64,000 bases of DNA. Origin: Secundilactobacillus folii. GTDB lineage: Bacteria; Bacillota; Bacilli; Lactobacillales; Lactobacillaceae. Within the stretch, counting starts at the first letter, position 1. Every line of letters starts with the position of its first letter. Shown here piece after piece: positions 1 through 64,000 of the stretch. The notes beneath the pieces were generated by a model that was not told where the DNA came from, made no database searches, and was given only the letters and a program-made list of their open reading frames with translations. The position numbers were made by a program, and so were the translations under genes. The stretch lies in the NCBI RefSeq assembly GCF_009720675.1, contig NZ_WNJO01000009.1:1-64000 (forward strand), given 5' to 3'.

Positions 1-192
1 AGTTTAGGTATATAAGATACATGTGAGAAATCGAAGGAATACAAGAAAATAACCCCTACAGAGTACCACTTTTATAAAACATCTATATATTAAAGAACAG
101 TAGCAATTATTTGACGTCGATAATCAGTTAACACATCACCTGGGAGTTCTTCATCAAAGACAGTTTTAGCTTCATCAACAAATTTACCCGGA

Positions 193-1366
193 TTTAAAAT
201 CGAAGTGCAACACCCATAAGTTACACAAATAGGCCATGGAGACCCATACTTTAACTACCACAGAAAAAGAAAGAGGTAACTCCATGACCCAATCTAATAG
301 TCGCACTGCTTACAATATTACCAACAGCTATCAGCGGAAGAACGCGGTGAAATTCAAGCCTTTAAAAAAAACCGTCATTCAATCCGCTGGATTGCTGCCA
401 GCCTTCACAGAAGTCCTAGCACTATCAGTAGAAAAATTAAGTGCGGTACGGTTCGTCAGCTTAATTTTGATTACTTGCCATACTTTAGTTATGCTGGACA
501 AGCAGTTCACGAAAAACGTCGTTCACGCTGTCATGCTAAGGGATTACTAGGAGTACGCTGGCTGTTCTTTTCGATGTTATGTAAGGCACTAAAACGATGT
601 TTCCGTACCGATAGTGTTGATAGCTTCGTGCATCGTTTCCAACAGATCCATCCTGACAAACCATGTCCTTCAACACCAACTGTCTACCGTTATATTGATT
701 TAGGCTTATTACCGCTGCGAAACTATGATCTACCAATAAAACTACGTCGACGAGTTAGAAGCGGTCGTCAAACCCACGAACGGTTGAATAAAACGATTCT
801 TGGAACTTCCATCGATGAGCGACTAGACGTTGTTAACCAGCGGCTTAGCGTTGGTGATTGGGAAGATGATATAGTGAAGGGCAAACAGGTCGCAAACAAA
901 CCGGCCATCATTACGCTCATCGAACGAGTGACGCACTTTGAAATCATGGTCAAAATTCCTGATTACCATGCGGAAACTTGTAAGCAGACCCACCAAGGCA
1001 TTCTTGACTCTTATGGGTCTGAACACTTCCGCTCGATTGCCTTCGACAACAGTAGTGAGTTTTCATTGCTCAACCAGGTTAAAGGCACGCAACTCGACTT
1101 TGCCCATCCTTATTCGCCTCGGGAAAGAGACACTAATGAAAATCAGAATGGTTTACTTCGGGAGTTCATTCCCAAAGGTAAGCCGCTACACGCTTACGAT
1201 TAAGGTTACATTACTGCAGTTCAAGATGCCCTCAACTGCCGGCTTAGAAACTATTTGAGCGCTGCTGAAGCGCTACAACTCTGCTCACCAATTACGTTTC
1301 AATTGCACTAACTTGGTTTCTAATTCTCCATGGTCATATTGGTACTAGGTATTGCACTTGATTTGA
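193..1366 (+). mobile_element. Decayed IS30-family element (copy 1)
   Basis: The left end (TTTAAAATCGAAGTGCAACAC near 195) and the right end (GCACTTGATTTGACAATT near 1348) match the ends of the better preserved IS30 element at 44345. Between them lies one transposase reading frame on the plus strand. The element is about 1.17 kb, the usual size for IS30. Both ends are still recognisable, but the transposase is broken. Confidence 0.8.
284..1311 (+). pseudogene. IS30-family transposase, broken by a frameshift and a stop
   Basis: The start MTQ lies in one frame. The conserved QQLSAEERGEIQAF stretch and everything after it lies in another, so there is a frameshift near 305-318. The rest (IAASLHRSPSTISR helix-turn-helix, GDWEDD and NENQNG catalytic regions) then reads through to a TAA at 1201-1203, where the intact relative at 44452 has a Glu codon. 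The same frame continues after that stop to a natural end at 1311. The usual FDNGSEF motif reads FDNSSEF here. Two lesions make this copy inactive. Confidence 0.85.
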
Positions 1367-1436
1367 CAATTCGGGAAAACATCTTAATTCCAGTTAATCT
1401 TAAGTTCTTTTAAGGTATTAATTGCTGATCCCAAAA

Positions 1437-2626
1437 TTAAAATTGAAGTGTAACACCCAACAAAATTTTTTAGTACGCAAATAGGCCGCGGAGAACTACA
1501 CTTTAAATATCAACGAATAAAGAAAGAGGTATCTTCACGACGCAAGTAAATAATAACTGCTGCTCATAACTGCCAGCAACTATCAGAGACTGAAAGGGGT
1601 GCTATCCAAGTGGTCCATGAGAATCATTGCGCTATTCGTGAAATTGCCAGCCGACCTCATCAGGATTCTAGAAAGATTAGCCACCAACTTAAGCGGGGAC
1701 TGTGCGCCATTTAAACCTCAAGTACTTGCTTTATTTTAAGTATCATCCTGATGCAGGACCGGAAAGTCATCTCGAGCACCGGTCACACTGACATTATAAG
1801 ACCCACTAAAACGGCGTTAGCTATTGTTCATGTGCTGGCCACAGCCCTAAAAAACTTCCGGGTTGATAATGTGAGTAGTCTTGTCCAGCAATTCCGATGA
1901 AAACACTCTGATACACCTAGTCCTTCAACATCAACGGTTTATCGTTTCATTGATTCAGACCGGATGTCCTTACATATCACTAACCTCATCATGAACCTTT
2001 GCCGCCGGATCAAAGACACTCATAGAACCCATCAACGCCTATCCTCAGAACTTCTACTGATAAGAGTCCAACGATTATTTTGAAACGGACGACCGCCGGG
2101 AATTGGAAGGTGATCTCGTAAAAAATAAACGTACTGAGAATCAGCCATCACGACTTTGACGAATCATTTAAGTTGTTACGAGATCATTGTGAAGATTCCC
2201 AATTACCAAGCGACTACTTGTCGCGATGCCCCGCAGAACATTATCAAGATCCTTAGCTCAGAAAAATTTCATTCAGTCACGTTTAACATTAGTAATGAGT
2301 TCTCGCGGTTAAATCAGATTCAGGGGGCGAAGGACTATTTTGCCCCATCCTTACTTACACTGAGAAGATGTCAGCAACGAGAATCAAGATGATTTAATCT
2401 GCGAGCTCAAACCCAAAGGTAAGTCGATACGTACCTATGATGGTCACTATGTTGCCAAAGTGCAATATGCGCTTAATCACTGCCTACGGAGATCTTTGAC
2501 CTATTTCAGCGCTAGTGAAACTTTTGAATCCTTTTCATCGTTTCAAGTCAGGTTACGTTAAATGTGGCTCCTACATGGTCGGAAATTTCTGGTAAGTGTT
2601 GTACTTGAATTGACAATCTGAGATTC
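1437..2626 (+). mobile_element. Heavily decayed IS30-family element (copy 2)
   Basis: It lies in tandem with copy 1, in the same orientation. The left end is near 1437 (AATTGAAGTGTAACACCC) and the right end near 2600 (GTACTTGAATTGACAATC). The transposase start ATG has become ACG near 1540. The reading frame carries several stops and shifts, and recognisable pieces remain (SCYEIIVKIPNYQATTC near 2165, ETFESFSSFQVRLR ending at 2561). It is much more diverged than copy 1, so it is probably older. Confidence 0.75.
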
Positions 2627-2642
2627 AATTTTTCTCAACTGT

Positions 2643-3737
2643 TTACTTTAAATCTGCAAATTCATCGAAAGAATTGAATATTCTATTAGAATAAGTATTA
2701 TATCCATAATTTTTGACAGAATCTTGTACACTTTTAGAATCAGGTAAAATATACTTTTTCGTAACTATATTCGTGATAATTTTTGACAATTCTCTGAAAT
2801 TGCCTGGACGGTATAGCCACCCATTCCTGTTCGAAATAATTTCATTAGGTCCCATTGGACAGTTTGAAGAAATGAGGCTTATGCCACGTGCAGCGGCTTC
2901 ACATAAGACCATACCAAATCCCTCAAATCTAGATGTCAGTAATAGTGTGTCAGCTTCATTTATATGCGCCCATACATCCGGATAAAACCCTTGAAAATTA
3001 ATAGATATATTCTTAGGTATCCCTTTTTTTAGATCGTTTAAGCGTTTCTTTGTTTCCGTGCTTACATCACCATACAAATCCAGAATGACCTTATCCGAAA
3101 CCCTGATCAAGGAAAGGGCTTTAAAAAGTTCAGAAACATTTTTTTGCCCTTCATAATCAATTCTACCAATGTAAATTAATCTGTTCTGAGATCCACTTCT
3201 CCGAATCTCTGTAGCCTTGTTCACATCAATAGGGTTAAATATTAGTTTGATTTTTTCTTCAGGAACGCCGTATTCTAAAATTTCATTCTTTATTCCTTGA
3301 CTGATTGCCCAAAAATAATCCGTACTGTTTAAGTATATTTTTTTAACTTTTTTCTTTTTAAAGGAGTAGTGAAACCACGCTATAGTTATTGTATCGACAT
3401 GAAATGCTTTTTTTACAAAAAAGGCAAATGACCATATGATAGGATTAGTAGCAACCAAAAAATCAGGTTTCTCTGTTAAAACAAGTTTCGTAAGTAAAAA
3501 GGGCAGAAGAAATATATATAACATACTCTGTACCATACGATTATTTGTAAAATAATAAATTTTTTTATTCCAGTGATCCATCCATAAATAATCTTTTGAA
3601 CCACCAAAACTTACTAACTTCCAATCGAATTTCCGAAGCTTTCGATTCGAGGTTACTGCCTCATAAAAGTTCTGTATGACAGTTTCAGTCCCCCCCTTGC
3701 CGGATAAATACGGGACGGCTATGATCACTTTTGGCAT
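2643..3737 (-). CDS. Glycosyltransferase family 4 (GT-B fold)
   Basis: The 364-residue protein probably adds a sugar to a growing polysaccharide at the inner face of the membrane. The N-terminus (PYLSGKGGTETV) fits the acceptor-side domain of GT4 enzymes. The second domain has the nucleotide-sugar signature: IYIGRIDYEGQKN near residue 190 and SRFEGFGMVLCEAAARG near residue 270, with the EGFG and E-x7-E pattern. No signal peptide or membrane segment is evident. The start ATG at 3737 has an AGGAGG site 8 bases upstream. It is AT-rich like its surroundings, flanked by IS relics, and shares orientation with the GT2 gene at 5278. This suggests the remains of an exopolysaccharide cluster. The substrate cannot be told. 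Confidence 0.85.
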   Translation of the reverse strand: MPKVIIAVPYLSGKGGTETVIQNFYEAVTSNRKLRKFDWKLVSFGGSKDYLWMDHWNKKIYYFTNNRMVQSMLYIFLLPFLLTKLVLTEKPDFLVATNPIIWSFAFFVKKAFHVDTITIAWFHYSFKKKKVKKIYLNSTDYFWAISQGIKNEILEYGVPEEKIKLIFNPIDVNKATEIRRSGSQNRLIYIGRIDYEGQKNVSELFKALSLIRVSDKVILDLYGDVSTETKKRLNDLKKGIPKNISINFQGFYPDVWAHINEADTLLLTSRFEGFGMVLCEAAARGISLISSNCPMGPNEIISNRNGWLYRPGNFRELSKIITNIVTKKYILPDSKSVQDSVKNYGYNTYSNRIFNSFDEFADLK

Positions 3738-4084
3738 ATATTACTCCTCCTGCAATGTGGAACGTCTCTAAAAATGAGTCTGTGTTTTATTTTCCTTTTT
3801 TATTACGAAAAACTAAATTTTTTAAAAGTATGTTTTTAACCTATAATTTCTCACCTGACTTCTACGTATTTAGGTGTTTAATTGATAGCCGCATATCAAG
3901 CAACACTTCCTCTTAATATTCATAAACTCTTTTTGCTGCGTTGAATAGCCACTTAAATCAACGGCAATCATCTCTCTATACAGAATATAAAATAACCATT
4001 TACAATAATGGTCCAATAGCTATTTTTTCATAATAAAGATATTAATGGATTTGAGTCAAGGCTTTAGACACAATTTTGTAGAAT
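3738..4084. other. Intergenic, no gene seen
   Basis: AT-rich stretch between the GT4 gene and the IS3-like relic. A short open frame at 3731-3916 on the plus strand has no ribosome-binding site and no recognisable product. It probably contains the promoter of the GT4 gene, but I cannot pick out convincing hexamers. Confidence 0.4.
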
Positions 4085-5260
4085 TTCTACCTAACTAATT
4101 GCTCCTTGCCATCTGGGGTAAAATATCCATCTGCACTGATCATTCGCCAGGGATTACAAAAACTCTCAGTGTAACTAAACTAAACCAAATTGGCTTTCTT
4201 GTAGTCTTTGTAAGTTTGCTGATAAACTCCCTTCTCTTTGAAACTGGCATGAAATGACGCCACTACCGAATTGTCGTATGGACAGCCACGTTTACTGTAA
4301 AGAGTGCCTAACAGCGTGTTGCTTCAACGCCATTTCAAAGGTATCACTTCGGTATTGGCTGCCCAGGTCAGTGTACAGAATCAAGCCGGTCTTGACTGTC
4401 CGGGTCTCACAGCTTGATTAAGCACCTTGACAACCAACTCGGTTGTCATATGCCCGCTTAATTTATGTGCGATAATTTTAGTCCATGATGGTTGCAAGAT
4501 AGTACCAACCATCAGTTTTGATTAGAATATAAGTAATCTCAGCGACTCATTTTTATTAAGTTTGGTAGCTTCAAAGTTTTGCTTTAACAGGTTAGGGTAA
4601 ATCATTGGGTCAATGAAGTTGTTGTAATCATAGCGCCACTTCTAGACAACTATTGACCGGAGGTCCAAGTGCCGCATTAGCTTTTGAACCAGCTTCAAGC
4701 TGGCGTGATAGTCTTCACGCTGAAGTTCCTCATGAACTTTAGGAGCGCCATAAAAGCGCCGATAATCAAAGTAGAGGCGACTGAATTGTGCCTATAAAAC
4801 TTGGCGTCGCCTAAACTGCTTTGACCTAGCTGGATGTTGTTGCTGATAGTAGATTCCTCCGCACAAATGGAGTATCTGACAGACTTCTTCAACACTACGC
4901 GCTGGTACCGTTGCTTTAATGACTGACTGCCAACCTTGATGCTTACTTTTTTGCGAATATGGTTAAAGTTTTATTAAGATATCGTTCTCACTTTCCAGCT
5001 TGGCAATCTTCGCCTGCGTTGCTAACAAGTTGGCTTTGGAGGCCTTGGTATTATCATCTTTCTTGTACAGATCATTCCACTTATAAATTGTGGCATTGGC
5101 GATCCCATATCCGCTTCTAAGATCAGTGACTAATGTCCGCCTTCATACAGCTGGACGATCATCTTCTTGAATTCGATAGAATATCGCTTTCTCTTGTTCA
5201 TAAGACACTCACAGTCCTCTCTAGTAGAGATTCTACCAAATCGTGTCTACACTTTATAGT
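4085..5260 (-). pseudogene. Decayed IS3-family element (orfA and orfB remnants)
   Basis: On the minus strand the sequence begins with MNKRKRYSIEFKKMIVQLYEGG (start near 5203), a typical IS3 OrfA beginning, which hits a stop after about 23 codons. Downstream pieces of OrfB are visible in changing frames: KLMRHLDLRS near 4665, KWRYDYNNFIDPMIYPNLL near 4600, and LYTDLGSQYRSDTFEMAL near 4360, which is the second Asp motif of the DDE integrase-like domain. Several stops and shifts make it non-functional. It separates two glycosyltransferase genes of the same orientation. Confidence 0.8.
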
Positions 5261-5277
5261 AATAGACTGTCTTAATT

Positions 5278-6168
5278 TTACAAATAATTTTTTACCATGC
5301 CGGACTTATATAATTTCTTTTTACTGATTGTAGAAAGTAATGGCAATTTTGCCAATGCCCAGCCAACCACAGCTACTCCTGGAATCTCGGTCCATAAGTG
5401 CTCAACCTTTTCCCTAGAACACTGATAATACTTCACTACAAGTTTTAAATCTTTCCAAAAATCAGATAGATTTTTTTTGTGGAATCTCTTCATAATTCGC
5501 AACCGCATATATAATTCTGAATAAGTTACTTTCTTCAAGTTTGCCATTGAATTCTTACCGGTTACATGAACAATACTTGAAATGATATCTATTGTTTTAA
5601 AATCACTTGGCTCAAAGTTTGTTACCCAAAACCACCAATCTTCACAATAATTGATTGACTCATCAAATGGAATCAAAGTACCTACCCGTTTAAATATTAC
5701 AGACTCAATCATAAATGGATTGCGTACAAAAAGCCCATTCACACTCCTTTGATTTACTAAATGCATCGATGTTCGATGTAAATTATCGTTAACCACCTGA
5801 CTCCTTGAACAAACGGCAGTCACCCCATGAGCTTCTTCCAAAATATCAATACCCGTTTTTATAAAGTCTAAACTACCCTCATCATCCGCATCTAGAAAAT
5901 AGATATATTTTCCTTTTGCTTTATTTAACCCAACATTTCTTGCCACACTTCTCCCTGGGCTACAATGAAAAAGACTTATTTTTTTATCTTTCTGGGCTAT
6001 CTTTTTCACTATGTCGGAAGTACCATCCTGGGAGTTATTGATTATCACAATAATTTCATGCTCACAAATTAAGTGCTTTACAGAATTAATTGCTCTAGCA
6101 ATAGTTTCCTGATTGTTTGCAGCTGGAATTATTACAGATAGCAAAATTTGCTGATTCATTTTAACCAA
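5278..6168 (-). CDS. Glycosyltransferase family 2 (GT-A fold)
   Basis: The 296-residue protein has a GT-A nucleotide-sugar domain in its first 110 residues: LLSVIIPAANNQETIARAI at the start, then the metal-binding YFLDADDEGS near residue 93 (DxD motif). No membrane helix follows, so it is probably a soluble enzyme acting on a membrane-bound acceptor during polysaccharide synthesis. The chosen start is TTG at 6168, 7 bases after AGGAGG. The ATG three codons later is too far from that site. It is AT-rich and flanked by IS relics on both sides. With the GT4 gene at 2643 it looks like a leftover of a larger cluster. Confidence 0.85.
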   Translation of the reverse strand: MVKMNQQILLSVIIPAANNQETIARAINSVKHLICEHEIIVIINNSQDGTSDIVKKIAQKDKKISLFHCSPGRSVARNVGLNKAKGKYIYFLDADDEGSLDFIKTGIDILEEAHGVTAVCSRSQVVNDNLHRTSMHLVNQRSVNGLFVRNPFMIESVIFKRVGTLIPFDESINYCEDWWFWVTNFEPSDFKTIDIISSIVHVTGKNSMANLKKVTYSELYMRLRIMKRFHKKNLSDFWKDLKLVVKYYQCSREKVEHLWTEIPGVAVVGWALAKLPLLSTISKKKLYKSGMVKNYL

Positions 6169-6779
6169 AGTACTGCCTCCTTAAAACCACAATTAATCTA
6201 CATTAAAATAAAGAATTATTTCAAATTTACTCGAAAAACATTAGAATCTATTAAAAATATATAATCCATATTCATCTTTTGCAACTACCATATTTGCAAA
6301 ACACATATTACATATTCCAAAAATTTGTTTTCAAGGTATTTAGCATCACATTATCTCAAAATTAATATTATTCTAATTTTCCTGATATTCTGCGTATTGA
6401 GATAGATAATAAATAAACATTTATATGTCTAAAACTTTCGGAATTATTAAGTTTTTTTAGTTAGTCGAAGCTACATATTGAACATCTCTGCACAACGGTT
6501 TATAGAAATGAGCTCCTAATAAAAAATTATATTAAAAATATTTGTAATTTTTGCTTTATCAACAATCGTAATGAGAAAATCATCAATCAACGTGTTTGTA
6601 AGAAACTACTTTATCCAAAATCATTATTAGGGTAATATGGCATCCTTGATTCCATATTCACCTTAATAATTATAGTCGAGTATCTCGCAGACATCCACTG
6701 TTTTCTAACTGCTACACCTTCATAAATGAATTGAACTAAATTAGTAGGTACTACCGACTTTATTGATAACTTCTTCAGA
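6169..6779. other. AT-rich intergenic stretch, nothing identified
   Basis: About 600 bases of strongly AT-rich sequence with no open frame over 60 codons and no clear hairpin. It may hold further eroded IS sequence and the promoter of the GT2 gene. I see nothing I can support. Confidence 0.4.
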
Positions 6780-7860
6780 AATATGACGAACTGTTAAATC
6801 AAGCGAAACACTTTATCAAAAGGGACCTCATAGGATGTCAAAAGGTTTAAAAGCTTTTTAGAACGGTAAGTTTAACTGATTTTGACACGTTTGAATATTG
6901 GTTGTAATGTGTTGATTTTGGGAAAGTATTCCCGAATCGACCCATTCATATTTTCATATTTTCACTTTTTCCTCTTTGCTCAAGCGGATACGAATCTGGT
7001 CAGTAGATGGTAATCCCTATCTACTCCCGAATGTTCTCCAACGCGAGAAACTCAACACCATGATTAGGCGTAAAAGAAAAGCAGAACTCTTTTGGGACAT
7101 TACTGAACCTTCTTAATTAGGCCGCTCTTTCCAGAGTTGATAATTTTTACCGTCTCAGCCGATTAGCGTGTACCCACTAAATCGATCAACAGCTGTTTCA
7201 AGAACTGGCCCACCATTCTTTACCATCACAGTATCAATTTTCCAATCACCTATTCGTTTTCTATCATTGATAAAATTTGGCCTTTTGGCTATCAGATTGT
7301 AATCAACATTGGGTTGTTCATGGCATCGACTGTGCCTCGTTTGTCTTCTACGACCACGATGACGTATGATTCGACGAATTCCAGAATCATCCTCTGAAGT
7401 AAAGGGTTGACCTAAGTTATGGTTTTCAATGTGTCAGTAAATCGTGATGTATCTTTCGCAATCAGTGCCCTCCATATTCAATAGTTTGAAATTTATTCAG
7501 GGGACCAATGCTGTTCTGAAATTAGACGTATAATTAAAAGACGTAAGAGTTCATTATGATCTAGAAGTAACGGTCTGTGGCAGCTTTTTCTCTTAGTCTG
7601 ATGAACCTTTTGGGCTGCACTTAGTGAATATTTATCTTCACCGTGGCTTAGTTCATGCTTGATAGTACTAACACTTCTAGGCAATCGAAAGGCAATTGCT
7701 CGTAGCAATAATTTTTAGCCATCAGTTCTAGGAACTTTCACGCTCAGATATAGTAAGATTATGATAGTTTACAATAATGTATTTCTCGTTTTTCTTGGTC
7801 GTTAAACATTGTTCCCGGGGCTATTTAATTTAATTAATGATCCACTTAGATTGTAACTGC
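6780..7860 (-). pseudogene. Decayed IS30-family element, different subgroup
   Basis: On the minus strand, helix-turn-helix remnants AIAFRLPRSVSTIKHEL (7690-7640) are followed by DRKRIGDWKIDTVM (near 7260-7220), ETAVDRFSGYT (near 7180), FTPNHGVEFLALE (near 7070) and GRFGNTFPKSTHYN (near 6940-6900). These lie in IS30 order: first catalytic Asp region, then the NG-E and N-E-x-NG regions. Many stops and frameshifts separate them. The outer end at 7735-7860 recurs at 61713-61848. Confidence 0.75.
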
Positions 7861-8195
7861 GTCAAACATTTTAATTAATCAAATAATACACCTATTTTTT
7901 GAACTTCAGTCCTTGTAGATTATAAATGGCACACGAATAAAGACATTTTCAATATTATATTTGTTATAGTTCACTAACCCCCATCCACTTTTAATAATAT
8001 AAATTAAACAGTATTGAATTTTATCTTACGCGGTGCTTCAATACTGTTTATATTTGGAAACTACAAAAGAAAAAAACATATATTTTCTATAATTTTAGTG
8101 TATAGTGCGAAATATCTGAACCGGTCTTTGCTTCACCCTTTTCCCCTTATACCCCACTTTCCGCCGATGCATAATCGTCTCCAATTCCTCATGAC
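7861..8195. other. Intergenic with a 14-bp inverted repeat
   Basis: The stretch contains a perfect inverted repeat, TAAACAGTATTGAA at about 8006 and its complement ending near 8051, with an 18-base loop. It lies downstream of the minus-strand gene ending at 8196, but there is no good run of T on that side, so it is at most a weak terminator. An open frame at 8014-8310 on the plus strand looks like a shadow. Confidence 0.4.
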
Positions 8196-8600
8196 TCAAA
8201 ACGGGAAATCCTTATCATCATCAAAAACCTCTGTGAGGAGGACTTCCTTCTTATATTTATCCTTCTTGAACGGCCACTTCTTCGGATCGCCGTTCTCCGA
8301 TACCAGATAGTCCTTTAGGTCATTCTGAACATCCCATTCAAGCTGCTCGCAGTCATTGACCCAGTCGCTGACGATAAAGCAAGTGATATTGCCCGCATAA
8401 TCCTGATCATCCTCAAAGTTGATCTCATCCGCCAGGGACGATAACCGTTGCATGAAATCATGCGTGTGGCCGACCTTGACGTACTCAGTATAGGTTTCCT
8501 TTCGTGAGCGCTTGAAGAACAGCGCGTACGCATAACTAGCCTTGAAGTTCACTGGTGGGCGCAAATTATTAATCGTTTCGGCATCAATTTTCACGATCAT
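8196..8600 (-). CDS. Hypothetical protein, possible GIY-YIG/T5orf172-like fold
   Basis: A 134-residue soluble acidic protein of unknown function. The middle part (YAYALFFKR, then EYVKVGHTHDFMQRLSSL) resembles the strand-plus-helix pattern (KIGxTxxxxxRLxxL) seen in T5orf172 and other GIY-YIG-like small domains. The match is by eye and the usual catalytic Arg/Glu arrangement cannot be verified. A good ribosome-binding site (AAAGGAG, 8 bases upstream) supports the ATG at 8600. It is followed by no partner gene. It could equally be an unrelated small protein. Confidence 0.6.
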   Translation of the reverse strand: MIVKIDAETINNLRPPVNFKASYAYALFFKRSRKETYTEYVKVGHTHDFMQRLSSLADEINFEDDQDYAGNITCFIVSDWVNDCEQLEWDVQNDLKDYLVSENGDPKKWPFKKDKYKKEVLLTEVFDDDKDFPF

Positions 8601-8654
8601 TTTGTTTAACTCCTTTCGTGTGGGTGACGCAATGATGTGACTTGCATTTAATGA

Positions 8655-9104
8655 CTACTTGAGTTTTTTCAGTGTAAACTGCCCACCTTGATAGCCCAAG
8701 TAAAGCCGGCCGTGGCTCTTTGTCAGAATGTTATAGCTGCGAAACGGTCCTCGTCCGCCCAAATCCGCTTGGTGGCCTTTGCGGTCGTACTTGATCAGGT
8801 GCATGCGATACAATTTATGACTGTATTTCACACCTGGCGCCTTCGGTAAGTACCCCGTATACCGCCAGCTGACGTACTTACTGTGCACCGCGAGCTTAAT
8901 TGCCGGTATCGCCATGTTCTTTCTGGTATGCCGTTCCTGCCAGGTATACTGCGGTTTTTCATACCAGTAGCCACGGTAAGATTTCGGAATCGTGGCGCTC
9001 GCATACGCCCGAGTCTCAGGTCTGTGCGTTGTGAGCTCGTTGAAGCCCACGCCAAGCGTGCCTAACAATAGTGCGGTGCCGAATAAGTGTTGAAATTTTT
9101 TCAT
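8655..9104 (-). CDS. Small secreted protein, PxxxRGxWY family
   Basis: A signal peptide (MKKFQHLFGTALLLGTLGVGF and on to an Ala-rich cleavage region near residue 35) is followed by IPKSYRGYWYEK and a basic, Tyr/His-rich mature part of about 110 residues. The same signal-peptide plus PxxxRGxWY layout occurs in at least six other genes of this window (11131, 22386, 22910, 38895, 40028 and, diverged, 40636). The start at 9104 is chosen because GGAG lies 8 bases upstream and the signal peptide begins there. A longer GTG-started version would put polar residues first. It lies just downstream of the interrupted membrane gene at 9141. Function unknown; an extracellular or wall-bound role is inferred. 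Confidence 0.8.
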   Translation of the reverse strand: MKKFQHLFGTALLLGTLGVGFNELTTHRPETRAYASATIPKSYRGYWYEKPQYTWQERHTRKNMAIPAIKLAVHSKYVSWRYTGYLPKAPGVKYSHKLYRMHLIKYDRKGHQADLGGRGPFRSYNILTKSHGRLYLGYQGGQFTLKKLK

Positions 9105-9140
9105 TGTCCCATCTCCATTTTCATAATTAGTCATCACCGA

Positions 9141-10778
9141 TTAGAACCAGTGGCCAAAGTCTTGATCGTAATGTGCCAACAGCTGGTTGGTTGAAACTGC
9201 TAGCCCTGAGAGGTAATCAGCCTGTTTCTGAGCCGTCTTTTCCATACTGCTGTGATAGCGCCGGTTCTCGCGCATAGCCTGCTGGCGATCCTGAGCCGCC
9301 TGGTGACTTTGCTGGCGCTCAATGGCGTCTTGAGTCTTCATTTCCTGAGTCTGCTCAGCTAACTTTTGGTTCTGAGTGTCGAGGATGGCATTCTGGTTAG
9401 TCAGCGTCGCATTCTGCTCGGCGACGAGCCCCAGCGCTTTTTGCATGGCGGCTTGCTGTTGCTTAGCAGCGGCCACTTCATCGCCGTGCATGGCATTTAA
9501 CGTCTGAGCGGTTTTCTGCTGAGTCTGCAGCAGGGCTTCATTTTGATCCTTGTCACGCATGGTGTGCATCAGCTCCTGCCACGAATTCGGCCGCTCATAA
9601 TGAACCGTGGCGATCAGCCGTTGCAGGTGCTCAGCATCACGGTAGTCCGGTGGCAGCTTACTGATGAGTAACTTGATCCCAGCAATCACGCCGCACCCCT
9701 GGTGGAAGTTAGCCACCAACTGCTGATAAATCGCGTTCTGGCCGGTCTTGATTTCGGTTTGAAATGCAGTTCGGTTGGCATCGTCTTCTCGTTGAACGTC
9801 TGTCAGCTGTGGTTTAAAACTGGCGTACAGCTGCTGATCCTTATCGAGCTTTTGTTGTGCCTGCTTGATCTCACGTTGGTACTTCTCCTTCAGCGGTGTC
9901 ACGTCTAATGCTTGATAGTGGGCGATCTGTGTCCGTGCATTTGCCAGGTTCGCGGGTTCGGTGGTCTCTTTTGGTATCGACAGTTTGGGGACCTGTCGCT
10001 CGGCTCGCTGCCACAGTGCTTCAGTGTCCGGACCCTTTGTGAGCAGCCGGCGATCGCGACGCCAGAGGACGAACAGGTAAATGGTAATGCCAATCATTAC
10101 CAAAGTTTGAACTGGACCAATTAATGCGGCGAATTCATCCCAGTGGGTGTTCGCCAGTGTTGCCGCCCTGCTGGTGCTATGATAAATGGTCTGGTTGCCC
10201 GCCCAAGCGGACAGACCGTTGGCAATCATCTGTAGAATCGTGAACGCGACCAATGCTATCCCGATATATATCCAATTGAGCGCAGTTAAATTATTGCCAA
10301 ATCGTGGCGTGGCTAGTTTCTTGTAACGCGCTTCCACTTGAGTGTGGCGTTTATCCTGAAAGGTCTTTGTGCGTTGCTGTGCGTGGGCATCCTTCAAGTC
10401 CTGATACGTCTGCTCAGCTTGTTGCATGGCGTTTTGCCGATCCCCATCGACCGCGTCGAACTGTTGTTGGCTATGCTACAGCGTTTCCTCGTCCGACCGG
10501 ATCATCTGCTGATAGTGCTGACCGGTCTGCGTCAATGTCTGCCGGCGCTTATGTATGGCCATCCGTTGAGGTTCGTCTTTGAAGTGGTTGCGTTCGAAAT
10601 TTGTCAGTGCACTTTGAGCCTTTTCAACGTCATTTTGAACTTCCGGCAGCAGTCCAATGGTGTTGAAATAACTGTCCAACTGCTGACGATCAAACGCTCC
10701 CACGTCCAGGTTTTCGGGATCAAAGGTCGTTGAAGCTTCCTTCGCTAAACGATGACTAGAATCATCCATGTTACCCAT
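9141..10778 (-). pseudogene. Coiled-coil membrane protein interrupted by an in-frame TAG
   Basis: One continuous reading frame of 545 codons is broken only by TAG at 10478-10476. The N-terminal part (about 100 residues, 10778-10479) begins MGNMDDSSHRLAKEAS and ends SDEETL. Reading on in the same frame gives HSQQQFDAVDGDRQNAMQQAEQT, continuous in style with the rest. The second part has two membrane helices (WIYIGIALVAFTILQMIANG and VQTLVMIGITIYLFVLW), then a Gln/Lys-rich segment and a long Gln-rich coiled coil (near residues 400-500). A CAG to TAG change would explain the stop. The product is unknown. An internal ATG at 10427 could start the C-terminal part, but no clear ribosome-binding site supports it. 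Confidence 0.7.
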
Positions 10779-11130
10779 CTCCGGTTTCTTATGTAATGAT
10801 TTGAATCTTAGCCTAAATATAGCAGGGTTGCGGGGTAAATTAAATAGTAGGAACGAAATATTTTATTAAAACGTTTGTGATTGTAAGTGTATGTGCTGGC
10901 TTGGATATCGTGATGAGGTTGAAGCGCCGATTAATCGGACATTTACGTGGTGATTAAGGTGGCTGGCTAATGTGAGCGAGGATGTATTTTTAAAATACCG
11001 ACTGACCGATAGTATCAAATGTGTAGACTAAGCTTCTGATATGATTAAGAAATTATCAATCTAAAGGTTCTTTTTACCCGGATTAGATGTATGATAAGGA
11101 CGTTAAATCATCATTTGGGAGGATTATGCA
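10779..11130. other. Divergent intergenic region
   Basis: It separates the minus-strand coiled-coil gene from the plus-strand secreted-protein gene and must hold both promoters. No pair of hexamers is good enough to name. A ribosome-binding site GGGAGG at 11117-11122 serves the downstream GTG start. Confidence 0.4.
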
Positions 11131-11619
11131 GTGAATAATATCGTTAAGGGAATCGCTGTCGTGGGTTTATCAGTTGTTGCGTTAGGTACAACCTCGGTGA
11201 CTGCTAGTGCCAGTTCGGAGTTTAAATCACACCAGCCAGTGCCAAGGTCATTTCGAGGAACTTGGTACAGTAAACGAAGCCTATCAAAGAACAGCGCCGT
11301 GAGATTTACGACCCACACGTTTACAACTTGGTCGGACGGCTACAAGTCGATTGGCACAAATAAGATGACTGGGGTGGGTCACCAACACGGGCATACTTAT
11401 ATTGCTGGCCTGTACACTGAACATTCTAAGGGCTCTGCCTGGTATGCGTTTGAAGTTGGGCGTTTCTTCGAAGTCCCCGGTTGGCGATACACCCATGCTC
11501 ACTTGAGAAAGCATGGTAAAGTGCATCGGTATCCGGCGCTGGAACGGTCATACTCGCATTACTTCGGCAAGCATTCTGGGAAGAATGTTTACTTCTTTAA
11601 GGCTGGGGCGTGGAAGTAG
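11131..11619 (+). CDS. Small secreted protein, PxxxRGxWY family
   Basis: A 162-residue protein with a clear signal peptide (MNNIVKGIAVVGLSVVALG, cleavage after an ASA site near residue 28), then VPRSFRGTWYSKR and a mature part rich in His, Tyr, Trp and Lys. GTG is the start: GGGAGG lies 8 bases upstream, and the ATG six bases earlier runs into a stop at once. It is followed by a strong terminator, so it is probably a single-gene transcript. Like its paralogues it has no Cys, no LPxTG and no lipobox, so it should be released or held by charge. Function unknown. Confidence 0.85.
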   Translation: MNNIVKGIAVVGLSVVALGTTSVTASASSEFKSHQPVPRSFRGTWYSKRSLSKNSAVRFTTHTFTTWSDGYKSIGTNKMTGVGHQHGHTYIAGLYTEHSKGSAWYAFEVGRFFEVPGWRYTHAHLRKHGKVHRYPALERSYSHYFGKHSGKNVYFFKAGAWK

Positions 11620-11649
11620 TTCTGGGGTTTAGTTCAGCACAAAATAAAG

Positions 11650-11720
11650 AACCGGGAATGACGAGTTTCTCAAAGCTCTATAGCAACTTTGAGAGCACCC
11701 GTCACTCCCGGTTATTTTTT
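11650..11720 (+). terminator. Rho-independent terminator
   Basis: Arms ACCGGGAATGACG (11651) and CGTCACTCCCGGT (ending 11712), with an inner CTCAAAG/CTTTGAG pair, followed by a run of T. It ends the secreted-protein gene at 11131. Confidence 0.9.
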
Positions 11721-11849
11721 GCACCTCAGTTTAATTAATTGAGACGATAAATGTTCTTTCAATAAATGGTCAATTGCATTATATTTCTGAAGATTGTGCT
11801 TGACCAGTCTGGCCGTATTTTATAATCTACGACTTTGCAGTATCCTACA

Positions 11850-12956
11850 CTATTCAGGCATCACCAGAATTGGCTTAACGACTTTCCCATTCTTGGAGTC
11901 CTCGAACGCTTGGTTGACCTGATCAAGATCATAGAACTTAACCAGCTTATCGAACGGGAACTGCCCCTGCTTGAACAGGTGAATTAGCTTTGGAATGAAG
12001 ATCTTTGGTAGTGATGAACCTTGGAGGACGCCTTTAACCGTGTGTTCAAAGGCTAAGAAGTCAAACGCCATATTGAATTCACCTTTAAGAGCACCACCAA
12101 TGATTGCTACAGTGCCAAAGATACCAACGGAACGTACCGCTTCCTCAGCCAGACCATTTACCCCAGCCGCAACAACGGCATAATCTACCCCACCAGCAGC
12201 AATTTTTTGAACCTCAGCGGGAACGTCAGACGTGGACTTACTATTAATCACATTTGTCGCACCAAGCTCCTGTGCCAACTCCAGACGATTATCGAAGACG
12301 TCAACGGCAATAATTGGATCACAATGAGCTATCTTAGCTGCCATTATTGCGGCTAAACCAACAGTTCCTGTCCCAAAAACGATGATACCATCACCTGGTT
12401 GAGGATCAAGTTCATTCAAGACCGTTCCCGCACCAGTTTGCAGACCGCAGCCCAAAGGTCCTAATAGTTTTAAGTCAACACTATCATCAACCTTGGCAAC
12501 GTTTCGCGCTTGAACTTTCATGTATGAGCCAAAAGATGACTGCTGGAAAAACGAACTCAGCGGTTTACCATCCATACTGTAACGCATGCCACCGTCAATA
12601 TCTTTACCGCCAAAAGTCAATTCATTCATCCGCTCACAGGCGTATGGATGACCAAGCACACATTGCTTGCAAGTCCCACAACTAGCATAGGAAACCGTCA
12701 CGTGATCGCCTGGTTTAAATTCAGATACTGATGCACCCACCTTCTGAACGATACCGGCACCCTCGTGACCGAGAATCATTGGGATAGGAGATTGCCCAGT
12801 TGGTCCACCATTTGACTCCAAAATATCCATGCTGCAAATTCCACTCGCGACTGTTTTCACCAGAATCTCATCCGCTTTAAGATGGTCATCTAATTCCACG
12901 TCTCGAATAGATAGATTTGCGCCCTGTTTTTCTGCTACAGCTGCTGTGATCTGCAT
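11850..12956 (-). CDS. Zinc-dependent alcohol dehydrogenase (aryl-alcohol type, MDR family)
   Basis: A 368-residue cytoplasmic NAD(P)-dependent dehydrogenase that interconverts an alcohol and an aldehyde. Catalytic zinc ligands are visible: Cys41 (SGICSMD), His64-Glu65 (GHEGAG) and Cys170. The structural zinc site has four Cys between residues 93 and 107 (CGTCKQC and HPYAC). The NAD fold shows GTGTVG near 196. Pattern and length fit the XylB/AreB-like aryl-alcohol group, but the true substrate is not determined. The start at 12956 puts 7 bases after GGAGG; an adjacent ATG at 12959 is the alternative. It lies downstream of a TetR-family gene in the same orientation, which may control it. Confidence 0.85.
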   Translation of the reverse strand: MQITAAVAEKQGANLSIRDVELDDHLKADEILVKTVASGICSMDILESNGGPTGQSPIPMILGHEGAGIVQKVGASVSEFKPGDHVTVSYASCGTCKQCVLGHPYACERMNELTFGGKDIDGGMRYSMDGKPLSSFFQQSSFGSYMKVQARNVAKVDDSVDLKLLGPLGCGLQTGAGTVLNELDPQPGDGIIVFGTGTVGLAAIMAAKIAHCDPIIAVDVFDNRLELAQELGATNVINSKSTSDVPAEVQKIAAGGVDYAVVAAGVNGLAEEAVRSVGIFGTVAIIGGALKGEFNMAFDFLAFEHTVKGVLQGSSLPKIFIPKLIHLFKQGQFPFDKLVKFYDLDQVNQAFEDSKNGKVVKPILVMPE

Positions 12957-13117
12957 CATAAAACCTCCAGTCATATGTCTTGATTAAAACAAACTTTTTC
13001 AACATCAAGATATCATGCTTGGGGGGTTAAGTTTCGTGTCACTTATTGAGTTTGTGTCACATTTAACAAGTAGCCTATTTTTTGCTGAATCTAATTTGGC
13101 AAACTCATTTCCATCAG

Positions 13118-13666
13118 CTATTCAAATAGAAATTGACACCGATTATTAATTGACATGCATAGTTCCACAAGAGAATCAATGTCCTGATAATTCTGATTCT
13201 TAATCAAAAAAGCCCGAAGAAAAGAATAGGTCGCTCCTGCATATGAATCAGTGATAATTTCGTCATTTAAATGACTGACATTATTCATTGCCATTATTTT
13301 ATGGTTCATATAAGAAATATTGCTAATGAAAATACGACCTAGATTGGCCCACTCAATCAATTCAAAGAAACTCCTGTGCTTGGACCAATATGTCAGTAGC
13401 ATCTTCATCATAACTTCAGGTGTCAGTGTAGTTTGACGGAATTGGGAAATCATTTTTAGCTTAAAGTTATGAATCCTAAGCGAGATAATATCGTCCTTAT
13501 CTTGATAGTGGCGGTAAAAAGTCTGTCGTGAGATACCAGCTTTCTCAGCCAGTTGTTTAATGGTCAGTGCTTGATAGTCTACTCCCTTGGATTTAAAAGA
13601 GAGTAGAGCTTGATAGAGTTTCTCTTCAGTTTGTTGTACACGCACGTTGGGCTTAGTCGTTATCAT
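13118..13666 (-). CDS. TetR/AcrR-family transcriptional regulator
   Basis: A 182-residue dimeric DNA-binding repressor type. The N-terminal helix-turn-helix is clear: LTIKQLAEKAGISRQTFYRHY near residues 38-58, followed by KDDI as in most TetR proteins. The C-terminal ligand domain is diverged and its ligand cannot be told. The gene lies upstream of, and in the same orientation as, the zinc alcohol dehydrogenase, about 160 bases apart. A role in controlling that gene is an inference from position. The start ATG at 13666 has AAAGGA about 9 bases upstream. Confidence 0.85.
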   Translation of the reverse strand: MITTKPNVRVQQTEEKLYQALLSFKSKGVDYQALTIKQLAEKAGISRQTFYRHYQDKDDIISLRIHNFKLKMISQFRQTTLTPEVMMKMLLTYWSKHRSFFELIEWANLGRIFISNISYMNHKIMAMNNVSHLNDEIITDSYAGATYSFLRAFLIKNQNYQDIDSLVELCMSINNRCQFLFE

Positions 13667-13779
13667 TATTGATGGTTCCTTTCGAGATTTTGGGTTATTT
13701 ATATGTTTTATTGCCTCAGTATGCCATTTATTTCACTCATTTCGCAAGTTCAGACAAAGGAAACACAATATAGACAGAG

Positions 13780-14454
13780 TCACGATTGATTGCCCTCCGC
13801 AATTCTCTCCAACTCTTGACGATCCTGGATCAAGTAGCTCCGGTGACCCTGCTTTGAGAGCAGACCAGCATCCATAAATTCACGCAACACGTATAGCAAG
13901 TGCCGGTAGGACACCCCGAGAAATTCTGAGACCTCGGTGTGCTTTTCTTTGTACACGCCATTGTGTTCGGTCATTAAAATAAACGCGGCCAGCCGCTCTG
14001 ATAGAGTCGACGTTTGGTTCTTGGAGGCAACGCGAATGTTGCGGGTATTTTTATGCGCCAAATAGAGGCAAATGTGCTTCAAAAAGATTGGGTCTACTAG
14101 TAATTGCTTTTGGATACGGTGAATTGGTAACGCTAGGCATAAACAATCGCCTATTGCCTGGACACTAAACGGATCCCCAGTTGGGTCAATCAGCTCCATC
14201 TCACCAATAAAACATGGCGGGGTAAAGAAATCAATCAGCATGGTTTTGCCATTGGCAGTCACATCGTATAATTTCGCCCGACCCTTTATCAAATAGAATA
14301 GGTACTGAGGTTGGGACGTACTTTTGATAATAAACGAGTTGGCAGGCATTCGAAAAAGTTTTGTGAGTGGCCTAATGTCAGTTGTAAATAGATCTTCAAA
14401 ATGGTTTTGGTCGATCAGCCGTTGCTTTTCCGCTAAATTAAAAATTTCCTCCAT
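13780..14454 (-). CDS. yeiL: Crp/Fnr-family regulator, YeiL-like
   Basis: A 224-residue protein with an N-terminal cyclic-nucleotide-type beta-roll (SFIIKSTSQPQYLFYLIKGR, residues 40-60, and FIGEMELI near 87) and a C-terminal winged helix (VSEFLGVSYRHLLYVLREF near 180). It is divergent from a nucleoside hydrolase and a nucleoside transporter, the same trio as yeiL-rihB-nupX in enteric bacteria, so it likely controls nucleoside use. No Fnr-type N-terminal cysteine cluster is present. The start at 14454 follows GGAGG by 5 bases; a TTG start four codons upstream is possible. A Crp-like palindrome lies just upstream at 14468-14483. Confidence 0.8.
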   Translation of the reverse strand: MEEIFNLAEKQRLIDQNHFEDLFTTDIRPLTKLFRMPANSFIIKSTSQPQYLFYLIKGRAKLYDVTANGKTMLIDFFTPPCFIGEMELIDPTGDPFSVQAIGDCLCLALPIHRIQKQLLVDPIFLKHICLYLAHKNTRNIRVASKNQTSTLSERLAAFILMTEHNGVYKEKHTEVSEFLGVSYRHLLYVLREFMDAGLLSKQGHRSYLIQDRQELERIAEGNQS

Positions 14455-14467
14455 ATTTTCCTCCAAC

Positions 14468-14483
14468 TGTGAGATTTCTCATA
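14468..14483. promoter_or_regulatory. Crp/Fnr-type operator candidate
   Basis: TGTGA, six bases, then TCATA: close to the TGTGA-N6-TCACA pattern bound by Crp-family proteins. It lies in the divergent region between the YeiL-like regulator and the nucleoside hydrolase, directly upstream of the regulator's ribosome-binding site. Binding by this regulator is an inference. Confidence 0.45.
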
Positions 14484-14561
14484 CTTACTGTATCAAGCAC
14501 GCCATTATAATTCAACCAGTAAGTAAGGGCTTACACTTTTGAAAATACAGGAGGATTTACA

Positions 14562-15491
14562 ATGACTGCACGAAAAATTATTCTTGATTGCGACCCAGGG
14601 CATGATGATGCGATTGCAATGTTAATGGCAAATGCCCACCCGAATATTGATTTACTCGGGATCACCATTGTCGCTGGCAATCAAACATTAGCCAAAACGA
14701 CTACTAATGCATTAAACGTTGCACAATTGCTTGATATTAACACCAAAATTTATCCCGGTATGCCACAGCCGCTTGTTCGCGAACAAGTGGTCGCAGGTAA
14801 CGTCCACGGCAAGACCGGTCTTGATGGCCCAACCTTCCCTGCTCTTCACCGGACGGCAGAAAAGAAGAATGGGGTTCAATTTATTATCGACACCCTAATG
14901 GCTAGTGATGGTGACGTGACCTTAGTGCCTACTGGTCCACTCACTAACATTGCGACTGCCATGCGTACTGAACCCCTGATCATTCCTAAGATTCAAGAAA
15001 TTGTCCTGATGGGTGGCGCCTATGGGACGGGCAACTTTACACCTTCTGCTGAATTTAACATTTTTGCCGATCCAGAAGCTGCCCATGTCGTCTTTAAATC
15101 GGGTGTACCAATTGTCATGATGGGACTTGATTTAACAAACCAGACCATTTGTACACCGGACATCATTGAGCGCATGGAGGCGATTGGTAATAAGGCTGGC
15201 AAGCTATTCGGCGATCTGATGCGCTTCACGCTTAAGACTCAGTTTGAAGAATTTGGCTTAAAGGCTGGACCCATTCACGACGCGACAACCATCGGTTACC
15301 TCATCGATCCATCGCTGTTTGAGACCCAGGACATGTTTGTAGAAGTCGATATCAATCGTGGACCATGTTACGGTCGGACGGTATGCGACGAGAATAGCGT
15401 TTTAAAACAACAACCTAACGCTAAAGTGGGCAAGGGCATCAATCATGACGGATTCTTTGATTTAGTGGCTGATTGCATTAAGACCTATTAA
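14562..15491 (+). CDS. rihB: Nucleoside hydrolase (ribonucleoside hydrolase, RihB-like)
   Basis: A 309-residue enzyme that splits nucleosides into base and ribose. The signature [13 protein letters not shown] near residue 10 carries the calcium-binding Asp residues of the inosine-uridine preferring family. [17 protein letters not shown] near 155-170 and the catalytic HDATT near 240 are also present. Length is normal. Neighbours are a divergent YeiL-like regulator and a downstream nucleoside transporter 29 bases away, so import and cleavage are probably co-transcribed. Pyrimidine preference (RihB) is inferred only from the cluster. The AGGAGG site upstream is good. Confidence 0.9.
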
Positions 15492-15520
15492 GCGGCTTTT
15501 TAGAAAGGATTTGAAGATCA

Positions 15521-16753
15521 ATGTATGTGGCAATCAATATTTTAGGCCTGTTTGTATTTGTTTTGATCGGTTACCTTTTTTCTAAGAAAAGACGCGATAT
15601 CAACTGGCGATCAGTCAGCATCATGATTGCAATCAACTTAATTTTAGCCTGGTTCTTCACGAGCTTCAGTGCTGGCCGGGCTGTCGTAAAAGCGGCGGCA
15701 GAGGGCTTCAACTGGTTAGTGCAAGTTGCTTATCAAGGAATTGTATTTGCCCTCCCAAACTGGGTAACACCGCAATTTGGCGGTACTGCAAAATCAATGA
15801 ACTTTGTGACCAGCGCCCTGCTGCCAGTCTTGATGATTGTGCCACTCTTCGACATTCTCACTTATATTGGCGTTTTGCCGTGGATTATTAAGTGGATCGG
15901 TCGAGGGTTATCTTATATCACTGGTCAACCACGGTTTGAATCATTCTTCGCCGTTGAGATGATGTTTTTAGGCAATACAGAAGTGCTAGCCATCTCAGGC
16001 ATTCAATTACGGCAAATGCGAGCTGAACGTAACGTGACTTTAGCCATGATGTCCATGAGTTGCGTCACCGCCTCCATTCTGGGTGCATACACGCAGATGG
16101 TTCCAGGCCAGTTCGTGCTCACTGCCGTCCCAATTAATGTGATCAATGCGATTATCGTGACTAACTTGCTCAATCCAGTCAAGGTCTCACCCGAAGAGGA
16201 TACGATTGCAACGGTTGGTTCAGAAGATACTGACAACAACGGCAAGCGTGAACCCTTCTTCTCTTTTCTGGGAGATTCCATTCTGGGTGCTGGTCGACTG
16301 GTCTTGATCATTACGGCTAACGTCATCGCTTTCGTGGCCTTGGCAGCTTTGGCTGACAAGCTCCTAGCGCTCATTTGGAAGCCTTTGTCACTAGAGGGTA
16401 TTCTAGGCGTGGTCATGTTCCCATTTGCTTGGTTGTTGGGAATGCCGGTTCATCAAGCCTGGATACTATCGCAGGATATGGGTCTTAAACTAGTGACCAA
16501 CGAATTCGTTGTCATGGGTAAAGTCGCCGGTAGCGTGATCAACAGCTACACACCTCATTTAAGAGCCGTTTTGACCGTCTTTTTAACTTCCTTCGCTAAC
16601 TTTGGCACCACCGGTATGATTATCGGTGCCTTCAAAGGCTTAGTAGATAAAGCAAAAAATGACTTAATTGCGAAAAACGTCGGATACATGTTGCTCTCTG
16701 GCATTTTAGTGTCATTGCTTTCAGCGGGGTTTGTTGGACTGTTTGTTTGGTAG
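15521..16753 (+). CDS. nupX: Nucleoside transporter, NupC/NupX (CNT) family
   Basis: A 410-residue integral membrane protein with about ten hydrophobic segments. The core has the CNT-type hairpin region (FLGNTEVLAISGIQLRQM near 150-167, comparable to the GQTEAP motif of CNT transporters) and a cytoplasmic acidic loop (PEEDTIATVGSEDTDNNGKR near 225). It should bring nucleosides in with a proton or sodium ion. It follows the nucleoside hydrolase by 29 bases with an AGAAAGGA site. Together with the divergent YeiL-like gene this is the conserved yeiL-rihB-nupX arrangement. Confidence 0.85.
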   Translation: MYVAINILGLFVFVLIGYLFSKKRRDINWRSVSIMIAINLILAWFFTSFSAGRAVVKAAAEGFNWLVQVAYQGIVFALPNWVTPQFGGTAKSMNFVTSALLPVLMIVPLFDILTYIGVLPWIIKWIGRGLSYITGQPRFESFFAVEMMFLGNTEVLAISGIQLRQMRAERNVTLAMMSMSCVTASILGAYTQMVPGQFVLTAVPINVINAIIVTNLLNPVKVSPEEDTIATVGSEDTDNNGKREPFFSFLGDSILGAGRLVLIITANVIAFVALAALADKLLALIWKPLSLEGILGVVMFPFAWLLGMPVHQAWILSQDMGLKLVTNEFVVMGKVAGSVINSYTPHLRAVLTVFLTSFANFGTTGMIIGAFKGLVDKAKNDLIAKNVGYMLLSGILVSLLSAGFVGLFVW

Positions 16754-16773
16754 GTTGAATCATTTCTATAATT

Positions 16774-16842
16774 AAAAAGAGCCTGTACTCTTTGATATCG
16801 ATGGTAACCATCAATACCAGAAAGTTCAGACTCTCTTTTGTT
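16774..16842. terminator. Convergent terminator
   Basis: AAAAGAG near 16775 pairs with CTCTCTTTT near 16831, with an inner ATGGT/ACCAT pair. It lies between the plus-strand transporter and the minus-strand OxlT-like gene and may serve both. Confidence 0.65.
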
Positions 16843-16857
16843 TCAGTACATTAAACA

Positions 16858-18072
16858 CTAGGCGCGTTTACGCATCATTCGTGGATATACGAAGTTCAAT
16901 ACTAACCCAACGATTGCGATCCCTATCGCCACATAGAACGCTTGAGCGTAACTGCCACCGCTTGAAGCGGCAATGCTGCCAGCCGTCTTAGGTCCAAAGA
17001 ACGCAGCCAGTGAATAACCAATGAAAACAATACCATAATTGACACCCTGATTCACTGGACCAAAGTTTTCCATGACCATTGGCGGGAAGACGCCCATTAC
17101 CCCACCGAAGCAGAGCCCTAAAGCAATAATTCCGACTGCGAAACCAGCGACGGAAGACAACGATACCAACGCAATAAAGGCTAAAATAATCACGATAAAG
17201 ATCACGTATAAGGTATTGGTCCGGCCAATTTTATCCGACACACTGCCCCAGATAATACGACCTAAACAATTACAGAGTGAATAGATGCTGACGTACCCAG
17301 CTGCTGCAACGGCACTCAGTTTAAACATTTGCTGACCAATCACCGAAGCGTTTGAAGCAATCATTAAACCGGAGAACGCACCCGTAAAGAGCATCAAGAA
17401 GATCACATAAAAAATGGGCGTTTTTAACATTGCAGTCCAGTTCTTATTAGCAACAGTTTCAGTTGGATGACCATCCTCAGTATTCTGCCAGCCTTCTGGT
17501 ACAAAGTTCTTTGGTGCCGACTTTATACAGAAGCTTGCGATAGCAACGATGATAATATAGGCAATTCCTAAGACCCGGAAAGCATACATAACGTCGTGAC
17601 TTTCAATTAAGGCGTTGGCAATTGGTGCCGCAATGATGGCTGCACCACCCATACCAGCCGTAATAATTCCTGAAGCTAAGCCTTTCTTATCAGGGAACAA
17701 TTTTATTGTATTACTCAAACAACCAGAATAAGCTAACCCTTGGCCTAATCCTGCCAGCAGTCCGTATGTGAGATACAGCATTCCTGTGCTGGTGGCTAAA
17801 CCAGACAGGAAGAAGCCAAGGCCAAACATTAATCCACCAATGGTAATTGACCATTTTGCCCAACCTTTATCGGTGAAATAACCCCCTAAAATCATTGGAA
17901 TAGGTGCCACCGCTGAGTTAATGGTAAACGCGATCATAATATCTGGCAGACTCCAGCCCTTTGCAGCACTCAATGGCCCTGCTAGAACACTAAATGCATA
18001 AATTGCACCCGTACACAGTAATACTAGCGTTGAGGCCGCTAATATGAGCCAACGATTGATTTTAACCGTCAT
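16858..18072 (-). CDS. hcrC: MFS transporter, OxlT/OFA type (HcrC-like)
   Basis: A 404-residue permease with 12 predicted membrane helices (first ILAASTLVLLCTGAIYAFSV). It has the OFA-type features TGAIYAFSV in helix 1 and GWSLPDI in the following loop. Members carry oxalate, formate, lactate or other small carboxylates. It lies 17 bases downstream of the fused flavin reductase gene, in the same orientation and order as the transporter of the hcrRABC operon of L. plantarum. Import of hydroxycinnamic acid or export of its reduced product is therefore the likely role. This is inference from context, not from residues. Confidence 0.75.
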   Translation of the reverse strand: MTVKINRWLILAASTLVLLCTGAIYAFSVLAGPLSAAKGWSLPDIMIAFTINSAVAPIPMILGGYFTDKGWAKWSITIGGLMFGLGFFLSGLATSTGMLYLTYGLLAGLGQGLAYSGCLSNTIKLFPDKKGLASGIITAGMGGAAIIAAPIANALIESHDVMYAFRVLGIAYIIIVAIASFCIKSAPKNFVPEGWQNTEDGHPTETVANKNWTAMLKTPIFYVIFLMLFTGAFSGLMIASNASVIGQQMFKLSAVAAAGYVSIYSLCNCLGRIIWGSVSDKIGRTNTLYVIFIVIILAFIALVSLSSVAGFAVGIIALGLCFGGVMGVFPPMVMENFGPVNQGVNYGIVFIGYSLAAFFGPKTAGSIAASSGGSYAQAFYVAIGIAIVGLVLNFVYPRMMRKRA

Positions 18073-18089
18073 CAGTAAAACCCCCTAAA

Positions 18090-20513
18090 TTATTTAACAG
18101 CACTTAACGTGGCAACCTTGCCGGCAATTCGGCCAAAGGTGAAAATGTCAGCCAGTGAATTACCACCGAGCCGATTCCCAGCATGAATTCCCCCAGCAAC
18201 TTCACCCGCAGCAAAAAGATTTGGAATGATGTTACCATTCTTATCGATCACGTGAGCATCCGTATCAATTTTCAATCCACCCATTGTGTGATGGACTGCT
18301 GGTTTCCTTGGTGTGGCATAGAACGGTGCCTTAACCACCTTCAAATCAAACACGTTTTTCCCAAATTCAGGATCAACGCCCTGGTCAACGTATGAATTAT
18401 ACTTAGTAATTGTGTCCTTTAAGACGGCCGGCTCCATTCCAATCTGTTCTGCCAGCCCTTCGATCGTGTCAGAGCGGAATAAAGTGCCTGCTTTGACTTG
18501 TGCATCAATTTTTTCTTGGCTCGTATTGTAGGCCGTTTCTTTGATGTTATCGTCGGCAATGAGATAAAAGAGCCCGCCATTCTTTAAAGCAGCTTTTGAT
18601 AAGACATCGCGTCCTTCATACTCGTTCACGAACCGTTTACCTTGCTGATTGACCATCACAAAGTTAGCTGGTGGCACTTGAAGGCCAGAGAACAGTTCAC
18701 CTGTCTCAGGGTCAGAAACGGGCATCATTTGAGTGAAGCCCATTCCAACTAAATCAGCATTAACACTCTGACCTAGGCGAATCCCATCTCCAGTGATTGC
18801 TGGCGAATTAGAAGTTTTAATATCATCATCGATATGTTCCCAATAGGTGTTGTATTCTTGCAACATCTTTGTATTTGCCCCAAAACCGCCAGAAGCTAAA
18901 ATCACTGCGTCGGCATGCACGATCACTTTTTGGTTGTTCAGACCGAGACCAATTACGCCACGAATTTCGCCGTCTTCCACAATTAGTTTTTTAACCGGAG
19001 TATCAGTCATGATTTGACCATGATTGTCTTCAACAAATTGCTTAAGGGCCGAAATATAGCCGAAGCCTTGGCTCTTCATAGGCTTGTGCCCACGACGCCA
19101 TTTTGCTCCAACGGGCATGGCAACTTGCGATTTATCAAAGTCGACCCCGATCTTCTCCAACCAATCAACGGATTCAAGCGCATGATCAGTCAACTCTTTG
19201 ACTAGATCATAGTTGCCGTAGATTGTATTGCCTTTCAAGTCAGTTCGTTTGCCACCCAAGTAGGTTTGAATTCGGTGAAAAATGGTTGAATCAAATAAGT
19301 ACTCGTTTTGGTCGTTAGTGTTTTCAAGATAGTCTTTAATTTGTTTCTTGAGCGTTCTAAAGTCTGACAGGTACTCTGAGTCGATTGTTGACTCATCGAT
19401 CTTCAACATATCTTGCAGGGTCGTACGCTCGCCACCAATTGCCTTGAATTGACTCTGCCATTCAGGATCAGCAGCGTTCATTGGGCCACCAGCCCGAACG
19501 GTGTTACCCCCTAATGCAGGAAACTTTTCTAATAAGATGACTTTTTTACCTTGCTGAAGAACAGTTGCTGCAGCGCTTAGTCCAGCACCGCCACCACCGA
19601 CAACAACCACATCGGTCGTATATTCGACGGGTTCTGCCTTAACAACTTGTGAGGCTTTAGGCCGGCGCTTAAGGATCTCTGGATCGCCGCCAGCTAACTT
19701 GACTGCCTTAGCAACACCATCAATCACGCCGTTACTAGTCACGGAAGCGCCTGAAACAACATCCACATTCAAGGTTTGTCCATCAACAATTTGTTCAGGG
19801 ATGCGGGTAAATACAGCGTCGGCGATCCCCTCAGTTTCACCACTGGTGTCAATATCAATATTCTCGATTCGATCATCGCTGAATTCAACGGACATTGGCA
19901 GGTCGCCATTATGCCCAACTGCTTTGACTTTGTATGAGCCAGGCGTAACGGTCAGATCTTCAGGTTCGTTCAGCAGTGAAGCGACTTTGGTAAATCGAAT
20001 GAAAGCTTTGAAACAGCTTTCCAAGAAATCAACAGTACCCTCATCTTTAATTTTGCCATGTTCGTCGAAAGCCTTTTTGACATTGCCCAATAGGAATTCA
20101 TGTCCAGGCATCACTAGCGCATTCACACCAGGCGCATCAAGTATTTGACGCAGGTGTAATTGGGCTCGAGATGAACCTTGCACGTCATAGGAAGCACCGA
20201 CGATCATGACTGGTTTTTCATCTAACGGGTGTAACTCATTAGATAACCACTCTATTAGGCTCTTCAATGCTGACGGCAAACTATGATTGTGTTCTGGTGT
20301 CGCTATGATGACGCCATCTGCATCAATTATTTTTTGGTTGATCGCTAAAATAGCATCATTATTTTGGTCAGCAGACTCGTTAAACATTGGTAGTCCAGCC
20401 GTTTCGACAATCTCGATATCGGCTAAGTCTGCGAACTGGGCTTGCATGTACTTAAGTAACATTCGGTTATAGGATTTAGCAGCAGCACTGCCAACAATTC
20501 CAATCAATTTCAT
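18090..20513 (-). CDS. hcrB: Flavin reductase: FMN_red + FMN_bind + fumarate-reductase domains (HcrB-like)
   Basis: An 807-residue fusion. Residues 1-180 form an NADPH-dependent FMN reductase-like flavodoxin domain ([32 protein letters not shown]). Residues 190-275 form an FMN-binding domain with a covalent-flavin motif ([10 protein letters not shown], matching DxxSGA[T/S]). Residues 300-807 are a fumarate-reductase-type FAD domain ([33 protein letters not shown]). No signal peptide, so it is cytoplasmic. The layout and neighbours match HcrB, which with HcrA reduces the double bond of hydroxycinnamic acids in L. plantarum. A related 2-enoate such as acrylate or urocanate is the alternative. 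The start at 20513 follows GGGAGGA. No ApbE flavin transferase is in the window. Confidence 0.8.
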
Positions 20514-20526
20514 TTTAGATTCCTCC

Positions 20527-21126
20527 CTAGGCACGTTTCCACAGCGGCACTGCTGGTCGAACAACTTCATGCGCTGTCAACAGTCGTTTAACTTCGCTCG
20601 TAAAATCAATAAACTCGTTGAAGTCCTGCTCTAGTTCTGCAATTTTTTGTGTATCAACTAGCTCGCCGTTTTCATCAAATGCAGATTGGGAATTCCCCAA
20701 CAGAAATTCTGCGCTAGGCATCACTCTGGCGCTGATTTCTGGAGAATCTAAGATCTGACGTAGATGATTCTGTGCTCGTGAAGAACCAAGCGTACCGTGG
20801 GATGCTCCGGTAATCATAACTGGTTTATTATAAAGTACATGAGATGTATATGAAAGCCATTCTAGCAGGGATTTAAGAGCAGCCGGAACAGAATGATCAT
20901 ACTCTGGGGTGCTAATTAGCACGCCATCGGAGTGTTTGATTCGTTCACTGATCTCCTGTACAGGAGCTGGCGCTACCACGTTAGATGGTTCATCAAAGAC
21001 TGGCACATCTTTTATTTCACAAAGTTCGATTTCAGCGTCTTGTTTAAAGTGCTTTTGCATATACTTTAACAACTGACGATTAGTAGAGATATCAGCATTT
21101 GAGCCGACAATAGCAACAAATTTCAT
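20527..21126 (-). CDS. hcrA: NADPH-dependent FMN reductase (HcrA-like)
   Basis: A 199-residue flavodoxin-like protein ([21 protein letters not shown] at the N-terminus; [21 protein letters not shown] near 80-100). It is clearly paralogous to the first 180 residues of the next gene, which begins 13 bases downstream. This suggests that the fusion arose by duplication and joining. By comparison with the L. plantarum hcrRABC operon it should be the small subunit feeding electrons from NAD(P)H to HcrB. The start ATG at 21126 has an AGGAGAT site. It is first in a minus-strand operon with hcrB and hcrC, divergent from a LysR gene. Confidence 0.8.
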
Positions 21127-21245
21127 AATAATCTCCTTTTTTATTGGATTTCAAAAATAATCATAAAACGCTTCCATCAATTTGTGAAATACTTGTTAAA
21201 CTATTGTATAATAGCTAAAAGACTATTATGGAAGGATGACAGATT
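21127..21245. promoter_or_regulatory. Divergent promoter region, hcrA / hcrR
   Basis: For the LysR gene, TATAAT at 21207-21212 has TTGTGA at 21182-21187, a spacing of 19 bases. The -10 sits inside an imperfect palindrome CTATT-gtat-AATAG (21201-21214), a plausible LysR-protein operator. The divergent layout is typical of a LysR regulator that activates the neighbouring operon when it binds substrate. Confidence 0.5.
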
Positions 21246-22166
21246 ATGGCCACAACAGATTCGAAAACAATGCTCATCTACCTCGATAAGCTGATTGAAT
21301 ACAGTAACTTTACCAAGGCTGCTAATGCCTTATATATTTCTCAACCTTACCTGACGCAATTAATCCAAAAAGTTGAGGGCAGACTTGGGGTAACGATTAT
21401 TAATCGGCACTCGGGTAGCTTTCAACTGACTGAAGCAGGACAGATCTACTATGACTACCTGGAGAAGTTAGAGGAAAATGAATTGGAACTGTCTCAAAAT
21501 TTGAGCCGGTTCACTACCTCCGCAGAAGCGCAAACTATTAAAATCGGCGTTTTAAGTACCCTAGGAACCTCTTTGTTGCCACAATTTTTACCGTCATTTT
21601 TCGCTAAGCATCCCGAAACATCCGTACTGATAGATGAAACTGAACCGCACAAAAACGAGAAAAATGTAATCGAAGGCAAAACCGATTTTTATGTCGGCCA
21701 GAATCCAGAAAACGTGTCACCAAATCTGATAACTGAGACCGGATCAACTTGGCAGTACTGTGCCATCATTCCTAAGACTTCAAGCTTGTTTGTGCCCAAT
21801 ACTAAGCTGCTTAAATCAGGATCAATTTCGATGAAACGACTGTTACAGGAAAAACTGGTACTGACTGCAAACGGATCAGCCATCCGTCGACAAGTAAATT
21901 ACCTATTCAAAAAATTCTTGATCACACCGAACATCGTGGTGGAAAGTACTAATATCTTTACAACTGCCCATCTCAGTATGCGCGGAGCGGGCGTTGCAAT
22001 CGTGCCACAGAAAATTTTAAACGCCAGCACTGACTACAACATATACCCCATTTCCAAAGATCTTATCGACATTCAGTTCTTTATTGCCTTTTCAGAAAAT
22101 AAGATCCTTACCCGGGCGGATAAGGATCTGTTAAGTACTTTTAAGCGGACTATGAAGACGTTTTGA
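21246..22166 (+). CDS. hcrR: LysR-family regulator (HcrR-like)
   Basis: A 306-residue regulator. The N-terminal winged helix shows the LysR pattern: LDKLIEYSNFTKAANALYISQPYLTQ near residues 12-37, then QKVEGRLGVTIINR. The rest is a periplasmic-binding-protein-like sensing domain. It is divergent from the FMN reductase operon, as in hcrRABC, where the LysR protein responds to hydroxycinnamic acids. The ligand here is inferred. The start ATG at 21246 is preceded by GGAAGGA. Length is normal for the family. Confidence 0.8.
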   Translation: MATTDSKTMLIYLDKLIEYSNFTKAANALYISQPYLTQLIQKVEGRLGVTIINRHSGSFQLTEAGQIYYDYLEKLEENELELSQNLSRFTTSAEAQTIKIGVLSTLGTSLLPQFLPSFFAKHPETSVLIDETEPHKNEKNVIEGKTDFYVGQNPENVSPNLITETGSTWQYCAIIPKTSSLFVPNTKLLKSGSISMKRLLQEKLVLTANGSAIRRQVNYLFKKFLITPNIVVESTNIFTTAHLSMRGAGVAIVPQKILNASTDYNIYPISKDLIDIQFFIAFSENKILTRADKDLLSTFKRTMKTF

Positions 22167-22385
22167 AGTTTCTTCACCTTTAAAAACAAGTTCTTGAAGT
22201 GACTAAGCCCACTAATGCCTTTGGCGAATGGTCTTAGCAGGTAATATGACGTATTAGCCGATTACATGTTAGTTAGATAATAAAGACTTGGAATTGTACA
22301 AAAAGGGATAGAATTGATAATAAATCTATTGTAAAATAAGTTTGATAAACAATTTTAGGGTGTTAATCCGTGGGAGGAAAAAACT

Positions 22386-22799
22386 TTGAAAAAATGGTTG
22401 GTACTTGTTGTCAGTCTATTTATTGGGATTTCAACGGGGCTTTTTCTAGGTGGGACTAAGGCTGATGCGATTAGTAGTTATACAACCCCAGTAGCTATGA
22501 GGGGTACATGGTATGGCTATGATAAAGAGTATGGCTTCTGGTCCAAGATCCACGTTACAAAACATTCATTTAAGTATTATGGTTCGCCTATACTGAAGGG
22601 GCGTCATTTGTGCGTGGTACGAGGTCATTATCATGGTCATACTTTAGTTGCTTTTCAATATCGTGGTCATGCTGCAGCTACCGACAGCTATTACTTCGGT
22701 AAGGCCATAGTTAACGGGCACAAACGGACGGCATTAATTATGGACAGGTCTACGGCTATGTTTCACCATCGAGTCAAGAATTATCGCGTAGTGAAATAG
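22386..22799 (+). CDS. Small secreted protein, PxxxRGxWY family
   Basis: A 137-residue protein. The signal peptide KKWLVLVVSLFIGISTGLF is followed by a cleavage region near ADA (residue 29), then TPVAMRGTWYGY and a basic mature part with many His and Tyr. The start is TTG at 22386, 9 bases after GGAGG; no ATG fits. It is immediately followed by a terminator and a second family member, so the two sit in tandem but are separately ended. Function unknown. Confidence 0.8.
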   Translation: MKKWLVLVVSLFIGISTGLFLGGTKADAISSYTTPVAMRGTWYGYDKEYGFWSKIHVTKHSFKYYGSPILKGRHLCVVRGHYHGHTLVAFQYRGHAAATDSYYFGKAIVNGHKRTALIMDRSTAMFHHRVKNYRVVK

Positions 22800-22845
22800 C
22801 CGAAATGATATTCTTAATTAACATTTTATGAACCCTGATTCAAAA

Positions 22846-22887
22846 TAAAATACCTGAGAAGATCAAACGATTTTCTTAGGTATTTTA
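22846..22887 (+). terminator. Rho-independent terminator
   Basis: AAAATACCTGAGAA and TTTTCTTAGGTATTTT form a near-perfect hairpin between two tandem secreted-protein genes. Transcription of the second gene (22910) either reads through or starts inside this region. Confidence 0.75.
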
Positions 22888-22909
22888 TGGCATATATAAG
22901 GAGAGAACC

Positions 22910-23308
22910 ATGCCTATTAAACTTAAACATTCCACTGTTTTATTAATTCCAACTATCATATTATTTGCATTGCTCCTTATCCCATCAACTGCAAAGGCAT
23001 ACAGCGCATATAGAACCATCCCTACATCACTTAGGGGTTATTACATCTCGAAATCAGCAAGACGAGGTGTTGTAATGTCCAGTCATAAATTAATTATCGC
23101 AATTCCAAGGGCTGATAGTACAGCATTCACCGTAGACAGAGTTTATAGAAGTGGACATCATTACAGCATTCATTCACATGTCTATTTTCCAAATAGGATC
23201 AACCGAAAATGGCAAATCAGTCACTATGCCAGAAATAAAATTAGATTTGGAAATAAGCACTACACTAAAGTTAGAAAGTTAACTTATTACTACTTTATCA
23301 ACCATTAG
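22910..23308 (+). CDS. Small secreted protein, PxxxRGxWY family (diverged)
   Basis: A 132-residue protein with a hydrophobic signal segment (STVLLIPTIILFALLLIPS, cleavage near AKA at residue 29) and the motif IPTSLRGYYISK, where the usual Trp is Tyr. The mature part is very basic. The start ATG follows AGGAGAG by 6 bases. It lies in tandem with the paralogue at 22386. More AT-rich than its neighbour. Function unknown. Confidence 0.75.
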   Translation: MPIKLKHSTVLLIPTIILFALLLIPSTAKAYSAYRTIPTSLRGYYISKSARRGVVMSSHKLIIAIPRADSTAFTVDRVYRSGHHYSIHSHVYFPNRINRKWQISHYARNKIRFGNKHYTKVRKLTYYYFINH

Positions 23309-23362
23309 TCGGTGTTACAGTAACTGCAAGCTATAACTGCATTTGCACAAAATCAGTTTTGC

Positions 23363-24271
23363 TTAAATCCTGACCCCATTTATAAACGCTTCTTGTAAGT
23401 CGGTGAATTGCTTACCAGGTAACCAGACTAATCCATACTGAAACTGCTGATCATCCGTTAGACCTAAGCCCGATAAATCATGTTCAATCAGCGCATCCGT
23501 TTCAAGACCAGTTTGATATAGACGATTATTAATCTGGGAATCACGGATAATTGACACTGCCTGAAACTTTCGCATTGATTCATAGATCACTCGAAACGAG
23601 GTAGACTGAACAATGACATTTAACGCCCCATACTTGGCACTGATGTGATCAGCAAAGTCTTCGATGTAGTCATCGGTAAATAATGCAAAATCCTGTTCAC
23701 AGATGAGTTCTACTGGAATTGGATCAGGGTGCTTAGCCAGATAATGGTTAGGCGTCATGTAGAGTTTGAATGTTCCCTTGCCAATTTGCTTGAACTGCAC
23801 GTTTCTCAACCACTGAAAATTACTGCGGTTAATGGCAATCAGCCCAACGTCAAATTCCCCATTCTCAACGTTTTTAACGATCTGTCGATTATTCGCTTCA
23901 CGTAACGAGGCTTTAAAGGTGGGATGCTGATCTTGAAATTCGAGTAGCCAGTCTAATAGCGACCCTGGCACCTCATTCATCACGCCCATCTGCAAAGGTG
24001 GCGTAACCTCATGTTTCTGTTGCTCAGCAACCTGACGGATGAGACCAAGTTGATTTTCGATTTCTTTTGCATGCAAAACCATCTGTTCGCCCGCCTGTGT
24101 AATCGTTGTCCCATGGCGCGTACGATTAAATAGTTTTACGTCCAACTCGTTCTCCAAGCTATCCAACGACTGGCTGAGCCCTGCTTGACTAATGTTTAAG
24201 TTTTTAGCAGCCTGTGAAATCGTGTTTGTCTTGGATAATTCCACTAAGTATAGCATCTGATCAAGATTCAT
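23363..24271 (-). CDS. LysR-family transcriptional regulator
   Basis: A 302-residue regulator with the usual N-terminal winged helix: LDQMLYLVELSKTNTISQAAKNLNIS, then QAGLSQSLDSLENELDVKLFNR (residues 2-50), and a C-terminal effector domain. It lies just downstream of the old-yellow-enzyme gene in the same orientation, with a terminator between them, so it is probably transcribed separately and may control that gene. The start at 24271 leaves 7 bases after GGAGG; the ATG just before leaves only 4. Effector unknown. Confidence 0.85.
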   Translation of the reverse strand: MNLDQMLYLVELSKTNTISQAAKNLNISQAGLSQSLDSLENELDVKLFNRTRHGTTITQAGEQMVLHAKEIENQLGLIRQVAEQQKHEVTPPLQMGVMNEVPGSLLDWLLEFQDQHPTFKASLREANNRQIVKNVENGEFDVGLIAINRSNFQWLRNVQFKQIGKGTFKLYMTPNHYLAKHPDPIPVELICEQDFALFTDDYIEDFADHISAKYGALNVIVQSTSFRVIYESMRKFQAVSIIRDSQINNRLYQTGLETDALIEHDLSGLGLTDDQQFQYGLVWLPGKQFTDLQEAFINGVRI

Positions 24272-24314
24272 CATCCCACCTCCTGCACTTTATTGAATAA
24301 TCTCATTATATACG

Positions 24315-24351
24315 AAAAGCCACGCGACCATCAGTAGTCTCGTGGCTTTTT
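24315..24351 (-). terminator. Rho-independent terminator
   Basis: AAAAGCCACG pairs with CGTGGCTTTT. Read on the minus strand it ends the old-yellow-enzyme gene right after its stop codon. Confidence 0.85.
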
Positions 24352-24352
24352 G

Positions 24353-25579
24353 CTATTTAAAAGCTGCTAAATTATACGCCGCAGTTGTCCCGTTCTTCAA
24401 AACGGACTTATCAAGTGAACCCTCTTCATGCAGGTAATAGATTGATTCACGTCCTGGTAGATGCGGTTCCATCTTAGGATCTGAGAAGAGATTAATTAGT
24501 CCAGGAGTCAAACAAGATTTCTTAACCTGCTCAGGAGAAATTTCGTGAATGATCTCATCTCCACGCCCTTCACGAATCTTCAGACCAAACTGCGGATCAA
24601 TCAGCGTGGCACGTCCAACGGCAACGAGATCCGTGTATTTTAAAGCATCCTTCGCATCGTCTTCACTCATCACGTTACCCACGATCATCAGCTTAGTTTT
24701 TGCAGGCAGTACAGCATCGAACAACTCGGCATAAGTCTTATCGCTACCATCAGGCTTGGCATTGTACTGTGGTAATGACAGGTGAATATAATCAAAGTCA
24801 AAGGTCTCAGCAATCTTCTTGATCAACTGGCACGATTCGCGGTAGTCATAGCCAATGTTATCGCCATGAACCTCTTCGGGACTGAGTCGATAGCCGACAA
24901 TAAAGTCTTTAGGGGCATACTTACGAACAACGCGGAAGACTTCACGGCAAACTTCGATGATAAAGTGCATCCGGCTGTCTAATGTCTGACCGCCCCATTC
25001 GTCATCACGACGATTCGACCAGGCAGAGAAGAATTGCTGCAGGAGATAATGATTCGCACCATGAATCTCAACACCATCAAATCCGCAGTCGATGGCACGC
25101 TTAGTAGCATCGCCAAAGTCACGAATGATCTCATGAATCTGAGCATCAGTCAGTTCTTCAACATCGTAGTCGAGAAAGCCAAAATCAAAGGATGATGGTG
25201 CGTAGACTTTTTCGCCCAGTTTAGCACGATAGTTAGCTTCACGGCCGGAATGTTCCAATTGTAAGATGGCCTTATTACCATCCTTCTTCAAAGCCTGAGC
25301 AATTTTAGCAAATCCAGGTTTCTGGTCGTCCTTATACAGACCCAGTTGAAGCCGATCATTTGCCCATGAACGTGAAGGCCCTCCGGCGTGACTAACATAA
25401 GTATACTCAACAATCACCATCCCAGCGGATTGTGAACGCGCTGCGTAGTATTTAATTGTGTCATCTGTCACATAGCCATCATCCACGCCACTGTTAGTGA
25501 GCATCGGTGATTGCACTAAACGACAATTAATAGTGGCACCATGTCGGAACTTAATGGTATCAGTTAGCTGTTTTTTCAT
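24353..25579 (-). CDS. NADH-dependent flavin oxidoreductase (old yellow enzyme family)
   Basis: A 408-residue TIM-barrel FMN enzyme that reduces activated double bonds or 2-enoates. Features: QSPMLTNSGVDDGYVTD near the N-terminus, QLEHSGREA near 105, the conserved VEIHGANHYLLQQFFSAWSNRRDDEWGG near 170-200 with the His-x-x-His/Asn-type substrate pair (HGAN), then VAVGRATLIDPQF near 320. It lacks the long C-terminal iron-sulfur part of 2,4-dienoyl-CoA reductases, so it is the short YqiG-like form. The start at 25579 follows AGGAGG. A LysR gene follows. The substrate is not known; a second reductase for plant-derived enoates next to the hcr-like operon is an inference. Confidence 0.85.
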   Translation of the reverse strand: MKKQLTDTIKFRHGATINCRLVQSPMLTNSGVDDGYVTDDTIKYYAARSQSAGMVIVEYTYVSHAGGPSRSWANDRLQLGLYKDDQKPGFAKIAQALKKDGNKAILQLEHSGREANYRAKLGEKVYAPSSFDFGFLDYDVEELTDAQIHEIIRDFGDATKRAIDCGFDGVEIHGANHYLLQQFFSAWSNRRDDEWGGQTLDSRMHFIIEVCREVFRVVRKYAPKDFIVGYRLSPEEVHGDNIGYDYRESCQLIKKIAETFDFDYIHLSLPQYNAKPDGSDKTYAELFDAVLPAKTKLMIVGNVMSEDDAKDALKYTDLVAVGRATLIDPQFGLKIREGRGDEIIHEISPEQVKKSCLTPGLINLFSDPKMEPHLPGRESIYYLHEEGSLDKSVLKNGTTAAYNLAAFK

Positions 25580-25956
25580 AGTTGATTTCCTCCTTTTGAT
25601 TATATGTTTAGTATATTGAAGGAATTGTGAATTGTATAACAAGTATGTGTTTGTTGGTTATAAGGTGGGGTTATGTTAGTGGCTTTGATGAGTTAGAAAT
25701 CAAGTGAAACATTAATTAAAAGTGTCAAATTGGTCGTGCTGACTCATGGTGTCGCTAGACTTAATTTTGGCAGATGATAATTTGTTTCAACTGCGCCCAT
25801 GAGTACCGATACATGGTCTGCCTATTCAATTTGACTGAATAAGTGTAAACAATCATTCTGTCACCATTAAGTTCAACGCATCAATTTTAAATGCTTTAAT
25901 TAATCACCTACAAACTGTATTTTCCAACATACGCCACCGTACTAACCTTTAAACCC
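25580..25956. other. Intergenic, no gene seen
   Basis: It separates two minus-strand genes. It must hold the promoter of the flavin oxidoreductase. Mostly AT-rich, with no open frame worth listing. Confidence 0.4.
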
Positions 25957-25997
25957 AAAAAACGGGTATCCCCATTCACTCAGGGATACTCGTTTTT
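25957..25997 (-). terminator. Terminator of the adhesin gene
   Basis: AAAACGGGTATCCC pairs with GGGATACTCGTTTTT around a 10-base loop. Both sides have A/T runs. It lies about 75 bases after the stop codon of the adhesin gene on the minus strand. Confidence 0.85.
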
Positions 25998-26069
25998 GAA
26001 TATCACGCTTCCATTAAAAGCGCTTCTGACTCAGTGCGTATCACCGCACTGTTTAACTTCTACAAACTA

Positions 26070-29000
26070 TTAATCGTCATGGCGTTTGCGCCGAGTGCCT
26101 GCCAGACCAAACATTGACAGAACCCCAACTAACAGGCCAAGGACGGTACTGCTGTTGTGCGTAGCCTCGGAAGTCTGCGGTAACTGACTCTGGTTGGCCT
26201 TGTTAGCAGCCGCTCCAAGCGTTGCGGAGTGATTACCAGCTTGGCTGCCCTCAGCAGTTTCACCAGTGGTTTGAGAACCGCTTGCGTTGCCAAATGCACT
26301 TGAGGTGCCAGTAGAATTTGCGCCAGCACCAATTGCTGTGCCGGCACCAAAGCCACTTTGAGTGGTATCGCGCTTCGTCTTCCGACTGGCGTTCTTGGCA
26401 TTGCTTGAACCATTCTCAATCTTAGCAGCATTGCGCCCAGAATGAGAATTGGTCTTAACTTTCGAACCAGAACCTCGGCCAGTCTTAGAAGTCTTGTTCT
26501 GGTTAGTCGCATTATTTGACCCAGAACCATTACCATTTTGGGTAGTACTGTTGCCAGAATTACCACTCGGCTGGTTGCCAGTACTGTTGCCTGAACCATT
26601 AGTTGTACCACCCGTCGAATTATCCGTGGTCGATGGGCCATAGTAATCGCTGGCGGTCACTGATACAGCATCTGGAAGCTGAATAAACGTCTTAGAACCG
26701 TCTGGATCAACTGTTTCCGTCGTTGCAGGACTAGTGGTTGGGTTAGTTGAACCCGTTGCCTTGGCTGGTTGATGAGTCAAAGTAACGCCATTTGGCTCGT
26801 TGTTAGTCACCGTAGTCTTGCCAGTTGTAACTGACTGCCCCTTCGGCACTGTCACAGTCGTTAATGCGCTTTGACCACTTGGCGTCTCAGTCACAGCAAC
26901 GGTTGGGTTATCCGAATCGGCATCGTTTGGCGTAATGTCAACGTGGGTCACATCACCATCAGGCCAAGTCTTATCAATCGTGACGATCTGACCCTTGTCA
27001 TTCGTCCCGGTCTTAGTCGTACCGCCATCAGGATCCGTAGTCGTGCTGCCCGCATAAACGTAGGTGACCTGAACGGGTGTCAAAGTGACATCACCCTTGG
27101 CGTTCGTCAAATCAGCATTAATGTCACTCGCAGCAACTGCATTGACAGACGATGGGGTGACAGCGTAGTCCGTTTCAGGCGTTGGCCTATAAGCGCTCAA
27201 AGCGTCTGGACCAGCAAGTGTCCAATCAGTAAAGCCAAGTAATTGACCGGTTTGGATGTCAAATACAGCGTTTCTGGTATAGGTATTACTCTGGTTGACC
27301 AGCGACTGTGTCTGCCCATTCTGACTACCGCCATCAAATACGGCGCTGATGTCACGAGTGACGGTCTTGGTTAAATCACTATTAGTAATCGTTGTATCTG
27401 AAGAAGGACTGTTTGGATTCTTAGGATCAATCGGACTACCCTTGGTGATTGGCGTTGTTACAGGCGTGATCTGATCTTTCGTGTAATTAATGGTCAAGTC
27501 ATCGTTGCCAGCCTTAAAGTTTTGGACAGCCTCATTGTTCAATTTAACGGCAGGAGCATCTTCTGCTGCTGAGTAACCTAAAACTTTTGGCGATGTTACT
27601 GCTGTGAAACCATCATCGTTCGAATCATTATCGGTATTTGTGCCCAGTGTCCAGTCAGTGTACCTTTCAACTTCACCGGTCTTCGCATCAACGATAGCAT
27701 TCCGGGTATACTTTCCTGTTTGTTGAACCGTTGCTGGTTCGGGATCAGCACCCGTGTAGGTGATTGTCCGCGTCAAAGTCTTGTTCAAATCGCTTTCACT
27801 GACGCCACTTGGATACTTCGGTCCGGTTGGATCATCGGCGTTGATTGGATCACCAGAATTCTTTGGATCATTTGAGGAAACGGTAACCGTATCATCCTTC
27901 GTGTAGGTGACTGTCACATCATCGCTCTTAGCGACGAAATTAGTAATGTCATCCTGCGTTGGTGTCAGTGCTTGGACATCCTTGTCAGCGGTGTAGCCCA
28001 GAATCTTCTTTGAATTTACTGCATCGAGGCTGCCACCAGTCAACGTCCAATCACTGAGGCCTTCCAATTCACCAGTCTTGGCGTCAAAGATTGCACTGCG
28101 CGTATAAGTTTCAGCCTGATTGACAGTCTTAGGTAACTGATCAGCACTCAAACTATTGTCAGCACTGGTATAGGTGATCGTCCGACTCACAGTTCGGTTC
28201 AGATCACTTTCGGTGACTGCGGTCTGGGCTTTAGTCCCAGTCGGATTCTTCGGATCAACTGGACTACCCTGATTAATCGGTGTCGTGACCGTTACTGTGG
28301 CATCCTTCGTGTAGGTGACTGTCACATCATCACTCTTAGCGACGAAATTAGTAATGTCATCTTGCGTTGGTGTCAGTGCTTGGACATCCTTGTCGGCGGT
28401 GTAGCCCAGAACCTTTGGTGAGCTAACTGCATCTAAGTTGCCACCAGTCAACGTCCAATCGCTGAAGCCTTCCAGTTCACCAGTCTTGGCGTCAAAGATT
28501 GCACTGCGGGTATAGGTTGCTGTCTGATTTACAGGCTTAGGTAACTGATCCGCACTCAAACTATTGTCAGCACTGGCATAGGTGATTGCCCGACTCACAG
28601 TTTGGTTCAAATCACTATCTGTGACCGCTTTATTGGCTTTAGCACCATCAGGATTCTTCGGGTCAACTGGACTGCCTTGGTTAATCGGTGTCGTGATTGT
28701 TACCGTGGCATCCTTCGTGTAGGTGACTGTCACATCATCACTTTTAGCGACGAAATTAGTAATGTCATCTTGCGTTGGTGTCAGTGCTTGGACATCCTTG
28801 TTAGCGGTGTAGCCCACAACCTTGGGTGAGCTGACTGCATCTAAGCTGCCACCAGTCAACGTCCAATCACTGAAGCCTTCTAATTCTCCAGTCTTGGTGT
28901 CAAAGGTCGCACTGCGGGTATATGTTTCTGTTTGCGTTACAGACTTTTGTTCAGGCTCAACACCTTTATAGGTGATTGTCCGGCTCAAAGTTCGGTTCAA

Positions 29001-32000
29001 ATCACCATCTGTAACCGTGGTCTGGACTTTAGTCCCAGTTGGGTCCTTCGGATCAACTGGACTACCCTGGTTAATCGGTGTCGTGACCGTTATCGTAGCA
29101 TCCTTCGTGTAGGTGACTGTCACATCATCGCTCTTAGCGACAAAATTAGTAATGTCATCCTGTGTTGGCGTCAGTGCTTCGACATCCGGAGCAGCGGTGT
29201 AGCCCAGAATCTTCTTCGAGCTGACTGCATCGAAACTGCCGTTAGTCAGCTTCCAATCACTGAAGCCTTCCAATTCACCAGTCTTGGCGTCAAAGATTGC
29301 ACTGCGGGTATAGGTTGCTGTCTGATTGACACTCTCTGGTAACTGAGCCGCACTCAAACTATTGTCAGCACTGGTATAGGTGATCGCCCGACTCACAGTT
29401 CGGTTCAAATCACTATCGGTGACCGTTTTATTGGCTTTAGCACCATTAGGGTCCTTTGAATCAACTGGACTGCCTTGGTTAATCGGTGTTGTGACCGTGA
29501 CTGTATCATCCTTTGTGTAGGTGATAGTCACATCTCGATCACCAGTCTTGAAGGCATCAACGTCCTTACTACTCAGAGTAACCGCTGGTGCATCACCACT
29601 AGCTGTGTAGCCAGTTACAGATGGTGATGTTTTCGCTGTGAAACCATCATCGTTCGAATCACTGTCGGTATTTGGAACTAGAGTCCAGTCAGTATAGTTT
29701 TCAAATTCACCAGTTTTGGCATCGAAAATCGCACTGCGAGTATAGGCTCCCGTCTGGGTTACATCTGCTTGTTCAGGCTCAACACCCGTATAGGTGATTG
29801 TCCGACTCAAAGTTCGGTTAAGATCACTATCGGTAACCGCGGTCTGAGCTTTAGTTCCAGTTGGATCCTTCGGGTCAATTGGACTACCAGCAGTAATCGG
29901 TGTCGTGATCGTAACTGTATCATCCTTCGTGTAGGTGATAGTCACATTTTGATCGCCCGTCTTGAAGGCATCAACGTCGTCACTACTCAGAGTTACCGCC
30001 GGTGCATCGCCACTAGCCGTGTAGCCAGTAACAGATGGTGATGTTTTCGCTGTGAAACCATCATCGTTCGAATCACCGTCAGTATTTGGAGCCAGTGTCC
30101 AGTCAGTATAGTTTTCAAATTCACCGGTTTTGGCATCGAAAATCGCACTGCGGGTATAAGTTCCCGTCTGGGTTACCGGTGATTGTTCCGGCTCAACACC
30201 GGTATAGGTGATTGTCCGGCTCAAAGTTCGGTTCAAATCACTATCTGTGATCGTTGTATCAGATTTAGCCCCAGTTGGATTCTTCGAATCCACCGGACTG
30301 CCTGCAGTGATCGGTGTCGTGACCGTTACCGTGGGATCCTTCGTGTAGTAGATTTCCACATTTACGCTGTTTTCCGTGAAGGCATTGACCTCGTCACTAC
30401 TCAGCATATTCGCTGGTGCATCGCCGCTGGCCGTGTAGCCTTTAAGTTTTGGTGATTGTACCGCTGTGAAGCCATCATCGGTCGGATCATCGTCGGTATT
30501 CGGAAGCAGAGTCCAATCAGTATAGTTTTCCAATTCACCAGTCTTGGCATCAAAGATTGCATCGCGGACATAAGTTCCCGATTGTAGTACCGGTGGTTGT
30601 GGAGGCACAGCACCAACATAACCGACCGACCGGCTCAAAGTTCGTTCCATATCAGTAGAGAGCATTGATATGTTAGCTTTAGCACCAGTTGGATTCTTTG
30701 GATCAAGCGGGACACCTTTAGCAGTCGGTGTCGTGACCGTTATCGTGGGATCTTTCGTGTAGGTAACCTTCACGTCATCGCTCTTAGCGACAAAATTAGT
30801 AATCTCATCCTGTGTTGGCGCCAGTGCTTCGACATCCCGGTCAGCGGTGTAGAACGGAATCTTCTTTGAATTGACTGCATCCAAACTGCCGTCAGTCAGC
30901 TTCCAATCACTGAAGCCTTCCAATTCACCAGTCTTGGCATCAAAGATTGCACTGCGGGTATAGATTGCTGTCTGATTGACAGTCTCTGGTAACTGATCAG
31001 CACTTAAGCTATTGTCAGCACTGGTATAGGTGATCGTCCGACTTACAGTTCGGTTCAGATCACTATCTGTGACCGCAGTCTGAGCTTTAGCCCCAGTTGG
31101 ATCCTTCGAATCCACCGGACTGCCAGCAGTGATCGGTGTCGTGACCGTTACCGTATCATCCTTTGTGTAGGTAATAGTCACATCTTGATCGCCCGCCTTA
31201 AAGGCATCAACATCGTCACTACTCAGAGTAACCGCTGGTGCATCGCCACTGGCCGTGTAGCCAAGAATAGATGGTGAGGTTACCGCTGTGAAACCATCAT
31301 CGTTCGAATCATCGTCAGTATTTGGAGCCAGAGTCCAATCAGTATAGCTTTCAACCTCGCCAGTTTTCGCATCAACGGTCGCACTGCGATTGTATGTCGC
31401 TGTCTGGTTAATAACCGCAGGTAACTGAGCCGCGGTTAAACTACTATCAGCACTTTTATAAGTGATTGCCCGCGTCAAAACTTTATTCAAGTCATCAGCA
31501 GTCACACCACTCGGATATTTTGGCCCCGTAGGATCACTTGGATCAATTGGGTCAGTCGAATTTTTCGGATCAGTGGGGGTCACTGTGACCGTGGGATCAG
31601 CCGTATAAGTGACAGCCACGTTGCCATTTGTTGCACTTAACGTAAACGATGGCGTATCAACTGTTGAACTATAATACTGGATCGCATCAGGTGTAATTGT
31701 AATTTGATCACCAATATTTGCTGAAATTGCGGTACCGTACGTGCCTTTTTGAGCAGTAGTGGCACCATTTACCGTATAAGTAAATCCAGCACTGCTCGAC
31801 TCAGGTGCACCCGTTTCTGATACCGTGAACGGCTGAACAGCACTGGCATAAGGAACCTTGACAACGCCGCCGTTTTTCGGAACGACCGGTGTGTCATTGG
31901 TTGTGTCAGTGTCGGTATCATTGAACGTTGGTGTGATGTAGCCAGTAACAGTCGGTAACTGGCTAACGTCAATTGGCGAATCGACAGTCCCTGAAATTGA

Positions 32001-35000
32001 ATCCGTTGCGGTGCCAATATCCTCACCAGCTGCATTTACCGGCTGAATCGTATAATTAACTAACTGACCATAAGTTACCGTAATCGTGTTATCGCCATTC
32101 GTCGTGTCATCGAAACTGAGCGAAGACTTTGGTGAAATGGCTGTCGATTCGTTCGTCGCCGTCGGAACCGTGATCGTCACCGTTTCACCATCGCTTAAAT
32201 CAACCTCAGTCCCATAGCTAACACCGTTACTGCCATCAACAGTGTCGCCTGCCGCATTAGTGACCGTATAATCAAAGGTTGCATCTGTAGGGGCATTCTT
32301 CGCCTGAACGCTCACCTTACCCGCGATAACTTCATCCGTGCCATAAGGAACGTCAATGACGCCACCGCTTTCAGGAATCGTAATGCTGCTTAGGTCAGTT
32401 GGTACTTGATGCCCATCAAGAGTCGCAGGTAAGTTCGAAACATCTGCTGGATCTCCAAACGAACCAGTGAGTGCCTCACCCGCACTATTAGTGGTAATCG
32501 GATCACCGATGGCCTTGTTAGTCGTTTTAATAATTGAGCCACTAGCATCTTTAACGATGGTTTGAATGACTGGTTGGAGACTATATGAAAGTGTATCTGC
32601 CGAAACTGCATCCGAATAGAAACTAGCTAAATAAGCCAAAGTCTGCGGACTAGCATAGTTCGCTTCATCATGCGGATTACTATCTGTCGTGTCGGTACCG
32701 CTATACGTCGTGGTGATCGCATTGCCATCTGAATCTTTAATGGGACTCTTCGACTGAACCTTAGCTAAAACATCGCTCACAAAGTTCGGATCAGAACTGG
32801 CAATCGTTGTTCCATCCGCCTTATCAGCCAGAGCTTGGTCGTAAAACGGCTTAATGTAGTGGTAAACATCCCAGATCCCTTGCTGATACGTCTGTTGAAT
32901 TGTGGAATCTGTCGGAATGGCACTGTTAAATTTCGACACATCAATATCACTTGGTGCGGTACTGCTGTCAACGCCCAAAGCCTTCCAGACTGCTTCCGGA
33001 TCACTCGGATCTTCAGAGTACATCAATTTGATGGCATCATATTTACCCACCATCGCATAACCATAGGCGGCACTAACGATTGCTTTTGAGTAAGCCAGAT
33101 AAAGCTGGTTGAACATCGAGAAATTAGGAAATGCAGTTGCGTTACCAGTCAACGTTGTCGCGTTAAATTGCAAATTATCCTGTGCCTGAATTGCACCAAC
33201 GTACACACCTAGTGCTGTATCACTAGTTTGACCAATTAAATTACCCAATGATCCCATTGTTGAATACATAGCCGCAATATGAGTAATGATCGTCGTTAAG
33301 GAATATGAACCATCAAGCGTCATTAAAGCGTGCGTTAACTCGTTTGAATTCGAATTAATGGCATTTAAAACGGTCTGTGTATCTGACGAAGACATTTCCT
33401 GCGTGTCAGAGATCGTATCAACGGCTGGCACCACTTTTTGAAGAATATAGTTTTCAGCACCAGGCACAATTTCGCTGATATAAGTCCCAACAATATTATT
33501 GATGAATGGTTCAAAAATATTGTCTTTAAAATCTGAATCCATTCCTGCTGGCTGAGTATATGCTGTCATTGCTGAAGCAGTCATACCGACATCGTTAGCT
33601 TCATCGCCTGATATAACCGGCACGATATACTTCGTTGAAAATACGTTGCCCTGCTTTTCTAGGACATCATCAATATTAGTATCCTTAGTATCCGCCGATG
33701 AACCATATTGAGTCATAGCCGCCTGATCCGCTGTGGTCATATTATCAAGATCCTTGACCAGCGTGTTGACATAGCTATCACTCGAGCCAACAAAATAGTA
33801 GTAAAGTTCTGACAAATAATTCATCAGGTCAGCAAAACTAGCTGCTGTGGAAGGCGATCCATTTGCCTCATTAGCATCAGACAAAGCCGAGTCCGATAAG
33901 ACATTATTTAAACGCATTTCAGACGCGCCGTACTTTGAAACTAAGTCATTATAATAGGTCTGCAACTGGGCGGAAGTTGCATTCGTGACCGTTTTATTTG
34001 TCACGGGATCCGTGAAGACGCCTGTCCCAGCAGCCGTCATTAAGGCGAAGTCAGCCATAGTGATAGGTGTGCCGAGGTCCGTTTTCAGTGGTGTTATATT
34101 TACGCCAGTATAAGCACCATCATACGTTTGCCAGGCCTCTGCTGACCCGGCTTCAGTAGCGGTGACTTTGATCGATTTTAGTCCGCTATTCGCCAAAGCA
34201 TTTTTGGCAGACTCCAGCTCGGTGCTAGTAACACCCGAAGGTAAGTCAAATTCCACAGTGCCATCAGCCAGAGTCTTAAACGTTGACCCACTAGGTAACT
34301 GCGTCAGTGCTGCAACTAGCTTGTTATTGACTGCCGGGGTGTCAGCGGACTTATCTGCCGTCCCTGATTGCGTATTTGTGACTGCGCTTTCACTTTCACT
34401 AGTGCCATTTTGGGTACTCTTACTCTGAGCACTGATCAGCAAATTAGCAGCATCGGATAGTGAACCGTCTTTGGCAAATACCGCTGAACTGGTGCTGTCC
34501 GTAGTCTCAGCGGTTTTCGGTGCAGTCGCCTTAGTAGTTGACGCACTGGCAGCCGCGTTCTTTGAAGTCGAAAGACCACTAGTATCTTTCGTTGCGCTTG
34601 AGTTAGCGTTAGCTGTAGTATGCTGATCAATATTCGGGGTAGTCGTGTTAGCTGCAGCACTCTGACCCTTGTTTGCAGTGCTAGTAGTGGCTGATGAGTC
34701 ATTTTCACCAGTATTACTCTGTTTTATATTATCGCTTAAGGCACTGCTGCGATTTGCAGATGAGGTATCAGTATCGGCGGTCGATGTTCCCGTACTTGGT
34801 GCACTAGTCGTATCCGTTGAGGCCTCATTTGTATTTCCCGAATCAGCCGCCTTTGTGGTGCCAGACTGCAGTGTGACAGGCTTCTTTTGTAAAGCTTGCC
34901 CAGCATCACTAACAACATTGGTGCTATCTGAGTCATTGGCAGACGCCTCTTCAGCGTGTGCCGAGACGTCAGAAAGCATCACACTGGACCCAAAAATCAG

Positions 35001-35120
35001 CATAGAAATTCCTGCATAAACCCAACTTTTCTTGACCTTATACATTTTAAAATGTGTTTTTCGCTGTCCTTCATCACGTAACAAATGATTATGGGCATTG
35101 ATAATATGTTTTCTTGCCAT
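26070..35120 (-). CDS. Giant LPQTxE-anchored adhesin with mucin-binding-type repeats
   Basis: A 3016-residue surface protein. The N-terminus is a long KxYKxGKxW-type signal (KMYKVKKSW, with the Gly replaced) followed by a hydrophobic stretch and an AHA cleavage site. Next come a Ser/Thr/Asn-rich low-complexity region of about 200 residues, a unique largely helical domain (to about residue 880), MucBP-like units, and 11 repeats of 130-140 residues (27050-31597) resembling Mub B2 domains, e.g. TYTRSAIFDAKTGELE and VTVTYTKD. A second low-complexity stretch leads to LPQTSE, a membrane helix and RRKRHDD. LPQTxE is the sortase motif common in lactobacilli. The start at 35120 follows GGGAGA by 6 bases; an upstream in-frame start would only add residues before the signal. 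Binding to mucus or host/plant glycans is inferred from family. Confidence 0.9.
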   Translation of the reverse strand: MARKHIINAHNHLLRDEGQRKTHFKMYKVKKSWVYAGISMLIFGSSVMLSDVSAHAEEASANDSDSTNVVSDAGQALQKKPVTLQSGTTKAADSGNTNEASTDTTSAPSTGTSTADTDTSSANRSSALSDNIKQSNTGENDSSATTSTANKGQSAAANTTTPNIDQHTTANANSSATKDTSGLSTSKNAAASASTTKATAPKTAETTDSTSSAVFAKDGSLSDAANLLISAQSKSTQNGTSESESAVTNTQSGTADKSADTPAVNNKLVAALTQLPSGSTFKTLADGTVEFDLPSGVTSTELESAKNALANSGLKSIKVTATEAGSAEAWQTYDGAYTGVNITPLKTDLGTPITMADFALMTAAGTGVFTDPVTNKTVTNATSAQLQTYYNDLVSKYGASEMRLNNVLSDSALSDANEANGSPSTAASFADLMNYLSELYYYFVGSSDSYVNTLVKDLDNMTTADQAAMTQYGSSADTKDTNIDDVLEKQGNVFSTKYIVPVISGDEANDVGMTASAMTAYTQPAGMDSDFKDNIFEPFINNIVGTYISEIVPGAENYILQKVVPAVDTISDTQEMSSSDTQTVLNAINSNSNELTHALMTLDGSYSLTTIITHIAAMYSTMGSLGNLIGQTSDTALGVYVGAIQAQDNLQFNATTLTGNATAFPNFSMFNQLYLAYSKAIVSAAYGYAMVGKYDAIKLMYSEDPSDPEAVWKALGVDSSTAPSDIDVSKFNSAIPTDSTIQQTYQQGIWDVYHYIKPFYDQALADKADGTTIASSDPNFVSDVLAKVQSKSPIKDSDGNAITTTYSGTDTTDSNPHDEANYASPQTLAYLASFYSDAVSADTLSYSLQPVIQTIVKDASGSIIKTTNKAIGDPITTNSAGEALTGSFGDPADVSNLPATLDGHQVPTDLSSITIPESGGVIDVPYGTDEVIAGKVSVQAKNAPTDATFDYTVTNAAGDTVDGSNGVSYGTEVDLSDGETVTITVPTATNESTAISPKSSLSFDDTTNGDNTITVTYGQLVNYTIQPVNAAGEDIGTATDSISGTVDSPIDVSQLPTVTGYITPTFNDTDTDTTNDTPVVPKNGGVVKVPYASAVQPFTVSETGAPESSSAGFTYTVNGATTAQKGTYGTAISANIGDQITITPDAIQYYSSTVDTPSFTLSATNGNVAVTYTADPTVTVTPTDPKNSTDPIDPSDPTGPKYPSGVTADDLNKVLTRAITYKSADSSLTAAQLPAVINQTATYNRSATVDAKTGEVESYTDWTLAPNTDDDSNDDGFTAVTSPSILGYTASGDAPAVTLSSDDVDAFKAGDQDVTITYTKDDTVTVTTPITAGSPVDSKDPTGAKAQTAVTDSDLNRTVSRTITYTSADNSLSADQLPETVNQTAIYTRSAIFDAKTGELEGFSDWKLTDGSLDAVNSKKIPFYTADRDVEALAPTQDEITNFVAKSDDVKVTYTKDPTITVTTPTAKGVPLDPKNPTGAKANISMLSTDMERTLSRSVGYVGAVPPQPPVLQSGTYVRDAIFDAKTGELENYTDWTLLPNTDDDPTDDGFTAVQSPKLKGYTASGDAPANMLSSDEVNAFTENSVNVEIYYTKDPTVTVTTPITAGSPVDSKNPTGAKSDTTITDSDLNRTLSRTITYTGVEPEQSPVTQTGTYTRSAIFDAKTGEFENYTDWTLAPNTDGDSNDDGFTAKTSPSVTGYTASGDAPAVTLSSDDVDAFKTGDQNVTITYTKDDTVTITTPITAGSPIDPKDPTGTKAQTAVTDSDLNRTLSRTITYTGVEPEQADVTQTGAYTRSAIFDAKTGEFENYTDWTLVPNTDSDSNDDGFTAKTSPSVTGYTASGDAPAVTLSSKDVDAFKTGDRDVTITYTKDDTVTVTTPINQGSPVDSKDPNGAKANKTVTDSDLNRTVSRAITYTSADNSLSAAQLPESVNQTATYTRSAIFDAKTGELEGFSDWKLTNGSFDAVSSKKILGYTAAPDVEALTPTQDDITNFVAKSDDVTVTYTKDATITVTTPINQGSPVDPKDPTGTKVQTTVTDGDLNRTLSRTITYKGVEPEQKSVTQTETYTRSATFDTKTGELEGFSDWTLTGGSLDAVSSPKVVGYTANKDVQALTPTQDDITNFVAKSDDVTVTYTKDATVTITTPINQGSPVDPKNPDGAKANKAVTDSDLNQTVSRAITYASADNSLSADQLPKPVNQTATYTRSAIFDAKTGELEGFSDWTLTGGNLDAVSSPKVLGYTADKDVQALTPTQDDITNFVAKSDDVTVTYTKDATVTVTTPINQGSPVDPKNPTGTKAQTAVTESDLNRTVSRTITYTSADNSLSADQLPKTVNQAETYTRSAIFDAKTGELEGLSDWTLTGGSLDAVNSKKILGYTADKDVQALTPTQDDITNFVAKSDDVTVTYTKDDTVTVSSNDPKNSGDPINADDPTGPKYPSGVSESDLNKTLTRTITYTGADPEPATVQQTGKYTRNAIVDAKTGEVERYTDWTLGTNTDNDSNDDGFTAVTSPKVLGYSAAEDAPAVKLNNEAVQNFKAGNDDLTINYTKDQITPVTTPITKGSPIDPKNPNSPSSDTTITNSDLTKTVTRDISAVFDGGSQNGQTQSLVNQSNTYTRNAVFDIQTGQLLGFTDWTLAGPDALSAYRPTPETDYAVTPSSVNAVAASDINADLTNAKGDVTLTPVQVTYVYAGSTTTDPDGGTTKTGTNDKGQIVTIDKTWPDGDVTHVDITPNDADSDNPTVAVTETPSGQSALTTVTVPKGQSVTTGKTTVTNNEPNGVTLTHQPAKATGSTNPTTSPATTETVDPDGSKTFIQLPDAVSVTASDYYGPSTTDNSTGGTTNGSGNSTGNQPSGNSGNSTTQNGNGSGSNNATNQNKTSKTGRGSGSKVKTNSHSGRNAAKIENGSSNAKNASRKTKRDTTQSGFGAGTAIGAGANSTGTSSAFGNASGSQTTGETAEGSQAGNHSATLGAAANKANQSQLPQTSEATHNSSTVLGLLVGVLSMFGLAGTRRKRHDD
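27050..31597 (-). repeat. Eleven tandem mosaic Mub-type repeats inside the adhesin
   Basis: Each unit is 390-420 bp and starts with TVTVTTPI..GSPVDPK. Units come in two forms of the first half (SADNSLSADQLP against GVEPEQ) and two of the second half (DDGFTA..GYTASGDAPAV against LDAVSS..TADKDVQALTP). The halves are combined freely; for example, unit 7 has GVEPEQ with the LDAVSS ending. Units 6-9 are nearly identical in DNA. Copy number could be mis-assembled. Confidence 0.85.
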
Positions 35121-35671
35121 CGCAATTCTCCCACTAATGCAGGATAGTACCAGGAGCCACGTGAACCGCCGCTCTCCAAGCGACACTGTGACTGACTATG
35201 ATTAGATAGTGTGCTTAACCTGCAACCTCATAAAACTGTAAACAGATTAATACCTAAGTCGTCAAAAAAGATGTGATTCCCCCTATTTGAAATTATGTAA
35301 AATCGACTGTTGCCAATACGCTTTAAAATACAACTTAATGAACAGAGCCCTACAAGGTGTATACTACACTTATTCAATAGCAAAAACAACACATTATGAG
35401 AAATGTCTTAGAAATTTCGTTATGAAATATTATTGGTAATTAAGTCAATGCTTACGTATTCAACTAACGTGAGAAATAGGAAAAGTGAGTTAACTACTTT
35501 TAAAGCTCATTGTGACGGTGGTCTGTCTAAAATGGAATTTCTCAGAACCTGTTAATACATGTTTTATACCAGCAGATGGCATTTATCCTACAGATTGTGG
35601 AATACTTTCCAAAGTTTGCCTAGATATATGTATGTACTTATGAAACTCTTTTAATTTATGAGTGAATGGCA
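35121..35671. other. Upstream region of the adhesin gene
   Basis: About 550 AT-rich bases without a gene. They should contain the adhesin promoter and leader. I cannot point to a reliable -35/-10 pair. Confidence 0.4.
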
Positions 35672-35699
35672 CAAAAAAGACACTTCCCAGAAGTGCCTC
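35672..35699 (-). terminator. Rho-independent terminator
   Basis: On the minus strand AGGCACTTC, a three-base loop, GAAGTGTC and a T run, about 85 bases after the beta-lactamase-like gene. Confidence 0.8.
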
Positions 35700-35783
35700 A
35701 ACATCAATGAAATTTTACAAACTTAGAGCCCGATTGAGAAACAATTAGTGAAGTTATTTCGAGCTTAATACCCGTCCGTTCAT

Positions 35784-36761
35784 TTACTCATGACTAAAAA
35801 CCACCCCAAACAACCGTCTGCCAAGTTGCTGCATCGCTTTAATCTGCCGATTCTGCGCACCATTTTCAGACAAAACGACCGCTACAAAAGCCTGATGCCC
35901 CTTTTTAACAATTGCGGCATCGTTTTGAACGCCGTAGTCAGGAAATTCGCCAGTCTTGTTGTAGATAATGGCCTTCTGATTGATCAAAGTGGGAATCTTA
36001 CTCTGATTCGCATTGTGTCGAAGAAGCTGCAGCATTTGAGCATCATACGGGTTACCCAGAATTTGATGCTGGTACAGTTTACCCAAAACGTGGCCAACGT
36101 CAGCCACGGAAGTTAAGTTATCCTTGCCATTCTTTAATGCCTGGTAGTCCAGCATTTTTCGCTGCAGCACTGTTTGGGTGCAGCCAAGCCGCTGGATCTC
36201 AGTATTAACGGGCCGCAAACCGCCTAACTGGTCAATCAACACGTTGGTCGCCGTATTATCGCTATTGCGAATCATTAACGTCAGCAACTGATTCACCGAA
36301 AGCTGCTTGGTACTTTGGCTTGCCAGCACACCCGTTCCACCGACCCGGTCCTGCTTAGGAATCGTCACCATCTGACTAGCAGATAAACGGCCGAGCTTGA
36401 TTTGGCGAAATACAGCAATCATGATAAACAACTTGATCACACTCGCTGAACGTTGCTGGCGATTATGCATCACAACTGGTCGTTTGGTTTGTAAGTTCCT
36501 CACATAGACCGAAGTTCGGCCAGAAGCTGAGGTCACTGTGCGCTGTTCAATCGTGCGAATCTGCCGTTGTGCATTTGACATTCTCGACGACCTTTTTGGC
36601 TTCTTAACCGCCGACTTTGAAGACGACGAACTGGCTGACACTTGACTGGACTGCGTGCGGGCCTTTCTCGTCTGCTTAGCGTGCTTGGTTGCCGCACAGC
36701 CGCTCAGTAATATCGCCACAATGATGACAATCCCGGTTAATTTACTGAACCCAGACTTCAT
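35784..36761 (-). CDS. Class A beta-lactamase-like serine hydrolase lipoprotein
   Basis: A 325-residue exported lipoprotein (lipobox LLSGC, Cys22), a Ser-rich linker to about residue 65, then a class A beta-lactamase/transpeptidase-like domain. Key motifs are present: S107-V-I-K110 (SxxK), S167-D-N169 (SDN) and K269-T-G271. A clear Glu166 omega-loop equivalent is not visible, so it may be a D-Ala-D-Ala-type hydrolase or wall-modifying enzyme rather than a true drug-degrading enzyme. The start at 36761 follows AGGAG and overlaps the end of the upstream lipoprotein gene by 20 bases, so the two are probably translationally coupled. Confidence 0.8.
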   Translation of the reverse strand: MKSGFSKLTGIVIIVAILLSGCAATKHAKQTRKARTQSSQVSASSSSSKSAVKKPKRSSRMSNAQRQIRTIEQRTVTSASGRTSVYVRNLQTKRPVVMHNRQQRSASVIKLFIMIAVFRQIKLGRLSASQMVTIPKQDRVGGTGVLASQSTKQLSVNQLLTLMIRNSDNTATNVLIDQLGGLRPVNTEIQRLGCTQTVLQRKMLDYQALKNGKDNLTSVADVGHVLGKLYQHQILGNPYDAQMLQLLRHNANQSKIPTLINQKAIIYNKTGEFPDYGVQNDAAIVKKGHQAFVAVVLSENGAQNRQIKAMQQLGRRLFGVVFSHE

Positions 36762-37455
36762 TAACCAGATCTCCTTTATAGGACTTGCCATCGGTCAAAA
36801 CAGCCCCATTATCGTAAGAGGTATAGCCGTAGTAAGTCTCATTTTCGCCGTTGCTCCAGGTGACCACGATCTTGACGTTCGAATTGATCGACTTGGTGTC
36901 GTTGGTGCCAGACGTCACATCATATGACAGAATGCCGCTTTGACTGTAAGCAGAAATTGTGGCGACACCGTGAAAGCTCGTGCCATCCGTGTTTTGCTGA
37001 ACCACCGTGCCATCTGAATCAATGGAGAGATCACTTTGCTGACGGTCCGGATCATAATTGTAAAACGAGTAGTCGCCAACGAACTTCGGGTAACTAGAAA
37101 AGCTGTCATTCGTGTTCAGATTGGTGGAGCCGTTATTAGCAGCGGCTTGATTCTGCTTCTTCCCTTGTTTCAGCAGAAAGGCATCGTTACTTTTTTGAAT
37201 CTGGAAATACTCGGTTTTGAGCGAGCCATACCCTTTCTTACTTAGATCAGTAATCTGGATTCCATTTAAAGCCTTATTCGAAGCTTTGTACTGACCATTT
37301 TCATTCAAATCACGCGCCGTCTTGATAACGCCTTCATCTTCTGAAATCTTACTTTGATCCTTATTCGAACTCGAATTAGCGTGAGAACTGCCACAACCTG
37401 CTAATCCCAGTGTTGTCATTGCCAAAACACTAACCAATAGTGATACTTTCCTCAT
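36742..37455 (-). CDS. Hypothetical lipoprotein
   Basis: A 237-residue lipoprotein (signal VSLLVSVLAMTTLGLAGC, lipid-carrying Cys21). A short Ser/Asn linker and a helical region of about 100 residues lead to a C-terminal beta-rich part (SDGTVVQQNTDGTSFHGVATIS; WSNGENETYYGYTSYDNGAVLTDG). The latter resembles DUF4767-like lipoprotein domains of lactobacilli; this is a tentative match. It overlaps the downstream beta-lactamase-like gene by 20 bases, suggesting a two-gene operon acting at the outer face of the membrane. Confidence 0.75.
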   Translation of the reverse strand: MRKVSLLVSVLAMTTLGLAGCGSSHANSSSNKDQSKISEDEGVIKTARDLNENGQYKASNKALNGIQITDLSKKGYGSLKTEYFQIQKSNDAFLLKQGKKQNQAAANNGSTNLNTNDSFSSYPKFVGDYSFYNYDPDRQQSDLSIDSDGTVVQQNTDGTSFHGVATISAYSQSGILSYDVTSGTNDTKSINSNVKIVVTWSNGENETYYGYTSYDNGAVLTDGKSYKGDLVNEVWVQ

Positions 37456-37560
37456 GACTATTCCTCCCAGAATATGTAAAGTATAATTCAGTATTATGAT
37501 AGTCTAATTCTAGGGTTAATTCAATTTGGGGAGGAGGCATAATGGATGGAAAACCTCCTG

Positions 37561-37600
37561 AAAAATAAAAGACTCAGGAATAAATTATTCACCGAGTCTC
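37561..37600 (-). terminator. Rho-independent terminator
   Basis: AGACTC and GAGTCT flank an AT-rich loop containing AATAAATTATT. On the minus strand a T-rich tail follows. It ends the MqsA-like gene. Confidence 0.65.
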
Positions 37601-37611
37601 GTCTAAAAGGA

Positions 37612-38034
37612 TCATTGAGTGTGGTGTTCAAATGCCTCTCGGCCCTGCGCCGTCAAATTAATTTTTGAGTCTTCATACAGTGACACCGCCATACTAGGGT
37701 TGGATTCCAGTGATAATAGTAACTGGTTCTTTTCTGCATCCGGTAACGAACCAGTTTCGTATATAGCAATAGTAGTAGGATCCCATTTCAATAGCGCGGC
37801 AAAGTCCCCTTGAGATAATCCGAAAAACTGACGAAGTGCTCTAATTCTCTCTGGTGTAATCATATGATGCCATTCACGATAACTATCAAAAGCGCTGGTA
37901 AGCGCCTGATCATCAAGGCCTTCATCAAATATTTGTTCATTTGTCTCCAGATCAAACTTTGCTTTGGCAGAAATTTTAACTTCTTCACCGCGAATTTTGT
38001 AGGTTTCGTTAATTGTTTTGACCGTGGTTCCCAT
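37612..38034 (-). CDS. MqsA/YgiT-type HTH protein, orphan antitoxin-like
   Basis: A 140-residue protein. The N-terminal half (TYKIRGEEVKISAKAKFD, LDDQALTSAFDSYR) looks like the beta domain of MqsA-type antitoxins without its zinc cysteines. The C-terminal half is an XRE-like helix-turn-helix with the family's typical wording: ITPERIRALRQFFGLSQGDFAALL, then IAIYETGSLPDAEKN. It should bind DNA as a dimer. No toxin gene of MqsR or other known type lies next to it; neighbours are a terminator and the broken zinc-ribbon gene. The start at 38034 is set by a GAGGGTGG site. Confidence 0.75.
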   Translation of the reverse strand: MGTTVKTINETYKIRGEEVKISAKAKFDLETNEQIFDEGLDDQALTSAFDSYREWHHMITPERIRALRQFFGLSQGDFAALLKWDPTTIAIYETGSLPDAEKNQLLLSLESNPSMAVSLYEDSKINLTAQGREAFEHHTQ

Positions 38035-38106
38035 TGCTACCACCCTCTTAACCATCATTAATTGAAGTATGAAACGAGGTACCATTACGGGATACTAATT
38101 CGACAT

Positions 38107-38778
38107 TTAATATTGATTTTCCACCTTCATATTAAAGTCCTTAACCTCGCTGATATCAAAATTACTCTCAATTGAATCAATATCGACAGGTTCCGAAGAG
38201 TTGTCAACAAAAATTATTGGACAATGCTGTGAGTCGGGATAAAAATACCTGTTATCATCCAGCATACTTTGCGGTCCAGTGACGTAGATTGCATACATGT
38301 AGTTATCATCCGCCAAGTGTATTTTCGCCAAATAAAACTCGATGAAGTCGTCATCCTGGCCTTCATGCCTCAAGGAGAACGTATACGAATCATCCGTGTC
38401 ATTATGCATTAAGGTGCACGACGCAGTATTAGGATCTTCCAATTCAGCATTAAGATAATCAATCGAGTAATTCTGACACTTATTAATAATCTTCGTCGCC
38501 TGAGAAGGGCCACTTGGAGAGCTAGCTGTGCTCCTGGAATGCGAGCTTGAGAACGCCATCACACCAAGAAAGATCAACACGAGGACAGCAACGCCAATTA
38601 GCACATTCCCCTGAGGTTTTTGTTTGGAGCTTCCTGTTCGTTTAGTTCACGCACTCGTCGTTTTAGCTGGCTCGACATCATCTTCCGGCTGCTTTGCCCC
38701 ACAATTCGTGCAGAATTTGGCGTCCTTGCTAAGGAGCGCACCACAGTTGGTACAAAATTTTCCCTTTTCCGTTTTCAT
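38107..38778 (-). pseudogene. Zinc-ribbon membrane protein interrupted by an in-frame TGA
   Basis: From the ATG at 38778 the frame gives two CxxC zinc-ribbon knuckles (FCTNCGALL and FCTNCGAKQ, residues 8-30), then TGA at 38649-38647. Reading on in the same frame gives a short Lys/Gln-rich linker, a membrane helix (LIGVAVLVLIFLGVMAF) and a 140-residue outside domain to 38107. Zinc ribbon plus one helix plus an extracellular domain is a common layout, so this was one gene. A CGA to TGA change would do it. A GTG at 38604 could start the membrane part alone. The role of the outer domain is unknown. Confidence 0.7.
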
Positions 38779-38894
38779 GTCACCATTTCCCCTCACTTTC
38801 CATATTGCAAAATCGGATTTCAATATGAAATGCAGTTGGACAAAACGGCTTTTCCTTCATCCTCCAAGATTACCAGAGTGATCAGACCCCTTTA

Positions 38895-39401
38895 TCACCA
38901 CCTGGATGGATACATCCATTTAGCCTGGTAATGAACTTTGCTTCTAAATGCATAGGTGTCCCAAATATCCCAGCCGGCGCCACCTGAGCTGCATAGCTCC
39001 GTGCGCCATCTATGTTTGACGTAGGCTTTTCTGATTCGCCAATACCCAGATACCATTGACGCCCGACCGTGATGAGAAGTGGGTGACGTAAACGCCGTAA
39101 ATCTGCGACCCTGTATTTCCACCGGCCTACGACCAACAAAATGCCCCTGAGAGTCATGTTCAGTGAGATAACTATACATTATTCCTGGTGCCTTGGTTTC
39201 CCTTATCTTTGTGGCTGAAAAGGTGATTTTGGCGTAGCCATCCCCAGGGTGATATTCATACCAACTGCCTCTGACCCAAGATGGAAATGTTGCTGAATTG
39301 ACTGTTTTAGCCTTTGCTTGAAGACTAAACGCCCCCAAAAACAGCAGGCAAATGCCAATAATCACCACGACAGCACTTCTGATAGTTAACCTTTTCATCA
39401 T
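38895..39401 (-). CDS. Small secreted protein, PxxxRGxWY family
   Basis: A 168-residue protein with a signal segment (RSAVVVIIGICLLFLGAFSL, cleavage near AKA at residue 32) and the motif FPSWVRGSWYEY, then a mature part that includes one Cys and many Trp, Tyr and Arg. Its ATG begins directly after the stop codon of the gene upstream (39402), so translation of the two is probably coupled. There is no independent ribosome-binding site of quality. Function unknown; same family as the genes at 8655, 11131, 22386, 22910, 40028 and 40636. Confidence 0.8.
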   Translation of the reverse strand: MMKRLTIRSAVVVIIGICLLFLGAFSLQAKAKTVNSATFPSWVRGSWYEYHPGDGYAKITFSATKIRETKAPGIMYSYLTEHDSQGHFVGRRPVEIQGRRFTAFTSPTSHHGRASMVSGYWRIRKAYVKHRWRTELCSSGGAGWDIWDTYAFRSKVHYQAKWMYPSRW

Positions 39402-39761
39402 CTAATACCGCGACGAAACATGCCCATTCAAGTAAACATAATAGTCATGTCCCCAGTAAGAACCGGCGCTTCGATGCTTCTGACCATAATAGTCCATCCC
39501 ACGAACCCAATATACCCAGTGACCATGATGCCGCATGAGATACTTAATGTGACCATGGCTGTAAGTCCCCATCACTGTCCATATGTAATAGCGTCCATGG
39601 AAATAGTGCCCATGTTTTCGAGCCACTGCCCGTTCAGCCTGCTTATAACTGTGAATCCGAATCCGTGCCTGCGCAGTTGTTGGTTGTTGAACAGCGGAAA
39701 TACCGGAAAATCCAAGACCAATCGCCAGCGCACCAACGCCAATATTCTTCCCTAAACTCAT
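39402..39761 (-). CDS. Small secreted His/Tyr-rich protein
   Basis: A 119-residue protein with a signal peptide (KNIGVGALAIGLGFSGISAV, cleavage near AQA at residue 29) and a short mature part dominated by His, Tyr, Arg and Gly (KHGHYFHGRYYIW; HHGHWVYWVRGMDYYG). The PxxxRGxW motif is absent, so family membership is doubtful, though size, charge and genomic place match. The start at 39761 has GGGAGG 10 bases upstream; an in-frame ATG six codons earlier overlaps that site. It is the first gene of a coupled pair with 38895. Confidence 0.75.
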   Translation of the reverse strand: MSLGKNIGVGALAIGLGFSGISAVQQPTTAQARIRIHSYKQAERAVARKHGHYFHGRYYIWTVMGTYSHGHIKYLMRHHGHWVYWVRGMDYYGQKHRSAGSYWGHDYYVYLNGHVSSRY

Positions 39762-39893
39762 GATTCTAAAACCTCCCAAAAATAATTTATAGCTATATAG
39801 TTTCCTTTAATAACCATATACCTATATTTTAATGAATAATAAGTTCCACTACAATACTCTTTTGTACTAATTGTGAGTTTATTAACAGCTCGA

Positions 39894-39928
39894 CAAAAAG
39901 GCTCTGAGATCAAAGCCCCAGAGTCGCT
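39894..39928 (-). terminator. Rho-independent terminator
   Basis: On the minus strand CGACTCTG, a loop, CAGAGCC and five T. It lies 100 bases after the gene ending at 40028. Confidence 0.75.
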
Positions 39929-40027
39929 CAAAATAGCTTAAATTTCAAAATAAATAATTCTTAGCCAAACCGATTTTCACAAGTAAATTAGCCACTAATT
40001 CAATCAGGTAAGAACAGTAACAACCCC

Positions 40028-40450
40028 TTACTCACGATGAAAAATGGCGCTAACCCCTTTAGTACTATGGTGGTTGTGAATATACCGATTATATTCCACC
40101 ATTTTTAACTTATTTCCCTTACGATAAACCAAGATATCGCCTTTGACTCTTGGATGGTAACTGTTAGCTTTATACACACCCTTGATTCGATAATAATGAC
40201 GTCCATAGTGTGCGTATCGAAGCGAAGTCATGTTAGTATCGACCAATAAAGAAGCAAAATTAGTAATGTGGTACTTATAAAAGCGATATCCATCTAGTCC
40301 ACCCTGTCGGTAATGATAAACCCATTGTCCGCGAACACTAGCTGGTGTCCCACGATGCCAAGTTGCAGCATGAGCTGTCCCATTACCAATCAAACCGCCA
40401 CCGACAAGTCCCGCAGCAACCGCCATTACAGTTAACATTGATTTTTTCAT
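40028..40450 (-). CDS. Small secreted protein, PxxxRGxWY family
   Basis: A 140-residue protein. The signal peptide is MKKSMLTVMAVAAGLVGGG with a cleavage site near AHA (residue 28). Mature part: TPASVRGQWVYHYRQ, then basic Tyr/His-rich sequence. The start at 40450 has GGGAG 9 bases upstream; longer TTG/ATG starts have none. Its own terminator follows. It shares the MKKS(M/L)L signal start with the next paralogue at 40636. Function unknown. Confidence 0.8.
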   Translation of the reverse strand: MKKSMLTVMAVAAGLVGGGLIGNGTAHAATWHRGTPASVRGQWVYHYRQGGLDGYRFYKYHITNFASLLVDTNMTSLRYAHYGRHYYRIKGVYKANSYHPRVKGDILVYRKGNKLKMVEYNRYIHNHHSTKGVSAIFHRE

Positions 40451-40635
40451 ATTGAATTCTCCCAAATTATCCAAATCGTACAATAAAGTGCAAGTCCTAA
40501 GAGACGGCATCGATAATCTCCCTAGATGATTACCAGTCAGCATCAATCAGTACTGTTAGACTCCCTTCTAACAAATACACCAAACTTGCACCCGATTATT
40601 TACCCTTTTAAGTTTAACGTACAGATAATGGTACA

Positions 40636-41031
40636 TTACCGACGATAAGTTCCTCTCATGCCCCGGTCATCTTTCACATAGATTCTGTGTGCACCATGCC
40701 ACTTAACTTTATAGTGCCAAGCAATCCCGCCTTGGGGTGCATTCTCATAAACACGACCGGCAATATAGTATTCATGGTGTCCCAGATACTTATACTTACT
40801 GTGATACGTAGTCTGTGGATCCGTACCATGTGAAGGTTCCACTGCGATCGTTGACTTTCCAAATTTCAGCCGTGTTGACACGCGGTACGATCGTCCACGC
40901 CAACTGGTGTGACGCAGCACCTTAGGCAGACCCTGGTGAACTTTAGATGCGTTTGCTGTCGGATTAGACATGGTCATTGCCCCAAATAGTCCGGCACTTA
41001 ATCCAATTGTAACCAAGAGTGATTTTTTCAT
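40636..41031 (-). CDS. Small secreted protein, diverged PxxxRGxWY family
   Basis: A 131-residue protein. The signal peptide is MKKSLLVTIGLSAGLFGAM with cleavage near ANA (residue 28). The motif region reads LPKVLRHTSWRGRSY, so Pro and Arg are kept but spacing is altered. The mature part is basic with many Tyr and His. The start at 41031 follows GGGAGG by about 9 bases. It lies in the same orientation as the gene at 40028, nearly 190 bases apart. Function unknown. Confidence 0.75.
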   Translation of the reverse strand: MKKSLLVTIGLSAGLFGAMTMSNPTANASKVHQGLPKVLRHTSWRGRSYRVSTRLKFGKSTIAVEPSHGTDPQTTYHSKYKYLGHHEYYIAGRVYENAPQGGIAWHYKVKWHGAHRIYVKDDRGMRGTYRR

Positions 41032-41289
41032 ATGCTTTATCCTCCCATACGTTATCAATAATACACCTAATTTGATTCTGTACAAGGCTCAAATCGGTTG
41101 GTAATCCCGCATTTTCCTATGTATGATGATGCCCATTAAAATCACAGTTTTGAGAGATACAATATAACAAACATCATCGATTGTATATTTAACAGTAAAA
41201 ATCTATCTCCATGCCAACATAACGATCTGTATCTAATTAAAAACAATCAACTGTACTTTGCTCATTCCTATTAATTTGGGAAAGAGGCT

Positions 41290-41520
41290 CTAATTAGAAA
41301 CAGAATGATTTACCTCGGGAGGTCATTTCTAAAGATAAATCGCTACACACTTACGACCAATGTTACATTACAGCAGTCAAGATGCTGTCAATAACCTACT
41401 TGGAAAACCTTTAGATTACTCGATTTTTTTGGATTCCACAACTTTGCTTATCAATTAATTTTCATTGGCACTAGGTCGGTTCAAGCTCTCCGTAGCTCAT
41501 ATTGATAATAGCTATTGTGC
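41290..41520 (+). mobile_element. IS30 3'-end fragment
   Basis: Plus-strand traces of the transposase C-terminus can be read near 41335-41420 (KDKSLHTYDQCYITAVK), matching KGKSLRAYNEHYIAQVQ of the intact copy, with stops. The typical right end is degraded near 41470-41510. No left part is present. Confidence 0.6.
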
Positions 41521-41712
41521 ATACTTTTTAATTAAATTGGTTAGAAATTATTATAAATATTGTGATGAGTATTAAAAACGAATATCACTTGTTTACTTTT
41601 ATGTCAACATATATAGACAAACCAATTTCATTTACGTGAAAATATATATTGTAAATCAGCAATAAATGTGTAACAATGTACCTGATCGCAATAACCATGA
41701 GGAGGTAAAATT

Positions 41713-42039
41713 ATGTTAAGTTTAATAGACACAGACAACCCAAATTATTCACTTGAAATTCTTTTCTATGAGGTCTTTGATCATCATAAACTTTATTCGC
41801 TCGAATCTGATGATGTAATCGGGTTAGATAGCTTCATTAATGCCATAACTACGGGCATAATTGCTTTTGCGGCTAAATATCATGCGTATGAATCAGCACA
41901 GAAGTTTCTAACGGGCTATGTAGATCCGTGTATAAGATTTGAATTCAAAAATGTCAATGAGAATGAAAAGAGCCAGATTAAGAAAAAATTACTTAATCAG
42001 ACCCTAGAATATATCAATGAAGAAATGAAAATTATTTAG
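41713..42039 (+). CDS. Hypothetical small acidic protein
   Basis: A 108-residue soluble acidic protein with no family I recognise. It has a strong ribosome-binding site (AGGAGG, 7 bases before the ATG), which argues that it is real. Predicted mostly helical in the C-terminal third (NENEKSQIKKKLLNQTLEYINEEMK). It is AT-rich and lies between IS30 relics, so it may be imported cargo. Confidence 0.65.
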   Translation: MLSLIDTDNPNYSLEILFYEVFDHHKLYSLESDDVIGLDSFINAITTGIIAFAAKYHAYESAQKFLTGYVDPCIRFEFKNVNENEKSQIKKKLLNQTLEYINEEMKII

Positions 42040-42040
42040 A

Positions 42041-43230
42041 CCTCAATTGTCAAATCAAGTGCAACGATGATTCACTATTCTTATAATTTGGTACAGCTAC
42101 ATTTACAGTTCGTACATCAGGTCACTGGGCCGTTGATAATCCAGTAGGCGCCTTGGACGATTGTTGAGGGTGTCCTGAATCTGCTGAATATCAACTACAT
42201 CATAATTGTCCAGTGATCGTCCCTCAAGATGAACTCACGGATAAGACCGTTGGCATGTTCATTGGTTCCACGTTCTTAAGGTGAGTAGGGATGATCATAG
42301 TAAATTTCCGTCCCGCTAATATTGGCTAACTGTGCAAACTCGCTACCGTTATCAAACGTAATCGACTTGAAGTGCTCTGCCCCGTAGTCGGCCAAGATTG
42401 TTTCTAAACCATGAAGACAGGTATCGGCGTGAAATTTAGGCAATTTGAGGATGATCTCAAAACGTGTTTTACGCTCAGTCAAAGTCATAAGGGCATGCTC
42501 ATCTTCAACTTTCTTACCTTTTACCAAATTGCCTTCCCAATGTCCAATCTCAATGCGTTCCTCAATACTGGATGGGCGGTTTTCAATTGAAGGCCCCAGC
42601 ACTTTCTTATTGAGGCGAGAATGAGCATTGCCTGATTGTTTCACGCGGCGACGAAGCTTCATTGGCAAATCTACATTATTTAGTGCTAATCGCCCGTTAT
42701 CGATATCTCGATAAACTGTGAGGGTCGATGGACAGAGGCGGTCAGTAAAAGCAGACTTATACCAGTGAACAAAAGTATCGACACTATAAATTCGTGGACG
42801 TTGATGCAATGCAGCCACAAGCTGTTTGTAGAAATCTGGACACTGTTCAAGGCGTGCTCTGGGGTGACACAACGCACGATTACGCTCATAGATAGCAGCA
42901 CCAGTATCAGCAAAATACTTGATTACCAGCCGTCGGTTGGTAATCATCTGATGCGTTGTCCCGCGTTGAAGCTCCCGACTAATAGTCGATTTATTGCGGT
43001 TTAAACGTCGAGCTATTTCGGATATCGACATGGCCGGTTGGAGAGACCTGAAAGCCTCAATCTGACCAAGTTCGCTGATCGATAATTGTTTGTAGTGTCT
43101 AGGCATGGTATTCTGAATTTAGGTCATGATGGATTCCTACTTTCTTACTTGCGTGGTTGCTTATAAGCAATGGGTCATCATGGCCTTTTGGTCTAGTTAA
43201 TGAGTGTTGCACTTAGAGTTTAAACTCAGG
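42041..43230 (-). mobile_element. IS30-family element, second subtype
   Basis: Its ends are visible: CAAATCAAGTGCAAC near 42049 and GTTGCACTTAGAGTTTAAA near 43204, in inverted orientation to each other. It contains one minus-strand transposase frame, broken near its 3' end. Confidence 0.8.
42103..43106 (-). pseudogene. IS30-family transposase, broken near the C-terminus
   Basis: The first 276 codons are intact (ISEIARRLNRNKSTISREL helix-turn-helix near 30; HWEGNLVKG near 190; FDNGSEF near 250) and end at TAA 42278-42276 after HPYSP. The same frame continues ERGTNEHANGLIREFI, the third catalytic segment, before a frameshift near 42230. The rest reads IQDTLNNRPRRLLDYQ in another frame to 42103. 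The stop removes the last catalytic Glu, so the product cannot transpose. The first catalytic Asp region reads HWEGN where DWExD is normal, a further defect. Confidence 0.85.
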
Positions 43231-43312
43231 AAAGTATCTGAGATAGTTCTAATTAAGAGATTCAAGATTGTTAATGTTTTCTCTGGTTTTAAAAAGTTAA
43301 GGAAGGTTAAAT

Positions 43313-44155
43313 ATGAAGTTTCAAGATGAAGAATACACTCAAAATATGTACTGTTATTTTGCTAGTCATAAATGGCTCCACAAAATAGAATATCGGAATA
43401 TTTCAATACTAGACAAGCAAACTATAGTGACAAACGACACGTACATCGATGCTTCTGACAAGATTTTCACTTCAATGGATAATGTCATACAGACAATACT
43501 CACTTTTGATCTTTACGACCAATTTGTGACAAGTCTTTATGATGATTCGGATGACGAATACTTTAGGAAAAAAAGAAATAAAATGAAGGACTCAACAGAT
43601 GAGGAAAAGATGCTCAAGTCTTTATATGCTTTAATACTAGATTTGCGAAATAATGTTGTACATAATCGCAAAAGCACATATAAAAACTCTGATAGCATGC
43701 AAGTACAATCTAATGAAGATAAAAAAGAATGTTCTTATTGCGTTGAGTATTCAGCATTAAATTGGTTAGATACGTTTATTATAACGATGTTACAATATCC
43801 CATTGGTGACCATATTTTGTCGGATATGCACAGACAAATCTATTTAAAAGCTATATATAATATCATCATGCAAAAAGTTTCTAAGGCTTTTAAATTTAAA
43901 ACTAAGTACTCAATCCTAATTCCCAATAATTTTAGTGAGTCATCCTTTAAATTACGATATTATACTTCAAATTCCAAATGTTCAAAGAAAGGTAACAAAT
44001 TCTATATAAGCCCGAATAAGAAAGCTGATTGGCCAGTTGACTATGAGATTAATTTACAAAATCAAACATATATAATTCCGAGTGAAATTCTTTCTGAGGA
44101 TGGAACCATCAGTGCAAATAAAATAGATAGTTGGTCCTTGAAAAATAATTCCTGA
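43313..44155 (+). CDS. Hypothetical protein with a HEPN-like RxxxxH motif
   Basis: A 280-residue soluble protein I cannot assign to a family. Residues 100-120 (LKSLYALILDLRNNVVHNR) contain R112-x4-H117 at the end of a helix, the pattern of HEPN-domain ribonucleases found in toxin, Abi and other defence proteins. The second half is beta-rich. The gene is AT-rich, lies between two IS30 elements, and has its own start with AAGGA upstream. There is no partner antitoxin beside it. Defence function is an inference from one short motif and from the setting. Confidence 0.6.
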   Translation: MKFQDEEYTQNMYCYFASHKWLHKIEYRNISILDKQTIVTNDTYIDASDKIFTSMDNVIQTILTFDLYDQFVTSLYDDSDDEYFRKKRNKMKDSTDEEKMLKSLYALILDLRNNVVHNRKSTYKNSDSMQVQSNEDKKECSYCVEYSALNWLDTFIITMLQYPIGDHILSDMHRQIYLKAIYNIIMQKVSKAFKFKTKYSILIPNNFSESSFKLRYYTSNSKCSKKGNKFYISPNKKADWPVDYEINLQNQTYIIPSEILSEDGTISANKIDSWSLKNNS

Positions 44156-44157
44156 AT

Positions 44158-44344
44158 TTAAAATCGAAGTGCAGCACCTGTAAGGTACACAAATAGGCAA
44201 TGGGGACCTATACTTTAACGGCTCTAAGATATCTGTTGTTGGTAGACAAGTTCTCTTGCCTATTAGCAATAGATATTTTTATTATATATTAGCAGACGCA
44301 AAAGGGGGCCTATAATATCTGTTGTTGGTAAGTTTTTCTTGCTC
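44158..44344. mobile_element. IS30 left-end fragment and 16-bp direct repeats
   Basis: An isolated IS30 left end (GAATTTAAAATCGAAGTGCA, then ACAAATAGGCAATGGGGACC) runs to about 44220. After it, ATATCTGTTGTTGGTA occurs twice, at 44229-44244 and 44315-44330, right before the next complete left end at 44345. This looks like a deletion or transposition scar. Confidence 0.6.
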
Positions 44345-45502
44345 CCGGATTTAAAATTGAAGTGCAACATCTAGTAAAATATTTTAGGTACACAAATAGG
44401 CCATGGAGACCTACACTTTAAACATCGACGAATAAAGAAAGAAGCCTCTCCATGACCCAAGTAAATACTACCACCACTCGTACCTACCAACAACTGTCAG
44501 AAGCCGAAAGAGGCGCTAATCAAGCGTTTCATGAAGATCATTATTCTATTCGTGAGATTGCTAAACGACTTCATCGAAGCCCTAGTACTATCAGTCGCGA
44601 ACTCAAGCGTGGCACCGTTCGTCAGCTTAATTCAGATTATTTGCCTTACTACCAATATTACGCTGTTGCTGGTCAAGCTAACTATCTCAAACACCGTGCT
44701 AACTCTCATTCTAAAGGACTTTTACAGCGGTGCTGGTTGTTCTTTTCAATGCTCTGTAAAACGCTCAAAACGTATGTCCGCGTTGATAGTGTCGATAGCT
44801 TCGTTCACCGGTTTCGGCGTAATCATCCAGACAAGCCATGCCCCTCAACGCCAACCGTTTATCGGTACATCGACATGGGTCTGCTTGATTTGGATAATAC
44901 TGACTTGCCAGCCAAGCTTCGACGACGTGTTAAAAGCACTCGTAAAGTCCATGCACGCGTGAATAAGAAAAACTTGGGAACTTCCATTGATGAACGCCCG
45001 GATTCCATCGATAATCGTCTAACATCTGGTGACTGGGAAGTCGACCTAGTCAAAGGTAAGCGAATCACTAGTGAACCCGCTGTGATGACTTTGACTGAAC
45101 GTTTGAGTCGCTTTGAAATTATCGTCAAAATTCCAGACTATCACGCTGAAACCTGTCGTGACACTCTTCAAGCGATTCTTAATGAATACGGTACTGAGAA
45201 GTTTCACTCGATTACCTTTGACAACGGTAGTGAATTCTCCTTAATGAACCAAGTTGATGGGACACAGATCTACTTCGCCCATCCTTACTCACCTTGGGAA
45301 CGTGGCAGTAACGAGAATCAAAACGGCTTGATTCGAGAGTTTATACCCAAAGGTAAATCACTGCGTGCTTACAATGAACACTACATCGCTCAAGTTCAAG
45401 ATGCTCTTAATCACCGTTTACGGAAATCCTTGAACTACCTGAGTGCTAGTGAAGCTTTTGAGTTCTTTTCACCGTTTCAATTAAAACTACGTTAAAAGCA
45501 AC
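44345..45502 (+). mobile_element. IS30-family element, right end lost
   Basis: The left end (GATTTAAAATTGAAGTGCAAC near 44347) and the whole transposase gene are present. The right end that should follow the stop codon is missing, because the IS66 element begins at 45503, seven bases after the stop. Confidence 0.8.
44452..45495 (+). CDS. IS30-family transposase, full length
   Basis: The 347-residue DDE transposase is the reference copy of this window. Helix-turn-helix YSIREIAKRLHRSPSTISREL near 30-50; catalytic segments GDWEVDLVKG near 190, FDNGSEF near 255, and ERGSNENQNGLIREF near 285. The start ATG follows AGAAAGAAG. The protein looks functional, but its element lacks the right end, so it could act only on other copies. 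It is the best template for recognising the broken relatives at 284, 1540 and 41335. Confidence 0.9.
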   Translation: MTQVNTTTTRTYQQLSEAERGANQAFHEDHYSIREIAKRLHRSPSTISRELKRGTVRQLNSDYLPYYQYYAVAGQANYLKHRANSHSKGLLQRCWLFFSMLCKTLKTYVRVDSVDSFVHRFRRNHPDKPCPSTPTVYRYIDMGLLDLDNTDLPAKLRRRVKSTRKVHARVNKKNLGTSIDERPDSIDNRLTSGDWEVDLVKGKRITSEPAVMTLTERLSRFEIIVKIPDYHAETCRDTLQAILNEYGTEKFHSITFDNGSEFSLMNQVDGTQIYFAHPYSPWERGSNENQNGLIREFIPKGKSLRAYNEHYIAQVQDALNHRLRKSLNYLSASEAFEFFSPFQLKLR

Positions 45503-45588
45503 GTAAGCACACTACAACCGGACGTATTGAAACACAAAACGGACTTCCTCATAATTGAGGTAGTCCGTTTTGTGTTTTATTCGGCTAC

Positions 45589-47101
45589 TCATAAGGGCTC
45601 AGGCTCATAATTCCATGGTAAACAAGCCTCCAGTTGTGCTTCTTTTGCGAAAGTTGGCAACTGTGACACAGTTTTTAGTAAATATTCCATGTAATCACGA
45701 GGCTTAACGCCGTTCGCTTTGGCACTTTGAATCAACGTCATCCAGATGGCATTGGCCTCAGCACCCTTGGGGTTGGTAGAAAATAACCAGTTCTTGCGCC
45801 CAATGACATAGCTTTTCACATTGCGTTCCGAGGCATTATTGGTGAAATCTAATTCACCGAAGTTCAGCACCTGATTCAAGGCCGTCCGCTGGCCAAGCGC
45901 GTACGCGATGGCCTTCCTTAAGCGACTGTTGGCGTATAGATCAGTTGATTCACACCAAGCCCAGAATGCTTCGATCAAAGGCTTCAACTTGGATCGGTGA
46001 AGTTGAAGCCGTTCGGTGCTAGGTAATCCCTGCCATTGCCGCTCCCAATTAAACATTTCCGTGATCAGCGTTAATCCTTTAGAAGTCTTGAAGTGATGTG
46101 GATCAACGTGAGCTTCATCGAAAAATTTACGCCGGACATGTGCCCAACACCCACTTCGAATGACTGAATCCGCTACTCGGTTATAGCCCTGATACCCATC
46201 ACATTGGAGGACACCAGTAAAGTTACGATATAGTTTTTGGGCTACCGCTCCAGCTCGACTCGCTGAATAATAGTAGAACACCATTTGGTGTTCTACCTGA
46301 CGAATCGTACGAGCTAACCAGATATATGATTTACTGGTGGCCGCCTTACCAGGCTCGCGTAGAACCTGATAGGGCGTTTCATCACCCTGTAAAAACTGCT
46401 GAGCCATCAAGCGTTCATGTAGTAATTGGTAGACCGGCTTGATTATTTCGACACCCTTAATCATCCAGTTAGCCATACATTGATCACTGATATCAATTCC
46501 CTGATGCTGCCAATAATTTCTTTGGCGATACAGTGGTACACCTAATTCATACTTGAAATAGGCGATCTCAGTGACCATCGATGGTGACGCTAAACTATGC
46601 GCCAGCAGTGATTGGGGTGCATGACCATGATAAAAATGGCTATCACCATCTAACTGTTCACAGTCAACGCATTTGTAGGTGGCCTCATAGATATCTTCTA
46701 CGTAATGGTGGGCTGGAATACTGATAAGTTGCTGATGTTTAAACTGTTTACCGACTCGCACTAATTCATGCCCATACTCACAATGCTGGTCAGGCTTATC
46801 AATCACGACTTCTTTATGTGGTAAGTTGGCAGTATTAACTTCAACACGTTTTCGCCGTGGACGTCTTTCAATAGTACCGACTGACGTCGGGACTTCGCTT
46901 TGTTCACCAGTCTGCTCTGGTTTCATGAAAGGATCGTCTTTGAATAGCGAGGTTTGATTAGGATCACCTAGCTTCTCTGACTGATGACCATATAATTTAC
47001 GGGTCAGGTAAGCTACCGTTCAGACAGCTCCTCAATCTGCTTAAGTAGTTGTTGATTTTGTTTGAGTGCTTGCGCCAAGAGTCCTTCCGTCGTTGCCAAA
47101 C
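45589..47101 (-). pseudogene. IS66 transposase, frameshifted near the N-terminus
   Basis: The main frame (445 codons from 46926) holds the IS66 core: zinc-finger-like YKCVDCEQLDGDSHFYHG, VPLYRQRNYWQ, FLQGDETPYQV, LQCDGYQGYN and FTNNASERNVKSYVIGRKNWLFS. The N-terminal coiled-coil piece (LLAQALKQNQQLLKQIEELSER) lies upstream from about 47101 in another frame. A one-base loss near 47019 separates it from VAYLTRKLYGHQSEKL. A shorter protein from the internal ATG at 46926 lacks a clear ribosome-binding site. So the enzyme is probably inactive, though catalytic residues are kept. Confidence 0.75.
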
Positions 47102-47146
47102 ATACCACCACCGTTCGTTTATGTGTTGATATGATTTTACTACGAG

Positions 47147-47509
47147 TTAACCAGATTGCCTACTACTTTTTGGTGGCGTAATTTGCTGAATGGAAGATTC
47201 CAACGCCCAACCTGAAAGTAATCGGGTTAGTTGTTTGGTATGCAGCCTTTTAACTTCATTTTGATTAGTTGGCCATTGAATCCGACCATTATCAATTCGT
47301 TTATACAACAATAAAAAGCCATCACCATCCCAATACAACGCTTTGTAGCGATCCTTGCGGGTCCCACAAAACATGAACAGCGATTTATCGTATGGGTCTA
47401 GTTCGTATTGTTCAGTGACAACTCGGGCTAATCCGTCAATGCCACGACGGAGATCGGTTTTGCCACAAACTAGATAGATACCGTTCAGTTTGCGAACGTC
47501 AATTAACAT
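47147..47509 (-). CDS. tnpB: IS66 accessory protein TnpB
   Basis: A 120-residue protein with the family's wording: YLVCGKTDLRRGIDGLARVV near 12-32, DPYDKSLFMFCGTRKDRYKALYWD near 38-60, and GFLLLYKRIDNGRIQWP. It is needed together with the transposase for movement of IS66 elements. Intact and of normal length. Overlaps the end of the upstream small gene by 11 bases. Confidence 0.9.
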   Translation of the reverse strand: MLIDVRKLNGIYLVCGKTDLRRGIDGLARVVTEQYELDPYDKSLFMFCGTRKDRYKALYWDGDGFLLLYKRIDNGRIQWPTNQNEVKRLHTKQLTRLLSGWALESSIQQITPPKSSRQSG

Positions 47510-47681
47510 CGTTAAACACCGCCTTTAGGAGGGCATCCAGAATATAGCCATTAACGTAGTTGTAAACGACTAACGATTTATTCTCACTCAATCGCATTTG
47601 AAAAGCCTTGGTAGGCGTAGTTGGTTTACTCGACTTAGGTTGATCCAGTTTAATTTGAACCACATCTTGAAGTTTAGTCAT
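47499..47681 (-). CDS. tnpA: IS66 accessory protein TnpA (short)
   Basis: A 60-residue protein at the first position of the IS66 operon. The short form is usual in lactobacilli (KAFQMRLSENKSLVVYNYVNG). Good ribosome-binding site (AGGTGA) before the ATG at 47681. Identified mainly by position and overlap with tnpB. Confidence 0.7.
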   Translation of the reverse strand: MTKLQDVVQIKLDQPKSSKPTTPTKAFQMRLSENKSLVVYNYVNGYILDALLKAVFNDVN

Positions 47682-47883
47682 AAAAAATCACCTCATCATA
47701 ATTGATAAGATGATCATACTGCTCTGTTAAGTGCATTTATAGACGTTCGGTTGTACTGTGCTTACATACGATCTTGTAGACCATTATCCTAATCAAACTC
47801 AGCAGTCTGTTGCTTAATGGGCCAATTTGACGCTCGAGCTAAAAGCTCATGAAAGTTGACGACCTCAACCTCAATTTGAGTAT

Positions 47884-47931
47884 ACAAAAAGAAGTATCAA
47901 AATTACCGTCGTAATTTTGATACTTCTACTT
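47884..47931 (-). terminator. Perfect 15-bp hairpin, terminator-like
   Basis: GAAGTATCAAAATTA (47891) pairs perfectly with its complement ending at 47926. On the minus strand five T follow. It is a second hairpin after the S-layer gene, next to the IS66 end. Confidence 0.65.
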
Positions 47932-47992
47932 TAGGATATTTGACGAAGAGCCTTAAAAATTACTTTTCAACACCATTTGACAAAGAGCCAAA

Positions 47993-48026
47993 AAAAGATT
48001 GAATCAACTAAAGATTCAATCTTGAA
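47993..48026 (-). terminator. Terminator of the S-layer gene
   Basis: AAGATTGAATC pairs with GATTCAATCTT around a 7-base loop. On the minus strand a run of T follows. It is about 50 bases after the stop codon. Confidence 0.9.
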
Positions 48027-48072
48027 AAAGTTCTTATTAAACGGAGAACTTTTATTCTATATATTTAACTCA

Positions 48073-49485
48073 TTAAGCAAATGGATTACCTTGGTTAGTG
48101 GTACTACCAGTTGAAGTAGATGGTGTAGTTACTTCAACTCTAGTTGCATTGTATTGTGCTTCAAATGGCGTACCAAATGTACCAGCCTTTGCAGATGCTG
48201 GAGTCAATACATATTGGTAAGTCTTGGTTGCATCAGTACCATCAGTACCATCACCCTTAAATGTAGGCGACTTAAGTTCTTTATAGTATGAGCTACCGTT
48301 TAAGAATGCTAGAGCTTGATCAGCAGTAAATGACTCACCCTCAGTACCCGCAAATAAGGTTGTTTCACCATTAGTAGGTGCAATAACTTTAAATTGAGCA
48401 GCACTCTCACTAGGTTCAGTAGTATCAGATACAGCAGTAATAGTCTTGGTATTGGCAATTGAACCATCATAGCTTACATATGCTGTAACCTTTGAAGTCT
48501 TCTGTGTGTTCTTAGTAGCATACAGTGTCACAGTAGAACCAGCCTTAACATTACTTAAAGCATTAACGGAATCACCTGGATTAACTGTGTAACCCTTGCC
48601 TTTTAATGCAGTTGTTGTAGCATCTTGCAAGCCTTTACTTACACTACCATTTGCGTATACATCACCTGTTACATCGCTACCACTGCCCTTAGCAGAAGTT
48701 GTTGTGTAGTTAAAACTTGTAACTACAGAACCAGTTGCGACATCCTTAACATCAACCTTAACTTGAGTGTCGGCGTTCAAAGCACTGTCGTCTTTAACGT
48801 TTGAAGCCTTTACCCAAGTACCAACAGCTGGATCAGTAGTACTACCATTTACAGTAGCAACCTTGTACCAGGTGTCACCTTCACGTGAAGTTTGGGTAGT
48901 AGCACTGAATGTAAGCTTTTCGTTTGCATATGAACTAGTGCTTGTAACTGCCTTTGAACGACCAACTTTATATTGAGCATAAGCAGGACTAGTATAGAAT
49001 AAATCGTTCTTAGTTGCTGAAGTTGTGCCAGTCAAAGTAAATGTTGAAGTGTTGTTAGTTTGATCCTTAGTGGTTGCGTATGATGCAACACCACCGTTAA
49101 ATGCGGTCTTGCTGGTACCACCATAAACCCAGCCGCGGTATGCACCATCAAATGATACAACCTTGTAGTAAACTGAGCCACGGTTAGTAGTAGCAACACG
49201 GTATGCACGGAAGTTAGCTGAACCATTCTTAGAAGTGCTTAACTTCTTAGCAGTGGTAGTAGATGCAACAACCTTAGCACCCTTCAAAGTACCGGCCTTA
49301 GTATAAACGGCATTGGTACCAGTTAAAGTAACGTTACGGTCTGTAGCGGCCGTGGTCAAAGTAGCATTTGATGTTACTTTGGCATAAGTCTTAGCTGAAG
49401 CATTAGTTGTGGCTGCACCGGCAGCGGCAACGAATGAGACGGCAGCTAAGCCTAAATAAAGAGATTTCTTTAAACTTGCTTGCAT
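48073..49485 (-). CDS. slpB: S-layer protein (L. brevis/buchneri SlpB-type)
   Basis: A 470-residue secreted protein. The signal LKKSLYLGLAAVSFVAAAG with cleavage at ASA (about residue 31) and the following region (NVTLTGTNAVYTKAGTLKGAKV; RAYRVATTNRGSVYYKVVSF; YRGWVYGG) are characteristic of the cell-wall-binding N-terminal half of S-layer proteins in the L. brevis/buchneri group. The C-terminal half is Thr/Ser/Ala-rich and should form the lattice. Codon use is narrow, as in very highly expressed genes. The start at 49485 follows GGAGG. A strong promoter and two terminators surround it, so it is transcribed alone. It lies directly beside an IS66 element. Confidence 0.85.
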   Translation of the reverse strand: MQASLKKSLYLGLAAVSFVAAAGAATTNASAKTYAKVTSNATLTTAATDRNVTLTGTNAVYTKAGTLKGAKVVASTTTAKKLSTSKNGSANFRAYRVATTNRGSVYYKVVSFDGAYRGWVYGGTSKTAFNGGVASYATTKDQTNNTSTFTLTGTTSATKNDLFYTSPAYAQYKVGRSKAVTSTSSYANEKLTFSATTQTSREGDTWYKVATVNGSTTDPAVGTWVKASNVKDDSALNADTQVKVDVKDVATGSVVTSFNYTTTSAKGSGSDVTGDVYANGSVSKGLQDATTTALKGKGYTVNPGDSVNALSNVKAGSTVTLYATKNTQKTSKVTAYVSYDGSIANTKTITAVSDTTEPSESAAQFKVIAPTNGETTLFAGTEGESFTADQALAFLNGSSYYKELKSPTFKGDGTDGTDATKTYQYVLTPASAKAGTFGTPFEAQYNATRVEVTTPSTSTGSTTNQGNPFA

Positions 49486-49532
49486 GTGTAATTCCTCCAA
49501 ACATATATTTATGTAACTCACCAAGCAATAAC

Positions 49533-49561
49533 AGTATACACAATATTCAACCAGATGTTAA
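49533..49561 (-). promoter_or_regulatory. Promoter of the S-layer gene
   Basis: On the minus strand TTAACA (49561-49556) and TATACT (49538-49533) are separated by 17 bases. This predicts a leader of about 40 bases before the ATG at 49485. Confidence 0.65.
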
Positions 49562-50149
49562 GTAATTTAATGACAAACACCATCAATTAAACATTGCATA
49601 TCGAGTTCCTCGCTCTATGGTCGAGTATAGCCCACTCAATTTTTCGTTTCAAGAAAACGGCTCCATTTGTTGTTGACTTGCAATAATTTTATCAATTTGA
49701 AACAATTCCGTAATATAGTTAAAGCCCTGGTGGCAACATGTTTTAGGCTTCACTAATACCATATAATGCATTATATTCTGTAATATTAAGACGTCATCAT
49801 ATTCATTCGCTTGACGCAGTTAAGCCTGTCTTCTCGATTGTTAAAGACCCTTAATTTTTAGTAATCCCTATCTAAAATTTTTTGATCGAAAAATTGATAA
49901 TTGAAGTGGAAAGGGGAAAAATAAAAAGCCCACAACCGGAGTCTTTTTAAAATAAAATCACCACAACAACACTTACAAAGAAAACTCGAATGAATCTATA
50001 CAAACATCTGACCCTAAAAAATTTGAAGAGATTCTTAAAGAAGTAAGTTTTGATAATACTTTTAGTCGTTAATGCCGAAAATATTGGCGATTTTAAGAGT
50101 ATTGTCAGTCCTGGAATTCCTCGCAATGCGGTTGGCATGCCTACTCTAC
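49562..50149. other. Intergenic, no supported gene
   Basis: AT-rich sequence upstream of the S-layer gene. It may contain further promoter elements. An open frame at 49947-50138 on the minus strand has no ribosome-binding site and looks random. Confidence 0.4.
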
Positions 50150-50990
50150 GGTAGATAGAATAAGCTTGGTCTCAAATATTCCGCGAGCACTCTGTTCATC
50201 ATCGGATTCTAGCGGACAATTCAATCACTAAAAACATCATCCGCTATATCGTTGACCTACACTGGGTTACTGAACAGATTTCAGGACGACTTAGACAGAC
50301 AACAATTCAACGTACATTAGTTATTCAGCTATCTATAGTAGCGTGTTATCTACGGCCATAATCTCTGTGTGCCGCTTAAAAGTTGAGTTGCCCATGAGTT
50401 AACCCCTATTAGCTACATCACCGTAAAATGTACAAAGTTAAAGGAATTTCTAACGAGCATTGTGTTTACTTTAATGATGTACCAGGCATTTATGAACGAC
50501 CAATTCGGCAAAAGATCGAAGCTATTACAACCCTTGGAAGGTGGCACGTTACGCGGTGAACATGAACGTCCAACATCATTCAAGCTCGGTGATTAAAGAG
50601 CACACTTCCTGTTATCTATAGGATTATCAAGATTGACTGATAACAGTGTTAAAACTCAATGGCCAGACTATTTGGTGTTCAACCAAGTACTCGTGTCGGA
50701 ACAATTACCCCAAATCGTGGAACAGAATTCTCCTGTTATCATGCACAGGCGCGTGAGTTAGATAATAAGATCTTTTCCTGAGCCCGCATGTGTCTCAATC
50801 CCGCATATCAGCCGTCTGATTCACAAGTGTTTTTCGAAGAACACGGGCTTAAATCTACAGAGTGACGAAAAAGTTGCGTCTGTCGCTGAACAGCTTAATA
50901 ACATACTCCGCAAGCCCTTATGTTGGCAAAAACTATCTGAGGTTTATTTAGATAAAAAAGTTGCACTCGAGTTGACAATTTGTCAGTTAA
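50150..50990 (+). pseudogene. Decayed IS30-family transposase
   Basis: Plus-strand traces in broken frames: ARELDNKIFS near 50750 and VAEQLNNILRKPLCWQKLSEVYLDKKVALELT near 50890-50975. The last is the typical C-terminal stretch of one IS30 subgroup (ELNNRPRKCLGWKTPYEVF). An IS30-like end GTTGCACTCGAGTTGACAAT follows at about 50961. Many stops; not functional. Confidence 0.6.
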
Positions 50991-51348
50991 AAATCACATC
51001 TATATTCTTTCCAGAGTTGTCATTTCTTTCGCTCATAGGTGTAATTGTGATCAGCATTTTTTCATTGAATCTATCAGGATCTTCTTTCCCACTTTTTGTT
51101 TTTAAATACATCTTTTTTAATTTATTCTGAACATTATGATTGAATTCATCCACTGAAAAACTATATGCAGGATCCCCAGTCTTCTGATGTAGTTCTTGAA
51201 CTAATTCTTGCATGTGGGTAGATTCTGATTCTACACTGACTCTATTAACCTCCTTTTCAATTTCACGCGGAAGGAAAAAGTCGTTATTAATTATTATTTC
51301 ATCAACTATTGCTATCATATCATTCCTAGACTTCTGTTCATTAGGCAA
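50983..51348 (-). CDS. Hypothetical small protein
   Basis: A 121-residue soluble protein of no recognised family, predicted mostly helical (ELVQELHQKTGD; FNHNVQNKLKKMYLKTKSGK). The ribosome-binding site is weak. It lies beside the end of a decayed IS30 element and is AT-rich. It could be a real accessory gene or the remainder of one. Confidence 0.45.
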   Translation of the reverse strand: MPNEQKSRNDMIAIVDEIIINNDFFLPREIEKEVNRVSVESESTHMQELVQELHQKTGDPAYSFSVDEFNHNVQNKLKKMYLKTKSGKEDPDRFNEKMLITITPMSERNDNSGKNIDVIFN

Positions 51349-51902
51349 AACTATTCACAGCTTTCTTTAAATATTTGTATTGAACCACAACCAATTATAC
51401 ACCATTTTATACTGATTGCCCTAAAAATTAAGAGTTTATGGGTCTAAGCTCTCGATCCAAGTACGACTCACGGGAGAAATCAAACAGATAACTAGCTTTT
51501 TAATATGGCTTCAAAAAGTTCAATGACGATTGCTTAGTCAAGAGTTAGATACAGTTCTTGATCCAAAACGTCTTGAAGAATAACTAGCGGGCTTTGGGAA
51601 TGCTGTTATGAAGAATTTTACTATTCTTGACAAAATGATGCTAGACACGGAAAAGTCTTTATAGGGCTTTACAGTTTTAAATGAGCCTTAAATTTCATAC
51701 TTTTCTTCTGTATTGGGTTGTTCATAATTCTTGGGGTGCTTATTCTTTGACTTGATTATAGAAATGTACTTTTTAGGCTTTAGCGAACTTAGTTTAAGCC
51801 AACATTTTTTTATTTTGAGCTGTTGCACTCAGATTTTAAATTCGGGGAATACTTAATTTTGTTTTTTTAACATAGCTGATAACTAGAATCTGCAATAAAT
51901 TA
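51349..51902. other. Eroded sequence with an IS30-type end
   Basis: No intact gene. TGTTGCACTCAGATTTTAAA near 51822 matches an IS30 end in reverse orientation. Short open pieces between 51540 and 51690 cannot be assigned. Confidence 0.45.
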
Positions 51903-51960
51903 AAAAGTGAAGTGCCTCATAATAGTTAGGTTATGTCTAACTAATTATGAGGCACTTCAA
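51903..51960 (-). terminator. Long hairpin terminator
   Basis: GAAGTGCCTCATAAT-A-GTTAG (51909-51929) pairs with its complement at 51937-51958, with one bulged base and a 7-base loop. On the minus strand CACTTTTT follows. It lies 105 bases after the hexosaminidase gene. Confidence 0.75.
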
Positions 51961-52064
51961 AAGGCCAGCTAAATTATCGTTTTGAATGAAGTAACAAGCC
52001 TCCCCAAGCAATATCTAAATTTATTGACTAAATAACGAAATACTCTCCAACCAGTTAAAGAACA

Positions 52065-53183
52065 CTACACACGCATCCCCAATTTTTCCTTCATCACCAG
52101 AATCCGCCGCACACTAGCATCTACCTGTTTCATTGAGATCTGCTTCTTAGCGATAGCCCGCTTGATTTCTGGAATGCCCTTCTTGTAATCGCTAGTCAGT
52201 AGAACGTCATTGCCAGCTTTAAAAGCTAGCACATCTCGGTACACGTGGTGCTTAGTGACGTAGTTGCCTACTGCACCCATTTGCAGGCTATCCGTCACAA
52301 TCACACCCTTGAACCCAAGTGTATTTCGCAACAAGGACACATCCTTTTTCGACAAAGATGCTGGCCTATATGGATCCACTTTCTTTAGGATAATGTGAGT
52401 CACCATGATTGAGTCCACACCAGCATTAATACCTGCTTTAAATGGCAAAAAGTCCTTGGACTTAAAGCTGCTGAGTGAGCGGTTCACCACTGCTGTTCCC
52501 GTATGCGTATCAGCGGCAGAACCGTAACCCGGGAAGTGCTTGAGGCTGGCGCCCACTTGGTATCGCTGAATCGCTGGCACCACCTGCTTAATGTAGTTAG
52601 CAGTGGCCTTGTAAGACTTGCTGAAGGTTCGCGGATAGATGAAATTACTGCTGTGGGTAGCAACATCCGCCACTGGCGCAAAGTCCCAATTGATTCCTAG
52701 ATCCCGCATGTTTCTGGCCTGCAGCCGATAGATCTTGAGAACTTCCTTCATTCCGCCGTGTTGATAAGCTTGCCTTGGTGAATAGTAATAACTATGACCG
52801 GAAATCGCCTTGTTGGCACTTAAACGCGAAACGGTGCCGCCCTCTTGATCCGTGGAGATGAAAATTGGTACCTTAGCAACCTTTTGATAACCTCGCAGAC
52901 GCGCTTTGAATGATGATCGGCTACCCACAAAGTTATTGCCCATCAAAATAATGCCACCTAAGTGATACTTTTTGATGTTAGCACGGGTAGCAGCGCTGTC
53001 GTTTGAAACCCCCGTCACAAACAACTGACCGATTTTCTCGTTTTCGGTCATGTGCTTAAGCCGGTAATCAATGCGTGACGTGGCGGTCGACTTCGCTTGC
53101 ACCCGCTGTGTCATGAGGATCCCGGCAGTCAAGACAACCGCCCCTAATGATGCGCCCAGTGTGAATCGTCTCCATTTTCCCAT
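52065..53183 (-). CDS. Glycoside hydrolase family 3, NagZ-like beta-N-acetylhexosaminidase
   Basis: A 372-residue exported enzyme. The N-terminal signal or anchor (RFTLGASLGAVVLTAGILM, then AKS near 30) is followed by one GH3 catalytic domain. Landmarks: STDQEGGTV near 110-118, KHFPGYGSAADTHTG at 215-229 (the NagZ-type flexible loop with its His/Asp pair), and VTDSLQM near 296-302, whose Asp298 should be the nucleophile. It lacks the second domain of large GH3 glucosidases. It probably trims N-acetylglucosamine from peptidoglycan or glycoproteins outside the membrane. The start at 53183 follows GGGAGATT. Confidence 0.85.
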   Translation of the reverse strand: MGKWRRFTLGASLGAVVLTAGILMTQRVQAKSTATSRIDYRLKHMTENEKIGQLFVTGVSNDSAATRANIKKYHLGGIILMGNNFVGSRSSFKARLRGYQKVAKVPIFISTDQEGGTVSRLSANKAISGHSYYYSPRQAYQHGGMKEVLKIYRLQARNMRDLGINWDFAPVADVATHSSNFIYPRTFSKSYKATANYIKQVVPAIQRYQVGASLKHFPGYGSAADTHTGTAVVNRSLSSFKSKDFLPFKAGINAGVDSIMVTHIILKKVDPYRPASLSKKDVSLLRNTLGFKGVIVTDSLQMGAVGNYVTKHHVYRDVLAFKAGNDVLLTSDYKKGIPEIKRAIAKKQISMKQVDASVRRILVMKEKLGMRV

Positions 53184-53559
53184 GTAGTGAATCTCCCATC
53201 TATATTAAGATTAACTTTATTATATAATATGGGGATTCCATTTAATAATGATTTTATTAGTTTTATGTGTATCAATTTTCGGGTGGCTATATTACTTGAA
53301 GACAAAGTGTTTTTGGTGGGCGAAGTTGCTGTGTTAGTTTTTCTGTCACATAATCTGGCACTTTTTAACTATAGTATGAACTCAAAATTTATGACTATCT
53401 GTGCTATACTCATCATTAAAATTAATAGATGACAACTTATCCAAGATTAGATGAATTTAGTTCATCTAAAGTAGGGAATAATATATCGGACAGGCTACTT
53501 AGCCTGCATTTAACACCCAATCATTCGACACCGCACACTAGCTATAGGAGGTTCTCACC
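53184..53559. other. Divergent intergenic region
   Basis: It lies between the hexosaminidase and a LysR-type gene. It holds the promoters of both and the palindrome listed separately. An open frame at 53187-53432 has no support. Confidence 0.4.
53447..53469. promoter_or_regulatory. Palindromic operator candidate
   Basis: TTAGATGAA, five bases, TTCATCTAA: a perfect dyad about 90 bases upstream of the LysR-type gene. Suits a dimeric regulator; binding is an inference. Confidence 0.5.
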
Positions 53560-54459
53560 ATCATACCCTTTGCATACCAAGTCTTCAGTACCGTCATTCA
53601 AGAAGGTACCTTTCAAAAGGCGGCGCTAAAGCTCAACGTGACACCCAGCGCCATCAGCCATTCGATCACTCAGCTTGAAAATGAACTTGGTTTTCCGGTT
53701 TTCATCCGCTCACGATCCGGCGCTGAACTAACATCCAATGGCAAAACAATTCTGCCTGTTATTCAAGAAATTTTAAACAGTCAGGCTCGCTTAGAACAAG
53801 AGGCAGCTGATATTAATGGCTTAAACGCCGGTTCCATCCGAATTGGGGCCTTTTCATCCGTCTGCATCAACTGGCTGCCACCAATCATTCAATCGTTTCG
53901 AAAGCAATATCCAGAAATTGACATTTCGGTCGTTCAGGCTGGCTTAAACGACATTGTTCAAGACGTTAAGACCGGTACACTGGATGTGGGCTTTGTCGTG
54001 CTGCCGGTGAACGAAAACCTGCAAGTGGACCAGCTGATCAAAGATGAGATCTACTGCGTGGCACCCAAGGGATTCGTACCCAAGAACAAGAAGTCGGTCA
54101 CCGAAGACGATATGAAAGACCGCGACTTTATTTTGCAACCGGGCGATTACGACCGTGATACCAAGGCCACCTTGGACTACTACGGCATTCAGCCCAACCT
54201 GATCCACTTCTCCATTGATGACCAGTCGATCATCGCCATGGTGGAAGCCGAGCTGGGGCTGGGAATTCTGCCTGAACTCGCCCTCCAGAAATTAAATGGG
54301 AATGTGGCCGTCTACCCGTTCGAGCACCCGTTTTACCGGTCAATTGGCTTGGCCACGAATGCTGTCCAAGCCAAAGCCCCCTCGACGCAACGTATGCTGG
54401 AACAAATCAAGACGTTTGTGGGTGAGAAGTATCCCGAGGCTTTGTTGGTGCGAAAATAA
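53560..54459 (+). CDS. LysR-family regulator with a non-canonical start codon
   Basis: The open frame begins in full LysR style: IPFAYQVFSTVIQEGTFQKAAL, then NVTPSAISHSITQLENELGFPVFIR, which needs the codons upstream of the first available GTG (53638). The only place for a start is ATC at 53560 (or ATA at 53563), 8 bases after a perfect AGGAGG at 53546-53551; an in-frame TAG lies just before. So the start is either a rare ATC/ATA or a mutated ATG. Starting at 53638 would delete half of the winged helix. The total would be 299 residues, normal for LysR. The C-terminal sensing domain is complete. Target unknown; the hexosaminidase is divergent. Confidence 0.75.
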   Translation: MIPFAYQVFSTVIQEGTFQKAALKLNVTPSAISHSITQLENELGFPVFIRSRSGAELTSNGKTILPVIQEILNSQARLEQEAADINGLNAGSIRIGAFSSVCINWLPPIIQSFRKQYPEIDISVVQAGLNDIVQDVKTGTLDVGFVVLPVNENLQVDQLIKDEIYCVAPKGFVPKNKKSVTEDDMKDRDFILQPGDYDRDTKATLDYYGIQPNLIHFSIDDQSIIAMVEAELGLGILPELALQKLNGNVAVYPFEHPFYRSIGLATNAVQAKAPSTQRMLEQIKTFVGEKYPEALLVRK

Positions 54460-54606
54460 TTAGGAGCTTTGGTCTCGATTTAAAGCGGTGGTGTCTTACT
54501 CAGTTTTCTATGCCAGCCACTTTTGTATCCAATTCTTAATTGTTCCCCTATCCCTCACACGGTATAATGAAAACAATCATTCAATCGGTAAAAAGGAGTA
54601 CTCATT

Positions 54607-54789
54607 TTGGACTGGACAATCTTTAGATTTCTAATCGTGGTTGGCATTGTTTTTCTGATTGCTACCATTGTGTTTTTCGTTAAAAAAGCTACTCGCTGGG
54701 AAATCGGTGTGCTCGGTTTGTGCACCTTTGCCGCGTTTGGCATCGCCGCCTTACAGATTGCCATGCGAATCCTGCAGAAAGTGATGTAG
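54607..54789 (+). CDS. Small two-helix membrane protein
   Basis: A 60-residue protein with two hydrophobic helices (FLIVVGIVFLIATIVFFV and IGVLGLCTFAAFGIAALQIA). TTG start with AAGGAG 9 bases upstream. It ends 7 bases before the pentapeptide-repeat gene, so the two form an operon. Function unknown. Confidence 0.7.
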   Translation: MDWTIFRFLIVVGIVFLIATIVFFVKKATRWEIGVLGLCTFAAFGIAALQIAMRILQKVM

Positions 54790-54796
54790 GTACGCT

Positions 54797-55387
54797 ATGA
54801 CAATTCAAGATCAGACGCTCGCTTTTGACGCTATCGTCGAGGGTGAACAATACGAAAACTGCACTTTTACGCCTTCCAATCAAAAAATTGCGGTCTCAGC
54901 GGTGCCGTTTACCAAGTGCCGCTTTGAACAGACCGACTTCACGGGTGGGGAATGGCTGGACTGCCATTTTCAAAATACTAACTTTGCGAATTGCACCTTC
55001 GCGCAAAGCATTATGTACCGGGATACCTTTCAGGATTGCAGTTTAATGGGCGCCAACTTCATTGACAACCGCTGGAAGGATAATGCAATTATCAACTGTC
55101 AGGCGGAGTACGCTAACTTTAGTAACTCACAAATGACTCACTGCCGAGCAGAAAATACCAGTTTTAAAGAGGCCTATTTTCGGGATATCACCTTCAAACA
55201 GGGGTTCGTGATGGCTGATTGCGTGCTCGATGAAACCAGCTTTTTAGGGACTAAACTAAAAGGTTTAAACGTCTCGGATAGTGAGGTGGACTCACTGGAA
55301 TTATTGCCACAGGATTTGCCAGGACTCGTGATCAGTGCGTATCAGGCACCGGTGCTGGCGGAATTACTTGGGGTTAAAGTTAAATAA
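54797..55387 (+). CDS. Pentapeptide-repeat protein
   Basis: A 196-residue protein. Runs of the A(D/N)LxF-type five-residue period are visible from about 25 to 160 (CTFTPSNQK, CRFEQTDFTGGEW, CHFQNTNFANCTFAQS, CSLMGANF, AEYANFSNSQMTHCRAENTSFKEAYF). Such sequences fold into a right-handed four-sided beta helix. Many Cys at repeat positions. Some family members protect gyrase, but most have no known role and none can be given here. It follows the two-helix membrane protein by 7 bases. Confidence 0.85.
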   Translation: MTIQDQTLAFDAIVEGEQYENCTFTPSNQKIAVSAVPFTKCRFEQTDFTGGEWLDCHFQNTNFANCTFAQSIMYRDTFQDCSLMGANFIDNRWKDNAIINCQAEYANFSNSQMTHCRAENTSFKEAYFRDITFKQGFVMADCVLDETSFLGTKLKGLNVSDSEVDSLELLPQDLPGLVISAYQAPVLAELLGVKVK

Positions 55388-55476
55388 AGGCTGAGACAAA
55401 ATCAATATTGGGAAGTATCGAACCGGTTCCGTTTTCGACTTAAAATGTGCCCCAAGACTTGAACCCTGGTCAAAAT

Positions 55477-55523
55477 CCAAATAGCGTCGTAGATTCCAAA
55501 CTGGGAATCCACGACGCTATTTA
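55477..55523. terminator. Hairpin shared with the tRNA-His terminator
   Basis: AAATAGCGTCGTAGATTCC pairs with its complement around ACTG-type loop bases. The same arm sequence (GCGTCGT-GGATTCC) recurs at 61636-61682. It lies between convergent genes and could end either. Confidence 0.65.
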
Positions 55524-55566
55524 CTGTTCTCTGGTGGCAAAACAAATTTTATTGCACTTTCGTTTC

Positions 55567-56025
55567 CTATTTCACCAACTTAAGTTGAATCAGCGGTGCC
55601 TCACCCAGTACATTAAACAATTCCGCCCAGCGTGTCATTGTGATCCGCAGTTTGCCTGATTCTACTTTTGCGATTTGACTTTGGGAGAAATTGGCGGTTT
55701 TGTTAGCAACTTGTTGCTGAGTCAGGCCACTTTTGCGACGCGCAATTTTGAACTTCAGCAGCGTTTTATCGTCTGGGCTAAGATTTAACACTTCGGTGAT
55801 GTCAGTGCCATTGTATGATGCTGCAATTAATTCGGCAGTCTCTTCATCTGTAATCTGATGGCCGAGATGAAGTGCAATAAAGAAAAAATCCCTCGGAAAA
55901 ATATGAGCGAACATGAAGGCATCGTTTGCAGCACTAATTTGGTGGAATTTATTGGTTCCCATTGGCGTGTTATTAAGCTCTTTTTCAAATTCTCTCAGCT
56001 TCATTAGCGCTTCTTTAGTCTGCAT
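55567..56025 (-). CDS. XRE-family helix-turn-helix protein
   Basis: A 152-residue protein. The C-terminal 55 residues are an XRE-type helix-turn-helix: FKIARRKSGLTQQQVANKTANFSQSQIAKVESGKLRIT near 90-130. The N-terminal 90 residues are of unknown fold. This layout is seen in antitoxin-like and phage-type regulators, but no toxin gene lies next to it. The start at 56025 is preceded by AAGGGG. Confidence 0.75.
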   Translation of the reverse strand: MQTKEALMKLREFEKELNNTPMGTNKFHQISAANDAFMFAHIFPRDFFFIALHLGHQITDEETAELIAASYNGTDITEVLNLSPDDKTLLKFKIARRKSGLTQQQVANKTANFSQSQIAKVESGKLRITMTRWAELFNVLGEAPLIQLKLVK

Positions 56026-56217
56026 ATCTTACACCCCTTAAGTTCATCAAGATTTGCCAATCAAACACATAGTCGTCGGGCATGATTGCCGAATCATACC
56101 TGTGTATCCATCTAATATTATTCGAATCAAGCATATTATAACATAATATTCTAATTTAGAATTTCTACCTTTCATTCCATTTAGAACTAACTACGCAGGA
56201 ATTGGCAAAAAAAGCGA

Positions 56218-56250
56218 AAAAAAGAGACTGCCAAAATTCGGCAGCCTCCT
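56218..56250 (-). terminator. Rho-independent terminator
   Basis: On the minus strand GGCTGCCGAATTTTGGCAGTC, then seven T. It lies right after the gene ending at 56267. Confidence 0.9.
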
Positions 56251-56266
56251 AACGATATCTATTTAA

Positions 56267-56827
56267 CTATGCTTTTGTGATCTTTCCTGTCGCAATTGGT
56301 AGTGTCACGTGATTATCATACTTGTCGGTCAAATTACCACCAGTCGTGTCTGGCAGCTTCAGGTCGGCTGGAACACCGTGGACGTAAATGACACGCTTGT
56401 CCAGCTCCAAGTCGTCCGTGCCAAAGGTTTCCTTGAACTGCTTCTTCAAGGCTGACAGTGGCACGTCTTTTTCATACTTAAAGTGCCCCTGATCATCTGA
56501 CACTGGGTAAGAATCGTTAGGAATGTTCATCTCGTGCGGCTGAGCATCAAACGGCACCATGGTCGTCCCCGAAACGGGCTCCGTCTCCGGTAAGTCCACA
56601 ACGCCATCATGATTGGCATCCTGAGCCATGGTTGCGGGCTCAGCATCCTTGCCTTCTGGAAAACCGTGGAAGTGCTCCCAATGCTGCATGTTCTTTGGCG
56701 TGTCAAACATCTCAATGGTGATATGAAGTGTGTCGCCATCTTCAATGAACTCTGCGGTTCCGTGTGCAGCGGTACCGATTGCCTTCTCATTCAATGGTTT
56801 GATCTCTGAAACATATTTCTGTGCCAT
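56267..56827 (-). CDS. CHRD-like/hypothetical protein with an EF-hand-type loop
   Basis: A 186-residue soluble acidic protein without signal peptide. It has a CHRD-like beta pattern (GTAEFIEDGDTLHITIEMFDTP, then MQHWEHFHGFPEGK) and one calcium-loop-like segment, DANHDGVVDLPE (DxNxDGxxDxxE). A later segment (RVIYVHGVPADLKLPDT) is also typical of CHRD-like hypothetical proteins. The start at 56827 follows GGAGGG; five more codons upstream overlap that site. Its own terminator follows. Function not known; calcium binding is an inference. Confidence 0.7.
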   Translation of the reverse strand: MAQKYVSEIKPLNEKAIGTAAHGTAEFIEDGDTLHITIEMFDTPKNMQHWEHFHGFPEGKDAEPATMAQDANHDGVVDLPETEPVSGTTMVPFDAQPHEMNIPNDSYPVSDDQGHFKYEKDVPLSALKKQFKETFGTDDLELDKRVIYVHGVPADLKLPDTTGGNLTDKYDNHVTLPIATGKITKA

Positions 56828-57013
56828 TAATAATCCCTCCATTGCGCCTACTCGCAGTGCCAGACACCGTTTTGTCGGCAGTTAGATTTTACACAACTTA
56901 CATCCTAAGAATAGGACACAACGGGTGTAATTTCAATGAAAAGTCCCTATTATAAGAAGAAATTTGATAGCAAATACCCTTGAGCTTAATCGACCAGTAA
57001 GTCTCCACCGGCA

Positions 57014-57541
57014 TCACTCAAGGTTCAAGTCCGCCATGGTATCATCCATTTTACTTTTATCTAACACCATTCCAACGGCATTTTGATACATATCGAAATC
57101 CCGCATCGACACAATGACGTAGGCGCCACGGCCGTGTTCCGTGATGAACACCGGCTGCAGATCAAACACCTGAGACAGAAACGCTTCTGGCTGCCGCAGT
57201 GCCTGGACTGGGAAAATCCGCGTCTCCTTTGGTTTGATCAGGTGCTTGTAACGGCTGATCTCCACGTTGATAAAGGTTGGCATTTCGTCAATGGCAGCGA
57301 TCGGCGTCATGGTGGCCTGGGCTGGCAGTTCATCGCCGTCCAGTACCTTTTCAATCAGCATGACCCCCAGTAATTCGCGCCCCTGTTCAATGACTTCATA
57401 GATCGATGTCCCGCGGACCGTGATGTCGAAAACTGGTAAGTACAGTTGGTATTGCGGTTCAGACTCGCCATTATGACGGATCAAACCAGCATACGTCAAA
57501 AATTCTGGAATTGGTTCTCTTTCGGGTTCTAATAGATGCAT
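57014..57541 (-). CDS. HicB-like domain fused to a Phd/YefM-like domain
   Basis: A 175-residue protein. Residues 28-75 (PQYQLYLPVFDITVRGTSIYEV, then GRELLGVMLIEKVLDG) resemble the HicB partial RNase-H-like fold. Residues 105-150 (FPVQALRQPEAFLSQVFDLQPVFITEHGRGAYVIVSMRDFDMY) resemble the N-terminal dimer domain of Phd/YefM antitoxins. Two antitoxin-type modules in one chain is unusual. No toxin (HicA, Doc, RelE/YoeB) is next to it. Both assignments are by pattern only. The gene stands alone between gene-poor stretches. Confidence 0.6.
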   Translation of the reverse strand: MHLLEPEREPIPEFLTYAGLIRHNGESEPQYQLYLPVFDITVRGTSIYEVIEQGRELLGVMLIEKVLDGDELPAQATMTPIAAIDEMPTFINVEISRYKHLIKPKETRIFPVQALRQPEAFLSQVFDLQPVFITEHGRGAYVIVSMRDFDMYQNAVGMVLDKSKMDDTMADLNLE

Positions 57542-58261
57542 CGTGTTAACCTCACTTTATGATTTGTCTTACAAGGTTAACTACGCAAAGCATCGGGGAT
57601 TGGTGTCAGTAAGATGTAAAAAAATCTGTGCTATTTTGGTCGCCACTTCAATTCAACTGAATTTGCCAGTAAATGCTTCCCTAATAAAGGCCACAAAAAA
57701 AGACCCTCTCCTTAACTTAATAAGAGCGAAGGTCAATTTGGGTAAAGCTGCAACGGGCCCTGAAAGCTGTTGCAGCTCGCCAGACCGAAGAATGTGTCAC
57801 TTTTTGTGGTCACGCAATCGGTCGCATTCGATGCCGTTCACCTACCATCGCAGGTTCATCGTATGTATCACAAAGGATATACCCATAATACTTACGTGGT
57901 GTACAACTCAAATGACGATTGTTTTCTCCAATCGTGACGCCCTATGCTTGATGAATATACGGTTGGGGACTTACACATCATCTGAAATATCGTTATGGGG
58001 GAAATATTTCAGATAAAAACAATTGGCCACAACGACGCTATCGTTCTAACCTCCCTTAGTGTAACCCGAAAATTAAATTAACGCTATTAAAGGTTCTCCA
58101 TTTTCCCAATTTTTTTAAATATGAGACTCAAAATGGAAAATATTGGGACACTTTTGGGGGAGTTGATTGTTGAAAGTGGAAAAAAATTGCGGTAATTCTA
58201 CGGTATTTAGCTGTGGCAGTTCTTTCTGCTTTCAATCTTAAGGCTTTTATCTAGCTGAAAC
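57542..58261. other. Gene-poor stretch with one terminator
   Basis: No supported gene. A minus-strand terminator lies at 57697-57733. An open frame at 57543-58016 on the plus strand has unusual composition, no ribosome-binding site, and crosses that terminator, so I leave it out. Eroded coding sequence on the minus strand is possible. Confidence 0.4.
57697..57733 (-). terminator. Rho-independent terminator without an obvious gene
   Basis: On the minus strand GACCTTCGCTC pairs loosely with GGAGAGGGTC and seven T follow. The nearest upstream gene on that strand has its own terminator, so an unseen small RNA or decayed gene between 57740 and 58260 is possible. Confidence 0.6.
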
Positions 58262-58375
58262 GTGCGAAAAAACTCAGATTCCGGCCGTATAGCGCCAAAA
58301 AGGGAGATTTCCCAAGTTCAGGAAATCCCCCCTTTTCGGCGCTATACTCTGGAATCTACCCGAGTTTTTTCGCAC
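58262..58375 (-). terminator. 114-bp nested palindrome with inner terminator
   Basis: The arms nest from outside inwards: GTGCGAAAAAACTC/GAGTTTTTTCGCAC, GATTCC/GGAATC, TATAGCGCC/GGCGCTATA, AAGGGaGATTTCC/GGAAATCcCCCTT. On the minus strand the innermost hairpin is followed by five T and would end the operon 58377-59003. Confidence 0.8.
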
Positions 58376-58376
58376 T

Positions 58377-58481
58377 CTATCGAATTGACCACATACTCAA
58401 AGCTATCATGATCAACTCTGGTTTCTTCAGTTGCAGTGCCGCGTAAAAGATCATTGCGGCGATGATTCGTTGTTGCTTCAT
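58377..58481 (-). CDS. Tiny hydrophobic protein (34 residues) downstream of DUF2922
   Basis: MKQQRIIAAMIFYAALQLKK and on to WSIR. It follows the DUF2922 gene by 58 bases, with a GGGGGCG site before the ATG. It ends 2 bases before the terminator palindrome. Position and ribosome-binding site suggest it is the third gene of the DUF1659-DUF2922 operon. Confidence 0.55.
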   Translation of the reverse strand: MKQQRIIAAMIFYAALQLKKPELIMIALSMWSIR

Positions 58482-58538
58482 TAATATCGCCCCCGGACCG
58501 TTCATAGTGATGGAAAATAAATTTGGGGGCGGTACGGA

Positions 58539-58769
58539 TTAAGCGACGAAGAGTTCTTGCGTTGACGTGGTTACGTATGCGCCGCTGATCATCTGAGCGT
58601 AAAGGCTAACACCTTTGCGGTTGAAGAGGTTCAGGGTAGCAATCGTAGTCATGGCGTCGGCAATCGTCTCGGTGGTTAAACCGGGAACCGCCTTAGGAAA
58701 GTTGAAGGTGTGAGTCTTGTCATCTGAACCTTTGAAACGTAATTGCAGTACGGTCTTTTCGTTCTTCAT
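58539..58769 (-). CDS. DUF2922 protein
   Basis: A 76-residue soluble protein: LQLRFKGSDDKTHTFNFP at the start, then TTETIADAMTTIATLNLF and a C-terminal GAYVTTSTQELF. This is the pattern of the small DUF2922 family, usually found next to a DUF1659 gene in Gram-positive bacteria, as here. Function unknown. The start has AGGAGA upstream. Confidence 0.8.
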   Translation of the reverse strand: MKNEKTVLQLRFKGSDDKTHTFNFPKAVPGLTTETIADAMTTIATLNLFNRKGVSLYAQMISGAYVTTSTQELFVA

Positions 58770-58796
58770 AGTCTAGTTCTCCTTTAGTCGATTGAA

Positions 58797-59003
58797 TTAA
58801 ACGGTTTGGATCTTGTCGTCAACGGTTGCGATGCTTGCTGATACGAAGACGGTACCAGTCAGTTGTGCAATCACGGCGGCGAATTTGGCAATTTGGTCGT
58901 CGGAAGGCTTTTCGATCAAGTTGCTGTAAGTGAAGCGAACCTTCTTATTGTTAGGGTCGAGCATCATTAAAGTTAAGCTGGTCTTGTTCCAAGTGGTATT
59001 CAT
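58797..59003 (-). CDS. DUF1659-like protein
   Basis: A 68-residue protein: WNKTSLTLMMLDPNNKKVRFTYSNL, then AAVIAQLTGTVFVSASIATVDD. It pairs with the DUF2922 gene 27 bases downstream; the two are a common conserved pair of unknown function. The start at 59003 follows GGAGTGA; an upstream extension of the frame to 59090 has no ribosome-binding site. Confidence 0.75.
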   Translation of the reverse strand: MNTTWNKTSLTLMMLDPNNKKVRFTYSNLIEKPSDDQIAKFAAVIAQLTGTVFVSASIATVDDKIQTV

Positions 59004-59207
59004 CAAAATCACTCCAGTTTTTAGTTTTGCAAGTGTTGGCCAACGCCTTACACTTATACAAACAATCTGGCGGCTCAAAGTGTAAACCATTTTGGGAATT
59101 TTTTTGAAATACAGGAGGAACTTCGGTAGAATAGAGAAGTTCGTGGAAATCAGACACGACTAAATCGAAATAAAAGAGAAAACAAGAAAGATACAGGAGG
59201 CAACAAA

Positions 59208-59474
59208 ATGGCGCAACGGCTAGTATATCCAGCAATTTTCGATCCAACGGTGATGATAAATCACGTTGAGATCACGATTCCAGACATCCCGGGTGTCAAG
59301 GTAATGGGCAATAATGACGCGGATGCGGCGGATAAGGCGGCAAGAATGGCGGGAGAGACTCTAGCAAAGTTAAACGACGAGTTACCGGTGCCAAGTGCCC
59401 CGTGGGAGTTAAAACCAAAGCCAGGTCAGACGGTGAGTTTTATTGTGTTGGATTTGGATGAGTACAAAAAATAG
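59208..59474 (+). CDS. HicB-like antitoxin-type protein
   Basis: An 88-residue protein. YPAIFDPTVMINHVEITIPDIPG is followed by a helix (DADAADKAARMAGETLAKL) and PVPSAPWEL, the pattern of the HicB fold (YPAxF....FPDLPG, EAxxxAxxxL, PxPS). No DNA-binding tail is visible and no HicA toxin is adjacent. AGGAGG lies 9 bases before the ATG. Its stop codon TAG lies inside the first unit of the tandem repeat that follows. Confidence 0.8.
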   Translation: MAQRLVYPAIFDPTVMINHVEITIPDIPGVKVMGNNDADAADKAARMAGETLAKLNDELPVPSAPWELKPKPGQTVSFIVLDLDEYKK

Positions 59475-60148
59475 AGTGTGGAGAAAGGCGGTTAAAGAGT
59501 GGAGTCTAAGGCAATTTGGGCAGAAAGCCAGGTGGGCTTCCTGGGTTTGTGACCGAATTGCCTTAGATGCAACTCTTTGCCTTTCGGAACACGTTTCGGC
59601 TATGTAAAATAGAGTGTGGAGAAAGGCGGTTAGAGAGTGGAGTGTAACGGAGTCTGGGCAGAAAGCCAGGTGGGCTTCCTGGGTTTATGACCAGAATTCG
59701 TTACATGCAGGTCTCTGCCTTTCGGAACACGTTTCGGCTGTGTAAAATAGAGTGTGGAGAAAGGCGGTTAAAGAGTGGAGTCTAAGGCAATTTGGGCAGA
59801 AAGCCTGGGCTTGGGCTTTGTGACCGAATTGACTTAGATGCAACTCTCTGCCTTTCGGAACACGTTTCGGCTATATAAGAGTAGAGTGTGGAGAAAGGCG
59901 GTTTGAGACCGGAGTGTAACGGAGTCTGGGCAGAAAGCCAGGTGGTTTCCCTGGGTTTATGACCAGAATCCGTTACATGCAGGTCTCTGCCTTTCGGAAC
60001 ACGTTTCGGCTATGTAAAATAGAGTGTGGAGAAAGGCGGTTAGAGAGTGGAGTCTAAGGCAATTTGGGCAGAAAGCCTGGGCTTGGGCTTTGTGACCGAA
60101 TTGCCTTAGATGCAACTCTCTGCCTTTCGGAACACGTTTCGGCTATGT
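59468..60148 (+). repeat. Five 137-bp tandem repeats with compensating stem changes
   Basis: Units begin near 59468, 59606, 59744, 59881 and 60016 with (A)ATAGAGTGTGGAGAAAGGCGG and end with CTTTCGGAACACGTTTCGGC. Each can fold into one long hairpin. Outer pair GAAAGGC/GCCTTTC (59483-59489 with 59579-59585 in unit 1). Middle pair AAAGAGT/ACTCTTT in unit 1, AGAGAGT/ACTCTCT in unit 5, GAGACC/GGTCTC in unit 4. Inner pair CTAAGGCAATT/AATTGCCTTAG in units 1, 3 and 5 (one mismatch in 3), TGTAACG/CGTTACA in units 2 and 4. Both arms change together, and the inner type alternates A-B-A-B-A. The strand is uncertain; a plus-strand terminator follows at 60297. Confidence 0.85.
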
Positions 60149-60296
60149 TGCAGTAGCGAGCCATCCCAAAACGACGCAAAAAAAGAGCAAAAAAAACCAA
60201 CCGCACAGTTAACCCATGCAATTGAGCCTTCTCGCTCAAAGTAAGTCAGTCAGATAATGACATGTAAACTTAAAATCGAAACAGAATAGTTTTAGT

Positions 60297-60352
60297 CCCT
60301 AGGCCGCTAATCATCGCTCAAATTCGAGTGCTGATTGGCGGCCTAGTTTTGT
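60297..60352 (+). terminator. Rho-independent terminator after the repeat array
   Basis: CTAGGCCGC-ta-ATCA pairs with TGAT-t-GGCGGCCTAG, with an inner CTC/GAG pair, followed by TTTTGTTT. The arms are about 15 bp. Confidence 0.85.
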
Positions 60353-60371
60353 TTAAACCCGTGTAATCCTT

Positions 60372-60470
60372 CTACTTAGCCCCACCAGCGTAAAAGTAAA
60401 CAACACTGACTAGTACCAAAATTACAATGACGCCTAAAATAGTCCACAAGACTTTTTTCCATGTCTTCAA
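60372..60470 (-). CDS. Tiny single-helix membrane protein (32 residues)
   Basis: MKTWKKVLWTILGVIVILV and on to VVYFYAGGAK: a basic N-terminus and one membrane helix. TTG start with GGAGG 9 bases upstream. Such KxWKK-type peptides are common in lactobacilli; role unknown. Confidence 0.6.
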   Translation of the reverse strand: MKTWKKVLWTILGVIVILVLVSVVYFYAGGAK

Positions 60471-60554
60471 CTTAATACTCCTCCAATTTATCCAGACATG
60501 CTAATCAACTAAATGACCTTTATAGTTGCCCCATACATGCCTAAGACCAAGATT

Positions 60555-60640
60555 ATTACATTACTATAGTGTAAGATGCCTTCAACAAAAGTCTTAGAAA
60601 GTTCTTGGACTATCTGAGTTCTGCTGATGCGTGATCATTA
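60555..60640 (+). mobile_element. IS30 3'-end fragment
   Basis: Plus-strand traces DAFNKSLRKFLDYLSSADA correspond to DALNHRLRKSLNYLSASEA of the transposase at 44452. Nothing else of the element remains. Confidence 0.55.
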
Positions 60641-60756
60641 ATGATTGCTTTTGAGATGTTAACGATCAGGATTGATTGCCAATCTCTTTGTGGTTTAAGC
60701 CTACCACGCAAAGCCATTTTAGACACAGCAAACAGTTAACCAAACTCCCCGCCACA

Positions 60757-60790
60757 AAAAAATAACCGCAGCCTTTCGACCACGGTTATT
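60757..60790 (-). terminator. Rho-independent terminator
   Basis: On the minus strand AATAACCG, loop, CGGTTATT and seven T. It lies directly after the small gene ending at 60794. Confidence 0.85.
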
Positions 60791-60793
60791 CCT

Positions 60794-60976
60794 TTAACTT
60801 GCTGCTCGACTTTGATCCACTATCTTCCAGCCATCAAGCAACTTGTCACTATTGACGTACTGTTCCACGACCCATTTAGGACGCTTAGTAATCTGGGTAA
60901 CCATCTGAAGGCTATCCGTCCGGTGTACAACATGCTCGTCAGGCTTAGTGATTACGTAGCGCTTCGCCACGACCAT
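60794..60976 (-). CDS. Hypothetical small basic protein
   Basis: A 60-residue soluble protein (VITKPDEHVVHRTDSLQMV, then KRPKWVVEQYVNSDKLLDGWKIVD) with no recognised family. A good ribosome-binding site (AAAGGGGG) precedes the ATG, and a terminator follows directly, so it is probably a real single-gene unit. Confidence 0.65.
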   Translation of the reverse strand: MVVAKRYVITKPDEHVVHRTDSLQMVTQITKRPKWVVEQYVNSDKLLDGWKIVDQSRAAS

Positions 60977-61204
60977 TGCCCCCTTTGCAAACTCAAGGAA
61001 GTTTCACAACTCGATATCGTACTCGTTCACTAACAGGCTTGTTGTAGTGTAACACTTTTTCTGTAATATTTCAGGTAAAAGCGATGCCAGCTATTTGATT
61101 TAAATCCAACTGGCTGGCAAACTATTTCTAACTACCAGTATCCAGACACTGCATTTTGCCGTATAATGTAGCTAATTATTATCAATCAGGAAGGGGTTGG
61201 CACT

Positions 61205-61474
61205 ATGGACGCCCAAAAGAGTAAAATTGAACGCAACGAAAAGGGTGAACTTTATCTAAAGCTGCCTGCGGAACTGCTCAAATCACTGGAATTAGGCGAA
61301 GGTGACGAAGTTGATTTGATTCCGACCGCGCTTGGTGTCGAACTTCGTAAAATGGGTACGGTAACACCGCAGTTCTGGGATCCGTTCTCCGAATCAGTGA
61401 ACGAATATCAGCGCGCTTTGAAAATGATCCAAGCAGCCGATAATGATAAAAATGATGACGTTAAGAGTAAATAA
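61205..61474 (+). CDS. SpoVT/AbrB-type domain protein
   Basis: An 89-residue protein. Residues 5-50 have the swapped-hairpin pattern of AbrB/MazE-like DNA-binding proteins: KIERNEKGELYLKLPAELLKSLELGEGDEVDLIPTALGVELRK. The C-terminal 40 residues are charged. It may be an antitoxin or a small regulator; no toxin gene follows, the next feature being tRNA-His. AAGGGG lies 7 bases before the ATG. Confidence 0.75.
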   Translation: MDAQKSKIERNEKGELYLKLPAELLKSLELGEGDEVDLIPTALGVELRKMGTVTPQFWDPFSESVNEYQRALKMIQAADNDKNDDVKSK

Positions 61475-61530
61475 TCAAATTTGGCTTTTCAAGGCCGCCT
61501 CATCTATGTTATTATATTAAATGTTGTGAT

Positions 61531-61606
61531 GGCGGTATTGGTGAAGTTTGGTTAACACACCGGATTGTGGTTCCGGCACGCGTGGGTTCGAGTCCCACAT
61601 ACCGCC
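61531..61606 (+). tRNA. tRNA-His (GTG)
   Basis: Acceptor GCGGTAT (61532) pairs with ATACCGC (61599-61605). Anticodon GTG at 61567-61569 in loop TTGTGGT. The T arm GTGGGTTCGAGTCCCAC is perfect. A G precedes position 1 and C is at position 73, the tRNA-His identity pair. CCA is not encoded. Confidence 0.95.
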
Positions 61607-61635
61607 CTACTAAAAAATGGATCAAAGCATAAGTC

Positions 61636-61682
61636 AAGAGCGTCGTGGATTCCTGATTTGGAATCTACGACGCTCTTTATTT
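61636..61682 (+). terminator. Terminator after tRNA-His
   Basis: AAGAGCGTCGTGGATTCC pairs with GGAATCTACGACGCTCTT, then TATTTAT. The same arm sequence is found at 55477-55523. Confidence 0.85.
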
Positions 61683-61712
61683 ATGACGAATTTATTTAAC
61701 TTTCAGTTCTAG

Positions 61713-61848
61713 AATACTTTCATGCTCAGATATAGTAAGATGATGGTAATTGATAATGGTGTACTCTCTCGTTTTTCTTGGTCGTTAAACGTTCTACCCA
61801 TTTTGGGTCTATTTTATTCAATTAGTGTCGCACTTAGATTGTAAATTC
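61713..61848 (-). mobile_element. Solo IS30-type end fragment
   Basis: About 130 bases strongly similar to 7735-7860 (shared CTCAGATATAGTAAGAT and TCTCGTTTTTCTTGGTCGTT), ending in GTCGCACTTAGATTGTAAAT, an IS30-like end. No transposase sequence remains. Confidence 0.65.
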
Positions 61849-61884
61849 ACCGTTTTTAATAGAGTCACCGAGGGAACATATTCC

Positions 61885-61914
61885 TTGGCCTAAATCAGAT
61901 GCTAGTGCTATAAT
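61885..61914 (+). promoter_or_regulatory. Promoter of the candidate antisense RNA
   Basis: TTGGCC (61885-61890), 18 bases, TATAAT (61909-61914). It points at the RNA that overlaps the holin-like toxin gene. Confidence 0.6.
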
Positions 61915-61920
61915 AATAAA

Positions 61921-62030
61921 AGAAAAGAGGACGTGCGCGAACACGTCCCCATGCAGAACCGTTTAAGACGGTGGCGCTAACTTTACAAAATAACCGTCAG
62001 CTCTCCAAAGCTCAGACGATTATTTTTTTT
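61921..62030 (+). ncRNA. Candidate antisense antitoxin RNA of a type I system
   Basis: It would start about 7 bases after the -10 box and fold into GGACGTG/CACGTCC, ACCGT/ACGGT and a terminator hairpin (AATAACCGTC-AGCT/AGCT-GACG-ATTATT) followed by eight T at 62023-62030. Its 3' end is complementary to the end of the toxin gene (62020-62127) and to the toxin's 3' untranslated part. This is the layout of txpA/ratA-like pairs. Predicted, not proven. Confidence 0.6.
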
Positions 62031-62127
62031 GCCGAAAATTGATTATCAGCTCAACAACTAACCCCAGCAATGCGATAACGAACGTACCGAATGCCAACAT
62101 TAATTGTATTGCGTCCGAAATGGACAC
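62020..62127 (-). CDS. Holin-like type I toxin (Hol_Tox family)
   Basis: A 35-residue peptide, (M)SISDAIQLMLAFGTFVIAL and on to a membrane helix and FRQKK: the standard wording of putative holin-like toxins (SxxEALxLMIxFGxFIxxLL). GTG start at 62127 with AAAGGAG 7 bases upstream. Such peptides insert in the membrane and are silenced by an overlapping antisense RNA, for which a good candidate lies on the other strand. Too short for usual gene finders. Confidence 0.8.
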   Translation of the reverse strand: MSISDAIQLMLAFGTFVIALLGLVVELIINFRQKK

Positions 62128-62258
62128 AAGGCTTCTCCTTTCCTCAGAATAATAGGCACTACGGAAACCTCACCATAGTTACCACCTCCAAGAAACAAAG
62201 TCGCCACCGTTTTAACTTTTCTACAGCTACTATTAATACCATAAAGCAAAACATAGAG

Positions 62259-62304
62259 CAGCCATGAATGCCGATATATCGGCATTTATGGCTGTTTTTT
62301 GGTG
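62259..62304 (+). terminator. Strong hairpin terminator
   Basis: AGCCATGAATGCCGATAT is followed directly by its near-complement, ATATCGGCATTTATGGCT, then GTTTTTT. It could end an unseen plus-strand RNA antisense to the toxin leader. Confidence 0.8.
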
Positions 62305-62434
62305 CTACGATATTTAGCGTTGATAGGCTACTTGCCTGCCAACTCTTTTTTCTACACCATTTATATATTAGAAGACATGAACAGGACATCACACTGTCCC
62401 ATGTTCGCTGTCCGACCAAAGAAAGAGAAACGGA

Positions 62435-62581
62435 ATGAAAGCCAATCATAATTGGTCACTAGTTTTAATCATTGGCACTTGGGCACTTTCAAGTATCTGC
62501 TTTGCTGCAAAACAATCCATTGAAAACGGGATAGGTCGCATGGCAGATATAATAGCCTACATCATAATATTCGTCACATAG
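62435..62581 (+). CDS. Possible small membrane protein (48 residues)
   Basis: MKANHNWSLVLIIGTWALSS and on to ADIIAYIIIFVT: two hydrophobic stretches separated by a short polar part. The ribosome-binding site (GAGAAACGGA) is weak. No family recognised. Confidence 0.4.
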   Translation: MKANHNWSLVLIIGTWALSSICFAAKQSIENGIGRMADIIAYIIIFVT

Positions 62582-62603
62582 ACAAGATCTGAATTTTAAA
62601 ACC

Positions 62604-64000
62604 TTACTGCCCGATTCCTGATTTGCCGAAGTCGGACATGATGCGTCTGGTAAACTTTTGGGTCTTCGCCTTTAGGAAGTACCCCATACCAACCGTCAGC
62701 AAAATCATAAAGAACATGATGAACGCATCCGTGAAGACGGTGGTCATGTTGGGGCCACCGACCGCTTCACGAAACCCGCCAACGCTATATGCAAACGGGA
62801 AGAACCGGTAAGCAAACCGATAAAACGCTGGGTTCAACTGAACTGGATACAGAGCACCTGATCCAGCCAGCTGCAGCGCAATCAGAAAGATCACCGCCGC
62901 CTTCCCTAGGTTGCCAAAGGTCGCGGCCAGCGTGAAGATGATCGTCGTGAACAGCACGGACGTGAGCACCCCAAATAAGAACAGGATGAACATGCTTTCC
63001 ACTTGAACCCGCAACAGAAATATCGAGCTGAGTAGAATAACCATGGTCTGAACCAACGAAAGCGTCCCGAACGTCAGCATCTTGCCGAAGTATTCCTCGT
63101 GAATGCTGATGTTTCGGAAACGGCGATTGCCACGGGGAACCGTCGTGTGCAAGATCATAACCAGCATCGTGCACCCGACCCACACGGAGATCGTCAGGTA
63201 AGTCGGCAAAAAGGCGTCCCCAAATGTACTAACTCTGTAGATACTCTCATCCTTGACGTTAAACAGCTTCACCAGCGTGTTCCCCATCGTTTTAGGATTA
63301 TTTTGCAGCACCGTAATGATGCTAACGATGTCACTATCGCTGGTCAATTTTAACTGATTCGCAATTTTAGAAATGTCACCCTGGTAAGTTCCCAGCTTAT
63401 CGTTCAGGTCAGCACTGCTTCTAGCAATCAGCTGATTACCCTGGATCGCACCGTTCAGATAATCCTCGTTAATGCCCTTGGCCTGCTTTAACTGGCGCAG
63501 GATCGACTGCGATTTCGACGCCGCAGAGACCAAGTTATTGCTGATGCCATCCAGGTGGGATTTGACCGAACCGTTGTACTGGCTCAATGATGAATTCATC
63601 GTCCGAGTCAGCCGGTGGGTGTTATTAGCAACGCTGGCAATATCCGCAGAAGTCAACTTACCAGTTGCGTTCAGCGTAGACTTTAACGATCTCAACTGCG
63701 ACTTTTCTTCATTTAACAGTGAAACCGCGCCACCCAGCGTTGAATTCAAACCGCTCAAAGTTTCCAAGTTCGACTGACCGTTAACACTCTTTAAGAATGA
63801 ACGCAGTGGCGTAATTTGACCCTTCAACAAGTCGACCTGAGAGATCGCACGGTTCAGTAAATTATTGACAGTACTGCGATTTGTTGACGAAGCCGAGCGA
63901 TTTAAATTATTCACAATGCTATTCAACCGGTTAGCACCAGCGTTAGCACTGTGCAGATTCGTTTCCAGACTACTGAAAGCTTTATTCACAGAACCCTGCA
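62604..64000 (-). CDS. YhgE/Pip-type membrane protein, C-terminal part (cut by window end)
   Basis: The frame is open to the window edge, so the N-terminus is missing. At least 464 residues are present: a long extracellular coiled-coil-like region with many Asn, Ser and Leu heptads (NSIVNNLNRSASSTNRSTVNNL; LSQYNGSVKSHLDGISNNL), then about five to six membrane helices (YLTISVWVGCTMLVMIL; LVQTMVILLSSIFLLRVQV; VLTSVLFTTIIFTLAATFG; IMFFMILLTVGMGYFL). This is the YhgE/Pip arrangement, related to ABC-2 permeases and to phage-infection proteins. YhgE-like proteins also occur in type VII secretion loci, but no other such gene is seen. GC content is higher than its neighbours. Confidence 0.8.
   Translation of the reverse strand, partial: QGSVNKAFSSLETNLHSANAGANRLNSIVNNLNRSASSTNRSTVNNLLNRAISQVDLLKGQITPLRSFLKSVNGQSNLETLSGLNSTLGGAVSLLNEEKSQLRSLKSTLNATGKLTSADIASVANNTHRLTRTMNSSLSQYNGSVKSHLDGISNNLVSAASKSQSILRQLKQAKGINEDYLNGAIQGNQLIARSSADLNDKLGTYQGDISKIANQLKLTSDSDIVSIITVLQNNPKTMGNTLVKLFNVKDESIYRVSTFGDAFLPTYLTISVWVGCTMLVMILHTTVPRGNRRFRNISIHEEYFGKMLTFGTLSLVQTMVILLSSIFLLRVQVESMFILFLFGVLTSVLFTTIIFTLAATFGNLGKAAVIFLIALQLAGSGALYPVQLNPAFYRFAYRFFPFAYSVGGFREAVGGPNMTTVFTDAFIMFFMILLTVGMGYFLKAKTQKFTRRIMSDFGKSGIGQ

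Follow-up and report, generated by a model that had tools for sequence, protein, structure and literature searches.

The five tandem, hairpin-forming units that follow a small HicB-like gene in Secundilactobacillus folii raise the question of whether their fold is maintained by selection, whether it is maintained as RNA, and what such an RNA would do. The initial annotation of the window (the whole stretch of DNA analysed here, 64,000 nucleotides of contig NZ_WNJO01000009.1) had described a single array and had proposed, from stems whose two arms change together between units, a structured RNA of no known family. The features of the region are collected in Table 1. The tandem array itself is real: Tandem Repeats Finder delimits it at 59468-60148 with a period of 138 and 5.0 copies, and a further period of 272 with 94% matches, together with a repeat search in which the last two 272-nt copies are 95% alike, confirms the A-B-A-B-A order and the duplicated two-unit block described at the outset. 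Unit 1 does hold the TAG stop codon of the HicB-like gene, whose assignment comes from PHROG 497 (E 3e-8), its product being without a Pfam or NCBIfam match. As for the strong terminator announced behind the array, a hairpin followed by a T-rich run is present, but it is not listed by the terminator scan, whose sites are no more numerous than in shuffles. The solitary sixth unit of the window, overlooked in the initial annotation, is preceded by a DUF1659 and DUF2922 gene pair (58539-59003, minus strand). Elsewhere in the window, overlapping tandem arrays with periods of ~390-414 bp at 27886-31388 perhaps mark a repetitive surface-protein gene, and a small gene at 61205-61474 (plus strand), with no obvious partner, has a weak match to TIGR02609 (addiction-module antidote; 25 bits vs a cut-off of 55.9).

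Table 1. Features of the array and its surroundings in the window
Feature	Position	Strand	Evidence
HicB-like gene	59208..59474	+	ORF; its TAG stop coincides with the initial TAG of unit 1
Unit 1 (A-type stem and B-type apical loop)	59470..59605	+	model R1, 132.3 bits; alignment
Unit 2 (B type)	59608..59743	+	R1, 119.6 bits
Unit 3 (A type)	59746..59876	+	R1, 134.6 bits
Unit 4 (B type)	59880..60015	+	R1, 124.8 bits
Unit 5 (A type)	60018..60148	+	R1, 141.8 bits
Sixth unit, solitary, ~158 nt behind a same-strand DUF2922 gene (Pfam)	58249..58381	-	R1, 85.7 bits
Possible terminator behind the array: hairpin with 24-nt arms, then T-rich run	~60299..60354	+	absent from terminator scan

Each unit of the array folds on the plus strand as one long hairpin (z -5.6 to -8.1, none of 200 shuffles being as good). 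The minus strand of two of the units folds as well (z -8.2 and -8.4), so that folding energy is silent on the strand. RNAalifold, the check that had been suggested for the five units, gives 44 pairs, of which seven show a two-sided, pair-keeping change and three contain broken cells. Copies 95-98% identical to the B-type inner hairpin (units 2 and 4) stand at two other loci, four at one (L029) and one at the other (L030), with differing outer stems, and unit 1 combines a stem of the A type with an apical loop of the B type. This recurrence indicates that whole hairpins are exchanged as blocks, and block exchange together with tandem duplication explains the A/B pattern. Because block exchange can mimic compensatory change, compensation inside one array, on which the initial annotation had relied, is weak evidence for selection, and the argument has to be carried by other copies.

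Such copies are abundant, as the array is one site of a dispersed family. With unit 5 as query, 36 matches are found in the own genome (both hairpin strands counted), and 15 of 60 genomes, counting this one, contain matches. An exact 20-base pattern occurs in Secundilactobacillus collinoides (two contigs), S. paracollinoides, S. similis and Lactobacillus sp. HBUAS51381. From 65 full-length units found, 60 were aligned (window unit 3, two units of L029 and one each of L038 and L043 being left out), and this alignment was the basis of a covariance model, R1. In the own genome, R1 gives 122 matches at E 0.01, mirror-strand matches included, and merging 125 matches from 38 sources (the window and 37 further stretches) leaves at least 78 non-overlapping units in 44 arrays. 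Within the Lactobacillaceae, matches at 1e-4 occur in 168 of 301 genomes, which represent 25 of 40 genera, the own genome included. Across the Lactobacillales, 32 of 198 genomes match at 1e-5; they come from 20 of 55 genera, and 23 of them lie outside the Lactobacillaceae. Beyond the 37 loci inspected, these order-level matches may be chance hairpins. The 37 loci, drawn from the best in other genera and families, mostly retain, by eye, an AGAGTG-like start, a CG(G/T)TTAG-like bulge and a GGA(A/G)C(A/C)CGTTT-like tail; in 17 of them, the end of an open frame of 80 codons or more falls between -4 and +5 of the start (between -60 and +10 in 22).

Mobile replicons carry some members of the family as well. 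A query with one unit (g12) matches 50 plasmid records, 40 from Lacticaseibacillus and 10 from Lactiplantibacillus, and one Aerococcus tenax plasmid record is matched by units of two other families, while four further unit queries gave no match. With blastn, neither the plasmid nor the phage collection yields a match to the array of the window itself, so that a phage or plasmid origin is rejected for it, and the phage collection is likewise without a match to a Lacticaseibacillus unit. Two side observations concern single genomes. In the own genome, the units at L084, L090 and L043 form a subfamily with the start AAGGTGCG and the tail CCCGATTC, some of them joined head to tail with approximately TA between the end and AGGTG. 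In another genome, G012, units lie within ~320 bases of the start of contigs C21, C24, C29, C34, C35, C41, C55, C69 and C80, and such repeats therefore seem to break short-read assemblies.

The units (~130 nt) share a precise architecture. They begin with (N)TAGAG or (N)AAGG; a closing helix of the GUGU/ACAC type leads to a 3x3 internal loop with G.A and A.G mismatches, and inward of it follow a helix, a conserved GGUU-type bulge, a second helix and a second 3x3 G.A loop. A long helix that varies freely, capped by a small loop, forms the apex, and the 3' tail ACGUUUCGGC is conserved. Among the 60 aligned units, 95.0% of the pair cells are paired, against 71.8% in shuffled and at most 48.6% in slid controls. 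Two-sided changes occur in 35 of the 40 pairs, which none of 500 shuffles reaches, and the covariation score is 0.677 vs 0.239; relatedness of the units may inflate the shuffle test, whereas it is retained in the slid control. A 150-row alignment agrees (96.8% paired), although it is fitted to the model and holds 150 of 189 matches, mirror-strand rows included. Pairs are thus kept through compensatory change beyond the controls, as in a conserved structured RNA. In the loops, G.A stands at positions 11/139 in all 60 units and at 34/118 in 58 of 60, the outer cells of the two G.A loops form standard pairs in only 7 and 1 of 120 cases, respectively, and loop 3 reads GGA/GCA in 35 units and GGC/ATA in 10, both sides switching together. 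The pair cells of the 60 units, one pair having been added by hand, comprise 2165 Watson-Crick pairs, 167 G-U, 28 A-C and 95 other mismatches. On the complementary strand each G-U would become an A-C, and the asymmetry hence speaks for the strand that was modelled.

As regards their position, about half of the arrays begin at stop codons. In the own genome, no more than 4 nt separate the array start from the stop codon of a gene on the same strand in 22 of 44 cases, and in three genomes an open frame of at least 60 codons ends near the start of 74 of 143 arrays; one exact offset accounts for 42 of these 74, the stop codon being the TAG or TAA of TAGAG/TAAGG. A start at a stop codon is likewise found in 25 of 49 arrays of genome G006 and 25 of 50 of G012, compared with 149 of 3655 random positions (4%). 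TAG is the stop codon in 11 of 22 genes of the own genome that carry a unit and in 46 of 172 that do not (Fisher p 0.04). The Pfam families of the neighbouring genes are diverse (solute-binding protein, aldo/keto reductase, CMAS, permease, PepC-like, SufB, YchF, PNP, PntB, AsnA, ThrE, Usp, MTHFR, ABC ATPases and others), and no common function is seen among them by Pfam. An RNA special to the HicB-like gene, for instance an antitoxin RNA, is rejected, as the element also stands behind unrelated genes.

The possibility that the unit is itself an intrinsic terminator can also be discarded, since its hairpin is followed by ACGUUUCGGC and A-rich sequence, with no direct U-tract. Separate terminator-like sites are found within 250 nt behind 27 of 68 stop-adjacent arrays, behind 14 of 65 others, which is near background, and behind 94 of 560 random positions; for the 41 arrays with such a site, its median distance behind the last unit is 111 nt. 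Some arrays are oriented against their surroundings: by a home-made gene caller, 12 of 44 arrays in the own genome have an upstream neighbour on the opposite strand, and four of these oppose both neighbours. In two Lacticaseibacillus plasmids, units in operon gaps score on the antisense strand, one in a PTS IIB/IIC gap (L266) with 70.8 bits, and one that fills the lacT/lacE gap of a Lacticaseibacillus rhamnosus plasmid (L267, 1997-2129) with 40.3 bits, its strand being less sure because mirror-strand matches also reach 40.3 bits. Arrays that oppose one or both neighbours would fit free-standing small RNAs with their own promoters, acting in trans. Such RNAs are nonetheless improbable: promoter-like sites around the array of the window are at chance level (4 vs 4.3 in shuffles), and no separate promoter could fit between gene and unit in the half of the arrays that begin at a stop codon.

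The junctions of the units bring in another reading, namely that of a MITE- or REP-like mobile element, whose hairpin would be recognised by a transposase, possibly as one-strand ssDNA, and which would target TA, often in stop codons, its structure serving mobility and not the host. TA is the commonest dinucleotide before GAGYG/AGGTG (63, vs 35 CA and 17 AA) and behind the ..GGC end (56, vs 25 AC and 21 AA), and this bias at both ends agrees with such an element, as do the tens of dispersed copies per genome and the near-identical inner hairpins at three loci. A one-strand DNA hairpin, too, would tolerate G.T better than A.C. REPs, according to the accessible portion of PMC3733652, are palindromes of 20-40 bp, and the GTAG-tagged termini often supply the TAG stop codon of the flanking ORF. 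Both kinds of repeat are dispersed hairpins beside genes, often with TAG at the flanking stop; unlike REPs with their GTAG/CGTC tag, however, the units here have ~130 nt, compensatory stems, G.A loops and a conserved tail. The own genome shows no match to the Y1 transposase family (PF01797), which is matched in 7 of 15 genomes of the genus, and REP/RAYT mobilisation is for this reason unsupported in the own genome.

The behaviour of orthologous copies bears on this reading. At the stop codon of ychF, a unit is present in 11 of 15 genomes by script and in 13 of 15 once L108 and L110, whose first unit was masked by a mirrored hit, are read. The corresponding figures are 8 of 14 for the hicB-like gene (9 with L120; in L123 the unit stands at offset -17), 8 of 13 for asnA and 13 of 16 loci for sufB (L155 and L156 being one place). 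At the stop codons of the remaining loci of these four genes no unit was found, and their orthologues without a unit are too diverged for a comparison of filled and empty sites. G006 and G012, which belong to two species, are the closest pair seen, with ychF 95.4% identical. Of the 49 arrays of G006, 40 have a flank match in the G012 loci, and for 39 of these a G012 array is found no farther than 120 nt away; with L192 and L202 dropped from the 39 for short flank matches that overlap a unit, 37 of 38 arrays with reliable flanks share their place with a G012 array, the exception, L201, being 127 nt away. The G012 side of this comparison consists of 40 array-bearing stretches out of roughly 60 sites, which hides empty sites, and the nine unmatched G006 arrays are either absent from G012 or outside the sample. 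Persistence of this kind counts against the mobile element, as does the fact that copies still pair after insertion, whereas an idle insert should decay; together with the lack of a PF01797 match in the own genome, it makes a structure that serves mobility unlikely.

The manner in which the persisting copies change carries the argument for selection. In 30 orthologous unit pairs of G006 and G012, picked by hand from single-unit arrays, 977 cells are unchanged, 131 show two-sided changes that keep the pair, 58 one-sided changes that keep it, 26 are broken and 4 are unpaired in both, with 0 to 12 two-sided changes per unit pair. The uncompensated arm changes in relatives that the initial annotation had named as counter-evidence are therefore few, only 26 of 219 changed cells being broken and the rest mostly compensated. 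Unpaired positions differ at 216 of 1511, paired ones at ~14%; that is, stems change about as fast as the remainder and yet stay paired. One-sided changes lead to G-U in 58 cases and to A-C in 8, and the ratio is similar in the 16 stop-adjacent pairs (31 to 5) and in the 14 others (27 to 3). Since one-sided changes yield G-U far oftener than A-C, the constraint is strand-specific, as for an RNA. It is just as strong in arrays that lie elsewhere than at stop codons, so that such a codon is favoured as a location but is not required for the constraint.

An excess of two-sided over one-sided changes (131 vs 84) would also arise by mutational palindrome correction, in which one arm is rewritten from the other by a template switch during replication, and both arms change together with no selection on RNA. 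Such correction is a matter of template switching on long near-perfect stems, and the units are the right substrate. A blind process should, however, produce G-U and A-C equally, which the counts contradict, and correction acting alone should erase the G.A loops, which stay unpaired within their long stems in nearly all of the 60 units. As an explanation in its own right it is thus quite unlikely, although it may still raise the rate of change. The orthologous pairs speak for selection on structure, strand-specific and acting at each site, and against mutation as the sole cause. The proposal of a structured RNA under selection hence stands on the 60 diverse units, the 30 orthologous pairs and the asymmetry between G-U and A-C, and not on the within-array argument with which it had been introduced.

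The absence of a known RNA family, also proposed at the outset, holds up. Rfam 15 gives three matches at or above the gathering score in the window, none of them over the units, no match in 10 loci of the own and other genera and, at a loose E-value limit, two matches in 12 distant loci, neither at a unit. Below the threshold, only microRNA hairpins appear at the units, the best being mir-607 with 36.2 bits vs 94; as no family reaches its gathering score there, a known Rfam family is rejected. In a separate part of the window, Rfam matches to RatA (61911-61992, plus strand) and rli28 (62052-62248, minus strand) lie on opposite strands, adjoined by a short hydrophobic minus-strand reading frame seen by eye, and the locus looks like a txpA/RatA-like type I toxin-antitoxin pair. 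Integron attC sites are structured and located behind stop codons, but this likeness was dropped, because units also adjoin core genes of the chromosome, ychF among them, at which the unit is kept across the genus.

Several described repeats resemble the family in size and setting, and the comparisons with them extend to the accessible portions of the papers cited. NEMIS/Correia, ERIC, RUP and EFAR are likewise hairpin repeats of 100-200 bp near genes; EFAR is an enterococcal MITE (PMC3733652), RNase III cleavage has been proposed for NEMIS RNA, and RUP copies are highly similar and perhaps recent (PMC2229807). Unlike RUP, the units described here persist at orthologous places and change with their pairing kept, the comparison with EFAR, ERIC and NEMIS being one of descriptions. 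BOX elements of Streptococcus pneumoniae are dispersed structured repeats with a variable number of modules, some of them transcribed (PMC3049150); they are distinguished, again by description, in that A, B and C modules form one element, whereas the present units are whole hairpins in tandem. The L17 downstream element (RF01708) is a structured RNA of the Lactobacillales in the putative 3' UTR of a gene (PMC2864571), but it is tied to one gene, is smaller (a 78-position model) and is not matched by the units; one distant locus carries it away from the unit. NEMIS and the L17 downstream element may be taken as precedents in kind, by analogy, and not as relatives. Stem-loop families of 40 genomes have been compiled in PMC2267715 and PMC1590033, the latter noting stable stem-loops near stop codons, with Lactobacillus johnsonii the sole Lactobacillus mention in the portions accessible. 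No description of the family was recognised in the literature searched, whose coverage leaves out most subscription journals, and the family is apparently undescribed.

The reading that best accommodates these results, held with about even confidence, is that of an ancient element, dispersed and preserved as an RNA module within untranslated mRNA parts, with putative transcription and function. Its spread would lie far back, the 5' TA(G) often falling on a stop codon, with local multiplication by tandem duplication and block exchange. Its copies are retained in place and would be transcribed within an untranslated region of the mRNA, mostly at the start of the 3' UTR, with selection acting on the fold and not on the sequence. 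The G.A loops and the stem would be recognised by a protein or by a double-strand-specific nuclease such as RNase III, and this recognition would set how the neighbouring mRNA is processed or how stable it is. When a ribosome stands on the stop codon, it would mask the beginning of the hairpin. An extended form of the same reading, which must be regarded as doubtful, takes the units as Lactobacillales-wide cis-acting modules, tens per genome and anchored at stop codons, whose G.A loops would be read by a common putative RNA-binding protein or nuclease and whose base would be opened by terminating ribosomes, so that they would form a genome-wide post-transcriptional network.

Dispersed hairpin repeats are usually regarded as mobile debris; here, dozens of copies per genome preserve an exact fold at constant positions while their sequences keep changing. 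Provided that these copies are transcribed and that a single factor recognises them, food and gut bacteria would possess an extensive level of mRNA control missing from present annotations, and compensatory evolution could be followed as a natural experiment replicated many times in each genome. The family itself is ready for modelling and annotation at once.
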